DNA of 64,000 nucleotides, taken from contig NZ_JRJE01000029.1 in assembly GCF_000763295.1 (NCBI RefSeq), positions 1 through 64,000 of the forward strand. Direction: 5' to 3'. Under the pieces are notes generated by a model, which saw nothing but the letters and a program-made list of their open reading frames with translations, was not told the DNA's origin and ran no database searches. Made by a program: the position numbers and the translations under genes. This document shows positions 1-64,000 of this stretch, in pieces. Numbering within the stretch: position 1 is the stretch's first letter; each line of letters starts with the position of its first letter. Origin of the DNA: Thalassospira australica (GTDB taxonomy: Bacteria; Pseudomonadota; Alphaproteobacteria; Rhodospirillales; Thalassospiraceae).

Positions 1-588
1 GGTGGCAGCAAAGAAATCACCGGATCCCAGACCGACACCCTCTCCTTCGGTCAATTGGGCATCAGCGTCACGCTGAACTCCAACTTTACCGCAACCGCCA
101 CTGCGGGCGTTGATAGCGGCACAGACGCTGCAACCCTTACCATCGCAGAAGAAACCGGCCAGGCAGCACAGCTGACCTTCAAAATCGGTTCAGGTAACGT
201 TGCCGCACAGGATGACCTGACCTTCGATTTGACGGTCACCAAATCAACCACTTTGGGGTCGGGCGCTGGCTCAAACCTGTCTGATATTGCAAGCTTTGCT
301 ACGGCCGCGGATGCCAGTGCTGCAATTGAAGTTGTGGGCGACGCAATCGACCAACTGCAGACCGCACGTTCGGCAGTTGGTGTAGGTCAAAACCGCTTGG
401 ACTTTGCAGCACAGAACTTGGCTTCGTCGATTGAAAACAACGAATCGGCACGTTCAACACTGCTTGACCTTGATGTTGCTGCCGAAATGACAGCCTTCAC
501 TTCAAAGCAGATCCTGGTTCAGTCCGGTGTCGCCATGTTGGCACAGGCTAACCAGATGCCGCAGAACCTGCTGCGTCTCCTGCAGTAA
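1..588 (+). CDS. Flagellin, C-terminal part (5' end outside window)
   Basis: The frame is open from the first base and ends at TAA 586-588, so only the C-terminal 195 residues are visible. The last 85 or so residues show the flagellin C-terminal helical signature: an IDQLQTARSAVGVGQNRLDF stretch, then SSIENNESARSTLLDLDVA, ending in ANQMPQNLLRLLQ. This part packs as the D0/D1 coiled coil of the filament. The preceding Thr/Ala/Gly-rich region is the variable surface domain. It sits upstream of flaG, fliD and fliS, the usual filament-assembly set, and is followed by a strong terminator. The assignment rests on family motifs and context. Which flagellin paralogue it is cannot be told. Confidence 0.93.
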   Translation, partial: GGSKEITGSQTDTLSFGQLGISVTLNSNFTATATAGVDSGTDAATLTIAEETGQAAQLTFKIGSGNVAAQDDLTFDLTVTKSTTLGSGAGSNLSDIASFATAADASAAIEVVGDAIDQLQTARSAVGVGQNRLDFAAQNLASSIENNESARSTLLDLDVAAEMTAFTSKQILVQSGVAMLAQANQMPQNLLRLLQ

Positions 589-601
589 TCCGGATATCCG
601 T

Positions 602-633
602 AATGAGATGAGGGGTTTTCCCTCATCTCATTT
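602..633 (+). terminator. Terminator-like hairpin after flagellin
   Basis: A perfect 13-bp stem (602-614 with 620-632) with a 5-nt loop starts 14 nt after the flagellin stop. The T-run is short, so this may be a terminator or a 3' mRNA-stabilising hairpin. It separates the abundant flagellin message from flaG. Confidence 0.75.
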
Positions 634-672
634 CCGGATTAACCTTTGCCTTCGGTGGCATAGGAGGGTCAG

Positions 673-1035
673 ATGGAACTCACGACAAACACACTTAATT
701 CCAGTAATGCTACGGCTCAGAACAGCAAGCCTTCCGTTACAGTCCCTTCTGCGCCCGCAAGTTCCCCTTTGCAACAGTTCGAAACGGCAACTTCCAACTC
801 CGGTAACCAGGCTTCAAAACTTCAAGCCGCGCTTAGCAAGCTGGATATTCCGGAAATTGCAAGTAACGATGCTCGTGTTGAATTGAACTTCAATCAGGAT
901 ACTGGGCGTGTTGTTGCAAAGATCACTGATCGCGCAAGCGGTGAAGTCCTGCGCGAACTGCCGTCCAAAGAACTACAGCAGCTGTTTTCCCAGATGCGCG
1001 AATATCTGGGTAGCTTCGTGGACGAAGAAATTTAA
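673..1035 (+). CDS. flaG: FlaG-family flagellar protein
   Basis: This 120-residue protein has a Ser/Asn/Thr-rich N-terminus (about residues 1-55). A FlaG domain follows (about 56-120), with the typical pattern of a beta strand carrying VELNFNQDTGRVVAKI, then VLRELPSKELQQLFSQMREY. FlaG proteins influence filament length and stability, but their mechanism is poorly understood. The start is supported by AGGAGG at 662-667, 5 nt upstream of the ATG. It lies between the flagellin gene and fliD, which is its common position. The sigma-54 promoter for fliD lies just after its stop. Confidence 0.9.
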   Translation: MELTTNTLNSSNATAQNSKPSVTVPSAPASSPLQQFETATSNSGNQASKLQAALSKLDIPEIASNDARVELNFNQDTGRVVAKITDRASGEVLRELPSKELQQLFSQMREYLGSFVDEEI

Positions 1036-1056
1036 CCAAGCGATCGGGCACCAGTT

Positions 1057-1072
1057 AGGCACACTTCTTGCT
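1057..1072 (+). promoter_or_regulatory. Sigma-54 (RpoN) promoter upstream of fliD
   Basis: AGGCACACTTCTTGCT places GG at 1058-1059 and GC at 1070-1071 with exactly 10 bases between them, and carries the GGCAC and TTGCT blocks of the -24/-12 consensus. Transcription would start near 1083, giving a leader of about 65 nt to the fliD ATG. The FlbD-type activator encoded at 12632 is the likely regulator (inference). Confidence 0.75.
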
Positions 1073-1146
1073 GTCAGTTTATGAGAGCACTATAGTTCGA
1101 CAATCAGTCACAGATGCCGACTGCGGATGCCCAGGGAGCTAAACCG

Positions 1147-2922
1147 ATGAGCAGCTTGAATCTTAACAACATCTATGTTGGCGAAAATGGCCGTGTCCAG
1201 TTGTCTGGTGGCTCGTCTAACATCGATTTCGTCGACACTGTCGACCAGATGATTGCTGCCCGCCGCATTCCGGCAGACAGTCTGGAAAAACGTATAGAAG
1301 AAAACGACGAAAAGCTTGTCGCACTCAAAGAATTGCAGACACTTTTCGGAACGCTTAAAGATTCTGTGGCCAACCTCTACGGTGCCACAAGTTTTGACAA
1401 TTCGAAAAATATCTTCGAAGCAAAACAGATTTTTGCCTCCTCCAATGGGACTGATGCTGGGTCGCTAATCGGTGTTGTGGCATCCAACGCTGCAGAAACC
1501 GGCAGCTACACGTTCGAAATTGATCAGGTTGCCAGCAAACACAAGCTTTCCAGCAATACTCAGGCTGTGGCATCTGGTGCCGATGTTACCGGATTGACAG
1601 GTACAGGTGAATTCACTGTTACAGGTGGCGTCGGCAGCTCTAGCATCACAGTAAATGCCGGTGACACGCTTGAGGATATCCGCAACAAAATCAATAACGT
1701 CAAAGAAAGTACGGGCGTACAGGCTTCTGTGGTCAAAGTATCAGATACCGAAAGTACGATCATATTCACATCGACTGAAGAAGGTGTCGATAACCGAATG
1801 TCATTTAGCGACGACACCGGCTCAATTCTTCAGAACCTTGGTGTGCTAACCGATGCCACGACGATTAATGCAGGCAATGTCATTGATAATGGCAATGATG
1901 CGATGATCCAGTTGGATGGCATTTCTGTTACCCGTGGATCAAACGAATTTTCCGATTTGATAGAAGGTCTGACGATCAATCTCTATGATGCAGAACCAGG
2001 TACAGAAGTAACGATTGGAATCGAGCAAGATCTTAACCAAGCTAAAACAGCAATACTTGACTTCGTTGATGCTTACAATGCAGTCCAGTCGTTCATAAAT
2101 GAGAAAACCTATGTGGACCCGACAACGGGCGAGTCTTCTGAAGATGCTACCCTGGTAGGTAACACATCGGTCAAAAGTATCGAGTCTGCTCTGCAACAAC
2201 TCGCTGGCTCGTTCGCTGCTGGTGTTACCGACCAGGTAGACCAGGATGACTATACAGTGCTGGCCGAAATCGGGATCGAATTTGCAGAGTTTGGCGCAAG
2301 TTCCGATCCCTCCCTTGAAAAGACTCTGCAGCTTGATGAAACAGCTTTAAACGAAGCATTGTTAAACAATCCAAGGGAAGTGATGGAGCTTTTCTTGTTC
2401 CGTGGTAAATCGGATAATTCCGATGTAACCATGACAAATTTCAGCAGCCAAACCAGTGCAGGGGAGTACGTGTTTAACATTGACGCCTCCGCTGGTGTAA
2501 TCAATAGCGTCACTTACGATATATTCGATACTGACGGAAATGTTGTTGAGACAGGCGTAAACGCAACTGTAAACGGGAACTCCATCACAACAGAAGATGG
2601 TTTGCGCGTATTCTATAGTGGTGATGGAAATGCGGCCGATACTGCAACGCTAAATACCAGTATCGGGATTGGCGCCCAGTTCCATTTTCAACTTGAATCA
2701 ATGCTGGATAGCGAAAATGGTACCCTTACCCAAGCTATCTCGGAACTTGAGACCAAGAACACCTCTTATGAAGAGAAAATCGATCAGCTTGATGAGCGGC
2801 TTGAGCGACAACGCGAAGTGCTGATGGATAAGTTCATTGCCATGGAAACGGCGCTGGCAAAAATGAAAAACATTCAAAGTTCTCTCGATGAATTGATGGC
2901 TGCAGGCAAAGAAAGTAGTTAA
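1147..2922 (+). CDS. fliD: Flagellar hook-associated protein 2 / filament cap
   Basis: This 591-residue protein is FliD, the pentameric cap that folds flagellin at the filament tip. The N-terminal FliD_N region has the IDFVDTVDQMIAARRIPADS motif and a long heptad stretch. The middle holds repeated Thr/Gly/Asp-rich beta domains (two sections typed by 'VNAGDTLEDIRNKIN'). The C-terminus is a coiled coil (about residues 535-585) ending in helices for D0. An in-frame ATG at 1114 has no ribosome site, whereas the ATG at 1147 has AGGGAG at 1132-1137, so 1147 was chosen. A sigma-54 promoter lies about 75 bp upstream, and fliS follows after 57 bp. Confidence 0.93.
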   Translation: MSSLNLNNIYVGENGRVQLSGGSSNIDFVDTVDQMIAARRIPADSLEKRIEENDEKLVALKELQTLFGTLKDSVANLYGATSFDNSKNIFEAKQIFASSNGTDAGSLIGVVASNAAETGSYTFEIDQVASKHKLSSNTQAVASGADVTGLTGTGEFTVTGGVGSSSITVNAGDTLEDIRNKINNVKESTGVQASVVKVSDTESTIIFTSTEEGVDNRMSFSDDTGSILQNLGVLTDATTINAGNVIDNGNDAMIQLDGISVTRGSNEFSDLIEGLTINLYDAEPGTEVTIGIEQDLNQAKTAILDFVDAYNAVQSFINEKTYVDPTTGESSEDATLVGNTSVKSIESALQQLAGSFAAGVTDQVDQDDYTVLAEIGIEFAEFGASSDPSLEKTLQLDETALNEALLNNPREVMELFLFRGKSDNSDVTMTNFSSQTSAGEYVFNIDASAGVINSVTYDIFDTDGNVVETGVNATVNGNSITTEDGLRVFYSGDGNAADTATLNTSIGIGAQFHFQLESMLDSENGTLTQAISELETKNTSYEEKIDQLDERLERQREVLMDKFIAMETALAKMKNIQSSLDELMAAGKESS

Positions 2923-2979
2923 CTTTTGCCCTTCAGACATGCAAACTGATAAGACGCACCGCTTTTCGAGGAGTGTCGC

Positions 2980-3498
2980 ATGAACGAACACGCCGCCCAT
3001 ACCTATAAACAACAACAGGTGAACACCGCCTCTCCGGCGAAAATGGTGTTTATGCTGTATGAAAAAACCTTATCTCGACTGCAAGAAGCAATAAATGCGA
3101 TCGAGAAGAATGACATTCAGGGCCGCTGCAACGCGAACTCTAGCGCACAGGAACTTTTGGCGCACCTCTCAAACACACTTGATATGGACCAGGGTGGGGA
3201 AATTGCCGCCAACCTTGAACAGATCTATATGCATTGTCTGGTGCGTTTGATGGATGTTGACCGTCATAACGACGCAAGTGCAGCAGAAGAAGTCATTACC
3301 CTGCTAAAACCTTTGCGTGATTCCTGGTCAGAACTTGCAGAGAAAAGTGAAGGTGAACTGCGCCAAGCGATGATGTCTGCGCAACAGCCTCAACCCGCAC
3401 AGGCAAATGCGTCAGGCTCCGGCTCCGCCTATCCCGGCACCACAGAAAAAACCGAAGAACCGCAGCCGCCGAAATCCGGCGTATCGATCTCGGCTTAA
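2980..3498 (+). CDS. fliS: Flagellin export chaperone FliS
   Basis: FliS binds the flagellin C-terminus in the cytoplasm and holds it unfolded until export. The first 130 or so residues show the four-helix FliS fold: the YKQQQVNTASPAKMVFMLYE start is the family signature, followed by an ELLAHLSNTLDM helix. At 172 residues it is longer than the usual 125-140. The extra C-terminal tail is rich in Pro, Gln, Gly and Ser and looks disordered. GAGGAG lies 6 nt before the ATG. It is placed directly after fliD and before a terminator. Confidence 0.92.
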   Translation: MNEHAAHTYKQQQVNTASPAKMVFMLYEKTLSRLQEAINAIEKNDIQGRCNANSSAQELLAHLSNTLDMDQGGEIAANLEQIYMHCLVRLMDVDRHNDASAAEEVITLLKPLRDSWSELAEKSEGELRQAMMSAQQPQPAQANASGSGSAYPGTTEKTEEPQPPKSGVSISA

Positions 3499-3533
3499 AA
3501 CCTCAGAGACTGAACTACTCTTAGCCCAATCAC

Positions 3534-3568
3534 ACAAAGGCCTTTGCAAAAGCGAAGGCCTTTGTCGT
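3534..3568 (+). terminator. Terminator-like hairpin after fliS
   Basis: An 11-bp inverted repeat (3534-3544 with 3555-3565, loop 10 nt) built around AAGGCCTT lies 36 nt after the fliS stop. The T-run is weak, so termination efficiency is uncertain. Confidence 0.6.
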
Positions 3569-3717
3569 TCCAACCAGTTTCTTTAGAAACCCATGCCTCC
3601 TTTATCCGGCGCATTTTGCCTGCCCCTGCGACAAGTCCCTCGCGGCAAAAATTGCCCTGCAACAGGAACGCCCGGCTAACCTCCTGAAAATATGTAGAGT
3701 TCGTTAATTTTCTAAAC

Positions 3718-3733
3718 TGGCCCAGCACTTGCA
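3718..3733 (+). promoter_or_regulatory. Sigma-54 (RpoN) promoter upstream of fliK
   Basis: TGGCCCAGCACTTGCA has GG at 3719-3720 and GC at 3731-3732, separated by exactly 10 bases, with the TGGC and TTGCA blocks of the -24/-12 consensus. The predicted start near 3744 gives a 25-nt leader to the fliK ATG at 3769. It would drive the fliK-flgD-flgE hook operon. Confidence 0.8.
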
Positions 3734-3768
3734 CATGTTCTGACACTGCTTCCAAAAGGACCAAGGTC

Positions 3769-5382
3769 ATGAACAGCTCTGCGATTACAAATAATATTTT
3801 GCCAACTGTCTCCGTTCCCGGCGCAACTTCCAGCGAAAGCAAGGGTTCCGGCTTTGGTGACATCATGGCATCGATCACAGATAACTGGTCTGAGCATAGC
3901 CAGCAGGTTAAATATGACGCGGCAAAATCTGCCCAGAGCGCACGCGAAGAAGACCGTGCCAATCTTGAAGCCGAAAGAGCTGCGCAAAGCAAACATCAGC
4001 CAGATGACCGTCCGGATGATATCGCACACGATGATTTCGATGATCATGCCCGTCATGACGATGAACCGCGTGCTGACGATCCACAAAATGTGGAAGCAAA
4101 ACATTCTGACGATGATCCAGCAGCACATGAAGACACTCACCACGCTGAAAACAATGGCGGCGAACGTGATGCTGATGCCTCCTCCGAGGACAATGCACAA
4201 GACACGGCATCCTCTGATGATGACACTGCAAACTCAGATGGTTCTTCCGATGATACACTTGCTGCAGATGGCATGGTTGATCCCAACCAACCTGCACAGT
4301 CAATTCCCCTTCCCGGCTCCCCTGAGGCACTAGAACTTGCCAAGGCACAGCCTGCAGGAGCGCAGGTCGCCGGAGCAGCAGCAGTCAACACCCCGGCTAC
4401 GGCAAATGGTCAGGGCAATGTGAACCCATTGAACGGTGCGGCCGCAGCAGATGCCACGACCGATGGCCTGATGAGTTCAACCGCACTTTCACAGCCCGCT
4501 GCGGCGTCATCGGCCAAAATGGCATTGAACGGTGCTGAAACAGACACCGGTGACACATTGACCTCTGACAAGTTTCTGTCACGGGTTGTTGATTCCATGA
4601 CCGGTGATGCCAAAGCCAAATCCGATGTTAACGCGGCAACCAACACGACCATCAATGGTCAAGCCGCAAATACCAATCAGCAGGCCAATGCAACCAACCC
4701 GGCACAAACTGCCCAGGCCGCACAAACTGCCCAGGCCGCACAGCAGGCAATGGCAACAGCAGCTGGCTCACAGAACCTACAAAACACCGCGCCTGCGCCG
4801 CAAAACACCGCCGCAAACGGTGCGGTAACAGCAACCGGTGGCAGCGAAGCCACTGCCCAAGGCGCAAACGGACAAATCAACAGCACAAACAACCTGCTGC
4901 AAACCAACTCAGGCGGCCAAACAGCGCAGACCGCACGTCAGGCCCCGGCACAACAGGTGCAGCAACAGGTCGCCGTTTCAATCCGCAACGCCGCAAGCGA
5001 AGGTGTCGACAAGATTTCCGTCCAACTCCGTCCGGAACATCTTGGACGCGTGGATGTGAAAATGGAAATCGGTCAAGACGGCCGGATCCAGGGTGTTATT
5101 CAGGCCGATACGCGTGAAACGCTTGATATGTTGCGTCAGGACTCGCGCGCCTTGCAGCAGGCCCTGAAAGACGCCGGACTGAATGCAGACAGTCAAAGCT
5201 TTACCTTCGAACACAGAAATGAAGGTGGCCAAGGTCAGGATGGCAACGGCCAATCGCATGCAACCGCTGATCAGGGCAGCAGCCCGGACGACGGTGACGT
5301 CTTGAGTGGAACCGAACTCGCCGAACATGTCGCAATTGGCTATGGGATCAATCCCAATGGCCTTGTCGACATCCGGATTTAA
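3769..5382 (+). CDS. fliK: Flagellar hook-length control protein FliK
   Basis: This 537-residue exported ruler protein measures hook length and switches export specificity through its C-terminal domain. The C-terminal Flg_hook domain (about residues 400-490) shows the family pattern VQLRPEHLGRVDVKMEIGQD and later LRQALKDAGL-like helices. Residues about 75-165 are strikingly rich in Asp and His, and residues 200-395 in Ala, Gln, Asn and Thr, as expected for a disordered ruler. A short in-frame tandem duplication occurs inside that segment (4702-4737). A sigma-54 promoter lies just upstream. flgD and flgE follow in the same operon. Confidence 0.9.
   Translation: MNSSAITNNILPTVSVPGATSSESKGSGFGDIMASITDNWSEHSQQVKYDAAKSAQSAREEDRANLEAERAAQSKHQPDDRPDDIAHDDFDDHARHDDEPRADDPQNVEAKHSDDDPAAHEDTHHAENNGGERDADASSEDNAQDTASSDDDTANSDGSSDDTLAADGMVDPNQPAQSIPLPGSPEALELAKAQPAGAQVAGAAAVNTPATANGQGNVNPLNGAAAADATTDGLMSSTALSQPAAASSAKMALNGAETDTGDTLTSDKFLSRVVDSMTGDAKAKSDVNAATNTTINGQAANTNQQANATNPAQTAQAAQTAQAAQQAMATAAGSQNLQNTAPAPQNTAANGAVTATGGSEATAQGANGQINSTNNLLQTNSGGQTAQTARQAPAQQVQQQVAVSIRNAASEGVDKISVQLRPEHLGRVDVKMEIGQDGRIQGVIQADTRETLDMLRQDSRALQQALKDAGLNADSQSFTFEHRNEGGQGQDGNGQSHATADQGSSPDDGDVLSGTELAEHVAIGYGINPNGLVDIRI
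4702..4737 (+). repeat. Tandem 18-bp duplication inside fliK
   Basis: Two identical head-to-tail copies of an 18-bp unit starting GCACAAACTGCC (4702-4719 and 4720-4737), followed by a partial third. They encode two copies of a six-residue Ala/Gln/Thr unit in the ruler region, so copy-number change would alter ruler length in frame. Confidence 0.85.
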
Positions 5383-5402
5383 GAAGGTAAAGGGACAATC
5401 CC

Positions 5403-6161
5403 ATGACCGTTTCATCCCTGACCAATGTTGGACTATCACAGGCAGATACAAATGCCGCGTCCAGCAGCTCTTCCAGTCAGCTGGCCCAGAACTTCGATAC
5501 GTTTTTGATCCTGCTCACGACGCAGCTCAAGAATCAGGACCCGACCTCGCCGATGGAAAGTGATAAATTCACCGACCAGCTAAGCCAGTTCGCCCAGGTT
5601 GAGCAAGGCATTCAGAGCAACAAAAACCTTGAAGACCTTATTGCGATGCAAGGTCAGCAACGTCAGCTTTCCGCACTGTCCTATGTCGGTGCTGAAATCG
5701 AAGCCGTTGGCGATACCAACTGGCTCGAAGAAGGTGAAGAGCTCACCTACAAATACAACGTTTCGCCGGAAGTTCCGCGTCTGCAGCTGCAGATTCAGGA
5801 TCAAAATGGCGCAACGATCTACTCCGAAGAACATACCGACATTTCCGGCCTCCAGACCTTTACCTGGGACGGTAAGAACAACAGTGGCGTTGAACAGGAC
5901 GAAGGTGCCTACACGCTGGTTGTCAAACCGCTGGCTGCAAATGGCGATACCTTTGCCGATGAAGACGGCGATCCGGCATCTGTTGCGATCGGCATCATCG
6001 GTTCTGTCGATAGCGTCGATATTGGCGATAGCGACATTTACCTCCGCATTGGTGACGTTTCTGTACCGTTCTCGACACTTACCAACGTGAAGTTGGGCGC
6101 GAGCGGAACTGAAACAGCCGATGACGGTTCCGGAAGTGACGAGCAGGAAGAAGCTGCCTAA
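5403..6161 (+). CDS. flgD: Flagellar hook assembly (capping) protein FlgD
   Basis: FlgD caps the growing hook and is needed for polymerisation of FlgE. This 252-residue protein has the conserved N-terminal motif QNFDTFLILLTTQLKNQDP followed by DKFTDQLSQFAQVEQG (about residues 28-72). A C-terminal beta-rich FlgD Ig-like/Tudor region holds a WDGKNNSG block (about 155-162). The tail is acidic and Glu/Asp-rich. It starts 20 bp after fliK with AAGGGA upstream and is followed by flgE after 50 bp, so the three genes form a hook operon. Confidence 0.93.
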   Translation: MTVSSLTNVGLSQADTNAASSSSSSQLAQNFDTFLILLTTQLKNQDPTSPMESDKFTDQLSQFAQVEQGIQSNKNLEDLIAMQGQQRQLSALSYVGAEIEAVGDTNWLEEGEELTYKYNVSPEVPRLQLQIQDQNGATIYSEEHTDISGLQTFTWDGKNNSGVEQDEGAYTLVVKPLAANGDTFADEDGDPASVAIGIIGSVDSVDIGDSDIYLRIGDVSVPFSTLTNVKLGASGTETADDGSGSDEQEEAA

Positions 6162-6211
6162 GGGCATTCATCCGGATTTGATCAACAACCTGTAAATGCA
6201 GGAGAATAAAA

Positions 6212-7951
6212 ATGAGCCTCTTTGGTGCAATGATTTCCGGTGTTTCCGGCCTGAATGCGCAGTCTCAGAATCTGGGCGTCATCTCGGACAACATCTCGAA
6301 CCTTAATACCGTTGGCTACAAGGGTACCATTGGTCGTTTCTCGACCCTGGTGACCGAATCAGCCACCGATACGCGCTATACGCCGGGTGGTGTTCGTTTC
6401 CACCCGACGGCCCTGATCAGTAAGCAAGGCTTGCTGCAGGCAACATCATCCACAACGGCTGCGGCCATTTCGGGTGATGGTTTCTTCATCGTGCGTTCCA
6501 ACGCAAACCCGGGTACGAACGATGAATTGTTCTTCACCCGCGCCGGTGACTTCAAACCCGATGATGACGGTTATTTGCGCAACACCGCAGGTTACTATGT
6601 TCAGGGTTGGGCAACCGACCGTGAAGGCAACCTTCAGGATGCCAACGGCAATGCCACGACGTCAAACAGCTCGGCAATTACCGATCTTCAGGTTCTTGAT
6701 ATCAACTCGATCCTGACGGCTGCCGCCTCGACCACAAATATCGAATTCGGCGCCAACCTGAACTCGGATGAAACCGCAGTTACCGGCGGCACTGCCACAT
6801 CGACGACCGTCGGTATCGACTATGACACGACCGATTTGACGGGCCTTGCCGGCATCGCCAACGGTGATCAATTCACGATCACCCATGATGGCACCACCAG
6901 CACGATCACCATCAACACAGGTGATACATTGGAAGATCTGGCTGCCGCGATCAGTGCGGTTACCGGTATCGATGCCACCACGACTACAACCGGCACGAAC
7001 GACACCTTAACACTTACCGGCGCCTTTGCCGATCAGGGCGTCACCTTTGCCAACGCGGCCGGCACACCATTGACGGCCCTTGGTATTCCGGGTGTTCCGG
7101 GCACCCTTGCCCCGACCTATACTGCGGGTAACTTGGCAACTGGCACCGTTGCCGAAGACAATAGCATGCCGGTAACCATTTATGACTCCCTGGGTTCGGC
7201 CCATACCGTCAACTTGCAGGTTGTCAAACTTGGCCAGAACCGTTGGGGGTTTGAGCTGACCGGCAACACGACCACCGGCGAGCTTGACGCAACCGATCAT
7301 CCGAGCGGCCTTATCCAGGCAGGTACCATCACCTTTGATGGTTCAGGCAACCTTCAGACCTTTGACGGTGTTGTCGCAACCGTCGCGGGTGTAAACGTTG
7401 GCACAGCCGGTGATTTGACCGATGCCGATATCTCCGCTGAATGGACGAATGGTGCCGATGACAGTGCCATCAACCTCGACTTCGGCACAATCGGCCTGGG
7501 CAACGGTATTACGCAGTTTGCTGCCGGCTCAGATGCCAATGGTAACCTTGTCAATTACACCACCCACTTCATCAACCAGAACGGCGCACAGGCCGGCACC
7601 ATGGTGAACTATGCGCTGACCGAGGAAGGCTTCCTGCAGGTCGAATTCGCCAACGGCGTCAAACGTCCGGTGTACAAGTTGGCAATCGCCACCTTCGAAG
7701 CCCCTGATGAAATGGAAAACCATACCGGCAACGTATATCGCCAGACTCGAGAATCCGGTGATTACCTGCTGCGCGAACCGGGATTGAACGGTGCGGGTAA
7801 CGTTGTGGCATCTGCACTTGAAGGGTCGAACGTCGATCTGGGTGAGGAATTCACCAACATGATCGTGACCCAACGCGCATATTCCGCAAACACCAAAACG
7901 ATCACTACGACCGATGAGATGCTCGACGAGCTGATCCGGGTCAAACGGTAA
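6212..7951 (+). CDS. flgE: Flagellar hook protein FlgE
   Basis: This 579-residue protein is the structural subunit of the hook. The N-terminus carries the rod/hook/filament signature SGLNAQSQNLGVISDNISNL and NTVGYKG. The C-terminus carries ALEGSNVDLGEEFTNMIVTQ and RAYSANTKTITTTDEML. These form the D0 core. The large central part is a Thr/Asp/Gly-rich set of beta domains, making it longer than the roughly 400 residues of enteric FlgE but ordinary for alphaproteobacteria. AGGAG lies 8 nt before the start. Two hairpins follow the gene. Confidence 0.94.
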   Translation: MSLFGAMISGVSGLNAQSQNLGVISDNISNLNTVGYKGTIGRFSTLVTESATDTRYTPGGVRFHPTALISKQGLLQATSSTTAAAISGDGFFIVRSNANPGTNDELFFTRAGDFKPDDDGYLRNTAGYYVQGWATDREGNLQDANGNATTSNSSAITDLQVLDINSILTAAASTTNIEFGANLNSDETAVTGGTATSTTVGIDYDTTDLTGLAGIANGDQFTITHDGTTSTITINTGDTLEDLAAAISAVTGIDATTTTTGTNDTLTLTGAFADQGVTFANAAGTPLTALGIPGVPGTLAPTYTAGNLATGTVAEDNSMPVTIYDSLGSAHTVNLQVVKLGQNRWGFELTGNTTTGELDATDHPSGLIQAGTITFDGSGNLQTFDGVVATVAGVNVGTAGDLTDADISAEWTNGADDSAINLDFGTIGLGNGITQFAAGSDANGNLVNYTTHFINQNGAQAGTMVNYALTEEGFLQVEFANGVKRPVYKLAIATFEAPDEMENHTGNVYRQTRESGDYLLREPGLNGAGNVVASALEGSNVDLGEEFTNMIVTQRAYSANTKTITTTDEMLDELIRVKR

Positions 7952-7960
7952 TTGATATCC

Positions 7961-7988
7961 GTTTCAGGGCGTTAAGCCGCCCTGAAAC
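7961..7988 (+). terminator. Hairpin directly after flgE
   Basis: Perfect 11-bp stem (7961-7971 with 7978-7988) and 6-nt loop, starting 9 nt after the stop. There is no T-run, so it probably acts together with the second hairpin at 8010, or as a 3' stabiliser. Confidence 0.6.
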
Positions 7989-8009
7989 ACATTGCACCAA
8001 TACAGACTC

Positions 8010-8037
8010 GCCCGGCATTTTTGCCGGGCTTCTTTTT
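8010..8037 (+). terminator. Rho-independent terminator after flgE
   Basis: GC-rich 8-bp stem (8010-8017 with 8022-8029), TTTT loop, then TTCTTTTT. This is a canonical intrinsic terminator closing the hook operon. Confidence 0.88.
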
Positions 8038-8257
8038 GGCCATATGACTTACTACATAAAGATGAGAAAACAACAGTCATCAATTATCCAAATGATTCAA
8101 ATCGCTGGTGAATTTAAATCCGATGACTGGGCAAAAATTGCCGGTTGTTAACCTGTTCTTCAACATGGAGAACTATTCGTTGTTGATGCTGGTCGTATTC
8201 CGTATGGACCGATCGGCATTGGGACAGTGGTGAAATTTCGTTTCGGAGCAGTCGAAC
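8038..8257 (+). promoter_or_regulatory. Intergenic region upstream of fliF
   Basis: About 220 bp, AT-rich in its first half. It holds a near-consensus CtrA box (TTAA at 8148-8151, seven bases, TTCA at 8159-8162; 7 of 8 positions). It also holds a sigma-54-like element at 8128-8141 whose GG-GC spacing is 9 instead of 10. It is the likely promoter region of the fliF operon, but which sigma factor is used cannot be decided from the sequence. Confidence 0.4.
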
Positions 8258-9907
8258 GTGGGCGGCTTGTTGCAAACACTCAAAAGTCTGGGACCAACAC
8301 GCCTGATGGCCATCAGTGGCGTGGGTGTGTTGCTGCTTGTGTTTTTTGCCTTCCTGATCATGCGGGTTTCCGCACCGAACATGGAATTGTTGTATCGCGA
8401 CCTTGACCCGGGCGATGCCAGCCAGATCGTCAATCGTCTGGAAGATCAGCAGGTCGACTATCAGCTTCTCAACAACGGTACCGAAATTCTCGTGCCGGGC
8501 GACCAGGTCAATCGGATGCGCCTGACCATGGCCGAAAGCGGCCTTCCGGCTGGCGGCTCTGTCGGTTACGAAGTCTTTGATAATGCCGACGGCTTTGGCG
8601 CCACCAGTTTCGAACAAAACATCAACCATGTCCGCGCCCTTGAAGGCGAAATGGCCAGAACGATTGCCTCGATCCAGTCGATCCAGCAGGCCCGTGTTCA
8701 CCTTGTTCTGCCCAAACGTCAAATGTTCTCGCGCGAAACGCAGGAGGCAAGTGCCTCGATTGCGGTGAAAATGGCAGGCGGGGAATTGAAACCTGAACAG
8801 GTTGTCGCCATTCAGCATCTGGTCGCGGCCGCCGTTCCGCAGCTTAACCCGGGCAAAGTATCGATCATTGATGAACGTGGTCGTCTTCTGGCGCGCGGTG
8901 ATGGTGAACAGCAATCCTCGACCTTCTTGACGCAGACCGCTGATGAAATGCGCATCCGCACAGAGAGCCGCCTGCGCAATACCATCGAAGACCTTCTGTC
9001 GCGATCCCTTGGGTATGGAGAAGTGCGCGCAGAAGTTTCCGTCGAGATGGATTTCAACAAAATTACCACGGCGGATGAACGCTTTAACCCCGATGAACGG
9101 GTCATTCGTTCAAGCCAGACGATTGAAGAAAACGCCACAAATTCCGAGACCGAAGGTACGGACCCGGTAACACTTCAAAACAACCTGCCCGATGCAAACT
9201 TCGGTGGTGGTGCGGGTGCTGGCACGCAAAGTCAAGAAAACCGTACAGAAGAAACGGTAAACTACGAAATCTCCAAAACCACCACCACACAGATCAAGGA
9301 AATCGGCGAGATTTCCCGTGTGACTGTGGCCGTCCTTGTCGACGGGACCTACACCACAGACGAAAACGGTGATCGCCTTTATCAGGAACGTTCCCCCGAA
9401 GACATCGAAAAGATCGCAGCACTGGTGCGCAGTGCCATTGGGTACGACCCGCAGCGCAGCGATCAGGTCGAAGTCATCAACATGCAATTCGCCGATACCG
9501 CAGACCTGTTCCCGGATGAAGAGATCGACACCTTCCTTGGTCTCGACAAGGCAGAAATCTTCCGCATTGCCGAGATGCTGGTTCTTGCCATTGTCGCAAT
9601 CCTGGTCATCCTGCTGGTGGTTCGCCCGCTTTTGACCCGTGCATTCGAAACCCTGCCAAGTGCGGCGGATATGGCACAGCGTCAGCTTCTGTCTGACGAC
9701 ATGACCGCAGAAGGCACGCCTGCGCTTGAAGGTCCGGCACCTGTGCCGATGGCACCGGGCATGGATGAAGGTGAAGAGCTGATCAACCTGTCGCAGGTTG
9801 AAGGCCGTGTGAAAGCGTCTTCGGTCAAGAAAATCGGCGAGATCGTGGAGAAACACCCGGAAGAAGCTCTTTCGATCATTCGCAACTGGCTGTATCAGGA
9901 AAGCTGA
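8258..9907 (+). CDS. fliF: Flagellar MS-ring protein FliF
   Basis: FliF forms the inner-membrane MS ring on which the basal body is built. This 549-residue protein has a first membrane helix at about residues 16-38. The periplasmic YscJ/FliF ring-building domain follows, with a GYEVFDNADGFGATSFEQNI motif and an RVHLVLPKRQMF block. After an acidic linker comes a second membrane helix (about 440-460). The C-terminal tail, with VKKIGEIVEKHPEEALSIIR, is the part that binds FliG in other bacteria. The start is GTG with GGAGC 9 nt upstream. No fliG follows, and the next gene is fliH after 79 bp. Confidence 0.95.
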   Translation: MGGLLQTLKSLGPTRLMAISGVGVLLLVFFAFLIMRVSAPNMELLYRDLDPGDASQIVNRLEDQQVDYQLLNNGTEILVPGDQVNRMRLTMAESGLPAGGSVGYEVFDNADGFGATSFEQNINHVRALEGEMARTIASIQSIQQARVHLVLPKRQMFSRETQEASASIAVKMAGGELKPEQVVAIQHLVAAAVPQLNPGKVSIIDERGRLLARGDGEQQSSTFLTQTADEMRIRTESRLRNTIEDLLSRSLGYGEVRAEVSVEMDFNKITTADERFNPDERVIRSSQTIEENATNSETEGTDPVTLQNNLPDANFGGGAGAGTQSQENRTEETVNYEISKTTTTQIKEIGEISRVTVAVLVDGTYTTDENGDRLYQERSPEDIEKIAALVRSAIGYDPQRSDQVEVINMQFADTADLFPDEEIDTFLGLDKAEIFRIAEMLVLAIVAILVILLVVRPLLTRAFETLPSAADMAQRQLLSDDMTAEGTPALEGPAPVPMAPGMDEGEELINLSQVEGRVKASSVKKIGEIVEKHPEEALSIIRNWLYQES

Positions 9908-9986
9908 TGATCCTGTCAGTCGTTGGCTCACTGGCAGTCCGGAGGCTGCCTTCCTTTTGTTGCTCAAGGCGGTTTAGCAGTTCGAT

Positions 9987-11366
9987 ATGACGGCCATTGA
10001 AAAGTTCACATTCTCTCTAAGCTTTGACGATGCCGACAACGTAATTCGTTCGGCAGGCGACGAAGATGAGCATTACGAACTGGGCAAGAAAAAGAAGAAG
10101 AAAAAAGAAGAAACCCCGCCCCCTCCTCCGCCGGTTTATACCGAGGAACAGGGCGAACAGATGGTGGCCGACGCCCAAAAGGCCGGTCACGAGCAGGGTT
10201 TTGCCGAAGGCCACAAACAAGGTTTTGACGAAGCACATCAACAGATCATGGCCTCGCTTGAAAAGGCAGTTGGTGACGTAGAATCCGAAATCGCCGAGAA
10301 ACTGGCCCAGATTGACGAGCAGCAAAAACGCGCCAACGCCAAAATCAATGAGGACGCCATTCATGTTGCCCTTGGTGTCATCCGCAAACTGGCCCCTGCC
10401 TGGTCTGCGCAATATGATCTGACCGAGATCGAAAACATCGTACGCCAGTGTCTGGCCAATCTGTTTGAAGCGCCCAAAGTCATGATCAAGGTTCACCCCG
10501 ATCTTGAAACACCTGTCCGCGAGGCAGCCGAACGCATTGCCATGTCGCGGGGCTTTTCTGGCAAGGTTATCGTGGTCGGCGAACCTGACGTCGCAACGGG
10601 CGACTGTCTTGTTTCATGGGGCGACGGCACGGCGGTGCGCGACAGTGCGCGTGTCTGGTCTGAAATCAATGCGATTGTCGACAATGCCCTTGATCTGCAT
10701 GCAAGCGACCATGACCTGCCCAAAAGTGATATGGGCGATGTTGAAATTCAGGAAAGCCGTATTCCGGACGAAAGCACAACCATCAAGTCCCCCGCTCCGG
10801 CGGAGGAGACTTTTGACCAAAGTGCTGCAGAACTAGAAACTCCGCAGCCCCTGCCCCGCACAGATGCGCCTGAAGAACAGGTCAAAGACACAAACAGTTC
10901 CGACCAAACGTTGGACGACGTCGCGGATCAGGACCCGGTATCCGACGAGCAAAATGCCGCAGACATCGAAACGCCATCACAAGCTGCCCCAAGTGCCCCG
11001 CACCGGCAAGAAGGCGATAGCACCGACGCCCGGAATATGCAAACATCGCAAGATGATACGATATCCGAACCGGCAAGCACAAATGATGCATCTGATGACG
11101 CAGTAACGAGATCGCCAACCCCCGAGGAAACGGCAGCCGAACCGGCTCCGCAGTCCGGGGCCGAGGTGGCGCAAGAAGACCGCACAGGGGAAAACGAGGA
11201 TCATGGTACGGCGACCGCGCCGCGCCCTGCATCAGAACCTGCTCCGCCCGATAGTGCGCCACCGGCAAACGGGCCGACAGAGACGCAGGAAAACCCGACG
11301 ACCACGGCCGACGAGATGGCTGCTGTGAAGCAACCGACCAAAGACGCAGGAGACGAAAATGGCTGA
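9987..11366 (+). CDS. fliH: Flagellar export apparatus stator FliH, with long acidic tail
   Basis: FliH links the export ATPase FliI to the C-ring and holds it inactive. After a basic KKKKKKK run and a PPPPPP run (about residues 34-49), there is a Gly-spaced helix (HEQGFAEGHKQGFDEAHQQI) and a coiled coil. A V-ATPase E-subunit-like domain extends to about 230, where VIVVGEPDVATGDCLVSWGDG marks the family. Residues about 250-459 are a low-complexity Glu/Asp/Pro/Ala/Thr tail absent from ordinary FliH (about 220-250 residues). Its stop overlaps the fliN start by 8 bp. No strong ribosome site precedes the chosen ATG. Confidence 0.85.
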   Translation: MTAIEKFTFSLSFDDADNVIRSAGDEDEHYELGKKKKKKKEETPPPPPPVYTEEQGEQMVADAQKAGHEQGFAEGHKQGFDEAHQQIMASLEKAVGDVESEIAEKLAQIDEQQKRANAKINEDAIHVALGVIRKLAPAWSAQYDLTEIENIVRQCLANLFEAPKVMIKVHPDLETPVREAAERIAMSRGFSGKVIVVGEPDVATGDCLVSWGDGTAVRDSARVWSEINAIVDNALDLHASDHDLPKSDMGDVEIQESRIPDESTTIKSPAPAEETFDQSAAELETPQPLPRTDAPEEQVKDTNSSDQTLDDVADQDPVSDEQNAADIETPSQAAPSAPHRQEGDSTDARNMQTSQDDTISEPASTNDASDDAVTRSPTPEETAAEPAPQSGAEVAQEDRTGENEDHGTATAPRPASEPAPPDSAPPANGPTETQENPTTTADEMAAVKQPTKDAGDENG

Positions 11367-11724
11367 TGATGACGATCTCGAACTCTCGGAACTCGATAAC
11401 GACGACCACATTGAGCTTGAGGGTGAAGGTACCGAACTTCTCGCCGCGGCCGAAGCCGGTAGCGAGCAGATGAAGACATCCAAGGATTTGGAAGCCGTGT
11501 ACGATATTCCCGTTCAGGTTTCAGCGGTCCTTGGAAAAGCAACCATGCAGGTCAGCCAATTGCTGAAACTTGGTCGTGGTGCTGTCGTAGAGCTTGACCG
11601 TAAGGTTGGTGAAGCTATTGATATCTATGTTAACAACCGTCTGGTCGCACGTGGCGAAGTGGTGGTTGTGGAAGATCGTCTTGGTGTGACCATGACAGAA
11701 ATCATCAAATCTGAGAAAAGCTAA
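11359..11724 (+). CDS. fliN: Flagellar switch protein FliN
   Basis: FliN is part of the cytoplasmic C-ring that sets rotation direction and helps dock FliH-FliI. This 121-residue protein has an acidic leader (about 1-40) and then the surface-presentation domain: VQVSAVLGKATMQVSQLLKL, then VVELDRKVGEAIDIYVN and LVARGEVVVVEDRLGVTMTE. AGGAG lies upstream inside the end of fliH, and the overlap suggests translational coupling. FliM and FliG, its ring partners, are not in this window. Confidence 0.95.
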   Translation: MADDDDLELSELDNDDHIELEGEGTELLAAAEAGSEQMKTSKDLEAVYDIPVQVSAVLGKATMQVSQLLKLGRGAVVELDRKVGEAIDIYVNNRLVARGEVVVVEDRLGVTMTEIIKSEKS

Positions 11725-11745
11725 CGTAAGAGAGGATATGCGACT

Positions 11746-12540
11746 ATGGCCGAAGGGGGGACGAAAACGTCGTTTGACATTGCGACAGTCGGGGGACTGA
11801 TCATTGGCTTCTCGCTAGTGATTGCCGCTATTATTTTCGGCGGGTCGCCGGGCGCTTTCATCGATATCCCCTCTGTCCTGATTGTGATCGGCGGTACAGC
11901 GGCCATTACGGCTGTGAGTTTTGCCTTGGGCGAGTTTCTTGGCTCTGGCAAAATTCTGATGCGCACAATCTTTCACAAGTCGCGCAATCCGGCAGATGCT
12001 GCCCTGCAGATTCTTCAACTTGCGGAAATCGCCCGTAAGGGGGGCGTTCTGTCACTTCAGGGCCATCTTGATAGCCTGCAAAGCGAAGAATACCTGTGGA
12101 AAGGGCTGTCACTGGTCGTTGACGGCACACCCGCCGAAGAAGTCGAAGCGATCATGCGCAAAGACATGAACGCCACCATCGGCCGCCACCAGAAGGGCGC
12201 GAACATCATGCGCAAGGCTGGCGACGTTGCACCGGCAATGGGGTTGATCGGCACGCTGATCGGTCTGGTGCAGATGCTTGGCAACCTTGATGATCCGTCA
12301 TCCATTGGTCCGTCAATGGCTGTTGCACTTTTGACCACTTTCTACGGCGCGGTTCTGGCCAACATGGTGTTCATGCCGCTTGCCGGTAAACTTGAGCGCA
12401 ACTCGAATGATGAAGAACTGTTGAATTCGGTTTATATGGTTGGCGCTGTCTCCATCGGGCGGCAGGAAAACCCCCGCCGTCTGGAAATGCTGATCAACTC
12501 GATCCTGCCGCCGTCAAAACGCGTCAGCTACTTCGATTGA
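11746..12540 (+). CDS. motA: Flagellar motor stator protein MotA (PomA type)
   Basis: MotA forms the ion-channel stator with MotB and pushes on FliG. The 264-residue protein shows four membrane helices (about residues 12-32, 40-58, 155-175, 190-210). A large cytoplasmic loop carries the DGTPAEEVEAIMRKDMN motif, and GDVAPAMGLIGTLIGLVQML precedes the third helix. It resembles the shorter PomA/MotA branch rather than the 295-residue enteric form. Whether it uses H+ or Na+ cannot be read here. There is no motB next to it. It follows fliN by 21 bp with GAGAGGA upstream. Confidence 0.93.
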   Translation: MAEGGTKTSFDIATVGGLIIGFSLVIAAIIFGGSPGAFIDIPSVLIVIGGTAAITAVSFALGEFLGSGKILMRTIFHKSRNPADAALQILQLAEIARKGGVLSLQGHLDSLQSEEYLWKGLSLVVDGTPAEEVEAIMRKDMNATIGRHQKGANIMRKAGDVAPAMGLIGTLIGLVQMLGNLDDPSSIGPSMAVALLTTFYGAVLANMVFMPLAGKLERNSNDEELLNSVYMVGAVSIGRQENPRRLEMLINSILPPSKRVSYFD

Positions 12541-12565
12541 TCATAAACGTGAATGCAAGCAATGC

Positions 12566-12599
12566 CCCTGACACGGCACCCATATGTTTAGTGTCAGGG
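12566..12599. repeat. Inverted repeat between motA and flbD
   Basis: A 9-bp perfect inverted repeat (12566-12574 with 12591-12599) with a 16-nt loop and no T-run. It could attenuate or process the operon message, or be an operator ahead of flbD. Confidence 0.45.
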
Positions 12600-12631
12600 T
12601 CACTTGGAACTGATCGGAAAGAGATGAGACG

Positions 12632-14161
12632 ATGCAGGTACTGATCGTTGGTGGACTGGGCGGACAGATAGGCGCAGCCAGCAAGATCGCAATGGCGCGC
12701 GGCGCTTCGGTTCAACTGGCCGAAAGTGTAACAACTGCGCTTAACATCCTGCGTACCGGCAACCGGATTGATCTGGTGATGGCCGACATCACCCTTGATG
12801 TTGCTGCCCTGATTGACGCCATCAGTCAGGAACGCATCAATGTGCCTGTGGTTGCCTGCGGCATCGGCAACGATGTCAACGGTGCCGTAAATGCCATTAA
12901 GGCCGGTGCGCAGGAATTCATTCCCCTGCCACCTGAGGCAGACCTGATCGCCGCCATCTTTGAAGCCGTCACCGAAGAAAGCCACGCACTGATCCATCGT
13001 GATGCGCGCATGGCCGAAACCCTGCGTCTGGCATCTCAGGTTGCCAATAGTTCAGCATCTATCCTGATCACGGGCGAAAGCGGCACGGGTAAGGAAATCA
13101 TTTCGCGTTACGTGCATCGCAAGTCCAACCGCGCTGACAAACCATTTGTGGCGGTAAACTGTGCGGCGATCCCCGACAACCTTCTCGAATCCGAGCTGTT
13201 CGGTCATGAAAAAGGTGCCTTCACCGGCGCGCAGGCACGACGGATCGGCAAGTTCGAAGAAGCCAATAACGGTACGCTTTTGCTTGATGAAATCAGCGAA
13301 ATGGACGTGCGCCTGCAGGCGAAGCTTCTGCGTGCCATTCAGGAAAAGGAAATCGACCGGCTTGGCGGCAAAAGCCCGGTCAAGGTTGATGTTCGCATCC
13401 TTGCGACGTCCAACCGCAATCTAGAGGCCGAAGTCAACGCAGGGAACTTCCGCGAGGATTTGTATTTCCGCCTGAACGTGGTCAATCTCGACATTCCGTC
13501 GTTGCGCGAACGCCCCGATGACATCCCGGTTCTGGCTGAATTCTTTGTCAAAAAATACTCCGAAGCCAATGATGTTCCAATCCGTCCGATCAGCCCGCTT
13601 GCGATCCAGCGGTTGCTGTCGCATCACTGGCGGGGCAATGTGCGCGAACTTGAAAACACCATGCATCGCGCAGTCCTGATTGCCGGCCCCGATGAAATTG
13701 GCCCCGAGGCCATCATGCTTTCAGGGGCCGGAAGCAGCGAACCATCGCAACGCCCGGCCCCTGCAGCCGAAGCCCCTGCACCAAGCGCACCGGCACGGGC
13801 AAGTTCGGCCTATGCCAACGCAAATGCCGCGTATGGTGCGGCGGCCTATCAGCCAGGCACACCACCACCCCAAACATCTGCCCCGATACCGGCCGCACCG
13901 GCAGATGACGCACTGTCTGAGGATCACGGGTCCGCTGACGAAGGCACAAAAACTGCAGATTCGGTTACCTCGGCCCTGGTCGGGCGTACCGTTGCCGCTG
14001 TCGAGCGTGATCTGATCATTGATACATTGAAGCATTGCTTTGGCAACCGGACCCATGCGGCCAATATTCTGGGCATTTCCATCCGTACCCTGCGTAATAA
14101 ATTGCGCCAATACAGCGATGATGGACTTGCCGTACCCGCCCCTGGCGATGGTCACGACTGA
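12632..14161 (+). CDS. flbD: Sigma-54-dependent flagellar transcription activator, FlbD type
   Basis: This 509-residue bacterial enhancer-binding protein would activate the sigma-54 flagellar promoters. It has an N-terminal receiver-like domain (about 1-115) that looks degenerate. The central AAA+ domain has Walker A GESGTGKE near residue 147, the sigma-54 contact loop GAFTGA near residue 196, Walker B TLLLDEI and the R-finger region. A long Ala/Pro-rich linker (about 370-430) leads to a Fis-type helix-turn-helix (about 462-500, [20 protein letters not shown]). In Caulobacter, FlbD is regulated by the FliX partner rather than by simple phosphorylation. No fliX is seen here. It sits inside the fliF operon. 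Confidence 0.92.
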
Positions 14162-14250
14162 ACATGACATCTGCGTACATATGCCCCATATTCAAGATTG
14201 GGACCCACACAGCAGACAACGCGCAAGCAACAGGATAACAAGCAAACACC

Positions 14251-16413
14251 ATGGCCGAAGGTCAAGATCTCACACCGACTGAATCTGGCGGCTCCAAAGG
14301 CCCCGATGGCGGTGCGCCCGGGGGTATAAACCTCGGCGGCCTGCAGGCGCGTATCGCATCTGCCATGAAACGTGGCGATATTGCCATGGCGCTTGGCTTC
14401 ATCATGATCCTTGTGGTCATGATGTTCCCGATGCCGCCGTGGCTCATGGATTTCATGCTTGCGCTTTCGATCAGTTTTTCCGTGCTGATCCTGATGACAT
14501 CCCTGTTCATTCAAAAACCGCTGGAATTCAACTCTTTCCCGACGATCCTGCTGGTGGCAACCTCGCTCAGGCTTGCACTTAACATTGCGACAACCCGCCT
14601 TATTCTGGGTCACGGCCACGAAGGCACCCATGCGGCAGGTGCAGTGATCGAGGCGTTTGGCAGTTTCCTGATCTCGGGCAACTTCGTAATCGGGATTATT
14701 GTCTTTGCCATTCTGGTGATCATTAACTTCGTCGTGATCACCAAGGGTTCCGGGCGTATCGCCGAGGTCGCTGCACGTTTCACCCTTGATGCCATGCCCG
14801 GCAAACAGATGGCAATTGACGCCGACCTGTCATCAGGTCTGATCAACGAGGAACAGGCAAAAGCCCGCCGTAAGGAACTTGAAGACGAAAGTTCGTTCTT
14901 CGGGTCGATGGATGGTGCGTCGAAGTTTGTTCGTGGTGATGCGGTCGCCGGGATTCTGATTACATTTATCAACGTTGTTGGTGGCATCATCATTGGCACG
15001 GCCCAGATGGGGCTGTCCCTTGGCGAAGCAACCGAGATGTACACCATTCTGACGGTTGGCGATGGTCTGGTGTCGCAGATTCCGGCCCTGATCGTCTCGA
15101 CTGCGGCTGGTCTTCTGGTCACCAAGGGTGGCCTTGATGGCGCAACCGAGAAGGCCGTTTTCGGTCAGGTCAGTAATTACCCCGCAGCCCTTGGCGTTGC
15201 CGCCGCCCTGATGGCGGGCATGTCGCTTCTGCCGGGTATCCCGATGGTCTGGTTCCTCGGGCTGGCGATCGGGTTGGGCTATCTTGCCTACTATATGGGC
15301 AAGCGCCAGAAAGACGCCGTTGCCGAAGAACAGATGAAAGAAACCCAGGCCGCAGCCGATGCCGCAGCCCCACCGCCAGAAGAACCCATCGCCAATGCCT
15401 TGCGTATGGATTATGTCCGGCTTGAACTGGGCTACGGGTTGCTCTCGCTGATCAGTACCGAACGTGGTCAGAAACTGACCGACCAGATCAAGGCACTGCG
15501 CCGTCAGCTTGCCGGTGACATGGGCTTTGTCATGCCATCGGTTCGTATTCAGGACAATATGCAACTGCCTGCCAATACTTATGTCCTGCGCGTCAAGGAG
15601 ATCGAGGCTGGCCGTGGTGACCTGCGCCCGAACATGTTGCTGGTCATGGATCCACGCGGCGAGGAAATCACCCTGTCGGGCGAAAAAACTATGGAGCCGA
15701 CCTTCAACCTGCCTGCCATGTGGATCGAACAGGGCATGAAGGAAGAAGCCATGTTCCGCGGTTATACCGTGGTTGATCCGCAAACCGTGATCACGACCCA
15801 TATCACCGAAGTGATCAAGGATCACATGCCCGAGCTGCTGTCGTATGCGGAAACGCAAAAACTGCTTGATGAGCTTGATGAAGACCAGAAAAAACTGGTC
15901 GAAGACATCGTACCGGGTCAGGTATCGGTGGGCGGTGTTCAGCGCGTGCTTCAGAACCTTTTGACCGAGCGCGTCTCGATCCGCGATCTGCCGACCATTC
16001 TTGAAGGTGTTGCGGAATCCACCGCCTTTACTCGCAACCCGACGTTTATGACCGAACATGTACGGTCCCGCCTTGCGCGGCAGTTGTCGGATGTGAACAC
16101 CAATCAGGATGGCGTCATCCCGCTGGTGACCATGTCGCCGCAATGGGAACAGGTCTTTGCTGAAAGTCTGGTTGGATCGGGCGAGGAAAAACAGCTTTCC
16201 ATCCCGCCAAGCCAGTTGCAGGAATTCATCAACAAGGTTCGCACCACGTTTGAACGGCTGGGCATGATGGGGGAATCCCCGGTCCTTTTGACCAGCCCGG
16301 GCATCCGTCCATATGTGCGTTCAATCGTCGAGCGTTTCCGCCCCACCACGGTGGTGATGTCGCAAAACGAAATTCATCCCAAAGCGCAGCTAAAAACGCT
16401 GGGGCAGGTTTGA
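14251..16413 (+). CDS. flhA: Flagellar type III export gate protein FlhA
   Basis: FlhA is the nonameric export-gate component that docks chaperone-substrate complexes. The 720-residue protein has about eight membrane helices (about residues 45-330). The conserved FHIPEP-type loop includes RIAEVAARFTLDAMPGKQMA, followed by DADLSSGLINEEQAKARR. The C-terminal cytoplasmic domain (about 375-720) has VRLELGYGLLSLI and the segment around DLPTILEG. AGGATA is upstream. It follows flbD after 89 bp and precedes flhF. Confidence 0.97.
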   Translation: MAEGQDLTPTESGGSKGPDGGAPGGINLGGLQARIASAMKRGDIAMALGFIMILVVMMFPMPPWLMDFMLALSISFSVLILMTSLFIQKPLEFNSFPTILLVATSLRLALNIATTRLILGHGHEGTHAAGAVIEAFGSFLISGNFVIGIIVFAILVIINFVVITKGSGRIAEVAARFTLDAMPGKQMAIDADLSSGLINEEQAKARRKELEDESSFFGSMDGASKFVRGDAVAGILITFINVVGGIIIGTAQMGLSLGEATEMYTILTVGDGLVSQIPALIVSTAAGLLVTKGGLDGATEKAVFGQVSNYPAALGVAAALMAGMSLLPGIPMVWFLGLAIGLGYLAYYMGKRQKDAVAEEQMKETQAAADAAAPPPEEPIANALRMDYVRLELGYGLLSLISTERGQKLTDQIKALRRQLAGDMGFVMPSVRIQDNMQLPANTYVLRVKEIEAGRGDLRPNMLLVMDPRGEEITLSGEKTMEPTFNLPAMWIEQGMKEEAMFRGYTVVDPQTVITTHITEVIKDHMPELLSYAETQKLLDELDEDQKKLVEDIVPGQVSVGGVQRVLQNLLTERVSIRDLPTILEGVAESTAFTRNPTFMTEHVRSRLARQLSDVNTNQDGVIPLVTMSPQWEQVFAESLVGSGEEKQLSIPPSQLQEFINKVRTTFERLGMMGESPVLLTSPGIRPYVRSIVERFRPTTVVMSQNEIHPKAQLKTLGQV

Positions 16414-16470
16414 TGGGGAACATCATCGTAACCGCCCTGTTTGCGGATACACTCATGTGGGGGGAACCAC

Positions 16471-17451
16471 ATGCGGCTTAAGACCTTTACCGCCCCTACG
16501 ATGACCGAGGCGATGGCGCTTGTAAAAGAGCACATGGGCACCGACGCCATCATCGTATCGACCCAGGATATACCCGGCAGCGGTGTGCGCCTGACGGCGG
16601 CTCTTGATCACGATCCCGACATTGAAGAGGACGGCGGCCCGGCCCCGGCCCTGCAGGAACAGCTTGATGCAGTAGAAGCCGCCCTGACACGGCATAATTT
16701 GCCCGAACGGCTGCGCATTCGTCTTTGTGACCTGATGGCACGCGAAACCGCCGCCGCATCCGAACAACAATTGCTGGCTGGTGCACTTGACGAGATTTTT
16801 GATTTTGCACCGCTGCCCGAAAAAAACACGCCGCGTGCCTTGGCCTTTGTTGGGCCACCGGGGTCGGGCAAGACACTGGCGGTGGCCAAAACCGCCGCAC
16901 GTGCTGTAATGAAGAAACGCAAAGTTTCCGTACTTACAACCGATTACAAGCGCGCCGGTGGCATCGCACAGCTTGAAGCCTTTACCCGTATTTTAAAGAT
17001 CGATTTGCATCAGGCCAAATCACCAGATGAACTCAAAGCACGCTTTGGTGAAATTCGTGATGCCGATGTCATGTTGATCGATACCGCAAGCTGCAATCCC
17101 TATCTTGAAACAGAGATTGGCACGCTTTGTGAATTCATCAGGGCAGTACCAAGTGAACCGGTACTGGTGAACCCTGCGGGAATTGATGCCGATGAGTCTG
17201 CTGATATTGCCAATGCCTTTGCCGATGGCGGCGCAACACGCGTGATGATTTCGCGGCTTGATGTTGCTGCCCGCCTTGGCGGTGCGCTATATGGTGCGGA
17301 TTCAGGAAATCTTTCCCTTTGCAATGTCAGTATGACAGCCCAGGTTGCGGACGGCCTAACGGCTCTGAGTCCCCTCGCCTTGGCAAAACTCCTGATACCG
17401 TCCCATCGCGCTGAAACCGCGAAACCGAGCTTATCCGAGGTCGTGAAATGA
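16471..17451 (+). CDS. flhF: Flagellar SRP-like GTPase FlhF
   Basis: FlhF helps set the place and number of flagella, usually polar, together with FlhG. This 326-residue protein has the N-terminal start MRLKTFTAPTMTEAMALVKE typical of FlhF. It lacks most of the long B domain, then has an SRP54-type NG domain with P-loop GPPGSGKT near residue 127 and DTAS at the G3 site. The usual TKxD-type G4 reads SRLD here. An in-frame TTG lies upstream at 16441, but the ATG at 16471 has a GGGGGA ribosome site and gives the conserved N-terminus. It overlaps flhG by 4 bp. Confidence 0.92.
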   Translation: MRLKTFTAPTMTEAMALVKEHMGTDAIIVSTQDIPGSGVRLTAALDHDPDIEEDGGPAPALQEQLDAVEAALTRHNLPERLRIRLCDLMARETAAASEQQLLAGALDEIFDFAPLPEKNTPRALAFVGPPGSGKTLAVAKTAARAVMKKRKVSVLTTDYKRAGGIAQLEAFTRILKIDLHQAKSPDELKARFGEIRDADVMLIDTASCNPYLETEIGTLCEFIRAVPSEPVLVNPAGIDADESADIANAFADGGATRVMISRLDVAARLGGALYGADSGNLSLCNVSMTAQVADGLTALSPLALAKLLIPSHRAETAKPSLSEVVK

Positions 17452-18236
17452 CTACCAAGTCTGATGCTGCACCCAAATCTGCCCCGCGCACCAGAGGCCG
17501 CAATGTTCTTGCCGTCGCATCTGGGAAAGGCGGCGTGGGCAAGACCTGGTTTTCTATTACCCTGACCCATGCGCTGGTTCTGGAAGGTCACAAGACCCTT
17601 TTGTTTGACGGTGACCTTGGGCTGGCCAACATCGACATTCAGCTTGGCCTGATGCCGAAATATGACCTTGGCGGCGTCATTTCCGGGCGAATCAGCCTGA
17701 AAGACGCGGTGACCCATTTCCCTGATGGCGATTTTGACATCATCGCCGGTCGCAGCGGATCGGGCAGCCTTGCCAATCTTCAGGCCACCCGACTTCAGGC
17801 CTTGTCAGACGATTTGATCCAGACTGGCAAGGAATATGATAAGGTATTGATTGATCTTGGTGCGGGTGTTGATCAGGGCGTGCGTCAAATGACGGGCCTG
17901 GCGAACACGGTCATCGTGATTACCAACGGTGATCCAACCTCGCTGACCGATGCCTATGCCTTTATCAAAGTGACCCACATGGCGCGCCCGAAAACCGATA
18001 TCCGGGTTGTGGTAAATATGGCCAAGGACAAAAAAGAAGGTCAGGCGATCTATAACAAGCTGCTCAAGGCCTGTGAGGGGTTCTTGAAAATATCGCCGCC
18101 GTTGCTTGGCGTTATTCGTGCGGATGCACGTGTATCGGAATGCATTCGTAATCAGACACCACTTTTGACCCGTCATCCGAACTGCGATGCCGCCCAAGAT
18201 ATAGAGGCGATCGCCCAAAACCTTCTCGAGGAATAG
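17448..18236 (+). CDS. flhG: MinD/ParA-like flagellar number regulator FlhG
   Basis: This 262-residue P-loop ATPase has the deviant Walker A GKGGVGKT at about residues 25-32, the DGDLGLANIDIQLG block after it, and a KVLIDLGAGVDQG switch segment. These mark the MinD branch (FlhG/FleN/YlxH). FlhG limits flagellar number by acting on FlhF and on the sigma-54 activator in polar flagellates. The start codon overlaps the flhF stop (ATGA), which supports coupled translation. The pair implies control of flagellar placement, probably polar. Confidence 0.92.
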   Translation: MTTKSDAAPKSAPRTRGRNVLAVASGKGGVGKTWFSITLTHALVLEGHKTLLFDGDLGLANIDIQLGLMPKYDLGGVISGRISLKDAVTHFPDGDFDIIAGRSGSGSLANLQATRLQALSDDLIQTGKEYDKVLIDLGAGVDQGVRQMTGLANTVIVITNGDPTSLTDAYAFIKVTHMARPKTDIRVVVNMAKDKKEGQAIYNKLLKACEGFLKISPPLLGVIRADARVSECIRNQTPLLTRHPNCDAAQDIEAIAQNLLEE

Positions 18237-18243
18237 GTTTGCC

Positions 18244-19851
18244 ATGACGCTCCCGCCACAAGCCATATCGCCCAGCCCTTCTGCTGGCGGAAATGCTTCG
18301 GCGGGAGGCACAGCCGGACAGGCTAGTCAGGGTTCTGTTCCTGCACAGGTAAACGCCACTGTCACAACCGCGACCTCCCAACAGGTTGCCAGCGCCTTGG
18401 CAAAACTGCCTGTCGAAACGCTTCTGCAGGCATCGGTTCAATCCCAATCGGGCAATCAGCTTACACTTGCCACTGCACTCGGGTCGGTCACGGTAAAGGT
18501 GCCCACACCGCTTCCGGGCAATCTGGGTGACCTGATCTGGGCCCGTATTCCAACGACCAATGCCGCGGGCACCCAAACAGGGACAGGCGGCGCAGACGAC
18601 ATGCGTCTGCAATTGCTGCCCCAAACCCTGACCCCCGCCGGGTCGGGTGCTGCCGGTAGCCTCACAGCAGGCGGCATCACCGCAAGCAGCTTGACACCCG
18701 GGCAGACTTTTAGCGCGGTGACAACATCGATCCTCAATATGCCAAATGGCACCCAATTGCCCGCAGGCAGTCAGACACAGGTGATTTTCCTTGGTCAAGG
18801 CACCGTAACGCCTCAACAGGCCGCAAACGTTATGGCAGCGGGCCCAACTGGCGCCCCAACTGCGGCTGGTGCTGGTGCTGGCATGGCGTCAACCGTTGTC
18901 GCGCAAAGCTCATCTGCGGCGCTGCCAAGCGGCACCTTGATGCTTACCGGGACTGTTTTGCCTGCCGATAGTCCCGAAGCCCGCATGCTGCCACAAGGAT
19001 TTACAGCCCTTCGCACCAATGCAGGGATCGTCGGAATCAAACTTCCGGTTCCGGCACCAACAGGTGCGACCCTGTCATTTAGCGTCGATCCATCCGGGAC
19101 TGCCAAGGTCGGGACCACTCCCCAGATGACCGAAGCGCAATTGGTCGCACGTGGGCAAACTGCAGCCCTGACCCACGACTGGGACAGTTTGCAAAAGGCG
19201 GTCAGTGCCCTGCAACAGCATGATCCGGGGGCTGCACTCAGCCTGCTTAACAATATCCCGCAGGCTGGTCCCAAATTGACCACCACCATGATGTTCTTCT
19301 TTGCTGCCATCAATGGATCGGGCGGCAATTTGCGTGGCTGGTTGGGGGATCGTGCCGCCAACAGTCTGGCTGCACTTAAAGACATTGACGGCGGCGGGCT
19401 TAAGCGACTTGAAGGCGATTTTGGCCAATTGCGGGCGATGGCAACCGAAGAACGCCCAGATGGTTGGCGTGTGATGGCAATGCCATTTAACATGGGCGAC
19501 AAAATCGAACAGCTTCAATTGGGGTGGCGTCATGGCGACCGCGACAATGATCCGGACAAACCCGATGATCAGGGAACACGTTTCCTGCTTGATTTGTCCT
19601 TCAGTGTGGTCGGTCACACGCAACTTGATGGATTGGTCAAAGGCGAAGACAGCAAGTTTGACCTGATTGTTCGCACGGAAAACCCGCTGCAAGCGCACAA
19701 CCGCGATGACATTCGCAGCATCTTCCGCGAGGCCCTGCAAATTGCCGGTTATACCGGCCATCTCGTGTTTCAGGACGGATCGCGTTTTGTCGAAATCGCC
19801 CCGATGGCAGACCCGGATGGGTCAAACCCCCATCACGGGATCGAAGCCTGA
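18244..19851 (+). CDS. FliK-like protein, possible second hook-length/export-switch factor
   Basis: This is a 535-residue, Ala/Gly/Thr/Pro/Gln-rich protein with no membrane segment. The C-terminal part (about residues 440-525) alternates beta strands and helices, including FLLDLSFSVVGHTQLDGLV and a following FREALQIAGYTGHLVF. This resembles the Flg_hook fold of FliK in pattern and position. The first 300 residues look disordered, as in ruler proteins. It lies 7 bp after flhG and is probably co-transcribed with the flagellar operon. The likeness is from pattern only. A real fliK is at 3769, so this would be a paralogue. GAGGA lies upstream of the ATG but rather far. Confidence 0.55.
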   Translation: MTLPPQAISPSPSAGGNASAGGTAGQASQGSVPAQVNATVTTATSQQVASALAKLPVETLLQASVQSQSGNQLTLATALGSVTVKVPTPLPGNLGDLIWARIPTTNAAGTQTGTGGADDMRLQLLPQTLTPAGSGAAGSLTAGGITASSLTPGQTFSAVTTSILNMPNGTQLPAGSQTQVIFLGQGTVTPQQAANVMAAGPTGAPTAAGAGAGMASTVVAQSSSAALPSGTLMLTGTVLPADSPEARMLPQGFTALRTNAGIVGIKLPVPAPTGATLSFSVDPSGTAKVGTTPQMTEAQLVARGQTAALTHDWDSLQKAVSALQQHDPGAALSLLNNIPQAGPKLTTTMMFFFAAINGSGGNLRGWLGDRAANSLAALKDIDGGGLKRLEGDFGQLRAMATEERPDGWRVMAMPFNMGDKIEQLQLGWRHGDRDNDPDKPDDQGTRFLLDLSFSVVGHTQLDGLVKGEDSKFDLIVRTENPLQAHNRDDIRSIFREALQIAGYTGHLVFQDGSRFVEIAPMADPDGSNPHHGIEA

Positions 19852-19939
19852 TCGGTCTACGGGCATGAAATGAATACTTTTCCCGCCTACGCCATGCGCG
19901 TATCCTGAATGAGCGTAACAAATGAGAACGGTTGGAAGA

Positions 19940-20341
19940 ATGCTTGAGATTTATCAACGTCGTAACCTGATCCTGACCGAGGCAAACCCCGGCCCGCAGA
20001 TCGACTATGTCGTGACGTTGCAAAGTAATCTGACCGGCACAGAGGAAGTTTTTCCGGCCCGCATGACGCTACGCTATGTGCCGGACCGATTGATCCTCAA
20101 GACCAACAATCTTGCGGAATATTATGCCGAAATTTCAAATATCACGTTTGAAAACTTTGAAAGTGCGGCAGTGCTTCTGATGGATGATTTCAACAACGAA
20201 CTTGTACCCCGCTGGATCAGCCTGCGCCTGGACAAACAGACCGCTGATAATGATCAGGTGTTCCATCACGAAACCGCGCTTGAAGACCGTCAGCCCAAAT
20301 GGGGCAACCCCCGCCTTCTGGATCGGCTGGAACGCTACTGA
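19940..20341 (+). CDS. Conserved-looking hypothetical protein at end of flagellar operon
   Basis: This 133-residue soluble protein is of no family I recognise. It has an N-terminal segment with MLEIYQRRNLILTEANPGPQ, then alternating beta strands, an acidic middle and a charged C-terminus. It looks like one compact alpha/beta domain, with no signal peptide and no membrane helix. Two starts are possible: ATG 19922 has no ribosome site, and ATG 19940 has GGAAG close upstream. The second was preferred, though the site is weak. It follows the FliK-like gene by 88 bp on the same strand and converges on the oxygenase gene. Confidence 0.65.
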   Translation: MLEIYQRRNLILTEANPGPQIDYVVTLQSNLTGTEEVFPARMTLRYVPDRLILKTNNLAEYYAEISNITFENFESAAVLLMDDFNNELVPRWISLRLDKQTADNDQVFHHETALEDRQPKWGNPRLLDRLERY

Positions 20342-20365
20342 CGGTGCAAAAACGCTATTGCCACC

Positions 20366-20920
20366 TTAGCGAAACGGGTTGCCGTGTACCCATTGCGTCA
20401 GTGAATAACGCAACCCCGCCGTGGTTGGTGCAACCCGATGCAAGACAAAGCTTGGAAAGAAAATCGCCGTCCCCCGTTCCATCGGCGCGTCGATGAAATT
20501 CCCGGCTGGATTAAGCTGCAAAAGCCCGCCTTCATACTGATCCGGGGCAGATAGCTGGATCACCATGGTCAGTTTGCGACGGCGCGCCACATCGGATGCA
20601 CCGATGTCGCTGTGCCAGTCATAATGACCGCGAAGATCCCCGGCATAGCAGGCAATCTGGGCGTCCTCGGCAAACTCGGCCAAAGAAAAATCAAATACAT
20701 TGCGGTTCACATCCGCCACAAGATCAATGATCCGGCGCGATACGGCCGGTTCCTGTTCTTCGTTAAACCATGTGATCTTGGAGCGACGGATATGCGTCGC
20801 CGTTTGCCCCTGCACAAGGCCGCCTTCATCCATCTCGTGGGTGAAACCAGCGATCAGGCGATCACAGGTCGCGGTGTCAAGCGCACCCGGTACAATTGCA
20901 AACATTTCTTCTGGAAACAT
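20366..20920 (-). CDS. 2-oxoglutarate/Fe(II)-dependent dioxygenase (prolyl-4-hydroxylase type)
   Basis: This 184-residue single-domain oxygenase has an iron-binding triad visible as H-x-D in HYDWHSDIG and a distal His in FVLHRVAPTTAGLRYSLTQW. The Arg of that segment would bind 2-oxoglutarate. It resembles the PKHD/PiuC group but is shorter than PiuC (about 226). The substrate is unknown. The start was set at 20920 because GGAGG lies 9 nt upstream of it; the ATG at 20929 would be only 1 nt from the same GGAGG. It is a single gene on the minus strand, tail to tail with the preceding gene. Confidence 0.82.
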   Translation of the reverse strand: MFPEEMFAIVPGALDTATCDRLIAGFTHEMDEGGLVQGQTATHIRRSKITWFNEEQEPAVSRRIIDLVADVNRNVFDFSLAEFAEDAQIACYAGDLRGHYDWHSDIGASDVARRRKLTMVIQLSAPDQYEGGLLQLNPAGNFIDAPMERGTAIFFPSFVLHRVAPTTAGLRYSLTQWVHGNPFR

Positions 20921-21067
20921 GCAGGACATCCTCCATGCGGGGTGGACCCTTTGATTTAGTAGTGCATCAGGTCCAAGACAATTCTTTGCGGAAAGATGCT
21001 ATAGGGCCAATTAATGCGAGGTTCCAGAAAATTCGCCACATGCCATCGTTACATTTCGGGCATTTGC

Positions 21068-21715
21068 TCAGTCAAGATGAATGATCCGGCCGGATGCAGC
21101 ATCCCCGTCTTCGGGATCATGGGTCACCATCAAAGTCGGCAATTGGTTTTTACGGCACAGATCAAACACAAACGACCTGATCTGATCGCGCAGCCCGCTA
21201 TCAAGCTTTGAAAACGGTTCATCAAGCAGCAATGCACAAGGTTCCGAAAGCAATACGCGCATCAATGCAACACGCGCCCGCTGACCGCCTGACAAGGTTG
21301 CCGGGTCACGATCATAAAACCCGTCCATACCGGCACTCCTGAGCGCCTCGTCTACCCGTGCCCGGCGGTTTGCCCGCCCCCTGACACTTGATGGCAGGGC
21401 AAAGGCCAGATTTCCGCCAACCGACAAATGGGGAAACAGCAGATCATCCTGAAACAAAATTCCGACATGCCGGTCTTGTGGGGCCATCCCGTCAAGCGGA
21501 CTGCCATCCAGCATCACCTGTCCGCTCACGTCAAACACATCGGGCAGCGTTCCACAGATATGCCCAAGCAGGCTTGATTTTCCCGAACCGCTTGGCCCCA
21601 TCAGGGTCACGATTTCGCCCGGCGCAATGGTCAAATCCACCGACACCAGTTCCACACCCCGAAGGCAAATGCGCACGTCGCGCAATTCCAGACCCTTTTT
21701 GATACCTTCAGGCAT
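21068..21715 (-). CDS. ynjD: ABC transporter ATP-binding protein, YnjD type
   Basis: This 215-residue ATPase has Walker A GPSGSGKSS, signature LSGGQRARVALMR, Walker B ALLLDEPFSKLD and a switch His in VTHDPEDGD. It is short, as in YnjD and ThiQ. It starts 3 bp after the permease gene stop and completes a three-gene importer. The substrate of YnjBCD-type systems is not established, and the resemblance to thiamine and iron importers is only by family. Confidence 0.88.
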   Translation of the reverse strand: MPEGIKKGLELRDVRICLRGVELVSVDLTIAPGEIVTLMGPSGSGKSSLLGHICGTLPDVFDVSGQVMLDGSPLDGMAPQDRHVGILFQDDLLFPHLSVGGNLAFALPSSVRGRANRRARVDEALRSAGMDGFYDRDPATLSGGQRARVALMRVLLSEPCALLLDEPFSKLDSGLRDQIRSFVFDLCRKNQLPTLMVTHDPEDGDAASGRIIHLD

Positions 21716-21718
21716 CCA

Positions 21719-23404
21719 TCATTCCTTGTGTTGTGCCATCATGCCCCGTCGATGACGGAACAGAAACGCCGGTATCAACAATGCGCAGGCAAACCCGGCA
21801 AACGGCAGAACCATCTGCAAAAGCCCGTAAATGCCAATCATGCGTCGATCCCCACCCGATGCCAAGGCCACCGCCTCGGTCGTGACAGTGGCAAATCGAC
21901 CTGCCCCGATCAAAAGGGTTGGCAGGTACTGCCCCACAGTCACTGCAAGCCCCACGGCGGCGGCGGTCAGAACCGCACGGGTCAAAAGCGGCAGGCGCAC
22001 CTGCCAAAACACCCGTGCAGGCGATGCGCCAAGACACAGGGCCGTTTGCCCATAACGCGGATCAAGTGCGTGAAACGGATCTGACAGCGACAAAAACACA
22101 TAAGGTGCAACAAACACCAGATGGCCGAGCACGACCGACATCAATGTCCGTTCCAAGCCGATCAGGGTAAAGAACACCTGCAGACCGAACATAAAGCTGA
22201 TCTGGGGCACCAAAAGCGGCAGATAAATCAAAAGCATCGCCCGGCGTCCTGCTGACTTGCCTGTGCGCACCTCGTTTTCAAGGCACGCCAGAACCAATAC
22301 GACCGCGATCAATACTGCCGGAATCCCAATGCAAAGCGTGGTTGCCAAGCTGCTGCCAATCGTATCAAGCTCACGCGCCCAAAGTCGCAGACTGAAACCA
22401 CGCGGCAACAGGTCGGGAAAGGCCCAAAATCCGGCAATGCTCCAGACCAGCAAAACCACAAGACCCAGCACCACCGTCCCGGCTGCCACCAACGCCAAAA
22501 CAGCGCCAAGGCCCCGCGCACCTTTATCGCGTTTAAAACGGCGTCCATCCTCGGCCCAATGGCGGCCAAGGATCGCAATTATCTTTTCCCCGGCAAACCA
22601 TACAGCCATTGCAACAAGAACGATGACAAGTTGCAAGACAGCAGCACTTGACGCCATGAAACGCAATGCAAGATCAGGATCAGACAACCACCCCAATATG
22701 CGTACTGCAAGCGGGGCCGGTGTCGTTGGTGCCAGAATGATTGCAACATCAACAACCGATGTCGAATAGGCCAAAACCGCCAAAATGGGCAATCGGATTT
22801 GCGGGTAGATGCGTGGTAACGTTGCCTTGAACCAACCGGCAACCCGACCATAACCAAGGGTCGCGGTTACCTGTGTGGTGCGTTCGGTATCTGCCTGCGG
22901 GAGGGCTGCCAACGTCATCAGAAACAGAAACGGAATTTCCTTGGCAACAAGCCCGGCAATCATCGCCAATCCCCAAGGATCATGAATGATCGCGATATCA
23001 GGTGGGCGGTCCCATCCGGCCACTTGCGCAACCACACGGGTCATCCAGCCCGATGGCGCAATCAGAAATGCCAAACCAAAGGCCGCTGTTGCATGTGGCA
23101 CAGACAAAATCGGTGACAAAATCCGTTGCATCGCATGGAAAATGCGGGTGCCCTGCCATGCGGCACAAAACAACATGACCGTCGCAACCGAAACCACAGT
23201 TGCCGCCAGCCCGTTGATAAATGAAAGCCGGATCGAACTGCCAAGCCCCGGCTGCGCAAACAAAGCGGCCAATGGATCAAGACTGGGACTGTTTCCGCCA
23301 AGGGCTGGTAAAATGCCAAATGCAGGCAGCAACGTGCCAATCAGCCCGGCGGAAACCGGGCCAATCATCAGCACAATGGTCAGGATCGGGATAAACCGCA
23401 GCAT
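21719..23404 (-). CDS. ynjC: ABC transporter permease, fused double-domain YnjC type
   Basis: This 561-residue inner-membrane protein is made of two tandem BPD_transp_1 permease halves with about 12 membrane helices. EAA-type loops are seen in each half (for example TLGYGRVAGWFKATLPRIYP, and CLGASPARVFWQVRLPLLTR in the second). The fused design matches YnjC and FbpB-like permeases. It begins 6 bp after the binding-protein gene and ends 3 bp before the ATPase gene, so the three form one operon. Confidence 0.87.
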   Translation of the reverse strand: MLRFIPILTIVLMIGPVSAGLIGTLLPAFGILPALGGNSPSLDPLAALFAQPGLGSSIRLSFINGLAATVVSVATVMLFCAAWQGTRIFHAMQRILSPILSVPHATAAFGLAFLIAPSGWMTRVVAQVAGWDRPPDIAIIHDPWGLAMIAGLVAKEIPFLFLMTLAALPQADTERTTQVTATLGYGRVAGWFKATLPRIYPQIRLPILAVLAYSTSVVDVAIILAPTTPAPLAVRILGWLSDPDLALRFMASSAAVLQLVIVLVAMAVWFAGEKIIAILGRHWAEDGRRFKRDKGARGLGAVLALVAAGTVVLGLVVLLVWSIAGFWAFPDLLPRGFSLRLWARELDTIGSSLATTLCIGIPAVLIAVVLVLACLENEVRTGKSAGRRAMLLIYLPLLVPQISFMFGLQVFFTLIGLERTLMSVVLGHLVFVAPYVFLSLSDPFHALDPRYGQTALCLGASPARVFWQVRLPLLTRAVLTAAAVGLAVTVGQYLPTLLIGAGRFATVTTEAVALASGGDRRMIGIYGLLQMVLPFAGFACALLIPAFLFRHRRGMMAQHKE

Positions 23405-23410
23405 GCAGGG

Positions 23411-24652
23411 TTACTGCACAACGCCGTAACGCTTCTGCCATTCGGTTTCGACCAGCGACATCCAGCTTGGATGCGGTTCTGGCAGAACCGTGCCGCGTTC
23501 AGCAGGCGAAAGCGATGCGATACCAAGATCAAGATTGGCAAAGGCATCCTGCATGTCCGTTGGCAGCTTATCCATTGCAAGTACCGTATCAGCCCCCCAA
23601 TATTGCGGGTCCTGCTTGCGCAGTTGGGCTTCGGGCGACATCAGGAAATCGGCCAAAACAACCGCACCGGCCTTGGCAGATGCGTTATAGGGAATGGCAA
23701 CAAAGTTGGTATTGCCCAAGGTGCCATTGTCAAACACATAGGACCGCACGGTATCGGGAAGCTCAAACGCCTCGATTGCCGATGACACCTCGCCGGAACT
23801 AAACGAAAAGGCGATATCGACCTCGTTATCAGCCAAAAGCGTGCGCATCGATGCCCCGTTTTGCGGATAGGCCTGACCATCGCGCCACAAAAGTGGCTGC
23901 AAATCTTCAAGATATCCCCAAAGCGGTTCGAGGGTTTCTGTTGCATCGGCCGCATTTGCGGGCTTTTGCAGAACGCTTGGGTCTTCGACCACTTCGCTCA
24001 AAATCTGTTTAAGGAAGGTAGACCCCATATAATTTGGTGGCTGCGGATAGGCAAAACGCCCCGGGTGTTTTACCAGCCATTCCAAAAGTTCCTGTGCCGA
24101 TTTTGGCACTGTATCAAGCTTTGCCGTATCATAATAAAAACTGACCTGTGCCATGCCCCATGGGGCTTCAAACCCATCGGTCGGAACAGTAAAATCGTTC
24201 ACCACGGTTGGTTTGTTTTCGACATCGACATAAGCAAAATTCGGGGTTTGCTCCGCCCACGGACCAAACAACAGGTCATTGCGCTTCATCGCGGCAAAGT
24301 TTTCGCCGTTAATCCAGATCATATCGACCGCGCCGCCGTCATCAATGCCGGCTGTCTTTTCCGACAGTACCTTCGTCACGGCATCGGCAGTATCGGTCAG
24401 TTTGACCTGCACAACTTCAACGCCATACCGTTCAAGAACCTGATCCCCGGCCCATGCAATATAATCATTGATCCGCGGCTCTCCGCCCCAGGCATGCCAA
24501 TAAACGGTTTGGCCACGCGCCTGATCAAGAACCGATTGCCAGTTCCCGACATCTGGTGCCGGGTCGGCCTGTGCCGGGACCGAAAGCGACGCGGCTGCAA
24601 CCCCCGTTGCCAATGCCAAAGCTGAAACAAAACCGCGCATTTTCGAACCCAT
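23411..24652 (-). CDS. ynjB: ABC transporter substrate-binding protein, YnjB type
   Basis: This 413-residue periplasmic protein has a Sec signal peptide (MRGFVSALALATGVAAASLS, cleavage near SVPAQA). The mature part has the YnjB family sequence VYWHAWGGEPRINDYIAWAG near the N-terminus and MIWINGENFAAMKRNDLLFG later. The ATG at 24652 was chosen because AAGGA lies 9 nt upstream. A TTG three codons earlier is also possible. It is the first gene of the ynjBCD operon and diverges from the terC-like gene over 155 bp. Confidence 0.88.
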   Translation of the reverse strand: MGSKMRGFVSALALATGVAAASLSVPAQADPAPDVGNWQSVLDQARGQTVYWHAWGGEPRINDYIAWAGDQVLERYGVEVVQVKLTDTADAVTKVLSEKTAGIDDGGAVDMIWINGENFAAMKRNDLLFGPWAEQTPNFAYVDVENKPTVVNDFTVPTDGFEAPWGMAQVSFYYDTAKLDTVPKSAQELLEWLVKHPGRFAYPQPPNYMGSTFLKQILSEVVEDPSVLQKPANAADATETLEPLWGYLEDLQPLLWRDGQAYPQNGASMRTLLADNEVDIAFSFSSGEVSSAIEAFELPDTVRSYVFDNGTLGNTNFVAIPYNASAKAGAVVLADFLMSPEAQLRKQDPQYWGADTVLAMDKLPTDMQDAFANLDLGIASLSPAERGTVLPEPHPSWMSLVETEWQKRYGVVQ

Positions 24653-24807
24653 TCCGGACAATCCTTATCTAGCTGTTTGATTTTATTATTGTCATTTTTC
24701 CGCCTGTAGCAGGATAAAATCAATTCACGCTTGCGTTAGACCGTCACTGATCACACCTTACCTGCGGTCTGTCTATTATCAATTCGGCCGCAACTGGGGC
24801 TTTGATC

Positions 24808-25545
24808 ATGTTTGAATGGATGAGCGATCCGAATATGTGGATGGGTCTTGCGACCCTGACGGCGCTTGAAATTGTATTGGGTATCGACAACATCGTCTTT
24901 TTGTCAGTGATTGTTTCCAAACTCCCGCAAAACCAGCAGAACGCTGCGCGCCGGATTGGCCTGCTTGCCGCGATGGGCATGCGTCTGATTCTTTTGGCCG
25001 GGATCGCATGGGTCATGCAACTCACAGCGCCGTTATTTGCTGCCTTTGGTCAGGAAATCAGCGGTCGCGATCTGATCCTGATTGTTGGCGGACTGTTTTT
25101 GATCGCCAAGGCCTCCAAGGAAATCCATCACACAATTGATGAACCCGAAGAACACGGCCCCGGCAAAATCATGTCGAGTTTTGCCATGACCATCGCGCAG
25201 ATCATGGTGCTGGATATGATCTTCTCGCTTGATAGCGTGATTACAGCCGTTGGCCTGGTTGATCACATCTCCATCATGGTGATTGCGGTCGTTTTGTCCG
25301 TTCTGGTGATGCTCGTTGCAGCCAAGACCATTGGGGAGTTTGTTGAAAAACACCCTTCTGTCAAAATGCTCGCACTGTCGTTTTTGATATTGGTCGGGTT
25401 TGTGCTGCTGCTTGACGGCGTCGAAATCCATGTGCCGAAGGGTTACATCTATTTCGCGATGGCCTTTAGCCTGTCGGTCGAAACCCTCAACCTTCTGAAC
25501 CGGAAACGTAAACTCAAAAATCGAGCAGAAGAAAATGCTGGATGA
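24808..25545 (+). CDS. TerC-family integral membrane protein
   Basis: This 245-residue protein has about seven membrane helices. It carries the TerC hallmarks LTALEIVLGIDNIVFLSVIV (helix 1) and MIFSLDSVITAVGLVDH (helix 5), whose acidic residues are thought to take part in metal transport. Family members such as Alx and YkoY are linked to manganese export. Some others carry a CBS/CorC_HlyC tail, which is absent here. ATG 24808 was preferred to TTG 24802. It is transcribed alone, divergent from ynjB. Confidence 0.9.
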   Translation: MFEWMSDPNMWMGLATLTALEIVLGIDNIVFLSVIVSKLPQNQQNAARRIGLLAAMGMRLILLAGIAWVMQLTAPLFAAFGQEISGRDLILIVGGLFLIAKASKEIHHTIDEPEEHGPGKIMSSFAMTIAQIMVLDMIFSLDSVITAVGLVDHISIMVIAVVLSVLVMLVAAKTIGEFVEKHPSVKMLALSFLILVGFVLLLDGVEIHVPKGYIYFAMAFSLSVETLNLLNRKRKLKNRAEENAG

Positions 25546-25610
25546 AGACTGTCGAGGCTGAAGGTAATGGGCCGGAGGGCTGGAGAACTGGAATGCTTGG
25601 GCTGATGTGA

Positions 25611-26039
25611 TCAGACCAGCCCGTCATCCCGGGTGACGGATCGCATGCCGATCTCGTCCAGTTCGTCCTGTTCTTTCTTTTCTTCTTCGGCACGTTCGGC
25701 CTCAAGCCGGTTGCGTTCGGCGATTTCGGCGGTTTTGAGTTCCTTGAAGGCATCGGCGACTTCTTCGCGAAAGACGTCGATTTTTTCTTCTTGTTCGGCA
25801 ATCATTTTGGTGATGGCTTCGCGTTCGGCAATCACCGCATTGGCAAACCCGCCATAGGCAAACCCAGCCAGTTCGGGATTTTCTGCAGCAACCTTTTGTT
25901 CGGCCAGCACGGCTTGTTCAAGCGCTTCTTTCTCGGCCTCAAGATTACCCAACACGCCAAGCATTTCGCCCAGTTCGCGTTGTTTTTCATCAAGCGCCCA
26001 TTTGCGCATGCGCACCAGTGTTTTGAAATCCTTGGCCAT
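25611..26039 (-). CDS. fliJ: Flagellar export chaperone FliJ
   Basis: This 142-residue, almost wholly helical protein begins with KDFKTLVRMRKWALDEKQRE, the FliJ signature. Two long heptad helices follow, ending in a Glu/Lys-rich tail. FliJ inserts in the centre of the FliI hexamer like the gamma subunit of F1-ATPase and links it to FlhA. It lies 66 bp downstream of fliI on the same strand, the normal pairing. Confidence 0.9.
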   Translation of the reverse strand: MAKDFKTLVRMRKWALDEKQRELGEMLGVLGNLEAEKEALEQAVLAEQKVAAENPELAGFAYGGFANAVIAEREAITKMIAEQEEKIDVFREEVADAFKELKTAEIAERNRLEAERAEEEKKEQDELDEIGMRSVTRDDGLV

Positions 26040-26105
26040 AGGTTATCCCCTATGATCGGTAAACATGTTGTGGACACGCATGTCCACTTGCTGATGCCAC
26101 CCGCA

Positions 26106-27701
26106 TTATTCGGATGCCCCGTCATCTGCATCCTTGTTTTCCTGACGCAGGGCACGCTTGGCTTCGTTCAAATCACGCATATTGCTGCGCTTTGAACGGC
26201 TATTGACCTTCGGTCCGCGGTTAAGCTTTGGCCCGTCTGATGGCGGAGGGGCCGGACGTGCAGGTGGCATGTCGTTTGTCAGGTTTTCCGACATATTGTT
26301 TGCCGCAGTTGCCGCCTGTCCCTGCGCGCCGCCCTGCTGTTGTCGCGTTGCCGGTTGATCTTCCTGCGGCTGGGCCAACAGATCAAGTCTGCGGGCAAGT
26401 TCAAGATAACCTTCATTCAAGCGCGTGCATTCAGTCTTGCGTTGCTTAAGGAATTCTTCAATCAGCGGGAAGTAATGGATGGCTTCATCGACCTTGGGGT
26501 CTGTGCCCTTGCGATATGCCCCCAAGCGGATCAATTCTGCCATATCATCGTAAGTTGCCAGCAACTGCCGGGCACGGGCGACAATCTGGTTTTCTTCATC
26601 ATTGTTGCAGCCGGGCATCGTACGCGAAACACTGCGCAGGATATTGATTGCCGGATAACGGCCCTGCTCTGCAATGGCGCGATCAAGGACAACATGCCCG
26701 TCAAGGATACCACGTACCGCATCGGAAATCGGTTCGTTATGATCATCCCCATCGACCAGAACCGTAAACAGCCCGGTAATGGACCCCTGGCCCGGCCCAC
26801 CCGGCCCGGCACGCTCCAACAGGCGCGGCAATTCCGCAAACACGGTCGGTGTATACCCCTTGGACGCAGGTGGCTCGCCGACCGACAGGCTGATCTCGCG
26901 CTGGGCCATGGCAAAGCGCGTCACGGAATCCATCATGCACAACACATCGCGACCAACATCACGGAAATATTCCGACAGCGCCATCGTCATATAGGCCGCC
27001 TGGCGTCGCATCAGGGGTGGCTCATCCGAGGTTGCCACAACAACAACCGAACGGCGCAGACCTTCTTCGCCCAAATCATCTTCGATAAATTCACGCGCCT
27101 CTCGACCACGTTCACCGATCAAACCAACAACCGACACATCCGATGTGGTGTGGCGCGTCATCATCGACAACAAACTTGATTTACCGACACCCGACCCGGC
27201 AAAGATGCCCATACGTTGTCCACGACAACAGGTCAGAAACGTGTTCATTGCCCGTACGCCAAGATCAATCTTGCCAGCAACACGTTGTCTGGAATGGGCC
27301 GATGGCGGCATGTTGCGAATGGGATAGGGCTTGTTGCCCTCTGTCAGCGGGCCCTTGCCGTCAACCGGCTCACCAAACGCATTGACCACACGACCAAGCC
27401 AACTTTCATCGGGATAGACCTGTGGTTGGGTATCACCCAGTTCGACTTCGCAGCCAATACCAATGCCGTCAAGAATGCCAAACGGCATCAGCAGGGCGCG
27501 TTCATTGCGAAAACCGACGACCTCACAGATGATTGGTTTGCCATCCCGGCGCTTCACCTTACAGCGATCACCGATCGAAAGCGCGCCTTCCACCCCGCCA
27601 ATTTCGACCAGCAACCCCAGAACAGCCGTCACCCGTCCGACCACGCGGTAATCGGGAATGCGACGAAGTTCTGCGATGATGTTGCGGCCAATCTGAAACA
27701 C
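26106..27701 (-). CDS. fliI: Flagellum-specific export ATPase FliI
   Basis: FliI is the F1-beta-like hexameric ATPase that energises flagellar export. Walker A AGSGVGKS is at residues 168-175, followed by [17 protein letters not shown], the [13 protein letters not shown] block and [20 protein letters not shown]. At 531 residues it is longer than usual (about 440-460). The excess is a Gln/Ala/Pro-rich, basic tail after about residue 440. The start at GTG 27701 lacks a good ribosome site. The frame stays open upstream to 27770 with plausible FliI-like residues (for example [11 protein letters not shown]) but no ATG/GTG/TTG codon there. Confidence 0.92.
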
Positions 27702-27770
27702 GTATCGGATCTTTTCAGCAAGATGTTGGAAATCAGGGTCACGCCCCGATTGGTCTAACCATAATTTTTT

Positions 27771-28137
27771 TTAGCACGGAAACTTCCCCCACCCTGCAGT
27801 TGAAAGGGGTGGCAAATTGCACCGCGTCGTACCAAATATATTGGCATATCCGGTATTAAAAAGCCGTGTAGACGATAAAAAGCGAATTTTTTTGTTGTAT
27901 GAGGCTTTTGCGATCAACGCCGCAAACCGTTGGGGAATCTCGTATTCCGCCCCCGAGTCGTTTCTTTTGACGAAAAAAAGTTAACAACTTGCGACTCGGC
28001 TTCTTGCCACGAGTCGCAAAGCAACGTATCGTTAACGGAATGGGGAAAAATTTCCTGAAATACGGCAAACGTTGGGGCGCTTGTCGATCAACCGGATCAA
28101 CACGGACTTTTGCGGAACACGGTAACGGAGCAGAAAC
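27771..28137. promoter_or_regulatory. ctrA-fliI divergent control region with four GANTC sites
   Basis: This 367-bp gene-free stretch is AT-rich in parts. GANTC, the CcrM adenine methylation site, occurs at 27935-27939, 27955-27959, 27993-27997 and 28011-28015. The last two lie in an 8-bp inverted repeat (GCGACTCG ... CGAGTCGC). Palindromic GTTAAC occurs at 27980 and 28031; these are CtrA half-site-like, but no full TTAA-N7-TTAA is present. In Caulobacter the methylation state of GANTC controls a ctrA promoter, and the clustering suggests similar control here (inference). Confidence 0.6.
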
Positions 28138-28833
28138 ATGCGGGTGCTGCTTGTTGAGGATGACAACACCTATGCTGACAGCATTGAATTGATGCTGAAA
28201 TCTGAAGGCATGGTGATTGACACTACCGACCTTGGGGAAGATGGTCTCGAGATCGGCAAGCTTTACGATTATGACATTATTCTACTGGACCTGATGCTGC
28301 CAGATATTGACGGGTATGAGGTCTTAAGACGTTTGCGCGATGCACGCGTCGAAACACCGGTCCTGATCCTGTCGGGTCTGACCGAAACCGAAGACAAGGT
28401 CAAAGGCCTTGGGTTCGGTGCCGATGATTACCTGACCAAGCCTTTCGAAAAAACCGAATTGCTGGCACGTGTGCAGGCGATCGTTCGCCGTTCACGCGGT
28501 CATGCCCAATCGATGATTTCGACCGGAAAACTCAACGTCAACCTTGATGCAAGGACCGTCGATGTCGATGGCAAACCGTTGCATCTGACCGGCAAGGAAT
28601 ATGGCATCCTTGAACTTCTGTCGCTGCGCAAAGGCACGACACTGACCAAGGAAATGTTCCTCAACCACCTTTATGGCGGTATGGACGAGCCGGAACTCAA
28701 GATTATTGACGTCTTTGTCTGCAAACTGCGCAAGAAAATCCAGTCTGCGACCAAGGGCGACAACTACATCCATACGGTTTGGGGCCGGGGCTATGTCCTG
28801 CGCGATCCCGATACCAACAGCGCTGCGGCCTGA
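28138..28833 (+). CDS. ctrA: Cell-cycle response regulator CtrA
   Basis: CtrA is the OmpR-type master regulator of alphaproteobacteria. In Rhodospirillales-like species it mainly controls motility and chemotaxis. The 231-residue protein has a receiver domain with acidic pocket EDD at 7-9, phospho-acceptor D51 in [13 protein letters not shown], and the conserved K in LTKPF. A winged-helix DNA-binding domain follows (about 125-225) with [11 protein letters not shown] and GRGYVLRDP. Length and motifs match CtrA closely. chpT, its phosphate donor, is at 35964. It converges on cheR across a strong shared terminator. Confidence 0.96.
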
Positions 28834-28850
28834 TACCTGAGTTTGCCTGC

Positions 28851-28874
28851 TCAAGCATGCTCAAGCATGCTTGA
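28851..28874. repeat. Tandem 10-bp repeat forming a palindrome
   Basis: TCAAGCATGC occurs twice head to tail (28851-28870) and is followed by TTGA, so the second copy is part of the palindrome CAAGCATGCTTG. It lies just after ctrA. Its role is unknown. Confidence 0.6.
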
Positions 28875-28897
28875 ACGCTTCTCTACAGTGCCCGCTC

Positions 28898-28937
28898 AAC
28901 AAAAAACGCCCCGGACTGCACCGGGGCGTTTTTTGTT
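28898..28937. terminator. Bidirectional terminator between ctrA and cheR
   Basis: A perfect 17-bp stem (28898-28914 with 28921-28937), 6-nt loop, GC-rich core, and A-run/T-run flanks on both sides. It will stop transcription of ctrA on the plus strand and of the che operon on the minus strand. Confidence 0.95.
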
Positions 28938-28969
28938 TGTGAACTGCGTACTGTCAACCAGACCGAAAA

Positions 28970-30370
28970 TTACTTCTTGTCTTCCGGCTTGCCAAAACGT
29001 GAACGGTCATAGGTTGATGACGGGCGTGTGGTTCCGCTTGAATTTCCAGTACTTCCGCTGCCTGTTCCAGGCCGTGGCGGTGTTGTCCCGCCCGCACCTG
29101 TGCCGGTTCCCGTCCCCAGCGGCCTGCGATATGTCGACCCTGTGGTCCCCGTGGTTCCGGTCGTACCGGATGAGGCCGGGCGTGTCGTAGATCCAGAAGT
29201 TCCGGTTGTCCCCGGACGCGTGGTCGAACCGGTGGTACCGGGGCGGGTCGTCCCGCCGGCTCCGATCGAACTTGCAGGCCTGCTGTATGAACTGCCACTT
29301 GCGCCGGTCGCCGGACGTGTTGTTGATGTAGCACCACCAGGCGGTCGCTGTGTCGTTGATGTCGGGGCAGCGGGGCGCGTCGTTGCACTTCCTGCCGTGC
29401 CAGCCGCCGGACGGGCGGCAGTTCCGGCCGCACCAGCGCCACCAACTTGCATATGTTTGGGTTTCGGGAAGGCCAACCCACCCGGCGTTGCAGCAGCGCC
29501 CGTCGCAGCCCCTGCCTGCGCTTTTTCAAGTGCAGCCAAGTCGATCTCAGGCACACCAGGTCGGCTGAGCTGATAGATGCCACGTTGCCGGGCAAGAGGT
29601 TTGAACTTATCGGAAATGCCCAGAACTGTCTCGGCACCACCAAGGAACAGGAACCCGTCATCAGGCATCAGGGCCGATATACGTGCCAAAACGTCGCTTT
29701 TGGTCGGCTGATCAAAATAAATCAGCACGTTGCGGCAATACACGATATCAAACTGTCCAAGCGGGCGGAAATCATCCAGCAGGTTGAATTCCTTGTATTG
29801 AACCTTGGATCGGATATCCGATGAAATCTGCCACTGGTCATCTTTTTTCTGGAAATATTTAACCAGAAGGCCAATCGGCAGGCCCCTTTGGACTTCGAAC
29901 TGGGAATACAGACCCGCACGTGCCTTGGTCAGGATTTCGCGCGAAATATCGGTGCCGATGATTTCAATCCGCCATCCGGCCAACTGGGACTTGAACTCAT
30001 CAAGGATCATCGCAAGCGAATAGGGTTCCTGCCCCGACGAAGCTGCAGCACACCAGATACGCAAATGTTTCTTTGAAGCACGGGACTTGATCATGTGCGG
30101 CAGAACCGCATGACGGAACTGATCAAACGGCTTGGTATCGCGGAAGAAGAAACTTTCATTGGTCGTCATGGCATCGACGACTTCTTCTACAAGCGCACGG
30201 TCGCCACCGCGTATCGTACCAATAAGGTCCGTCAGGTCCTTAAGTCCCCGCTTACGCGCAATCGGCATCAGCCGGCTTTCGAGCAGATAAGTCTTGTCCT
30301 GACTCAGCACGAGCCCCGACTTGGACTTAATCAGTCTGCTTATGAACTCGAAGTCTTCCGGCTTCATCAT
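28970..30370 (-). CDS. cheR: Chemotaxis protein methyltransferase CheR with long low-complexity tail
   Basis: CheR methylates glutamates of chemoreceptors using S-adenosylmethionine. Residues about 1-275 form the usual helical N-domain plus Rossmann methyltransferase. SAM-binding features include LRIWCAAASSGQEPYSLAMI and VQYKEFNLLDDF, and FDIVYCRNVLIYF is the family motif. Residues about 290-466 are a Thr/Gly/Ser/Pro/Arg-rich repeat-like tail with many TTRP units, ending with a charged KPEDKK. Ordinary CheR is about 270-300 residues. It lies 6 bp after cheB and is the last gene of the che operon. Confidence 0.93.
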   Translation of the reverse strand: MMKPEDFEFISRLIKSKSGLVLSQDKTYLLESRLMPIARKRGLKDLTDLIGTIRGGDRALVEEVVDAMTTNESFFFRDTKPFDQFRHAVLPHMIKSRASKKHLRIWCAAASSGQEPYSLAMILDEFKSQLAGWRIEIIGTDISREILTKARAGLYSQFEVQRGLPIGLLVKYFQKKDDQWQISSDIRSKVQYKEFNLLDDFRPLGQFDIVYCRNVLIYFDQPTKSDVLARISALMPDDGFLFLGGAETVLGISDKFKPLARQRGIYQLSRPGVPEIDLAALEKAQAGAATGAAATPGGLAFPKPKHMQVGGAGAAGTAARPAAGTAGSATTRPAAPTSTTQRPPGGATSTTRPATGASGSSYSRPASSIGAGGTTRPGTTGSTTRPGTTGTSGSTTRPASSGTTGTTGTTGSTYRRPLGTGTGTGAGGTTPPRPGTGSGSTGNSSGTTRPSSTYDRSRFGKPEDKK

Positions 30371-30376
30371 TGTGGG

Positions 30377-32071
30377 TTAACGACCCCCCGCAAATTTTTT
30401 GATATAGGCCGCGATTCCGCCGATTGGCAGAACAGCGGAACAGATACCGGCATGCGCTGCGGCACCAGGCATCCCCCATACAACACTGCTTTGCTCATCC
30501 TGTGCGACGACCATACCCCCCGCATTAACCACATCACGTCCACCAAGCATACCATCCTGTCCCATTCCGGTCAGTATCGCAGTCAGTATATTTCCGCCAT
30601 AACTCGCGACGATACTGCGCAACATCGGATCAACGGACGGGCGGCAGAAGTTTTCTGGTGGGTTCTGGTTCAATTTCAGATGACGTCCACCACCGCGTCC
30701 CTCAACAACCATGTGGTAGTCGCCGGGCGCAAGGTAAACCTGTCCACCAACAATTGGCATATTGTTTTGCCCTTCCTGGCACTTTAACCCCGTCAAACGG
30801 GTGATATGTTCGGCCAGAATGGTCGTAAAGGTCGCAGGCATATGCTGGGTAATAAAAATCGGCTGGCGCACACCATTCAAACCGCGCAGCACCTCAAACA
30901 GGGCCTGCGGTCCACCGGTAGAACTGCCAATCGCAATTGCCTCTACGTTGATACGTTTTTCCGGCAGCAATGAAATCCCGCCTGAAGCTGACACACGTTT
31001 TGCCGGGGCCGGGGCACTTCCCGAACGCGCCTGCCGGGCTCGCTCAGTTTTCTGTGGTGCCGGGGCAGTCGGGCGTTTCGCTGGCGGCGCAGTACGCGCA
31101 GCTGGCGACGGGGCGGCAGAACGCGCTGGTGCCTTCTCGGCGGTCTTTGCCTGTCCCCCGGCGGCGACGGCCGCATCGCGGATCAAACGCCCCGGGTCAC
31201 GCGAAGGCGCAGGTCCACCGGCAGATGGCGCATTACCTGACACTGCTTTCACCGTCATCCCATCAGTTTGCGACGATGCAGGTGGGGCAGATTGCGGTGT
31301 TTGTCCCGACGGCGTCGATGGCGCAGGTTGTGCTGGTTGCGGCATCGGGCGCATCTGCGGTTGACTGCGGTGCTGCTGCATCGGACGCGGGCGCAGCTCT
31401 GCGGTAAATCGTTTGCGCTGAATCCGGCCCTGTTTTTGAAGCTGCTGATGTTCAACCGACATCTCGGCACGGAAAGACGATCCTTTGTCCCCGTCTTCCC
31501 CATCAGAACCGTCATCGGTACTGGCACCGTCTGCACCTGCTTCAGGTGCGGCAGGTTTCGCAACCGGTTCGGGCGCATCAGGTGGCGCTGTCGCCTGTTC
31601 ATGTGCGATTGCTGCTGCCTTATCGACCTCAAGCATCTTGCGACGCTGCTCGGCCCAGGCTTTTACCTTATCAAGCAGTTCCTCGCGGAAGCCTTCGCCA
31701 ACATTCAGTTCTTTGGACGAACTTGGTTTGGGGATGTAATCAACCGCGCCAAGCGTCATCGCCTGAAAACTGATGTCGGCATTTCGCTTGGTAAGGGTGG
31801 ACGCCATGATCACGCGGACTGTCGGATCGATTTCCAACAGTTTTGGCAAGGCCGTCAGCCCATCCATGACCGGCATTTCGATGTCGAGAACGACAACTTC
31901 AATGCCGCTGCCGCCTTCCATCACTGCCAGTGCTTCTTCGCCATTATTGACCGAACCGACGACATCGATTTCGGCGTCTTCGGTCATCATCCGTGTGACA
32001 AGTCCACGCACAATAGCGGAATCGTCAACGATCAGAACCTTGTAAGGCGAATGGTTGGGCGTTTCTTCCAC
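30377..32071 (-). CDS. cheB: Chemotaxis response regulator/methylesterase CheB
   Basis: CheB demethylates and deamidates receptors when phosphorylated by CheA. The receiver domain (about 1-125) has VVVLDIEMPVMDGLTALPKL with the acceptor Asp. The methylesterase domain (about 370-564) shows the catalytic Ser in IGSSTGGPQAL, His in ITQHMPATF and Asp in GMGQDGM. Between them lies a roughly 240-residue Pro/Ala/Gln-rich linker, so the protein reaches 564 residues instead of about 350-390. The start is GTG with GGGGAAG 8 nt upstream. Its order, between cheY and cheR, is the usual one. Confidence 0.94.
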   Translation of the reverse strand: MEETPNHSPYKVLIVDDSAIVRGLVTRMMTEDAEIDVVGSVNNGEEALAVMEGGSGIEVVVLDIEMPVMDGLTALPKLLEIDPTVRVIMASTLTKRNADISFQAMTLGAVDYIPKPSSSKELNVGEGFREELLDKVKAWAEQRRKMLEVDKAAAIAHEQATAPPDAPEPVAKPAAPEAGADGASTDDGSDGEDGDKGSSFRAEMSVEHQQLQKQGRIQRKRFTAELRPRPMQQHRSQPQMRPMPQPAQPAPSTPSGQTPQSAPPASSQTDGMTVKAVSGNAPSAGGPAPSRDPGRLIRDAAVAAGGQAKTAEKAPARSAAPSPAARTAPPAKRPTAPAPQKTERARQARSGSAPAPAKRVSASGGISLLPEKRINVEAIAIGSSTGGPQALFEVLRGLNGVRQPIFITQHMPATFTTILAEHITRLTGLKCQEGQNNMPIVGGQVYLAPGDYHMVVEGRGGGRHLKLNQNPPENFCRPSVDPMLRSIVASYGGNILTAILTGMGQDGMLGGRDVVNAGGMVVAQDEQSSVVWGMPGAAAHAGICSAVLPIGGIAAYIKKFAGGR

Positions 32072-32142
32072 GTAATAGCTTCCCCGCTTGATTGAGGAGA
32101 TCTTTCCGAAAGGGTGTGCAGGCGCAAATGGCGCAGGCCGAT

Positions 32143-32508
32143 CTAAATCAGGCCGACCTGCTCAAACTTCGCCTGGATGATCTCGCTATCGAACGGCTTC
32201 ATGATGTATTCATTCGCGCCCGCGGTGATGGCTTCCTGAATGTGTTCAAGGTCGTTTTCAGTTGTACAGAACACAACAACAGGTTCGTCTCCCCCCGGAG
32301 AGGCCCGTAGTTCACGCAAGAATTCAATTCCGCTTTTCACTGGCATGTTCCAGTCCAGCAGAACTGCGTCTGGCATGGACTGAAGGCTTTTTTCCAAAGC
32401 CTCCTGACCGTCCACAGCCTCCACGACCGCAAACCCGATTTCTTCGAGGATGCGGCGTGCCACCATTCGGATGACTTTCGAATCATCGACGACGAGACAA
32501 CTCTTCAT
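32143..32508 (-). CDS. cheY: Chemotaxis response regulator CheY
   Basis: This 121-residue single receiver domain carries phosphate to the flagellar switch. It has the DDS acidic pocket at 8-10, acceptor D52 in LLDWNMPVKSG, a Thr in CTTEND and Lys in IMKPFDS, and no output domain. AAGGAAG lies 4 nt before the start. It sits between cheW and cheB in the cheAWYBR operon. Confidence 0.94.
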   Translation of the reverse strand: MKSCLVVDDSKVIRMVARRILEEIGFAVVEAVDGQEALEKSLQSMPDAVLLDWNMPVKSGIEFLRELRASPGGDEPVVVFCTTENDLEHIQEAITAGANEYIMKPFDSEIIQAKFEQVGLI

Positions 32509-32590
32509 CGACTTCCTTCTCGTTTAACTAGATCGTTAAGCCAAAATGGCAGGAACCGGGCACATTGCGCACCCGGCATAGAAATTCAGC

Positions 32591-33097
32591 TTACCCAGCT
32601 TGCTTGACTGACGACGTGAAATCAAGCAGGCGGGTAACATCAAGAATTACCAGAAGCTTTTTGTCGAGACGGAAGATGCCGTCCGAAAATTCACGCCAAC
32701 GCGGGTCAAGAGTCGCCGGGTTTTGCTCGAATGCCTTTTTCGGAACACTCAGAACCTCACCCACCTGATCAACCATCAGGCTGTATAGCTCGCCGCCTTC
32801 ATCGACAACAATGCTCATGCCCGGATCGTCATCTTCCCGGTCGCGAAGACCAAGACGTTTGCGAACGTCAATCGCGGTCACAATACGACCACGCAGGTTC
32901 AATGACCCGGCCACCTCTGGCGGGGACAACGGAATACGGGTGATGCGTTGCGGCCCCAGAACATCCTGTACGGTCAGAACCGGGATACCGAAAAGCTGCT
33001 TGCCAATATTCGCGGTCACGAAATCCTGGCTATCGCCACCAAGCTCAAGGGCACCGCCTTTTTCCTGGCTCGGAACGAGTGCGTTTTTATCGCTCAT
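32591..33097 (-). CDS. cheW: Chemotaxis coupling protein CheW
   Basis: CheW bridges chemoreceptors and CheA. The 168-residue protein has a short N-terminal extension and then the SH3-like CheW fold: DFVTANIGKQLFGIPVLTVQ, the LNLRGRIVTAIDVRKRLGL block and a YSLMVDQVGEVLSV strand. GGGGGAAAG precedes the ATG. It lies 15 bp downstream of cheA. Confidence 0.95.
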   Translation of the reverse strand: MSDKNALVPSQEKGGALELGGDSQDFVTANIGKQLFGIPVLTVQDVLGPQRITRIPLSPPEVAGSLNLRGRIVTAIDVRKRLGLRDREDDDPGMSIVVDEGGELYSLMVDQVGEVLSVPKKAFEQNPATLDPRWREFSDGIFRLDKKLLVILDVTRLLDFTSSVKQAG

Positions 33098-33112
33098 AAG
33101 ACTTTCCCCCGA

Positions 33113-35821
33113 TTACATGCTGCTCAGTGTCTGGACCAATGTCGAGACAAGCGCATCACGATCAAATTTGGCCACATAGTCGCTAAAGCCGACCTGACGG
33201 CCACGTTCGAAATCTTCTTCGCTGGTGTGCGAAGACAGAGCAATGATCGGAATTTCGCCCCACGCAGGGTCATCCTGCAGTGCTTCGGCAAATTCAAAGC
33301 CATTCATGCCCGGCATTTCGATATCACTGATGATCGCATCGAACAGATCGCCACGGTTTTTAAGCTCCATGGCCTGTTCTGCTGTTTCGACCGCCGTAAC
33401 ATTAAAGCCGGAAACCGACAGCATCGGCGTCAGAAGGTTGCGGAAGAACGGGCTGTCATCAATCAACAGAACACGTTTTTTCTCGCCACCGCTGTCTTCG
33501 TTACCGAACCAGTCGCTAAATGCCAGCTCAAGGTAATAACCGGCATCAATCAGGTCAGTCGCCTTGCCGTCAATCACGGCAGAACCAACAAGACCATCCT
33601 GATCGGCTGTCAGCTCGACATTCAGGACATCATCAACGATATCGACGATCTCGTCGACAACAAGCCCCATGGTCCGCTCACGATCCTGGAACACCAGGGT
33701 CGGCTGGCGGCCTTCGGCCTTCATCTGATAGCTGCCGTCAATGAAGACAAGCGGCATCAACCGGCCACGGTACTGAACCAGCGGACGTCCATTGGAATGC
33801 TCGATGTTCTCGACATCGATTTCCTCAAGACGGGCCACCAGTGCCAGCGGCACGGCGCGGACTTCGTTACCACCGGCGCGGAAGACCAGCATGGATGTGG
33901 TTTCACGATCCGATGCATCGGCCTTGGCCTTGCCTTCGACACCTTGCGAACCACCCACGGTGATTTCGCCGGTGCGCGTCGCAATGCCATTTGGATCAAG
34001 GATCATGATCACACTACCATCGCCAAGGATGGTGTTGCCCGAGAACAGCGACAGATCACGCAGGATCGGCGCAACCGGTTTGACCACGATTTCTTCCGTG
34101 TCAAATACACGGTCGACAATGATGCCGAACGAATAGGTCCCGACCTGGGCAACGACGATGAATGCTTCTTCATCCACCCCGTCGTCACTTTCTTCGGAAG
34201 TATCAAGACCAAGAATTTTCTTAAGCGTGACCAGCGGCAGCAAACGGTTACGCAGGCGCAAGACCGGCGTATCGTGAATGCGTTCAATGGAATGCTCGGA
34301 ATTGTTTGATGCCCGGACAAGTTCCAGAACACTGATCTGCGGGATGGCAAAGCGTTCGCCGCCACTTTCCACGATCAGGGCCGAAACAATGGCCAGCGTC
34401 AGCGGGATCTTGATGATGAAGGTGGAACCACGGCCTTCGACCGATTTCAGTTCAACCGTACCACCAATCTTTTCGATGTTGGTTCGCACCACATCCATGC
34501 CCACGCCACGACCGGAAACCGAGGTCACCTTTTCTGCGGTCGAGAAGCCCGGCTTGAAGATGAACTGCTGGATTTGCTGGTCACCCATGCCTTCCAGTTC
34601 GCCTTCGGTGGTAAGCCCGTTGGCAATCGCCTTGGCCTTGATCCGCTCAAGGTTAAGGCCGCGACCATCATCTGAAATCTCGATGATGATGTGACCACCT
34701 TCGTGATAGGCGTTCAGCGTTACCGTACCGGTTTCGGGCTTGCCTGCTTCGCGACGGCCCGGAATATCTTCCAGACCATGGTCGGCAGAGTTTCGCACCA
34801 TGTGGGTCAGCGGGTCCTTGATCAATTCAAGAACCTGACGGTCAAGCTCGGTATCGGCACCGATCATTTGCAGATCGATTTTCTTGTTCATCTCAAGGGC
34901 AAGGTCGCGAACAATACGCGGCAGCTTGGCCCATGCATTGCCGATCGGCTGCATACGGGTCTTCATCACCCCTTCCTGAAGGTCGGTGGTGATGTGCGAC
35001 AGGCGCTGCAACGGCACGGTAAATTCACTATCGTCCTTGCCACGTACCATCTGCAGAAGCTGGTTACGGGTCAGGACAAGCTCGGAAACGAGCGTCATCA
35101 GATTTTCAAGCAGCTCGACATTCACACGAATGGTCTGTGCTGCGACCGAGCTTTCCTTGGTCTCGCCACGCGGTGCTTCGGCCTTGGCCTTGTCCGCGGC
35201 GGGCTTTGCCGGGGCGACTTCCTGTGACTTTGCCGCCGCAGGTGGCGGTGCCGCTGCTGCGGGTGCCTCGGGCTCTGGTTCCGGTGCGGGGGTTTCGTCA
35301 GGAACCTCAAAGTCCGGATCATATTCTGCGGCGTCAAATGCAGCCTGCAGCTTTTCGTCATCCGTCATTTCGCGTTCTTCACCAGCTTCTTCTGCTGCTG
35401 GTGCGGCGGCTTCGGCCGCCGGTGCCGAACCACCCATGATGGTCCCGGTATCGGCAAAGTGGTTAAGACGACCGATCAAATCGGCATCATTCCCGTCCGG
35501 CTCGGCTTCGTTTTGCTCAAGCTCGCCTAGGAGGTACTTAATCGTATCAATCGATTCAAGAACCAGCGTCACGGCATCCGGTGTAACAACCAGTTCACCA
35601 TCGCGTATTTTACCAAGCACGTTCTCGCCCGCATGCGCCACTGCTTCCAGTCGCGGCAGGCCAAGGAACCCGCAAGTTCCTTTAATGGTATGAACCAAGC
35701 GGAAAATATTGGACAAAATGTCCGGATCATTCGGGTTCTGTTCCAGCTTCACCAGCTCGACGTCAAGCGTCGAAAGGCTTTCCGAAGTCTCGGTCAGAAA
35801 TTCACTTAAAAGATCGTCCAT
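33113..35821 (-). CDS. cheA: Chemotaxis hybrid histidine kinase CheA with C-terminal receiver
   Basis: CheA autophosphorylates in response to receptors and phosphorylates CheY and CheB. This 902-residue form has an Hpt domain with phospho-His H44 in FRLVHTIKG. Instead of a clear P2 domain it has an Ala/Pro/Glu-rich linker (about 130-240). Then come the dimerisation helices, the HATPase with N box THMVRNSADHGLE, two CheW-like domains, and a receiver domain with IISDIEMPGMNGF. Start 35821 was chosen because GGAGGGGG lies just upstream. The layout with two CheW-like units and a receiver matches CheA of several alphaproteobacteria. It is the first gene of cheAWYBR. Confidence 0.93.
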   Translation of the reverse strand: MDDLLSEFLTETSESLSTLDVELVKLEQNPNDPDILSNIFRLVHTIKGTCGFLGLPRLEAVAHAGENVLGKIRDGELVVTPDAVTLVLESIDTIKYLLGELEQNEAEPDGNDADLIGRLNHFADTGTIMGGSAPAAEAAAPAAEEAGEEREMTDDEKLQAAFDAAEYDPDFEVPDETPAPEPEPEAPAAAAPPPAAAKSQEVAPAKPAADKAKAEAPRGETKESSVAAQTIRVNVELLENLMTLVSELVLTRNQLLQMVRGKDDSEFTVPLQRLSHITTDLQEGVMKTRMQPIGNAWAKLPRIVRDLALEMNKKIDLQMIGADTELDRQVLELIKDPLTHMVRNSADHGLEDIPGRREAGKPETGTVTLNAYHEGGHIIIEISDDGRGLNLERIKAKAIANGLTTEGELEGMGDQQIQQFIFKPGFSTAEKVTSVSGRGVGMDVVRTNIEKIGGTVELKSVEGRGSTFIIKIPLTLAIVSALIVESGGERFAIPQISVLELVRASNNSEHSIERIHDTPVLRLRNRLLPLVTLKKILGLDTSEESDDGVDEEAFIVVAQVGTYSFGIIVDRVFDTEEIVVKPVAPILRDLSLFSGNTILGDGSVIMILDPNGIATRTGEITVGGSQGVEGKAKADASDRETTSMLVFRAGGNEVRAVPLALVARLEEIDVENIEHSNGRPLVQYRGRLMPLVFIDGSYQMKAEGRQPTLVFQDRERTMGLVVDEIVDIVDDVLNVELTADQDGLVGSAVIDGKATDLIDAGYYLELAFSDWFGNEDSGGEKKRVLLIDDSPFFRNLLTPMLSVSGFNVTAVETAEQAMELKNRGDLFDAIISDIEMPGMNGFEFAEALQDDPAWGEIPIIALSSHTSEEDFERGRQVGFSDYVAKFDRDALVSTLVQTLSSM

Positions 35822-35963
35822 ATACCCCCTCCAAACCTCCAACAATCAGTCGCTTGCTGGAAATGGAACTCCCATCAACACGCGCAAAGATAGAAACGTA
35901 AAGTACTTCGGTTACTTACGTAGAAGCTATCACACGCCATTACCAGACCTTGCAGTCAATTTT

Positions 35964-36569
35964 TTATCCATAGATCAATGCAATATTTCCGTCCTGTTGC
36001 AAGACAGAAAGCACCCCACCCCCACGATTCACCAGATTCCGCAAGAAAAATGCCTGAACATTGCGCGGATCGAGTGCATCTGCGGAAACTTCTTTTTCCA
36101 GAACGTTCAATATCTCCGGACGCAGGGCTGCACGTTTGCCCTCTCCGATAACACTTACTTTGCCGGAGTCGCGCAAAACAGAAATCGTTCCACCAAACGG
36201 CAAAGCCTCGCGCGCCAGCATGACCATGTTCAAGACCACCCTGCCATGCGATGGATCAATCGGAAAGTCGGGCCAATCCAATGTGACCTTGCCTTCGGCC
36301 GCATAAGTCTGGGCTGCGGCATCGCGCATGGCACCGGTATCGACACTGCTGCCCGCACGCCCAAACGCCAGACGGAACAATTGCAGGCGGCGCGCGGCTT
36401 CAAGGCCGCTTTTGCGCATCAGCGCCAACGCCTCGTCATCGGCAACACCATCTTCGCCCATCAATTCGGCCCCGGCGTTCACAGCCCCGACCGGACCAAC
36501 AAGGTCATGGCAAATCCGTGAACTGATCAACTCAATCAGAGTCATTTCAAGGGCGGCGTCCTGAACCAT
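35964..36569 (-). CDS. chpT: Histidine phosphotransferase ChpT
   Basis: ChpT passes phosphate from the CckA kinase to CtrA and CpdR. The 201-residue protein has the dimerisation and phosphotransfer helix ELISSRICHDLVGPVGAVNA with H21 as the phospho-His. A degenerate HATPase-like domain without ATP-binding boxes follows (REALPFGGTISVLRDSGKV). Longer in-frame starts exist up to 36680, but only the ATG at 36569 has a GGAG site about 9 nt upstream and gives the family N-terminus. It lies 142 bp upstream of cheA on the same strand, so CtrA signalling and chemotaxis genes may be co-expressed. Confidence 0.88.
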   Translation of the reverse strand: MVQDAALEMTLIELISSRICHDLVGPVGAVNAGAELMGEDGVADDEALALMRKSGLEAARRLQLFRLAFGRAGSSVDTGAMRDAAAQTYAAEGKVTLDWPDFPIDPSHGRVVLNMVMLAREALPFGGTISVLRDSGKVSVIGEGKRAALRPEILNVLEKEVSADALDPRNVQAFFLRNLVNRGGGVLSVLQQDGNIALIYG

Positions 36570-36883
36570 AGTGCGGGCTCTCCAAGGTATATTCATTTCT
36601 TCATCGCAAAGTGCTGCCAAAACACAATGCCCGACCGGGACCGCCGCCTGAACAGACCAAACCGATGTGGTCACGTTCAAACCGGCCTGTTCCGGAAGCC
36701 ATAGATTGCCCCTGATATATTAAGAGCTTATTTAGCAGACGCGAAAATCAGGCCTTTGCAGCCCGGCAAATTTTGCCGCCCCCTTATTTGACCGACGTAA
36801 AGCAATGCCTGCCCAGCGACAAATTGTGCTATTGGCCCAAACCGCCTATATATGGGGGAGCATCACAAAAGACAGAGCACCAA
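36570..36883. other. Intergenic region between chpT and the DUF3553 gene
   Basis: Divergent promoter region of 314 bp. I see no clear terminator, repeat or RNA gene in it. Upstream in-frame extensions of both flanking genes run into it but lack ribosome sites. Confidence 0.4.
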
Positions 36884-37069
36884 ATGGATTTCTTGCTGAC
36901 GCCAGGCGCCATCGTTCGTCACCCCGGCCAACCCGATTGGGGACTTGGCCGCATTCAGGCCGTTGATGGCGACAGGATTGCCGTTAATTTCGAAGAAGCC
37001 GGCCGGCAAATCATCCGCCCAAGATACGTGGCGCTTGAAATCGTCGAAGCCGCAGCGGGTTACGAATAA
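36884..37069 (+). CDS. DUF3553 small protein
   Basis: This 61-residue protein has the pattern LTPGAIVRHPGQPDWGLGRI followed by VNFEEAGRQIIRP, typical of the small DUF3553 family. This is a CarD/Tudor-like beta barrel also found fused to helicases such as UvrD-type enzymes. Its function is unknown, with nucleic-acid or polymerase contact suggested only by fold. An ATG at 36773 extends the frame by 37 residues of unlikely composition, so 36884 was chosen. Confidence 0.8.
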   Translation: MDFLLTPGAIVRHPGQPDWGLGRIQAVDGDRIAVNFEEAGRQIIRPRYVALEIVEAAAGYE

Positions 37070-37228
37070 GAACAACCGCGTTGACCGGGGCCAAAGGCCG
37101 CTGCGCTTGGCACACGAATTGCTCAATTCGAATTGTTAATGAATTCAACCTATAAAATGGTTCCTATCAGACATTAGGTAGATGAGCCTGACACGAGCGC
37201 AACAGTCTTAAGAAGGTCTGGAAACCCC

Positions 37229-38041
37229 ATGATTGCAGCCAACAAACCACCACGTGACAGCTTCAAGCAACGCCATCATGTTGCTGCCTTCACAGTGCTG
37301 GAAAATTTTGCCCAAGGGCTTATCCACATTGCCCGCGAATATGGCGGTGCTGTCAGCGAAGAACAAATTCTCAAAGCCATGAATGCCCTGCGCGACAAGG
37401 AAGAGCTGTTTGACGCCTCATGGGGTGTGCTTGAAGCCGATCTTGAAACGATCAAGGCCCGTGAACATGCTGTTGTGCGCCATGATCCGTTTGGCCGCCT
37501 GCTGGTGTCGCGCTTTGACCACCTTCTGGAAGGCAACGAGGCAGGCGATATCGAACATGGCGCCATGCCCCGCGCGATCCTGCAACCTTTCTTCAAGGTC
37601 ATTCGCATGATGGTCGGCATGGATATGCTGCAGGAAATCGACCGCGAAATTCACGAAATCATTGATGCCCACGCCGACGATGACGACGAACTGCGTGATC
37701 CGGCGGAATATTGGGATCATCTTGCCAAGGAACCGGCGGTTAAATCGCGCATCAATCTTGTGTTTGCGCGTATGGCCCTGCATTTCAGCAATTATGAACA
37801 CCGCAAAAAATGGCTGATCCAGCTGGTTAATGACAATATGACCGTGGGCGACGAGCCGTGGGAATTTACTGAAACCCATTGTATCCGACTGCTTGATGCG
37901 CTGTTCCGTGATGTGCGCAAAACCCTTGCGGTGCCGGAACACTCCGCCGAACTGGTTGCAAAAATGGGCAGCGAAGATGTTACCGCACTGCGCGACGTCA
38001 TCAAATGCATCGATGCCGATATGGCCAAACTGTCGGCATAA
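37229..38041 (+). CDS. Hypothetical protein, 270 residues, helical
   Basis: This soluble, mostly helical, acidic protein is of no family I recognise. It has a DADDDDELRDPAEYWDHLAK acidic patch (about residues 148-168), a YEHRKKWLIQLVND basic helix, and no signal peptide, membrane helix or known catalytic motif. It is transcribed alone and ends in a good intrinsic terminator. Codon use matches the surrounding chromosome, so it looks native. GAAGGT lies upstream of the ATG. Confidence 0.75.
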   Translation: MIAANKPPRDSFKQRHHVAAFTVLENFAQGLIHIAREYGGAVSEEQILKAMNALRDKEELFDASWGVLEADLETIKAREHAVVRHDPFGRLLVSRFDHLLEGNEAGDIEHGAMPRAILQPFFKVIRMMVGMDMLQEIDREIHEIIDAHADDDDELRDPAEYWDHLAKEPAVKSRINLVFARMALHFSNYEHRKKWLIQLVNDNMTVGDEPWEFTETHCIRLLDALFRDVRKTLAVPEHSAELVAKMGSEDVTALRDVIKCIDADMAKLSA

Positions 38042-38091
38042 GCCAATCAACAGCCCCTGGCCCCGACGGTTACCCGCAAACACGCGATGAA

Positions 38092-38130
38092 CAAAGCCGC
38101 CCTGCCAATGTTGGGGCGGCTTTGATTTTG
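38092..38130 (+). terminator. Rho-independent terminator before moaA
   Basis: An 11-bp perfect stem (38092-38102 with 38114-38124, loop 11) built on AAGCCGCCC, then a T-rich tail (TTTGATTTTG). It closes the 37229 gene. Confidence 0.85.
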
Positions 38131-38254
38131 CCCACCTGACGCAAAGGTGAGGACACGCGATCTAAACAGGCTGGTCAAAGCCCCGCCTGCTGTGCGACAG
38201 TTTCCCATAAACGTTTTACAATGCGCCCCTAAAACACAGCAGATAAACGCCGCC

Positions 38255-39253
38255 ATGACCAAACCACTGATCGACAAATATGGCAGACATGTCTCCTACC
38301 TGCGCGTATCGGTAACCGATCGCTGCGATTTCCGCTGCACCTATTGCATGGCGGAAAACATGACGTTTTTGCCCAAGTCCGAAGTTCTTTCGCTCGAAGA
38401 ACTCGATCAGCTTTGCACGGCCTTTATCACACGTGGGGTTCGCAAATTGCGCCTGACCGGGGGCGAACCGCTGGTACGGCGCGGCATAATGGATCTGATT
38501 TCCGATCTGTCGCGCCATCTTAAAACCGGCGCGCTGGACGAGTTGACCATGACCACCAACGGCAGTCAGCTTGCCACCTATGCCGATGATCTGGCCCGCC
38601 TTGGCGTCAAACGGCTTAACATCTCGCTTGATAGTCTCGATTCCCAGAAATTCACCGAAATCACCCGCCGTGGCCGCCTTGAACAGGTGCTGGCCGGGCT
38701 TGAGGCCGCCAAACAGGCCGGTATTTCGATCAAGATCAACACTGTGGCGCTGCGCAATTTCAACGAAGACGAAATGTCACGCCTTGTTGCCTGGTGCGGC
38801 AAGGAAGGCTTTGACCTTTGCCTGATTGAAACCATGCCGCTTGGCGATATTGATGGCGACCGCACCGATCAGTACCTGCCGCTGACCGCGGTGCGTGAAC
38901 GTCTGGAACAGGAATACACCCTGATCCCGTCGGAATATGTCACCCCCGGCCCGGCCCGCTATACCACGGTGGCCGAAACCGGCGGACGGCTTGGCTTCAT
39001 CACGCCACTGACCCATAATTTCTGCGAAGGGTGCAACCGCGTACGCGTGACCTGTACCGGCACCCTTTACATGTGCCTTGGGCAAGAAGACCACGTCGAC
39101 CTGCGTGCGGCACTCCGCACCGGCGACCCACGCGCGCTTGATCAGATGCTTGATGATGCCATGGACCTCAAACCCAAAGGCCATGATTTCGTGATTGACC
39201 GCAAAGGCCAGAAACCGGCCGTTGGTCGGCATATGAGTATGACCGGGGGCTAA
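38255..39253 (+). CDS. moaA: GTP 3',8-cyclase MoaA (molybdenum cofactor synthesis)
   Basis: MoaA is a radical-SAM enzyme that turns GTP into the cyclic intermediate for molybdopterin. The 332-residue protein has the N-terminal cluster motif in [13 protein letters not shown], the [11 protein letters not shown] block, a C-terminal second iron-sulfur site ([20 protein letters not shown]), and the C-terminal Gly-Gly tail needed for activity. The frame is open from 38147, but ATG 38255 matches the family start. Its ribosome site is weak. No other mo genes are adjacent. Its end overlaps the convergent DUF123 gene by 4 bp. Confidence 0.96.
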
Positions 39254-39708
39254 ACAGTTTCGGCAAGGTCTGCCAAAATAACCACGATATCTTCCCTCAT
39301 TGCACTGATCAGGTGTGACGCACAATTTGTGCAATCACTGCTGCCAAATCCGGGCACTGGAACCGGCATGTTTTGCTCTTGCAATCTGCCGCGCAGATTA
39401 CACTCATTCCCACCCGGCACCACCAGCACCGAAGCAACCCGCCCGGCCCCGTTTGAGGTCAGTTCATCGACATGCCAGTGGGGTTTCTTCGTCACCTTGC
39501 AATGGCGTTTGACACGGGCCGCAATGCCGCCGGGGCCATTGGCCGAGCCGCAATAAACATAGGTTCCTTTGGGCAGGGTCGTTCCGGCGAAGCGTTTGTT
39601 TTGCAGCGTCAGGTCAGCGCCAAGTTCGATCACCAGAACGTAGGCTCCGGCAACTTTGGGAAGCTGCCGGAGGGTTTCTTCATTTATGGTATCAATTAAG
39701 AGGCTCAC
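39250..39708 (-). CDS. DUF123 / GIY-YIG-related domain protein
   Basis: This 152-residue protein matches the DUF123 (MTH538-like) group: an early [17 protein letters not shown] strand, [20 protein letters not shown] (the GIY-YIG-like core), HWHVDELT, then a Cys-rich segment with [14 protein letters not shown]. The Arg and Tyr of the nuclease core are partly conserved, but activity is unproven for this family. Its start overlaps the end of the next upstream gene by 4 bp, so the two minus-strand genes are probably one unit. Confidence 0.8.
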
Positions 39709-40199
39709 GCGTCCGGCGGATCACGCAGCAGCAGATCAATCGAAAGCCCCGGTGCGGCCATGCCGTTGGTCAGCACGGGTTCACACTGTTCGTTGATCCG
39801 CGCCCCGATCCGTTGCCGATACCCGGTGAACAATTTTGATTTGACCACATCGACGGGCTCATCAAGATGTACCTCAACCCGGAAGACACCCGGTGTCGCA
39901 GTGGTGGTGACACTTCGGATCAAACCGGTGACAGCATGCCCAAGATAGGATCCGGCAAAACGTTTGCCGATGCTAAGGTCTGACACATTGGTCGGGATAT
40001 TGCGCCTGGCCATGGCGATGGCCGTGTTCCAGTCGCGATAACCGTGGCTTTGCGCCAGCAATTCAAGCGATCCGGCATGTGAAACCGACACATCACGCGC
40101 AGCCAGGGCTTTGCGCAGGCGTTTTGCCTGTGTCTTGAACTGTTCGGTAGCATCCGCATCGATATCGGTGCGGCTGATATTTAAAGTATTTGAAGTCAT
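39705..40199 (-). CDS. Glyoxalase-superfamily-related protein
   Basis: This 164-residue protein has an N-terminal helical part with AKRLRKALAARDVSVSHAGS and LLAQSHGYRDWNTAIAMA, which marks a small family often labelled glyoxalase superfamily protein. The second half is beta-rich (VEVHLDEPVDVVKSK) and resembles no active-site motif. No metal-binding His/Glu set is visible, so enzymatic activity is doubtful. ATG 40199 with GGAGA 7 nt upstream was preferred to GTG 40211. It overlaps the DUF123 gene by 4 bp. Confidence 0.7.
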   Translation of the reverse strand: MTSNTLNISRTDIDADATEQFKTQAKRLRKALAARDVSVSHAGSLELLAQSHGYRDWNTAIAMARRNIPTNVSDLSIGKRFAGSYLGHAVTGLIRSVTTTATPGVFRVEVHLDEPVDVVKSKLFTGYRQRIGARINEQCEPVLTNGMAAPGLSIDLLLRDPPDA

Positions 40200-40512
40200 G
40201 ATCGTCTCCACGCAGGAGGCCGGGTGTCCGCATTGCCGGGCCGTATCCTGATCGGGAAACGGGTCCGATTATTTGTATTTGCAACACTTTACCAAAGGCA
40301 TTGACCTTGCGGACGGCAGGTGTGCGCAACCAAGCATTGGTAACTAGAGCAATATCACGCCCGTGACAAGCCTTAGAGCATGATCAACAAATGTCGCAAA
40401 CCGGCCAGCGCGCAGAAATTGACAGCCCCCGTGACAACAACATATACCAGACAAAAGATGTTTTATCGGGGCCGCATATACGGCCTGCGATCAATGATAA
40501 GGGATAAACGCC
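40200..40512. other. Intergenic region upstream of bolA
   Basis: Roughly 310 bp separating divergent genes. Apart from a sigma-70-like promoter at 40419-40448, I see no repeat, RNA gene or coding frame of merit. Confidence 0.5.
40419..40448 (+). promoter_or_regulatory. Predicted sigma-70 promoter of bolA
   Basis: A perfect -35 TTGACA (40419-40424) and -10 TATACC (40443-40448) separated by 18 bp. Initiation near 40455 gives a leader of about 58 nt. Confidence 0.5.
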
Positions 40513-40746
40513 ATGGCCATGGAAGCCTATGAAATCGAAAGCATGATCAAGGAAGCCCTGCCCGATGCACAGGTCCGCATCGAGGATTTGCGCGGCGATG
40601 GCGATCATTATGCAGCAATTGTCGTATCCGAAGCATTTCGCGGCAAAACCCGCGTGATGCAGCACCAGATGGTCTATTCTGCGCTCAAAGGCAAAATGGG
40701 CGGTGAATTGCACGCGCTTGCGCTGCAGACCTCTGCCCCGGACTGA
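40513..40746 (+). CDS. bolA: BolA-family protein
   Basis: This 77-residue BolA/YrbA-type protein has a short helix (YEIESMIKEALPDAQ), DLRGDGDHYAAIVVSEAF and then RVMQHQMVYSALKGKMGGEL. The His in the VMQHQ helix is the conserved ligand that helps hold a [2Fe-2S] cluster shared with a monothiol glutaredoxin. The partner grxD is encoded 1.2 kb downstream. GGGATA lies upstream of the start. Confidence 0.93.
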   Translation: MAMEAYEIESMIKEALPDAQVRIEDLRGDGDHYAAIVVSEAFRGKTRVMQHQMVYSALKGKMGGELHALALQTSAPD

Positions 40747-40936
40747 CGTCAGGACGACGTCCCGCAAGATTTAGGCAGCGCATACCGCCACCAACATCAT
40801 GCCCTGCCGAGATTTCCACGGGCGCCGGAGAATATTCGGCGCCCGTCGTCTTTGAGACACCCCCCAAAATACCTGAATCGGTCCGATGACGTAGCGGCCG
40901 GTCACTGCCCCATTAACTGACCACGGCTTAAAAGTT

Positions 40937-41845
40937 ATGTCACAACAAGAAAAACCGGCACTACTTGGCCCAGGCCCCCTTGCCGGGCTTGGCGCCTTTA
41001 TCTGCTGGGGCTTTTTTGGCCTGTATTTCAAACAGGTCGCCTATGCCACCCCGCTTGAAATTCTGTCGCACCGGATCGTCTGGTCGGCCATATTGACGCT
41101 GATACTGGTGTTCATGCTGGGACGGCGCAAAAAGCTTTGGGAACTGATTTCATCTGCGCGCACGATTGGCTTATTGTTCCTCAGCAGTCTTTTGGTTGCG
41201 GGCAACTGGCTGCTGTATATCTGGGCGGTCAATAGTGCCCATGCGCTTGAAGCCAGCCTCGGCTATTACATCATGCCGTTGATCATGTTGATTTTAGGCC
41301 GCATTTTCTTTGCCGAAAGCCTTAACCGTATTCAGATTTTGTCGGTGGCAATCTGTACCGCCGGGGTTTTGAACCTTTTGGTCTTTTACGGCGAAATGCC
41401 GTGGGTCGCTGTTGGTCTTTCGACCCTGTTCGGGTTTTACGGTGTGATCCGCAAATTTGTCCCGGCCGACCCGATTGCCGGTCTGTTTGTTGAATGCATT
41501 TTGCTGACACCATTTGCGCTGGGCTATCTGATCTGGCTTGGCGGCGCTGGCGAGATGGCGTTTGGCAATATTGGTCTGGTCGAAGATGCGCTTCTGATCG
41601 GTCTTGGTATCTGCACGACAGTGCCGCTGGTGCTGTTTGCCTATGCTGCGCGTAACATGAAGTTTTCGGCGCTTGGATTGATGCAGTACCTCAACCCGAC
41701 GCTGCAGTTTTTTGTCGCGGTTCTGATCTTTGGCGAGATTTTCACCAATTCGCACATGGTCACTTATGCGCTGGTATGGTTCGGGCTTGCGATTTTCACC
41801 TGGGACAATCTGCGCAGCGCGCGTCAAAATCGTGCCAAGAGTTGA
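40937..41845 (+). CDS. rarD: EamA/RarD-family permease
   Basis: This 302-residue inner-membrane protein has ten predicted membrane helices in two EamA repeats. It has the RarD motif near the start (LAGLGAFICWGFFGLYFKQV) and the HRIVWSA block that distinguishes RarD from other DMT members. RarD proteins are linked to chloramphenicol sensitivity, but the true substrate is unknown. There is no clear ribosome site. It sits between bolA and grxD on the same strand. Confidence 0.9.
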   Translation: MSQQEKPALLGPGPLAGLGAFICWGFFGLYFKQVAYATPLEILSHRIVWSAILTLILVFMLGRRKKLWELISSARTIGLLFLSSLLVAGNWLLYIWAVNSAHALEASLGYYIMPLIMLILGRIFFAESLNRIQILSVAICTAGVLNLLVFYGEMPWVAVGLSTLFGFYGVIRKFVPADPIAGLFVECILLTPFALGYLIWLGGAGEMAFGNIGLVEDALLIGLGICTTVPLVLFAYAARNMKFSALGLMQYLNPTLQFFVAVLIFGEIFTNSHMVTYALVWFGLAIFTWDNLRSARQNRAKS

Positions 41846-41938
41846 CAGAACCGCAGGTTCCAGCCATATCTTCGCCCATAAAAGTTTAATCTGAATTTGC
41901 GGCCCGAACTATGCCGCCCAAAGCCGAGGACAATCATC

Positions 41939-42274
41939 ATGACCGACAATCCGGTTTTCGAGCGCATCCAGAAAGACGTCAATGACAATGACGTCGTCCT
42001 GTTCATGAAGGGGACCTCAATGTTCCCGCAGTGTGGCTTCTCTGCCGCTGTTGTTCAGGTTCTTGCCGAACTTGGTGTTCAGTTCAAGGACGTCAACGTG
42101 CTGGTCGATCCGGCCATCCGTCAGGGCATCAAGGACTTCTCCAACTGGCCGACCATTCCGCAGCTTTACGTTAAGGGCGAGTTCCTTGGCGGCTGTGACA
42201 TCGTGCGTGAAATGGCCGCCAGCGGCGAACTTTCCCAGCACCTTAAAGACAAGGGCGTTGGCGTCGCGGCCTAA
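41939..42274 (+). CDS. grxD: Monothiol glutaredoxin (Grx4/GrxD type)
   Basis: This 111-residue CGFS-type glutaredoxin has CGFS at residues 32-35, the glutathione-binding WPTIPQLYVKGEFLGGCDIV block, and VMKGT-like VLFMKGTSMFPQ. It binds a [2Fe-2S] cluster with glutathione and hands it on together with BolA. The frame is open from 41897, but ATG 41939 has GAGGA and gives the family start. A terminator follows. Confidence 0.95.
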   Translation: MTDNPVFERIQKDVNDNDVVLFMKGTSMFPQCGFSAAVVQVLAELGVQFKDVNVLVDPAIRQGIKDFSNWPTIPQLYVKGEFLGGCDIVREMAASGELSQHLKDKGVGVAA

Positions 42275-42301
42275 GCCTGCTGCCATAGCCTATTTTAAAA
42301 G

Positions 42302-42334
42302 ACGCGCACGGCCACCCGGCCTTGCGCGTTTTTT
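42302..42334 (+). terminator. Rho-independent terminator after grxD
   Basis: A 12-bp stem with one mismatch (42302-42313 with 42318-42329) and a 4-nt loop, followed by TTTTTT at 42329-42334. Confidence 0.88.
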
Positions 42335-42468
42335 CTTGCCCGCGTGGCTGTAACATTCTCCCGATGCGATCATACAGCGATTGTTTTGAAACTATTTCTT
42401 GATGATCTGCGAACAATTGCCCATCTTGTTTGAATGCAAACACGGGCATTACAGGGGACTGTTGCGGC

Positions 42469-44673
42469 ATGAAATCAATAGTAAAAACAATGGCATGCTT
42501 GGCCATATGGCTTTTTGCAGCGGCGATCATCCTCCCGCCCATACCCGCACAAGCACAGATGGCCGCTGTTTCGGCCATGACGGGCACCAATGATGCCCAG
42601 CCGGTTGACGCACCCACCACTGACGATGACGTGGTTGACGAAACCTTTAGCTACTATGGATTTCTTGACGAAGGGGTCGCCCGCACACAGGCCCGTATCG
42701 AAGCAACCCTGCGCGGACTTGAAGCCTTTCCCGCCGAAGTCGATGCAACGCTTGAATTCATGTCATCTGACTTTGGCCGAACCGGACTGATGAAGATCGT
42801 ACTTTATACCGTGATCTTTGTCGGTGTCGGTATTCTGGCTGAGGCGATCTATCGCCGGGTTGCCGCCCCGATGTGCGCCTATCTTGAGGCCCGCACCCCC
42901 GACAAGTTTTCCGATCGGCTCAAAAACATTCTGGGCCTGTGTATCCTGTCGTTGCTGTCGCTGTTTATCTTTGCGATTGGGTCGCTTGGCACCTTTATGA
43001 TGTTTGACTGGCCCGACATCATGAAGTCGGCAGTCATGTCGCTTTTGATGGCTTTCTTTGCCCTGCGTGTTCTGATCATCGTGCTGCAGTTCCTGTTTGC
43101 GCCGAAGGCAGAAGGCCTTCGCATGATCAATGTTGATCCCGCTGCGGCCAACACACTCACCAAAAACCTGACCTGGGCTTCGGGCATTTCATTATTTGCC
43201 TTTGCCCTTGCCGGGATGTTCAGTGCCGCACCGACCATGGTTCAAAGCGAAATCATATTGTTTGACCATGCGGTGGTGATTTCGGTTATCGCCTTTTGCG
43301 TTGCCACCCTATCGCTCGGGCGTTTCTTTGCCCGCCACACACCTTCGTCCGATGTCGAAGCAATTGCACTGCCAACATCAATTGCGCGGCTTTGGCCGAT
43401 CATTGTCTGCGGGTGGTTTGTCCTTGTGGGCGGGGCGGCCATGATCGGGGCGGAACGTATTTTAAAAGCGCTCCTCGCCATCGGTATTGCCTGCCTGTTT
43501 GATGTTGTTTTCCGCAACATCATCGAAAGCCAGCATCGCAAGAAACTGCATATCGCCAAACAGAAAGCCGACGCACAAAATGCGGTGGGCGAAGCGGCCG
43601 CATTGGAAAATGGCGAAGAGTTCGACCCCGTCAAACCCAAGGTGCCGGTCTTTACCAAGGTGCTTAAACGCGGTGTGCGTCTCTTGGCACTGGTGTTTGT
43701 TCTGGCAAGCTTGTGGCGCATCTGGGGCCTTGATCGGCTGGCACTTGCCGAAGATGCCGGGATCATCGCCCGGATCATTGATAGTTCGACCGAAATCATC
43801 ATGATCCTGCTGATCGCCGATTTGGTCTGGTCGCTGATCAAGGCGTTTCTTGATGAACGCATGAGCGCATCCAATCAGGGCAATGCCGGGGACGAAGGCG
43901 GCGGATCGGGGCTTTCGCGGGTTGAAACGCTTTTGCCCTTACTCAAGAATTTTGCGATGACCGTGATTGTCATCATGGTTGCGATGGTCACCCTGTCATC
44001 GCTTGGCGTTGATATCGGGCCGCTGATTGCCGGTGCCGGTGTTGTCGGCCTGGCCCTTGGTTTTGGCAGTCAGGCCCTTGTGCGCGATGTGGTTGCCGGC
44101 GTGTTCTTCCTGCTTGATGATGCGTTTCGGCTTGGCGAATATATCGAAGTGGAAAACCTGCGCGGTCGGGTGGAAAACATCTCGATCCGGTCCATGCAGC
44201 TTCGCCATCATCGCGGCCCGCTTCAAACCGTTCCGTTTGGCGAGATTAAATCCATCGTCAACCACAGCCGCGACTGGGTCATCGTCAAACTGGAATTCCG
44301 GGTGCCGTTTGAAACCGACGTGAACAAGATCAAGAAACTGGTCAAGAAGCTGGCGGCAGAACTTCTGGAAGATCCGCTGATCGGGGACAGTTTCATCGAA
44401 CCGCTGAAATCCCAGGGCGTGCGCCGGATGGAAGAATTCAACATGGTGATTGGCCTGAAATACACCTCAAAACCGGGTGAACAGTTCATGATCCGCAAAA
44501 CCGTCTATCAGCGGGTTCTGGCGATGTTCAAGGAAAACGGCATCCAGATGGCATCACGCGACGTCAAGGTCGCCGTCCCGGAAGACGCGACCCCGGAACA
44601 AAAGCAGGAAGCAATCGCCGCTGCTGCACAGCAAGTATCCGAACAGCAAACGCAACCGAAACCGGGTTCATGA
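42469..44673 (+). CDS. Mechanosensitive ion channel, MscS family (YbiO-like)
   Basis: This 734-residue inner-membrane protein has an N-terminal signal peptide (CLAIWLFAAAIILPPIPAQA). A periplasmic segment and a series of membrane helices spread over about residues 105-530. The MscS pore and vestibule domain lies at about 505-700, with AGAGVVGLALGFGSQALVRD and FLLDDAFRLGEYIEVEN. Length and layout are close to E. coli YbiO (741). A Gln-rich charged tail ends it. It protects cells against hypo-osmotic shock in its family. ATG 42469 was chosen for the signal peptide, with AGGGGA upstream. Confidence 0.9.
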   Translation: MKSIVKTMACLAIWLFAAAIILPPIPAQAQMAAVSAMTGTNDAQPVDAPTTDDDVVDETFSYYGFLDEGVARTQARIEATLRGLEAFPAEVDATLEFMSSDFGRTGLMKIVLYTVIFVGVGILAEAIYRRVAAPMCAYLEARTPDKFSDRLKNILGLCILSLLSLFIFAIGSLGTFMMFDWPDIMKSAVMSLLMAFFALRVLIIVLQFLFAPKAEGLRMINVDPAAANTLTKNLTWASGISLFAFALAGMFSAAPTMVQSEIILFDHAVVISVIAFCVATLSLGRFFARHTPSSDVEAIALPTSIARLWPIIVCGWFVLVGGAAMIGAERILKALLAIGIACLFDVVFRNIIESQHRKKLHIAKQKADAQNAVGEAAALENGEEFDPVKPKVPVFTKVLKRGVRLLALVFVLASLWRIWGLDRLALAEDAGIIARIIDSSTEIIMILLIADLVWSLIKAFLDERMSASNQGNAGDEGGGSGLSRVETLLPLLKNFAMTVIVIMVAMVTLSSLGVDIGPLIAGAGVVGLALGFGSQALVRDVVAGVFFLLDDAFRLGEYIEVENLRGRVENISIRSMQLRHHRGPLQTVPFGEIKSIVNHSRDWVIVKLEFRVPFETDVNKIKKLVKKLAAELLEDPLIGDSFIEPLKSQGVRRMEEFNMVIGLKYTSKPGEQFMIRKTVYQRVLAMFKENGIQMASRDVKVAVPEDATPEQKQEAIAAAAQQVSEQQTQPKPGS

Positions 44674-44707
44674 TACGTGCGACGGATCGGACTGGGGCAT
44701 TTCGTCG

Positions 44708-45658
44708 TTAATCAAAGGCAAGGACCACGGCCAGCGCAGGCAAAATGATCAACGACAGCACGGTTGCCACCAGCATGGTCGTTGCTGTGCGTTCGCTTGC
44801 GGTTTCATAGGTTGACGCCATCAAAACCGAATTCACACCGGGCGGAAGGGCGGCAATGATAATTGCCGGGGCCAGGCTTTGCATTGGAATATGCAGAAGC
44901 ATTCCGATCACGAAGACCAGACCGGGCATCAGACAGACCTTGGCAATGGCACCGGTGATGCTGGTCGCCAGATTCCCGCGCAGCTTCTGACCATATATTC
45001 CAGCTCCGATCAGCATCAGCGCAATCGGCGGCATGGCGGCCTTGAGCATCCCCAAAAAAGTCATGGCGAACTGCGGCACGGGAATATCAAAGGACGCAAC
45101 AATCACCCCGCACAGGATGGCAACGATGATCGGGTTGCAGACCTGTGCACGCAGGGTCTTGCCAATAATGGCTGCCGGATTGCCGTTACGGTTCCGCGTC
45201 CATTCCAGAAGCAAGATCGTCGGGGTTAAAAGACCGATTGCATGGATGCACAATATTGTTGCAAGGACCAGCAATCCCTCATGACCAAATAAAATATCTA
45301 CAACCGGAATACCCAACATGCCGATGTTGGAAAAGATCGCCCCAAAGGCCAGCACAATGGCTTCTGGCGTCGTGTTTCTTTTGCCCATGCGCAGCAGGAC
45401 AAAAACCGAAATGGCGGTCATCGCAACCGCGCCGTAGTAGGCCAGCCAGATCGACAGATTAAACAGTTCTGAAACCCGGTTGCCCGATATCGTGACGAAC
45501 AAGGTTGCCGGGATAAGCGCCCAGAACGTCATCTTGGTCAAACCTTCGATCGAAGCACGTTCGACCAGACCGATCTTCGCCAACCCAAATCCCATCGCCA
45601 CCAGCAGGAAGATCGGGCCGAGTTGATCGACAAGGTTAAACAACATCGTTATTCCCAA
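44708..45658 (-). CDS. Auxin-efflux-carrier (AEC) family transporter
   Basis: This 316-residue membrane protein has about ten helices in two five-helix repeats. Family features include ILFGHEGLLVLATILCIHAI and PGVNSVLMASTYETASERTA near the end. AEC members export or import organic acids such as malonate, or act as malate-type permeases. The substrate here is unknown. It lies 88 bp downstream of tctA on the same strand, in a carboxylate-transport context. Confidence 0.85.
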   Translation of the reverse strand: MGITMLFNLVDQLGPIFLLVAMGFGLAKIGLVERASIEGLTKMTFWALIPATLFVTISGNRVSELFNLSIWLAYYGAVAMTAISVFVLLRMGKRNTTPEAIVLAFGAIFSNIGMLGIPVVDILFGHEGLLVLATILCIHAIGLLTPTILLLEWTRNRNGNPAAIIGKTLRAQVCNPIIVAILCGVIVASFDIPVPQFAMTFLGMLKAAMPPIALMLIGAGIYGQKLRGNLATSITGAIAKVCLMPGLVFVIGMLLHIPMQSLAPAIIIAALPPGVNSVLMASTYETASERTATTMLVATVLSLIILPALAVVLAFD

Positions 45659-45745
45659 TCATGGTTTGCTTTGACAACCTCAAGAAAAAGCCACCCGCCC
45701 CGGGGAAGGACAACGGGACTGGTGGCAAGTTCAGCAGCAAGATTA

Positions 45746-47260
45746 TCAAGCCTTGGGTGTTTTGGGTGCCCGTATGACCATGAAGTAGAAGAAAATGGCC
45801 GTCAGGGCGAGAAAGAACAAACTGTCCGGACTGGTCACAAAGGTGATCGGATTGCCATCATTCAGCGACAAGGCACGCCTTAGATATTGCTCAAGATCCG
45901 GACCAAGGATGAAGCCCAACAGCAATGTAACAGTGGGATATTTCTGCTTGCGCAGGAAGAAGGCCAGAATGCCAAACACAAGGGCCAGCATCATCTGGAA
46001 GGGTGAATAGGTTGCAACATAGCTTCCGACCAGGGCAACAACCGCGATGCAGGAATACAAAAGTGCCTTGCGGATCGACACGATCTTGACGAAGTACGGC
46101 CCCAGCAAAAACAGCGTAAGCGGAATCAGGATCAGTGCACTGATCAAAAGGGACGCAAACATCGGCGCAATCAGATCAAGCTGAGTATCAAGCAACCGGG
46201 GACCCGGCTGCAGACCATTAATCACCAGCACGCCCAGAACAATTGCCGTCGTCGGATCGCCCGGAATACCGAACATCAGCATCGGTACAAACGCCCCGCC
46301 GCACATGGAATTATTCGCAGATTCCGCAGCGGCAATACCTTCGCGTGAACCTTTGCCGTATTCCTTTGGTTTCTTTGATTTGCGCATGGCTTCGGCATAG
46401 GAAACAAAGGCCGCCATTGACCCGCCGGCACCGGGCAGAATGCCGATGAAATAACCGATCAGCGCACTTTTTAAATAGGTAAACAGACCGATTTCACGAA
46501 TTTCATGCCAGCTTGGCAGGAAATCCCTGCGGCGGATCGCGGCAAGATTGCGTGTATCGGCATCGATCGTGATCGGGTCATGACGCTGATAGGCCTGATA
46601 CAGGATTTCGCTAATGGCAAAGGTCCCGATGATCAACGGCATCATGTCAATGCCTTCAACCAGCGTTTCCGTACCGAAGTTAAAGCGTGCAATTGGCTGC
46701 ATGACATCAATGCCGATGGTGGCAATCATGATGCCAAGCAAAGTCGCAACCATGCCTTTTGCAATCGCATCACGCTGGGAAATGACAATCACCACCAGCG
46801 CGAACAAAATCAGTGAAAACTTGCCCGGTGTCTGGATAAGCAACGACACCTTGGCGGCAACCGGCGTCAAGGCAATCAGCAACAACGCACCGACAACACC
46901 ACCGATCATCGAACCAAGTGCGGCATGACCTAGTGCATTGGCCCCCTTGCCCTTTTTCATCAGGGCATAACCCTCGATCGAGGTCATCATTGATGACGGC
47001 GCACCGGGGATATTGATGGTTGTTGCCGTAATGGAACCGGCATACATGCCTGACATGAAGATTGACGCGCACATCACAAGTGCCGGGACAACATCAAGAC
47101 TATAGGTAATCGGCAGCAACAGTGCGATGGCAAGGACCGAGGTCAAACCCGGCACGCTGCCAAAAAATGTCCCGATCAAAAAGCCGACAATCATGTAGGC
47201 CAGAACTTCCGGGGATGCGAGGGCGCTGAACCCGCCCAGAATTTCAACGATGAAATTCAT
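45746..47260 (-). CDS. tctA: Tripartite tricarboxylate transporter, large permease TctA
   Basis: This 504-residue permease has about twelve membrane helices. TctA signatures include FFGSVPGLTSVLAIALLLPI near residue 35, ATTINIPGAPSSMMTSIEGY, and the second-half repeat FIGILPGAGGSMAAFVSYAE. It moves the substrate delivered by TctC, using the ion gradient. Its start overlaps the tctB stop (ATGA). Substrates in this family are citrate or related carboxylates. Which one is used here is not readable. Confidence 0.94.
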   Translation of the reverse strand: MNFIVEILGGFSALASPEVLAYMIVGFLIGTFFGSVPGLTSVLAIALLLPITYSLDVVPALVMCASIFMSGMYAGSITATTINIPGAPSSMMTSIEGYALMKKGKGANALGHAALGSMIGGVVGALLLIALTPVAAKVSLLIQTPGKFSLILFALVVIVISQRDAIAKGMVATLLGIMIATIGIDVMQPIARFNFGTETLVEGIDMMPLIIGTFAISEILYQAYQRHDPITIDADTRNLAAIRRRDFLPSWHEIREIGLFTYLKSALIGYFIGILPGAGGSMAAFVSYAEAMRKSKKPKEYGKGSREGIAAAESANNSMCGGAFVPMLMFGIPGDPTTAIVLGVLVINGLQPGPRLLDTQLDLIAPMFASLLISALILIPLTLFLLGPYFVKIVSIRKALLYSCIAVVALVGSYVATYSPFQMMLALVFGILAFFLRKQKYPTVTLLLGFILGPDLEQYLRRALSLNDGNPITFVTSPDSLFFLALTAIFFYFMVIRAPKTPKA

Positions 47261-47778
47261 GGCAACAGTCCCTCCAGCAGCGGAAGCCGGACCTGGAAGA
47301 TCACGGCAAACAGCACATAAAAGACGCCTGTGATGATCGCAGAATAGATAATGCGCCGAACCTGTCGCGCATTCTCCAGCTTAAAGAGATACAGTAACGC
47401 ATAGACATACAGGAAAGTCGCAATCGGATATCCGACGGTTTTAAACACCGCAATATACAGGCCCGTCACACAGACGATCTTGATCGGCGCTGCCAAAGAT
47501 GGCTTTTCTTCAGCTTCAGTCTCAGCTTCGCCTTCGCTTGCACTTTCAAGTGTCTCCAAAGCGGGCTTTGGCGCCTTCAGGGCATCGCGAAAAACAAAGA
47601 ACAGCGCAAGATACATCAGGAGTGACGCAAGAACCGGAACGAAAGACGGCCCGACCAGCCCCTCATCGAACTGAGGGGTAATTTGCAGCGCAGTGGCAAG
47701 ATAGATGGTGGTAATGATCAGCAAGAAAAGAGGCAGAAGAACGCTCTCTCGTCTTGCCGCAATGCTCACAGATGACAT
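47257..47778 (-). CDS. tctB: Tripartite tricarboxylate transporter, small subunit TctB
   Basis: This 173-residue protein has about four membrane helices and a cytoplasmic acidic Glu-rich loop in the middle (about residues 75-100). This is the usual weakly conserved TctB shape. The frame is open further upstream to 47919, but that overlaps tctC. ATG 47778 has GGAG upstream and gives the expected first membrane helix. It is co-transcribed with tctC and tctA. Confidence 0.85.
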   Translation of the reverse strand: MSSVSIAARRESVLLPLFLLIITTIYLATALQITPQFDEGLVGPSFVPVLASLLMYLALFFVFRDALKAPKPALETLESASEGEAETEAEEKPSLAAPIKIVCVTGLYIAVFKTVGYPIATFLYVYALLYLFKLENARQVRRIIYSAIITGVFYVLFAVIFQVRLPLLEGLLP

Positions 47779-47872
47779 TGCGACGAACTCCGTTCCGACA
47801 ATAATCGACCCAAACAGAACCGGATGGGGTCCATCACTTAAGCGACCCCATCCGGACTGAGTTGAATGCTTC

Positions 47873-48853
47873 CTATTTTTTGATAACGCCCTGATCAACC
47901 AGGGACTGCATCTGGTCAAACAGCGTTTTCTGGGTGTCGTTCGCCCAGTCAGTCACCTCATCAGAGCCGAGCCAGTTCGGGGAAACACCAACCTTGGAAA
48001 CCCACTCCTGGAACGCGTCACTTTCATACGCAGCCTTATAGATGCCCTCAACCTTGGTAACGACGTCATCGGGCGTATCAGCCGGTGCTGCCAAAACAAT
48101 GAAGCTACCGATCTGAAGGTCGATACCTTCTTCCTTCGCAGTCGGAACGTCCGGGAAGGTCGGGTTACGGTTGTCGGAGAATTCGACAAGGCCGCGCACA
48201 TCCCCACCTTCCATCAGGGCAGAGAAATCACCCATGCTGGTCGCAACCACATCGACTTCGTTTGAAAGAATTGCTTCTTTCTGCGGGGCAGCACCACCCG
48301 GATAAGCAATGAGTTTAAGCTCGGTGCCCGTTTTTTCCTGGAATTGCAGCATCGCAAGATGCAGACGCGAACCGGTATTCTGAATACCCACCTTGATCGA
48401 CCCCGGGTTCTCCTTGGCCGCTGCAATCAGGTCTGCAACAGATTTGTAAGGGGCATCAGCCGAAACCAGAATCGCATCCGGTTCACTGGTGACACGCGCA
48501 ATCAGTTTAAGCTTGTCAAGCTTGTAGCTCGGCAGAAGCCCCTGCCAAGGAACGGTCACGACACTGTCATAGGTCAGCGAACCGATGGTGTAGCCATCCG
48601 GGCGGGCTTTCATGACCTGCATGACGCCGGTTGCACTGATGCCACCTTCGATATTCTCGGCATAGATCGACTGATCAATGTTCTGCTCGGCAATCGTATT
48701 CAGTTTACGGACAATCCCGTCCGTACCACCGCCGGCACCCCATGGAATGACCATGCGAATATCTTTGGTCGGATAATCAGCCGAAAATGACTGACCGGCA
48801 AAACCAATGGTTAGTACCAGCGCTGTGCTGGCGATCTTCAAAAATGACTTCAT
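47873..48853 (-). CDS. tctC: Tripartite tricarboxylate transporter substrate-binding protein TctC
   Basis: This 326-residue periplasmic protein has a Sec signal peptide (residues 1-24, ending AGQSFSA). It shows the Bug/TctC family segments YPTKDIRMVIPWGAGGGTDG near the mature N-terminus and GGAAPQKEAILSNEVDVVAT in the middle. It captures carboxylates for TctAB. GGAGGA lies 6 nt before the start. A GntR-type palindrome lies upstream at 48987. The gene order tctC-tctB-tctA is standard. Confidence 0.93.
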   Translation of the reverse strand: MKSFLKIASTALVLTIGFAGQSFSADYPTKDIRMVIPWGAGGGTDGIVRKLNTIAEQNIDQSIYAENIEGGISATGVMQVMKARPDGYTIGSLTYDSVVTVPWQGLLPSYKLDKLKLIARVTSEPDAILVSADAPYKSVADLIAAAKENPGSIKVGIQNTGSRLHLAMLQFQEKTGTELKLIAYPGGAAPQKEAILSNEVDVVATSMGDFSALMEGGDVRGLVEFSDNRNPTFPDVPTAKEEGIDLQIGSFIVLAAPADTPDDVVTKVEGIYKAAYESDAFQEWVSKVGVSPNWLGSDEVTDWANDTQKTLFDQMQSLVDQGVIKK

Positions 48854-49396
48854 CGTTTCCTCCTTGATAAATCTGTCCGTAGGCAGGCAACTGCTTTGTG
48901 CCGGATGGCGCTTTGCGCTTCTTTTTCCCAGCGTGGTTACACATTCTGTTTGGCTGGACTGGCTTTTAATAATTCATAATATATATGGTTGTCAGACAAC
49001 CCTAGATACATTCCCCTGCCCAACCGCATAGTGCCTGCCAGATGTACTCTACACTTCGTCAGTGCTGCGCAGATCACCTGTTTCCGAGCAGCACTTTAGG
49101 AAACAGAACAAAGGATGTAAATAACATAGTATGACATTTTTATAAGACGGTTACTCAGATTGCAGGAAAACTGCGATTTTTACCGGATCACGTAAAAATT
49201 CATATTATGAAAATATCAGACGATATGCATTCATGAGATCAATTGATTAAACCCATCTCATACAAAAGCCGCCGAATCCGCCCGTCTATCTGAAAGCGCC
49301 TGCCTGACAGCTTACAACTCAGATACGACACGCAATCCCAAAACATTGGACGGGAAACCCCACGCACCATCCCTGTACACACCAAAAATCAGGCAC
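48854..49396. other. Intergenic region between rpsD terminator and tctC
   Basis: A long gene-free stretch of about 540 bp and the upstream control region of tctC. It holds the GntR-type palindrome at 48987-49001 and an 8-bp inverted repeat with arms at 49061-49068 and 49088-49095. The rest is AT-rich sequence with no coding frame, RNA gene or mobile-element end that I can recognise. Confidence 0.5.
48987..49001. promoter_or_regulatory. GntR/FadR-type operator candidate upstream of tctC
   Basis: GGTTGTCAGACAACC is a 7-bp perfect inverted repeat around one base. Its core TTGTCAGACAA fits the TNGTNNNACNA pattern of FadR/FCD-type GntR regulators, which often control carboxylate transporters. It lies about 135 bp before tctC. 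No regulator gene is adjacent. Confidence 0.5.
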
Positions 49397-49425
49397 AAAA
49401 AAACGCCCGCTGTTTCCAGCAGGCG
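49397..49425 (-). terminator. Intrinsic terminator of rpsD
   Basis: A 9-bp stem with one mismatch (49404-49412 with 49417-49425, TTTC loop) and a run of seven As on the plus strand. This reads as a T-run in the minus-strand direction of rpsD. Confidence 0.85.
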
Positions 49426-49460
49426 TCTTCGTATCGGTTTGTCGCGAAATCCGGTTCGGA

Positions 49461-50078
49461 TTAACGCGAGTAGAATTCGATGACCAGGTTCGGCTGCATC
49501 TGAACCGGGTACGGAATTTCAGCAAATTTCGGAACGCGAACGAAGGTACCTTTGAAGGCCTTCGCGTCAACGTCGATATATTCCGGAACGTCACGCTCGT
49601 TCAGGTTCGCAGCTTCCATAACCATCGGGATTTCACGCGAAGCAGGTTTCACTTCGACAACGTCACCTTCTTTAACAAGGTAGGACGGGATGGTTACTTT
49701 CTTGCCGTTGACAAGAATGTGGCCGTGGTTAACGAACTGACGTGCAGCAAAGACGGTCGGAACGAATTTCATACGGTAGATAACCGCGTCAAGACGCTGC
49801 TCAAGGATACCAACCAGATGCTCGGAGGTATCGCCCGGGCGACGCGATGCTTCTTTGAAGTAACGCAGGAACTGTTTTTCCGAGATGGAACCGTAGTAGC
49901 CCTTAAGCTGCTGTTTGGCAAAAAGCTGGGTACCGAAATCGGTCGGCTTCTTACGACGGGTGGCACCATGCATGCCCGGTGCATATTCGCGCTTGTTCAG
50001 CGGCGATTTTGCACGGCCCCAAAGGTTCACACCAAGGCGGCGGTCAATCTTATGCTTTGCAGCAATACGTTTCGACAT
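49461..50078 (-). CDS. rpsD: 30S ribosomal protein S4
   Basis: This 205-residue protein has the S4 start ([20 protein letters not shown]) and the S4 RNA-binding domain with [20 protein letters not shown] followed by [13 protein letters not shown], ending in VIEFYSR. S4 starts small-subunit assembly on 16S rRNA. The frame extends upstream to 50219, but ATG 50078 matches the family start and has an AAGAGAG site. It stands alone here rather than in the alpha operon, which is common in alphaproteobacteria. Confidence 0.97.
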
Positions 50079-50373
50079 TTTGTAACTCTCTTTTTTAAGA
50101 TCACTTATTGTCCCGATAGTTTCCAAATCCCCAAAACCGGGCACACGGAACGGGGACGAAACCATTCGTTTCGACCCACTTTCTCGGAAGTGAGGCGCAA
50201 TATAGAGATGATTGACCAAGAGTCAAACATTAATCGACCGCATCACCATGCATGCAAGCCCTGCATTTCTGCCGTCTTGCACGGGATCTCCACCCCCAAC
50301 TGCATCCGGATCTGTCACGATGTGACGCCGAAGTGCTTTTCACACGGGCAAACGGCTGACGTGCAACACAAGA

Positions 50374-51156
50374 TCAGTCCTTTGGCTTGTGCTTGCCACC
50401 ACGCATGGCAACGATCATACCGCGCAATGTCTGGACTTCCTGATGGGTCAGGTTCGCGCGGTTGAAGATATTGCGAATATTGCGCGCCATGCCGGGGCGT
50501 TTTTCTGCGACACGGAAGAAACCGGACTCATCAAGTTCGTGTTCCAGATGAACAAAAAGACGTTCCATATCGTCCTTGGTCGCCGGGAAGGTATCGGCCA
50601 TCATCAATTGATAATCGGGCACATCAACCCCGGCCTGCCACCATTCATACCCAATCAACAAAACAGCCTGGGCCAGATTAAGTGATGTAAAACCGGGATT
50701 AAGCGGCACGGTCACCACTGCATCCCCCATGGCAACATGTTCATTGCGCACCCCTGTGCGCTCCGGGCCAAACATCACCCCAACCTTTTCGCCCCTGGCA
50801 ACGACATTGCGCATTTCCGGCGCAAGGCCCTTGGGGGTAAAGACCGGCTTGATCGCATCGCGGGTCCGTGCGGTCGTGACATAGACGCGGTTAAGGTCAG
50901 CCAGCGCATCTTCTTCGCGCCCAAACACCTTGGTATTGTCAATGACGATATCCGCCCCCGACGCATTGGCGGTTGCCCGTTCATTGGGCCACCCGTCACG
51001 CGGACGCACCAAACGCAAATCAACCAGCCCACAATTGAGCATCGCACGCGCCGCCTTACCGATATTATCGCCAAGCTGCGGTTCAATCAGAATAATCACG
51101 GGCGGATTGGCAATGCCCCCTGTTTCAGGGATAGCGGTACCGATGGCGTCGCTCAT
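50374..51156 (-). CDS. trmJ: tRNA (cytidine/uridine-2'-O-)-methyltransferase TrmJ
   Basis: TrmJ methylates ribose at position 32 of tRNAs. The 260-residue SPOUT-class protein has VIILIEPQLGDNIGKAARAM at the N-terminus, the GVMFGPERTGVRNEHVAMGD motif, and SAM-knot segment PLNPGFTSLNLAQAVLLIGY. A C-terminal helical extension follows, as in TrmJ rather than TrmL. It is transcribed alone, between rpsD and cimA. Confidence 0.9.
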   Translation of the reverse strand: MSDAIGTAIPETGGIANPPVIILIEPQLGDNIGKAARAMLNCGLVDLRLVRPRDGWPNERATANASGADIVIDNTKVFGREEDALADLNRVYVTTARTRDAIKPVFTPKGLAPEMRNVVARGEKVGVMFGPERTGVRNEHVAMGDAVVTVPLNPGFTSLNLAQAVLLIGYEWWQAGVDVPDYQLMMADTFPATKDDMERLFVHLEHELDESGFFRVAEKRPGMARNIRNIFNRANLTHQEVQTLRGMIVAMRGGKHKPKD

Positions 51157-51260
51157 CGCGGGTCTTCTCCGGTCGTCAAATGCAGGATGTTTACGGGTAT
51201 TCCCGTCAATATTGGCGCTTACTTAGCAAAAGCCAAGCGTTCGCGCCAGCTTCATATATT

Positions 51261-51296
51261 AAACGAAAACAGCCGGACCTTTATGGGGTCCGGCTG
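51261..51296 (-). terminator. Intrinsic terminator of cimA
   Basis: A 10-bp stem (51270-51279 with 51287-51296, 7-nt loop) flanked on the left by an A-rich stretch, giving a T-rich tail in the minus-strand direction. Confidence 0.7.
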
Positions 51297-51324
51297 CATG
51301 TATTTTCCGTGTTCAATCACACGA

Positions 51325-52938
51325 TCAGGCGTGCTGACTGCGCACACCGGACTTGAACAGCTTATAGGTAATGGAATCGCGAAGCGCATTATAAGACGCC
51401 TCGATAATATTGGTGGAAACCCCGACCGTTGCCCAGTTATTGCCTTCGGCGTCACGACTTTCGATCATGACGCGGGTCACAGCACGCGTGCCGTCACCAC
51501 GGGTTATGATGCGGACCTTGTAATCGATCAGCTCGATCTGTTCGACCGCTTCGCGGTATTCGGGCACGGTGACCAGAACCTTGCGCAGCGCCGCATCAAG
51601 GGCATTGACCGGGCCGTTGCCCTCGGCAACCGACATGAACTGGTCATCGCCGACCACGACCTTTACGGTCGCCTCAGACATGGTGATGACCTGCTCATCC
51701 TGCTCATCAACCCAGCGGCGTTCGTCAATCACCCGGAAAGACGTCACACGGAAATACCGGTCAAGCTCGCCCATGGCCTTGCGCGCCAACAGCTCAAAGC
51801 TGGCTTCGGCCCCGTCATAGGCATATCCGTCAAATTCGCGTTGCTTGACGGTTTCAACCAGTTTGCCAACAGCTTCGGATTTCGGATCAACCTCCACCCC
51901 GATTTCACGGAACCGGGCAAGGATATTCGAACGACCGGCCTGATCAGACACAAGGATATGGCGCTGGTTGCCCACCAAATGCGGTTCGACATGCTCATAA
52001 CAGGTCGGGTTCTTTTCCACGGCCGATACATGCAATCCGCCCTTATGGGCAAAGGCACTGTCACCAACATAGGCCGCCTGACGCAGCGGTTCGCGGTTAA
52101 GCCGCTCATCCAGAATATGCGAGATGCGCCGCAAATGGGTAAGCTGTTCGTGGGAAATGCCAACGTCATAGCCCATTTTCAGCATCAATGTCGGGATGAT
52201 CGAAATCAGGTTGGCATTACCGCAACGTTCGCCAAGGCCATTGAGCGTCCCTTGCACCTGCCGCGCACCGGCACGCACCGCAGCCAAAGAATTCGCCACC
52301 GCATTTTCCGTATCATTGTGACAATGAATACCAACATGACTGCCGGGGATCTGGCTGCAGACATCGGTGACAATGTCAAAAATCTCGTCTGGCAGGGTCC
52401 CGCCATTGGTGTCGCATAAAACAACCCACCGCGCACCGGCCTCATGGGCCGCCTTGATCGCGGCAAGGGCATAGTCCCGATTGGCCTTATAGCCATCAAA
52501 GAAATGCTCGGCATCGAACATGACTTCGGAAACCTTGGTTTTCAGATGCACGATTGAGTCCGCAATCATCGCCAGGTTTTCATCAAGCTCGATCCCGAGC
52601 GCCTCGGTCACCTGAAAATCCCAGCTTTTCCCAACCATGCAAACGATCGGTGCATTCTGTGCAAGGCTGGTCAAACCCGGATCGTTTGACGCCGAACGCC
52701 CGGCACGCCGCGTCATGCCAAAGGCGGTCAGTTTGGAATTTTTCAGTTTCGGCGGATTGGCAAAGAATGCATCATCGGTCGGATTGGCGCCCGGCCAGCC
52801 GCCCTCAATATAGTCAATCGACAGCTCGTCCAGTGCCTTGGCAATCGCGGTCTTGTCCGCGGCCGAAAAATCCACGCCCTGGGTCTGCTGCCCGTCGCGC
52901 AAGGTACTGTCATAGAGATAGACGCGCTTGTCTGACAT
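51325..52938 (-). CDS. cimA: (R)-citramalate synthase CimA
   Basis: CimA condenses acetyl-CoA and pyruvate into citramalate, the first step of a threonine-independent isoleucine route. The 537-residue protein has the DRE-TIM signature YLYDSTLRDGQQTQGVDF, the HCHNDTENAVANSLAAVRAG block (metal and catalytic residues), GLGERCGNANLI, and a C-terminal LeuA-dimer regulatory domain. It resembles the long CimA/LeuA-like group. The ATG at 52938 has GGA 6 nt upstream. Another ATG six bases earlier is too close to it. Confidence 0.9.
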   Translation of the reverse strand: MSDKRVYLYDSTLRDGQQTQGVDFSAADKTAIAKALDELSIDYIEGGWPGANPTDDAFFANPPKLKNSKLTAFGMTRRAGRSASNDPGLTSLAQNAPIVCMVGKSWDFQVTEALGIELDENLAMIADSIVHLKTKVSEVMFDAEHFFDGYKANRDYALAAIKAAHEAGARWVVLCDTNGGTLPDEIFDIVTDVCSQIPGSHVGIHCHNDTENAVANSLAAVRAGARQVQGTLNGLGERCGNANLISIIPTLMLKMGYDVGISHEQLTHLRRISHILDERLNREPLRQAAYVGDSAFAHKGGLHVSAVEKNPTCYEHVEPHLVGNQRHILVSDQAGRSNILARFREIGVEVDPKSEAVGKLVETVKQREFDGYAYDGAEASFELLARKAMGELDRYFRVTSFRVIDERRWVDEQDEQVITMSEATVKVVVGDDQFMSVAEGNGPVNALDAALRKVLVTVPEYREAVEQIELIDYKVRIITRGDGTRAVTRVMIESRDAEGNNWATVGVSTNIIEASYNALRDSITYKLFKSGVRSQHA

Positions 52939-53305
52939 TTTCATTCCAACTGATCGATATTCTTTCTCGGCACGACAGTTTCTCTGCCGCACCCATTTCG
53001 TCCGTTTCTGGCGGGTGATTTCTCGCCTTTTGCGGGTCTGGCAAATTGCCGCAAAACAGCCATCAGCGCAACAGCATTACTGAAGTGCAGAATGCCGCGA
53101 ACTGATCGGTACTGCCCTAAACTGCATCTATTGGCGTATTTTCCACTCTCATTTCAGAAAAATGCCCACCTTTAGGATAGTTACCCTGTCCCCTTGAATG
53201 ATTGTAACCCCCACTAGTCGATGATTAAATCTATGGTTGTAGATAGGCTGAATGCTTCGGTCCACGTCCCGCCACGAAGCACGCCGATGTCCAAGGACAA
53301 TAAGA
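52939..53305. other. Intergenic region upstream of cimA
   Basis: About 365 bp between divergent genes. An antisense-looking open frame covers part of it, but nothing convincing is coded. No T-box or leader peptide was recognised. Confidence 0.35.
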
Positions 53306-53551
53306 ATGGAAAAAACTGCAGCCACCAGCGTTGACGTCATGATGCTTGCCGGTCTGACCTGGCAACGTGCAGGACGCAACTGTTGGACCGCATCCGATCG
53401 CTTTGCCAGATATACGATCTTCCGCGATATTGATGAACGATGGTACGGCGATTGGGAAAGAGACGGGCAACAGATACGCGCAGACTGGTCCTGCCCAATC
53501 CTTGAAACATTCGCCGAATATATGGTTGATCACGCCCGCCGCCAGCCCTGA
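53306..53551 (+). CDS. Small hypothetical protein
   Basis: This 81-residue soluble protein has MEKTAATSVDVMMLAGLTWQ at the start, then aromatic and charged residues (DIDERWYGDWERDGQQIRAD) and a short final helix. I recognise no family. ATG 53306 has AAGGA about 8 nt upstream. The longer frame from 53252 has no ribosome site. It is isolated between cimA and a DsbA-family gene, and native-like in base composition. Confidence 0.5.
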   Translation: MEKTAATSVDVMMLAGLTWQRAGRNCWTASDRFARYTIFRDIDERWYGDWERDGQQIRADWSCPILETFAEYMVDHARRQP

Positions 53552-53701
53552 CAACCAATAAAGCCCCCCCTACCAGATACCTTTGTCCCGGCAAAAAGCA
53601 GCCTTGCCCAATCTTTACTACCGCCTTTTCCTTGCGTTTGACGCCATGTCAATTATGTGTTGGGGTAACCAAACTCACATAACGCAAGGCGACCCTATCT
53701 A

Positions 53702-54397
53702 ATGACTAATGCCATTCCCATGCAGATCGATATTGTCTCAGACGTGGTCTGTCCATGGTGCATCATCGGTTACAAGAACCTTGAAGATGCCATCAGCCGT
53801 CTTGACGGTGAAATCGACGTCACCCTGCGCTGGCATCCATTTGAATTGAACCGCGACATGCCGCCAGAGGGCCAGGACCTCGCAGAACATATTGCCGAAA
53901 AATACGGCCTGAATGCCGACCAAAGTGCTGACAACCGCGCGCGCATCACCATGATGGGCGAAAATGTCGGCTTCCCGATCCATTTCAGTTCGGATGCGCG
54001 TATCTACAACACATTTGATGCGCACCGCCTGCTTTACTGGGCGGGCAAGGAAGGCGAATATGGTCAGCAAACCGCGCTCAAACTCAATTTGTTTGCCGCC
54101 TACTTCCAGGGGGGGGACAACACCTCTGATCACGGCGTTCTCAAACGTGCGGTCGAGGAAGTCGGACTTTCGCCGGAACGTGCTGCTGAAATCCTTGAAA
54201 GTGACGAATTCGCCAAGGAAGTTCGCGCCGAAGAAGACGAATTTGGCGATGCCGGCATCAGCTCTGTGCCGACCTATGTTGTGAATGGCAAGTTCGCCAT
54301 TTCCGGCGGTCACCCACCCGAAGTCTTTGAACAGGCTCTTTCGGAAATCGCCCGCCAGGGGGATGAAATCCTGGCCGAAGCGCAAAACGACGCCTGA
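53702..54397 (+). CDS. DsbA-family oxidoreductase (FrnE-like)
   Basis: This 231-residue protein has a thioredoxin-fold DSBA insertion domain and active-site CPWC at residues 17-20 (DVVCPWCIIGYKNLEDA). A helical insert and the cis-Pro loop ISSVPTYVVNGKFAISGGHP follow. There is no signal peptide, so it is cytoplasmic like FrnE and HCCA isomerase relatives. AAGGCGA lies about 9 nt upstream. It probably acts on thiols or polyketide-like substrates, but the reaction is unknown. Confidence 0.88.
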   Translation: MTNAIPMQIDIVSDVVCPWCIIGYKNLEDAISRLDGEIDVTLRWHPFELNRDMPPEGQDLAEHIAEKYGLNADQSADNRARITMMGENVGFPIHFSSDARIYNTFDAHRLLYWAGKEGEYGQQTALKLNLFAAYFQGGDNTSDHGVLKRAVEEVGLSPERAAEILESDEFAKEVRAEEDEFGDAGISSVPTYVVNGKFAISGGHPPEVFEQALSEIARQGDEILAEAQNDA

Positions 54398-54422
54398 TCA
54401 CAAGGCCGTATTTCAAATTATC

Positions 54423-54453
54423 AAAGCCCCGGTCACATGACCGGGGCTTTTTC
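54423..54453 (+). terminator. Rho-independent terminator after the DsbA-family gene
   Basis: A 12-bp GC-rich stem (54423-54434 with 54439-54450) with an ACAT loop, continuing into a T-run (TTTTT). Confidence 0.92.
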
Positions 54454-54572
54454 GTTTGGCACGACAGTACGCGCAAGGTTGATGCAGGACAGAACAATGC
54501 CTTTGGCAAAAGGTTTCAATCTGAACGTAAATTACCCTAGGATGACTTCGCCACCACACAAAGGAACGCCCC

Positions 54573-55229
54573 ATGTTCAGCTTTGCCGAAGTCATGCAGT
54601 ATTTGCCCGGTATATTATTGTCTTATGCCGCCTTGCTTGTCGGCCTCGTCAGCCCCGGACCCGCCCTTTTGGGCTTGATGGGCGTATCGCTTGATCGGGG
54701 TCGCCCGGCCGGAATACGCTTTGCCCTTGGCATTGGGACCGGCTCTTTTTCCATCGGCCTTTTGACCCTGACCGGACTGTCAGCTGTTCTTGCAACCTAT
54801 GCAGGTGCAATGACCGCAATCCGGATTTTTGGCGGTCTTTATTTACTTTGGATGTCTTACCGTGCTTTTTGCACGGCCTTTCGCAAGCGTCCTTCCAATG
54901 CTGCCACCGCAGACACATCCCATGCCAAACAGATATCCGGGCGGGGGTATTACTTGCGCGGGTTGGCCCTGCATCTGACCAACCCCAAGGCCATTCTGAC
55001 CTGGATCGCCATTATCTCAATTGGCTTTCACGATGGGGCACCGCTTTGGGTTGGGGCGACCATCGTGCTTGGGTGCGGCCTGATTTCAACCAGCATGCAT
55101 CTGCTTTATGCAACAGCCTTTTCCACTGCACCGGCCATTTCAATTTATCGCCGGGCGGCAGGCTGGATCAATGGATTGCTTGGCGCGTTCTTTGCCATTA
55201 TCGGGGTCAAGTTGCTCTTAAGCCGTTAA
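54573..55229 (+). CDS. LysE-family amino-acid exporter
   Basis: This 218-residue membrane protein has six helices. The LysE/RhtB signature is near the start (LVGLVSPGPALLGLMGVSLD), then GLALHLTNPKAILTWIAIIS in the middle. Family members export amino acids and related metabolites, and the substrate is unknown here. AAGGA lies upstream. It is tail to tail with the MFS gene, 7 bp apart. Confidence 0.9.
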   Translation: MFSFAEVMQYLPGILLSYAALLVGLVSPGPALLGLMGVSLDRGRPAGIRFALGIGTGSFSIGLLTLTGLSAVLATYAGAMTAIRIFGGLYLLWMSYRAFCTAFRKRPSNAATADTSHAKQISGRGYYLRGLALHLTNPKAILTWIAIISIGFHDGAPLWVGATIVLGCGLISTSMHLLYATAFSTAPAISIYRRAAGWINGLLGAFFAIIGVKLLLSR

Positions 55230-55236
55230 GCACAGC

Positions 55237-56550
55237 CTATTTCTTGGTCTCAGCCTCTGTGTCAGATGCTTCAGCTTGTTCTTTTGCTTCCTCGGCTGCC
55301 TCTTCTGCGGCCACTTCGGCCTGTTCAGCAGCCCAAACACCGGCCGTTTCAACCGCCATCGGCGATGCCGTCGGCAAAACACCGACATAGCTTTCGGTTT
55401 CTTCCACCGGTAGGGCTTCGCGGACTGTCATGCGATAAAGCGCATACACCGAGATAACCGCAAAAGTTCCGGCTAGCACCAGCCAAAAAGACTGTGGGCC
55501 AAGATTTTCCATTGCCCAACCAGCTAAAAGTGGCCCCAAAATCGCACCGATACCAAAGGTCAACACAAGGCCGCCTGATGCAGCAGGCATATCTTCAAGC
55601 GGCAGAAAATCATTTGTATAGGCCAGAAACAGCGCATAAAGCGGTGTTGTCATGCCGCCCGCCACAAATGCCGCGCACATCAAAAACAGCAAATCATCAC
55701 GCGCAGCCCAGCCGAGCGTACAGGCCCCCATCGCCACCATCGCCGCACCAAAGATCAGCTTGCGCCGGTCCATGCGATCAGACAGCCAGCCAATCGGATA
55801 TTGAAAAAGCAAAGCCCCGCCAAACAACATGGCAACAAACGTCGCGATCTGCCCGGTTGTCATCTCGATCTGGGTCCCGAACACCGCCGCCATACCCGTC
55901 TGCGTCGCATAAACACAGCCAAGCAGGAATATGCCAACGGTACTTAGCGGCGACCCCATGAACAGCTCTTTCAGCGGCATCGGCCGCGCAGCTTCGGTCA
56001 TGGGCACCGAGGTTGCCGACAGCAGGATCGGCGCAAAAGAGATCGACACCAGAATGGACGCCACGATAAACAGGGCTGAAGTCGCCGCATCCCCAAACGT
56101 CAGAAGCCCCTGCGCACCAATAATGCCAAATGTCTGGGCAATCATATAGGCTGAGAGAACCTTGCCACGTGTTTCATTGGTTGATGCATCATTCAGCCAG
56201 CTTTCCGCCGTGACATAAATGCCCGACATGCAAAAGCCCAAAATCACCCGCAAAATCGTCCATGCCCACGGCTCTGCAATCAGGGGCAGTGCGATCAACC
56301 CCGCTGAGGTAAAGCTGCCCAAGGCTGCGAAAACCCGGACATGACCGACACGCTTGATCATCTGTGGGGTTATGCGTGCGCCCGACAGGAAACCGGCAAA
56401 ATAACCTGACGTCACAATTGCAAGCTCGGCAGAAGAAAAACCTTCGATCCCGCCACGCAAACCGATCAATGTGAAATGCATGCCATTGCCGAGCATGATC
56501 AAAACGACACCAATCAGAAGTGCCCACACACTTGCCAGAACCTGGATCAT
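55237..56550 (-). CDS. MFS transporter (YcaD-like)
   Basis: This 437-residue protein has twelve membrane helices and the MFS loop GGALLFQYPIGWLSDRMDRR between helices 8 and 9. It also has FAGFLSGARITPQMIKRVGH in the first half, like the YcaD group. The final 60 residues are a Glu/Ala-rich cytoplasmic tail. No substrate can be inferred. It converges on lysE. Confidence 0.88.
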   Translation of the reverse strand: MIQVLASVWALLIGVVLIMLGNGMHFTLIGLRGGIEGFSSAELAIVTSGYFAGFLSGARITPQMIKRVGHVRVFAALGSFTSAGLIALPLIAEPWAWTILRVILGFCMSGIYVTAESWLNDASTNETRGKVLSAYMIAQTFGIIGAQGLLTFGDAATSALFIVASILVSISFAPILLSATSVPMTEAARPMPLKELFMGSPLSTVGIFLLGCVYATQTGMAAVFGTQIEMTTGQIATFVAMLFGGALLFQYPIGWLSDRMDRRKLIFGAAMVAMGACTLGWAARDDLLFLMCAAFVAGGMTTPLYALFLAYTNDFLPLEDMPAASGGLVLTFGIGAILGPLLAGWAMENLGPQSFWLVLAGTFAVISVYALYRMTVREALPVEETESYVGVLPTASPMAVETAGVWAAEQAEVAAEEAAEEAKEQAEASDTEAETKK

Positions 56551-56868
56551 TGGCCGCCCTTTCGCGCTTCTGGGATTACCGAACAGTCATTTTCACTTTC
56601 GCTTACCGCGCATTGGTCTGATCCACAGTGGATACAGACAAACAACTTGTTTCAGCAAAAGCACGAAACCACTGATCAATCTTGGTTTCCACACTTTTTT
56701 CACGCGAAGGGAATTTTTTGTATCAGGACAAATGCGCAGGACCATCACACCCACTTCGAACGAACCCGGCCAAGCATGAATAACGGGATGTTTAGTGTTT
56801 GATTTCCGCTTCTGTAAGATGGCGGGTGGTTATCCCGTGCTTGAACGTATCCTTTCTTGGAGTTTGCT
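56551..56868. other. Intergenic region after the MFS start
   Basis: Around 320 bp with no recognised coding frame, repeat or RNA. Base composition begins to shift to AT-rich here, near the border of the last region of the window. Confidence 0.4.
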
Positions 56869-57096
56869 ATGATGGGGAGAGCATTGGACATTTTTCCCCA
56901 GACTGGAGCAAGTTACGGCCATCGCTATTCTCGGAGAATGTACTTAGGCCAGTTCCATGCCCTGAAAACAAATCTCCAGCCTCACAGGCTTCGCACCAAT
57001 CCCCCAGCAATCGAGCTGGTAGAGCGCTTCAATCCCGATCTGCTACAGAAATACCAGACTATGATCCAAGCTGGTAAACTCACAAAAATCGCTTGA
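56869..57096 (+). CDS. Small hypothetical protein at the border of the AT-rich region
   Basis: This 75-residue frame begins at ATG 56869 with TTGGAG 6 nt upstream, so translation is plausible. The sequence is basic and Arg/Tyr/Gln-rich, with ELVERFNPDLLQKYQTMIQA as a likely C-terminal helix. I recognise no family. It ends one base before a broken minus-strand frame, tail to tail. Confidence 0.45.
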   Translation: MMGRALDIFPQTGASYGHRYSRRMYLGQFHALKTNLQPHRLRTNPPAIELVERFNPDLLQKYQTMIQAGKLTKIA

Positions 57097-57324
57097 TCAA
57101 AACGGATACTCTAGGACCAATCGGCATTTAAAGCTTTGCGTTCTCATCCTTGACGTTGTCAGGTTGCAGCCATCGGAAAATTCCATGCTAACGAACTTTA
57201 CTTTATCTTTGTAGTACGATGCTGTTCGTCCAGCACACCTCCCAATGTAGGCATATTGAAAGTCTGCTCCTTGATCATACGGATGATCTATTCATTGCTG
57301 ACCGTAATGATCTCCTTTACCCAT
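57097..57324 (-). pseudogene. Possible broken small gene with internal TGA
   Basis: From ATG 57324 the frame reads MGKGDHYGQQ, meets TGA, then stays open for 64 codons (IDHPYDQGADFQYAYIGRCA, then ASYYKDKVKFVSMEFSDGCN) to TGA 57097. The composition after the stop looks protein-like, and no start codon follows the stop near its N-terminus. It may be a decayed gene or chance. No family is recognised. Confidence 0.3.
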
Positions 57325-57432
57325 CTCCAATTAGAGGACCAATTCTATCCAAAACCAGATGAAGAGACAGGCTTAAGATAAATGCTACACAAAAAGCTAT
57401 CTTACACAAATTACAGCCATGGATTGGATTTT
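57100..57432. other. AT-rich stretch between the 56869 gene and the spermidine-synthase-like gene
   Basis: Apart from the broken frame at 57097-57324, this holds no intact gene, RNA or clear terminator. Base composition is markedly AT-rich compared with the first 55 kb. Confidence 0.4.
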
Positions 57433-59721
57433 CTAGAACTCTTTCTGAGTATAGCCTATATAGTATTCAGTAATTGGATTTAGATCCTCATTTATCGGAT
57501 ATCTCTCATTTATTTTCAGTATCTCTTGTCTATTACCTTTATAGTAATATTCAACCGACATGCGCCCCTCAACCTTTTTGCGCATAATAGGTTCAATTTT
57601 CTCTAGAAGAGACCTTTTGACATCCGCATTGGCTGCTAGCGGTTTGTTGCTCCCCAAACAGAAATAGTAAAAACACTCGAGCCCCCTGAAAGCGGTCGCC
57701 ATCGTTTTCGGTATAATGGAATACTCATTCATCCATGTCATGAGAACACCATTTTCAGTAAGGTGTTCAGACACGAGCATAAAGAACTCATACGAATACA
57801 AATTATTCGAATATGCAGTCGTTGATCGTAAAGGATCCATAAAAATCATGTCATATTGATGCGGTTTTCGTTGCAGGAAGCGTCGACCATCATCGATCAC
57901 TATCGTCAAACGAGGATCGGACAAAATCGATTTATAGATGTCGTGTTGTGATAAATTATCCAAAAGGGTCTCAGAAATCTCCACTACTGTGACACTTTTG
58001 ACATCCGGATTTCTCAGAACCGCCTGTGTTATTGTTCCACCACCGAAGCCGATGATTAGAACATTATCTATTGACTTGGAATGCGTAAACGCCTCCAGAA
58101 CCTCGACCTCAAAGGCTTCCGAAGGAAAGGTCGCATGGATAGCGCCCCCAATATAAACTTTAACAAAATCTTGTTCTTCCTTATGACCCAACATACTGAC
58201 GACAACACCATCGCGACCCTCAGTTACAACTCTAGTGTCTTCTTTGAATGACGGATGTAGCTGATCATACAAGGAATGTTTGTCCGGAAGAAAAGCCCAC
58301 GCCCCCATCAACAAGCCGATCCATAATGAATACTGAACTGCCTTACCATAGGTGAATTGCTTAGGAATGCAGATGCCCAAAATCCATGTTAGACCACAGA
58401 CAATGAATATGAATAAAGTTTTCTCGGTTCCATAATTTGGAAGCAACCAAAAACTTGTTACTAGTGCACCTAAGACATTTCCCAGGATAGTCAAACCGTA
58501 CACTATACCTGCAGTAAAGGCGTCCTTATCAGGATTTTGTACCGATAGAATATTGACTAGAGGAAAACTGGCCCCCATCAACAGCGTGATAGGGATCAAT
58601 ATAATCAATGGCCAAACTAACAGATCAACAAGTAGATATACAGAAGTTAGAATCTCCGGCCAAGTATCACCCTTTATTGCGTACTTAATATTGTAAGGGG
58701 GATGGAGTTGCTCTGCAAAGCTAGTTTCGAGCATCCAACGTACACTTCCATCAGCGTGAAAAATAGTGATAAATAACAATAGCATGTACAATGCTATTGC
58801 CGAATTGATGCTATAAAAAACGTTCTTCAAATTTCTGCACTTTGAGAGGCGCAGCCAGCGATTGAACCCATAGCTACCTAAAGCTATCCCAAGCAAGTAA
58901 ACGCCAAGTATCGTTGCAAACACATATGCAGAAGACTTCAATAAAGTTCCAATAAAACGAAATGAAAGTATTTGGTATCCGATAGCAAGGAATCCAGTCG
59001 AAAACACGATCAAAAATGTATTTATACTGTTAAACGATGAAGTGTAATTCATGCGGCCACTAGCAAATGGTGCGGCGACGGAAACATTCGAGTTCTTCAA
59101 TAAGGTCAACCCGGAAACCAAAACGACCAAAGCAAAATTTAGTATAGATGCTGCGTATACCGTTATTTCTAGTCCATACCATGATATTAGCCAGTAAGCT
59201 GCAACCAGTGCACCAGCTGATGCTCCTAGTGTATTTACAAAGTAAAGCCAACTTATTGTTTTTCCAAAATCTTTATAGGTATCGTTTAGTATTTTGACTA
59301 CCACAGGCAATGTCATGCCCATCAGGGTAGTTGGCAGCGCAAACATCCCTGCGATAACCCAAAACCCTTGACTATAGGAAGCATTGACTAAGTAGGGAAT
59401 CATCCATTTCAGAGATATCAAGCTCATCAAGCCGATCAACCCTAGTACGCCCTCTATCAATATGTAAAATCTCAGAAGCTTGTTAGACCGTTCAGCAAGG
59501 AAACCGCCCAAGACAGACCCAACCCCAAGTCCAAACAAAAATACCGAGACAATCACAGCTGTAGATACGGATCCAACCCCATAATAAAGCGTAAGGGCTC
59601 TCTGCCAGACAACTTGGTATATTAACGCTGAACACCCCGACAAGAAAAATATTAGCGAAACAAGAGCAAAGAAAAAATCCCTACGCAGGAATTGTTTTTG
59701 TATACTGGAATAATATTTCAT
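57433..59721 (-). CDS. Membrane-fused spermidine-synthase-like protein
   Basis: This 762-residue protein has about twelve to fourteen membrane helices in the first 490 residues, with an MFS-like gating start (SALIYQVVWQRALTLYYGVG). The C-terminal Rossmann domain is like aminopropyltransferases: LIIGFGGGTITQAVLRN near residue 557, the VVEIS acidic strand, IVIDDGRRFL, and FMDPLRSTTAYSNNLYSYEF near residue 627. In true spermidine synthases the latter motif is D-x-x-D-P. Here the second Asp is Arg, so spermidine synthesis is doubtful. There is no ribosome site before ATG 59721. It lies 136 bp after the SGNH-like gene and is last in the AT-rich operon. Confidence 0.85.
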   Translation of the reverse strand: MKYYSSIQKQFLRRDFFFALVSLIFFLSGCSALIYQVVWQRALTLYYGVGSVSTAVIVSVFLFGLGVGSVLGGFLAERSNKLLRFYILIEGVLGLIGLMSLISLKWMIPYLVNASYSQGFWVIAGMFALPTTLMGMTLPVVVKILNDTYKDFGKTISWLYFVNTLGASAGALVAAYWLISWYGLEITVYAASILNFALVVLVSGLTLLKNSNVSVAAPFASGRMNYTSSFNSINTFLIVFSTGFLAIGYQILSFRFIGTLLKSSAYVFATILGVYLLGIALGSYGFNRWLRLSKCRNLKNVFYSINSAIALYMLLLFITIFHADGSVRWMLETSFAEQLHPPYNIKYAIKGDTWPEILTSVYLLVDLLVWPLIILIPITLLMGASFPLVNILSVQNPDKDAFTAGIVYGLTILGNVLGALVTSFWLLPNYGTEKTLFIFIVCGLTWILGICIPKQFTYGKAVQYSLWIGLLMGAWAFLPDKHSLYDQLHPSFKEDTRVVTEGRDGVVVSMLGHKEEQDFVKVYIGGAIHATFPSEAFEVEVLEAFTHSKSIDNVLIIGFGGGTITQAVLRNPDVKSVTVVEISETLLDNLSQHDIYKSILSDPRLTIVIDDGRRFLQRKPHQYDMIFMDPLRSTTAYSNNLYSYEFFMLVSEHLTENGVLMTWMNEYSIIPKTMATAFRGLECFYYFCLGSNKPLAANADVKRSLLEKIEPIMRKKVEGRMSVEYYYKGNRQEILKINERYPINEDLNPITEYYIGYTQKEF

Positions 59722-59857
59722 CAAAAAACAACATAAACAAAATTAACACCTTGCGAAAACACGCCAGGCGCACAAATTATCAATATAACGATAATCGACC
59801 ATAGAAACGAAATGAAAATTTCTTTAATTAATTTTCTCATCATATTAGTTCAGCCCC

Positions 59858-61069
59858 TTATTCGGAACGTGGCGCAAACGTTCCATTTAGATCCTTCTCA
59901 AGGATTTTACCAAATATTTTCTGACCTTCTGCCGTCAAGTTATCATAATGATACATATAGGTTGATAGGGTTTCGTTTGACAGATAATCTAAGTACGTTG
60001 CATCATACTGAGTGGCAATTTCGCGGAAAACTGAGGAGGAAAACTCTAGGTCTTTACGTCGAATATTTGTATGTTCGGCAACTTTATCAACAAATGTTGG
60101 CACCATAACAAATGCAGTGTTAATTCCTTTTTGGCGCGCATAAGAACTAATACGAGTTTGAGGGGAATACTCTCGGATAATACTTTCATACTCTTCTTGA
60201 TCCCGAATTACAAATGCATTCCAAATAGGCTGCATAGCATCACGCTCAAGTATTTCAACTTGTTGATCGTCCGACAAAGGATCAACGTAACTATCTATTC
60301 TTTGGCTAACGAATGAAAAATAGGATTCGTCAATATCTGATGTTGCATCCAATATATATCGATTGCGATATAAAGCAAAAGACCCTAATAAATCGGAGCG
60401 AAGCCAAGCTGAATAACTCGACCAAAATCCACCGTCTTTCACCTGTTCATGAAAAGAATATCTTCGTTGTGTGTTGATCATAGCGAGACCAGTATCCCTC
60501 CACAGCTTGCGGGAGGTATCAACGAGTTCATCTGCGTTCATTTCAGTCGCTGATCGAGATGCCTTAATATACCATTCTTGAGCATCTTGAAGATAGTTGT
60601 GAAAGGGATGTAGCTGCACAATGATATTCCTCACCCCTTTTTGATAGGCATAGTCAATTGATGCTAGCATCAAATTGTAGTTAAATGATTGCATGGACAG
60701 ATTTACAATTTGATAGTTTGGTAATTTCAGTGAATGGGTGAACGATTTGGTGGCCCCATGTCCATAAGCTACACAATCGCCCAAGATTAGAACTGTGTTA
60801 GGCCCAATTCCCTGCGCATCCAAATACTCTTGTGTCTGAACAAGTGCAGTTGACATATCCATGTTACGAAATGGCGGCGGCATATCATCAGCAGCATAAA
60901 ACTGACGGGCGATCAGCTGACTAATTAAAGAAGCCGTGGCGACGAATAATATTATCAAGCCAAAGCGCAATGGGGTGATTTGCATAAAGTCTGTTTTAAG
61001 CCAACCTTGGGCAATCTTAATCCACGCCTGTAGATTACTAATTATATCAATAAGTTTATATTCTAGCAT
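59858..61069 (-). CDS. SGNH-like periplasmic protein, partner of MBOAT acyltransferase
   Basis: This 403-residue protein has one N-terminal membrane helix (about residues 36-54). A mature domain outside the membrane starts with TVLILGDCVAYGHGATKSF, matching SGNH block I, except that the catalytic Ser of GDS is Cys (C99). Block V appears as YHYDNLTAEGQKIF (residues 374-378 H-Y-D-N-L), where the usual D-x-x-H reads H-x-x-N. It therefore looks catalytically atypical, or uses a different set of residues. It begins 3 bp after the MBOAT gene, as AlgJ, DltD and PatB-type partners do, suggesting a role in acyl transfer across the membrane. Confidence 0.7.
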   Translation of the reverse strand: MLEYKLIDIISNLQAWIKIAQGWLKTDFMQITPLRFGLIILFVATASLISQLIARQFYAADDMPPPFRNMDMSTALVQTQEYLDAQGIGPNTVLILGDCVAYGHGATKSFTHSLKLPNYQIVNLSMQSFNYNLMLASIDYAYQKGVRNIIVQLHPFHNYLQDAQEWYIKASRSATEMNADELVDTSRKLWRDTGLAMINTQRRYSFHEQVKDGGFWSSYSAWLRSDLLGSFALYRNRYILDATSDIDESYFSFVSQRIDSYVDPLSDDQQVEILERDAMQPIWNAFVIRDQEEYESIIREYSPQTRISSYARQKGINTAFVMVPTFVDKVAEHTNIRRKDLEFSSSVFREIATQYDATYLDYLSNETLSTYMYHYDNLTAEGQKIFGKILEKDLNGTFAPRSE

Positions 61070-61072
61070 GGC

Positions 61073-62323
61073 TCAATCCAACCCAAATAGAACAAAGAAC
61101 TGCTCGTTAGATAAAAGGACCGGCCCAAATGTGATTATTGCTATATGAAATGTTACAAGGCGCGCTACCCAAGGGTAGCACTGGGCCTGTAAGGGATGCG
61201 CTTTTAAATAGGCGCCTAGAGGTTTATCGAAATTTGAACTCAAAAGGACCTCAACTGCCAACACCAGTCCTGACGATATTCCAAAGAAGAGCATACCATA
61301 TGTTTCTCCATGCCAAAGACCACAGATCGCAAATGTAATAAAAATTGAAAGTGCGGATAAGTAGGTTTGCGCTGCTTTCGTTTTAGCACCAAATTTTTTC
61401 ATTAATATGAAAAAAAGAGGATAGTAGATGTAATCTCGTAACCATGCGGCGAGCGTCATGTGCCAACGACGCCATAGATTGGTTAGGCTAGTCGCCATAT
61501 ATGGATGATCGAAGTTTTCAGGTAAATTGATTCCAATCACACGAGATGAAGAAATGGCGATGTCTGAATAACCGGAAAAATTCATATATTCGTACCAATA
61601 ATAAATAATCGCTGCAAAATAGACCTGCATTGCAGCAGCCGGTATAATTCCGCCATTTGCAAAGGGTAATGCATCTTTGTGCAAGACACCTGCAACGACA
61701 AATACTTTAAGACACCCTAATAAAAAGCGTGGCAGATTATCAAAATAAGCTTGCAGAATATTTTGTCTGTTGGCTGCGGCGTTATCAATTGAAACTCTAA
61801 AATTCCCCAGACGCTCTATTGGACCCGACATGAATGTTGGGAACCAAAGGATATAAGCAAGATAGTCCAAGAACGGTAAATTCTTCAATCTTTCGGCACG
61901 GATATCTACAATCACGCTTATTATTTTTACGATAAGGAACGAAAGTCCAACTATCGGCATCAGGCTTTCATTCAATAGCGTACGTATATCTAAAATTACG
62001 GGGCTGAAGTACCCCCAGAACTGATATTTGACCCCTATGAAATAGGATAGCCAAATACTAATCGCAACCCAAAAACACGTCTGTTTAAGGTGTGTTCTTG
62101 AAATTGATACATATAGAAGAAGATAGACTATCACCAAAATGGCACTAGTGGTTACCAGATACACATACTTGATACCCGGTATCGACGCGATAAATATGAG
62201 ACTGATCCCCGACATTGCGACGACAAATATAGATCGCCCCAAATATTTAGTAAGGTTCAATGCTAACAATGCGACGGGAAGAAGTAAGAAGAACTCAATA
62301 TTCTCAAAAATATTTGGATTCAC
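61073..62323 (-). CDS. MBOAT-family O-acyltransferase (AlgI-like)
   Basis: This 416-residue membrane protein has about ten to twelve helices. MBOAT signatures are LWFPTFMSGPIERLGNF, NFSGYSDIAISSSRVIGINL, ATSLTNLWRRWHMTLAAWLR and the catalytic His in ICGLWHGETYGMLFFG (about residue 335). MBOAT proteins of this branch pass acetyl or other acyl groups through the membrane to periplasmic polymers. The start is GTG and overlaps the stop of the FG-GAP gene (GTGA), with GGAG a few bases upstream, so translation is coupled. The identity of the acyl acceptor is unknown. Confidence 0.9.
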   Translation of the reverse strand: MNPNIFENIEFFLLLPVALLALNLTKYLGRSIFVVAMSGISLIFIASIPGIKYVYLVTTSAILVIVYLLLYVSISRTHLKQTCFWVAISIWLSYFIGVKYQFWGYFSPVILDIRTLLNESLMPIVGLSFLIVKIISVIVDIRAERLKNLPFLDYLAYILWFPTFMSGPIERLGNFRVSIDNAAANRQNILQAYFDNLPRFLLGCLKVFVVAGVLHKDALPFANGGIIPAAAMQVYFAAIIYYWYEYMNFSGYSDIAISSSRVIGINLPENFDHPYMATSLTNLWRRWHMTLAAWLRDYIYYPLFFILMKKFGAKTKAAQTYLSALSIFITFAICGLWHGETYGMLFFGISSGLVLAVEVLLSSNFDKPLGAYLKAHPLQAQCYPWVARLVTFHIAIITFGPVLLSNEQFFVLFGLD

Positions 62324-63957
62324 TTAACTCTCCACAGGTCCAAAATCTTTCTTGAATCCAGAACATAAACAGCGCCTGCGTTTAGACCGCTACAGATGTC
62401 ATTGTCTGCAGAAACGATAATATCATCATGTCCATCGTTGTTGTAGTCAGAGGCATCCCAATGAGAAAATGGGGGAGCCAATTGGCTAACTGCAGGACCT
62501 ACTATTTTAATGATGTTAGGATCTTCAACCGAAAAGTCGTTTCGCCCTTTCAAATTCTTCCCTAAAAGTATGAACAACGCTCCAGCCTCATCCATATGAC
62601 GATGGCCAGTAAAGCTCAGATCTGAAATTCCATCACCATCTATATCACCGGCACGCAAGGACAAGCTAGATCCAATGCCATCATAATTGGTAAACTTGCG
62701 GCTACCCACAACGGTTGTAGCAGCGACGGCATCAATGTCGTAAGTTCCTAACCCTGACCATATCTCGGCAGGCACCAACCACATCTTTCCAACTACTTCT
62801 CCCTGCTCATTTTTCCACCAGGGTTGAGAAATCCAAGCATCAATCGCATTTAATTTGACAAAGTTGCCAAACCCGCCGATGAGGATTTGGCCATCCTGAA
62901 AACCTGACAGTTCCCCGAGTTTCGTAATGGTGTTATCTCGGCTTAATTGGAATATAGACAATCCATTTCTCGTGCGAACAACAAATGACTTACCACCACT
63001 TGACGGTAAAGGCATCAAACGAAAAGGTATGCTTGGAGCAACATCGACATCAAGACGGTAATTGTGGAGCGTATTCAGTTCTCCCGTGCCGTCATGTAGT
63101 GCACGGACAGAAATGGTTTTTCTATCACTCTCTAAAGATAGCAAAACCGTCTTTTCCCCTTCCAAAAATATTGTATCAAGAGGTATCTGAGGTGCTTGCG
63201 ACAAATCACCATTGAAGTTTTTCGAAAACGACGACAGGACAAGACGGTTACCAATAATGAGATCGGCCGCACCGTCACCATTTATATCGCCAGTATTATA
63301 TCCCAACGGGCGATAGAATCTTTTCTCGCTTGAATAGAATGGTTTGTTGTCATTAGTTTTGAACCAAGCCTCCAAAAGCCCATAATTACTATCCAAGTAA
63401 GTGACGGTTCGAGTGTTGGTTTTCAGAGTCTCTCCTGACAACAGGCTATCAAATGATCGGTTTCTATGGGCCCATTCGGCATTGCCATGATAACTCAGAG
63501 CAAGCAAACTCGCCGGTTTTGCCTCATCTGAAAACGGCAAAGGAGTTATTCGTGCTCCATAATAAAGGAAAGAACTTCCAACAAAACCATCTCCACGCGG
63601 GGGGCAAACTCTATGCAAGAAAATGTCGTTTACATCCAAAAAACGCTTCTCATTTTCTCCGTAAATAGAAAATATTTCTTTATCGACTAGACCGTAATCT
63701 TGATATCGAATGTAAGCACCGTATTGCTTATAAAAGAAGGTGATCCAGTTTTTTTCTTTTTGAATCTGACGTCGTTCATCTTCTAAGTCGGCCAACTTAC
63801 CTTCAAGCTGCTTTACACTACCGTTAAACACATAGCCTGTCGTAAGATGCCCACCTAAATAAAATGCCACTCCCAACATTAAAAAAAACAACAAAGCGGC
63901 TAAACTAAGTGCTAATTTCTTTGTCTTAAAAATGATTTTCTGATTAGAGTTTGGCAC
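62320..63957 (-). CDS. Membrane-anchored FG-GAP beta-propeller protein
   Basis: This 545-residue protein has a basic N-terminus, one membrane helix (about residues 15-38), a short coiled coil (about 47-68), and a large extracytoplasmic part. Calcium-binding FG-GAP/integrin-alpha-like repeats are visible as GDINGDGAADLIIGNR (near 225), GDIDGDGISDLSFTG (near 432) and SDYNNDGHDDIIVSAD (near 502). Such propellers bind ligands or proteins. No catalytic domain is seen. The start is GTG 63957. It is the first visible gene of the AT-rich operon, whose upstream end lies beyond the window. Confidence 0.82.
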   Translation of the reverse strand: MPNSNQKIIFKTKKLALSLAALLFFLMLGVAFYLGGHLTTGYVFNGSVKQLEGKLADLEDERRQIQKEKNWITFFYKQYGAYIRYQDYGLVDKEIFSIYGENEKRFLDVNDIFLHRVCPPRGDGFVGSSFLYYGARITPLPFSDEAKPASLLALSYHGNAEWAHRNRSFDSLLSGETLKTNTRTVTYLDSNYGLLEAWFKTNDNKPFYSSEKRFYRPLGYNTGDINGDGAADLIIGNRLVLSSFSKNFNGDLSQAPQIPLDTIFLEGEKTVLLSLESDRKTISVRALHDGTGELNTLHNYRLDVDVAPSIPFRLMPLPSSGGKSFVVRTRNGLSIFQLSRDNTITKLGELSGFQDGQILIGGFGNFVKLNAIDAWISQPWWKNEQGEVVGKMWLVPAEIWSGLGTYDIDAVAATTVVGSRKFTNYDGIGSSLSLRAGDIDGDGISDLSFTGHRHMDEAGALFILLGKNLKGRNDFSVEDPNIIKIVGPAVSQLAPPFSHWDASDYNNDGHDDIIVSADNDICSGLNAGAVYVLDSRKILDLWRVK

Positions 63958-64000
63958 GATTTCTCAATTCCCTTGCTAACTGCTTTCTACATGCATTTGA

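Follow-up and report, generated by a model that had tools for sequence, protein, structure and literature searches.

Thalassospira australica carries a tract of horizontally acquired DNA that amounts to a largely self-contained, Dlt-like gene set in an alphaproteobacterium. Its genes probably specify a Dlt-type pathway for transmembrane aminoacylation. Our case is built on gene content, sequence motifs, the insertion itself, and the recurrence in other genomes of both the core genes and detached acyl shuttles; the reactions, the substrate and the acceptor are deduced from these. Put at its simplest, the gene set is the Dlt pathway minus a recognizable DltD and, by family profile, minus DltX.

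The DNA we analyzed (the window) is bases 1–64000 of a 70,608-bp contig. The original prediction had drawn attention to four minus-strand genes lying head to tail at its far end, in GC-poor DNA, and had advised following the sequence beyond base 64000. The four open reading frames are indeed there, as is their tight spacing: the FG-GAP and MBOAT genes share a 4-bp overlap (GTGA) and only 3 bp separate the MBOAT and SGNH-like genes. The GC content of 57433–63957 is 0.408, set against a minimum of 0.511 over all 6,525-bp stretches of 1–56720. As a unit, however, the four genes proved incomplete. They are part of an island of ~11 kb, and a 40-aa ORF in the gap between two of them had been overlooked. 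Reduced GC extends past the end of the window to about 67.7 kb of the contig, and the island itself continues to about 67.8 kb, where it adds the gene of a beta-helix protein and, diverging from it, an operon for a carrier, a Cys-cluster protein and an adenylation enzyme. The island's loading genes and transfer genes form two divergent operons. Its features, with the evidence for each, are as follows.

56720–67802 of the contig (about 56.72–67.80 kb; in-window part 56720–64000): the island, delimited by flank distances and blastn break points.
56812–56842, plus strand, and 67809–67839 of the contig: left and right copies of an imperfect direct repeat at the island edges, the only two copies in the genome.
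57433–59724 (ATG at 59721 the likelier start), minus strand: MFS-fused spermidine-synthase-like membrane protein, 763 aa (NF037959, PF01564).
59721–59843, minus strand: DltX-like microprotein, 40 aa, one membrane helix, C-terminal FVYVVF with Tyr37 (motif scan, junction sequence).
59858–61069, minus strand: putative SGNH/DltD-like exported protein, 403 aa (sequence motif and position between MBOAT and microprotein; no profile support).
61073–62323, minus strand: DltB-like MBOAT, 416 aa (PF03062, E 1.3e-16; TIGR04091, E 1.4e-55; alignment to DltB 6BUG).
62320–63957, minus strand: membrane-anchored FG-GAP beta-propeller, 545 aa, with Ca-binding-like loops (PF01839, E 4e-12).
63944–64000 in the window, ORF to contig base 65056, likely start 64927, minus strand: secreted parallel beta-helix-like protein (signal peptide; weak DUF1565 match, fold inferred).
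65078–65311 of the contig, plus strand: carrier protein (PF00550, E 2.9e-07).
65299–66114 of the contig, plus strand: Cys-cluster protein (PF03692 under cut-off; eight invariant Cys).
66095–67651 of the contig, plus strand: adenylation enzyme (TIGR01733 above cut-off; pocket nearest AlmE).

The island is missing at the same site in 14 genus relatives, where the MFS-transporter gene on one flank is separated by ~0.9–1.0 kb from the aldo/keto-reductase gene on the other, compared with 11,976 bp here. When the contig was compared by blastn with six relatives, similarity ended at or next to base 56720 in five and restarted near 67802 in all six. Among the island's ORFs we recognized no integrase, no glycosyltransferase, and no acceptor or glycan genes.

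The overlooked ORF occupies the 134-bp gap between the SGNH-like gene and the MFS-spermidine-synthase gene. Its product, found by a scan for the FXYXXF motif, reads MMRKLIKEIFISFLWSIIVILIICAPGVFSQGVNFVYVVF, and its C-terminal FVYVVF fits the acyl-shuttle motif of DltX exactly. In Dlt systems, DltB hands the amino acid to the tyrosine of FXYXXF at the end of DltX, while acyl-CoA-fed MBOATs bear the motif on their own C terminus, on two extra helices (PMC12148441). The microprotein's ATG lies 14 nt past the SGNH stop and its own stop overlaps the ATG of the next gene (TGATG); the two are coupled. Markov-shuffled islands give a chance expectation for such an ORF of 0.003 per island. It matches nothing in the Pfam and NCBIfam libraries. 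The MBOAT two genes away is short and ends ...FFVLFGLD, without a shuttle motif. It falls under the equivalog cut-off of the DltB model TIGR04091 and aligns with the solved DltB (6BUG) over 350 residues, catalytic His included; its His338 lies within GLWHG.

The partner protein between the two is harder to place. Pfam bears out the FG-GAP, MBOAT and Spermine_synth assignments of the original prediction, and the SGNH-like protein alone among the four has no Pfam match, nor any to the Pfam or NCBIfam models of DltD. It has an N-terminal membrane helix and a block-I-like LILGDC, with Cys at the expected Ser, and no evident block-V Asp-x-x-His. It does not qualify as a DltD-family protein with Ser-His-Asp: hhalign against DltD gives a probability under 1%, and it likewise links the protein to none of the other SGNH proteins from comparable loci. 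The SGNH label is hence putative, taken from motif and position. PDB searches with alignments of this protein and of the Cys-cluster protein gave no match. Sequence relatives are equally scarce, the protein turning up in no other of the 150 relatives searched and drawing just weak matches (at most 18 bits) in 385 genomes of the class; a plasmid search brought no informative relatives. Weak matches in three genomes (G390, G496 and G883) were dismissed as chance, the first having in-frame stops and the others being unrelated ORFs (phosphodiesterase-like and a large restriction-type protein). An AlphaFold model of the protein alone was set aside (pLDDT 37.7), and a shuttle on its N terminus was rejected, FXYXXF being absent there.

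Of the loading genes, the carrier is above the PF00550 cut-off and only weakly matches the DltC model (E 0.0082, under cut-off), so it is of the DltC kind without belonging to the DltC family. The adenylation enzyme scores 336.7 bits against TIGR01733 (cut-off 317.4) and is 34–35% identical to the nearest enzymes compared. Between them, the Cys-cluster protein reaches 15.8 bits against PF03692 (YkgJ/CxxCxxCC; cut-off 23); it is not a member, and its Cys pattern is similar. A scan of viral contigs for it found no informative relatives, and a fused Cys-cluster domain tested for in Leisingera/Phaeobacter proteins was absent, their C termini looking SGNH-like. We know of no described Dlt system that has such a protein.

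How general is a detached shuttle? A first sample of 42 MBOAT ORFs in 41 loci (40 from the class plus the locus in genome G690) had FXYXXF at the terminus in 37. Two motif-less MBOATs, in G263 and G286, have carrier genes and loaders of the FkbH type next to them; at either locus a membrane microprotein is encoded separately, with FEYRVF or FVYQNF at its end. A scan of 819 kb containing 6,889 small ORFs found a helix with a terminal FXYXXF in three only, these two and that of the window; at all three loci the neighboring MBOAT lacks the motif and a carrier gene is present. We then have an extended sample of 83 complete MBOATs, mostly chosen as short or top-scoring and blind to microproteins, in which 70 carry their own C-terminal motif and 13 do not. 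A microprotein lies within 7 kb of 10 of the 13 motif-less MBOATs compared with 2 of the 70 motif-bearing ones (Fisher p 7e-9), figures that speak to association, not prevalence, because they cover related sequences and selected loci. Leaving out five gammaproteobacterial loci and the window, 5 of 7 motif-less MBOATs still have one (p 2e-5). The candidates near the two motif-bearing MBOATs are DUF5989 proteins. An eleventh of the 13 (L127) has a microprotein spotted by eye, under the hydrophobicity threshold; another (L130) has a relaxed version, LVYKNM; and one (L128) has no microprotein to explain it. The microproteins beside motif-less MBOATs are 38–50 aa long, those tested match no Pfam or NCBIfam family, and the loaders at their loci include FkbH-type enzymes, acyl ligases and adenylation enzymes, usually with an adjacent carrier gene. 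A 2025 study of MBOAT–SGNH systems states that non-Dlt MBOAT pathways lack a DltX-like microprotein (PMC12148441). Contrary to that statement, our survey suggests that detached DltX-like microproteins also accompany non-Dlt MBOATs that have no C-terminal motif of their own.

The core recurs too. A search for the four-gene order, which the original prediction had proposed, found it nowhere else in the samples searched; a five-gene core did turn up, in G690, a genome from another, distant class. There the Cys-cluster, carrier, adenylation, SGNH-like and MBOAT genes run head to tail, and the shuttle is fused to the MBOAT, whose C terminus is FVYHQF (the placement of this genome is uncertain, since it is fragmented, with 8% contamination). 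The SGNH-like proteins of G690 and the window are 20% identical with no hhalign link, and both have Cys in place of the expected Ser nucleophile (GNC and GDC, respectively). Solidesulfovibrio plasmids carry the adenylation–carrier–Cys trio alone, with no MBOAT nearby.

We envisage the pathway as follows. The adenylation enzyme would activate a small amino acid (glycine is the likeliest) and load it on the carrier as a thioester, with the Cys-cluster protein taking part in the loading step. The DltB-like MBOAT would take the amino acid from the carrier and, across the inner membrane, deliver it to Tyr37 of the microprotein; the microprotein in turn would give it up to the SGNH-like protein in the periplasm, where a Cys may accept it. 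From there it would go to an acceptor in the envelope, probably a glycan whose synthesis is encoded elsewhere in the genome. Several points weigh against this scheme: the poor fit of the SGNH-like protein to DltD and other SGNH proteins, the split of loading and transfer genes between operons, the lack of acceptor or glycan genes in the island, and a Cys-cluster protein foreign to the Dlt systems we know. Accessory roles may fall to the propeller, the beta-helix protein and the MFS-spermidine-synthase protein. The last matches MFS-fused spermidine synthase (NF037959, 98.1 bits, NCBIfam cut-off 40; PF01564, E 4.2e-16), and its catalytic domain resembles aminopropyltransferases; the polyamine-type modification raised by the original prediction is speculative. 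The propeller's single clear relative (G044, L008) sits in a surface-glycan locus, its plasmid and genome-collection searches having given no informative relatives; that it is a binder or scaffold is a guess.

An MBOAT next to an SGNH-like gene would ordinarily bring to mind acyl-CoA-fed O-acetylation of the AlgI/PatAB type, with the loading genes serving some other function and the 40-aa ORF being noise. Most MBOATs of the class are of this sort, as the 70 of 83 with their own shuttle motif attest, and the loading genes do form a separate operon. Yet the window MBOAT is short and without that motif, one island holds both operons, G690 joins the same loading genes to SGNH and MBOAT genes, and the microprotein has a perfect motif, tight spacing and counterparts beside other motif-less MBOATs; we consider conventional acetylation very unlikely here. 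The original idea of an exported polymer acylated by an MBOAT/SGNH pair survives in general form, with Dlt-type aminoacylation replacing alginate- or peptidoglycan-style acetylation fed by acetyl-CoA because loading genes and a microprotein are present. Just as improbable, to our minds, is that the adenylation–carrier–Cys trio makes a small peptide-like or modified amino acid product and that the MBOAT half is unrelated cargo. The Solidesulfovibrio plasmids speak for this reading, but in G690 the trio runs directly into the SGNH and MBOAT genes, and elsewhere carrier genes accompany an MBOAT that lacks the motif and has its shuttle on a separate protein.

If the pathway is Dlt-type aminoacylation, which amino acid does it carry? 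Pocket similarity by itself makes glycine our best guess, one we moderately favor. The pocket region matches AlmE best (4OXI, 77.4 bits; DltA at most 44). AlmE is a glycine enzyme that also activates D-Ala in vitro and so has some tolerance, and in both AlmE (L248, C316) and DltA (L198, C269) the site for Gly or D-Ala takes its shape from a Leu and a Cys (PMC11253843). The island enzyme shares both residues. Its ten-residue code is DLFFLCLVAK, alongside DLMFLCLIAK in G690 and DLHFLCLIAK in Solidesulfovibrio. A Dlt-like pathway for D-alanine or another small amino acid seems to us rather unlikely, though it draws on AlmE's tolerance, on the 276–281 bits the enzyme scores against DltA models (under those models' own cut-offs) and on the second-best pocket match, IdnL7 (6AKD), which takes Gly, Ala and Ser. 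Against it, the residue equivalent to GrsA position 322 agrees with AlmE in being Leu and not the Thr stated for DltA, and the AlmE code read from the alignment (DLHLFCLIAK) differs from the Solidesulfovibrio relatives at two positions only.

Of the nearest known systems, Dlt (DltX-A-B-C-D) has the same kinds of parts: adenylation enzyme, carrier, motif-less DltB-like MBOAT, periplasmic partner and one-helix FXYXXF microprotein; gammaproteobacterial-type dlt loci (L122–L126) even place the microprotein gene directly 3' of the partner gene, as the island does. The island differs in its two divergent operons, its AlmE-like rather than DltA-like pocket, a partner with Cys for Ser that cannot be aligned to DltD, and the extra Cys-cluster, propeller, beta-helix and MFS-spermidine-synthase genes. 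AlmEFG of Vibrio cholerae, which puts glycine onto lipid A, offers the same pocket type and a stand-alone carrier. AlmG is an LpxL-type lipid A acyltransferase, not an MBOAT; the island's ORFs include no AlmG, with an MBOAT instead, and AlmEFG is not known to have a shuttle microprotein. PatAB/AlgI-type O-acetylation shares the MBOAT, the exported partner and the FXYXXF tyrosine shuttle, but there the donor is acyl-CoA and the shuttle sits on the MBOAT C terminus, whereas the island pairs a carrier with a shuttle encoded apart from the MBOAT. The Bordetella dra locus, cited in PMC4448142, is likewise Dlt-like and modifies the surface of a Gram-negative bacterium with D-alanine.

A wider view can be entertained, which we think improbable as a whole: that Gram-negative carrier-fed MBOAT systems are a broad class with detached DltX-like microproteins and varied loaders (adenylation enzymes, FkbH-type, acyl ligases), and that in the island's branch glycine travels as a thioester on a Cys of the SGNH-like protein and is modified, before its transfer or afterwards, by the spermidine-synthase-like or the Cys-cluster enzyme (aminopropylation and methylation being examples). 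Specialists are likeliest to be interested in the detached shuttle and in what it implies as a rule for MBOAT C termini. If true, the C terminus of an MBOAT would give a simple rule for predicting its acyl donor, and detached shuttles would be a route to new envelope modifications.

The low-GC island is edged by an imperfect direct repeat, with one copy at window 56812-56842 and the other at contig 67809-67839. The repeat agrees in sequence with the 3' end of the adjoining membrane-protein gene, and in this the island edges resemble attachment sites. No integrase was recognised among the island ORFs.

Plasmids carry related adenylation enzymes. In two exopolysaccharide loci an AlmE-like adenylation enzyme is fused to a carrier, with a C-terminus that looks SGNH-like by its motifs (GSS, DKNH/NISH); two further plasmids have adenylation, carrier and Cys-cluster genes, adjoined by CDP-glycerol glycerophosphotransferase and nucleotidyltransferase genes.

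L045:7935-10790, fusion, Leisingera plasmid
L046:7950-10685, fusion, Phaeobacter plasmid
L043:12028-14619, three genes, Solidesulfovibrio plasmid
L044:12028-14619, three genes, Solidesulfovibrio plasmid

The shuttle motif recurs in other settings. Gammaproteobacterial-type dlt loci (L122-L126), ordered D-X-B-A-C, encode DltX-like proteins of 39-40 aa ending in FEYQ[KQ]F; the two compared with Pfam and NCBIfam matched nothing in either. One-helix DUF5989 (PF19451) microproteins ending in FIYT[LV]F lie near motif-bearing MBOATs and may represent another type of acyl shuttle. Microproteins ending in FIYAGF (L106) and FRYAGF (L127) accompany SGNH-like, AMP-ligase, carrier, sulfotransferase-like and motif-less MBOAT genes.

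L115:11608-11778, DUF5989 microprotein
L136:6688-6840, DUF5989 microprotein
L106:5023-10198 (genome G436), AMP-ligase locus
L127:9437-15912 (genome G597), AMP-ligase locus

Three loci combine an FkbH-type loader with a carrier, a motif-less MBOAT and a DltX-like microprotein.

L062:4991-10895 (genome G263), FkbH-type
L063:5495-10693 (genome G286), FkbH-type
L130:1699-6272 (genome G690), FkbH-like by resemblance, not profile search; relaxed motif, LVYKNM

These suggest that glyceryl-type or similar groups use the same carrier, MBOAT and microprotein route.
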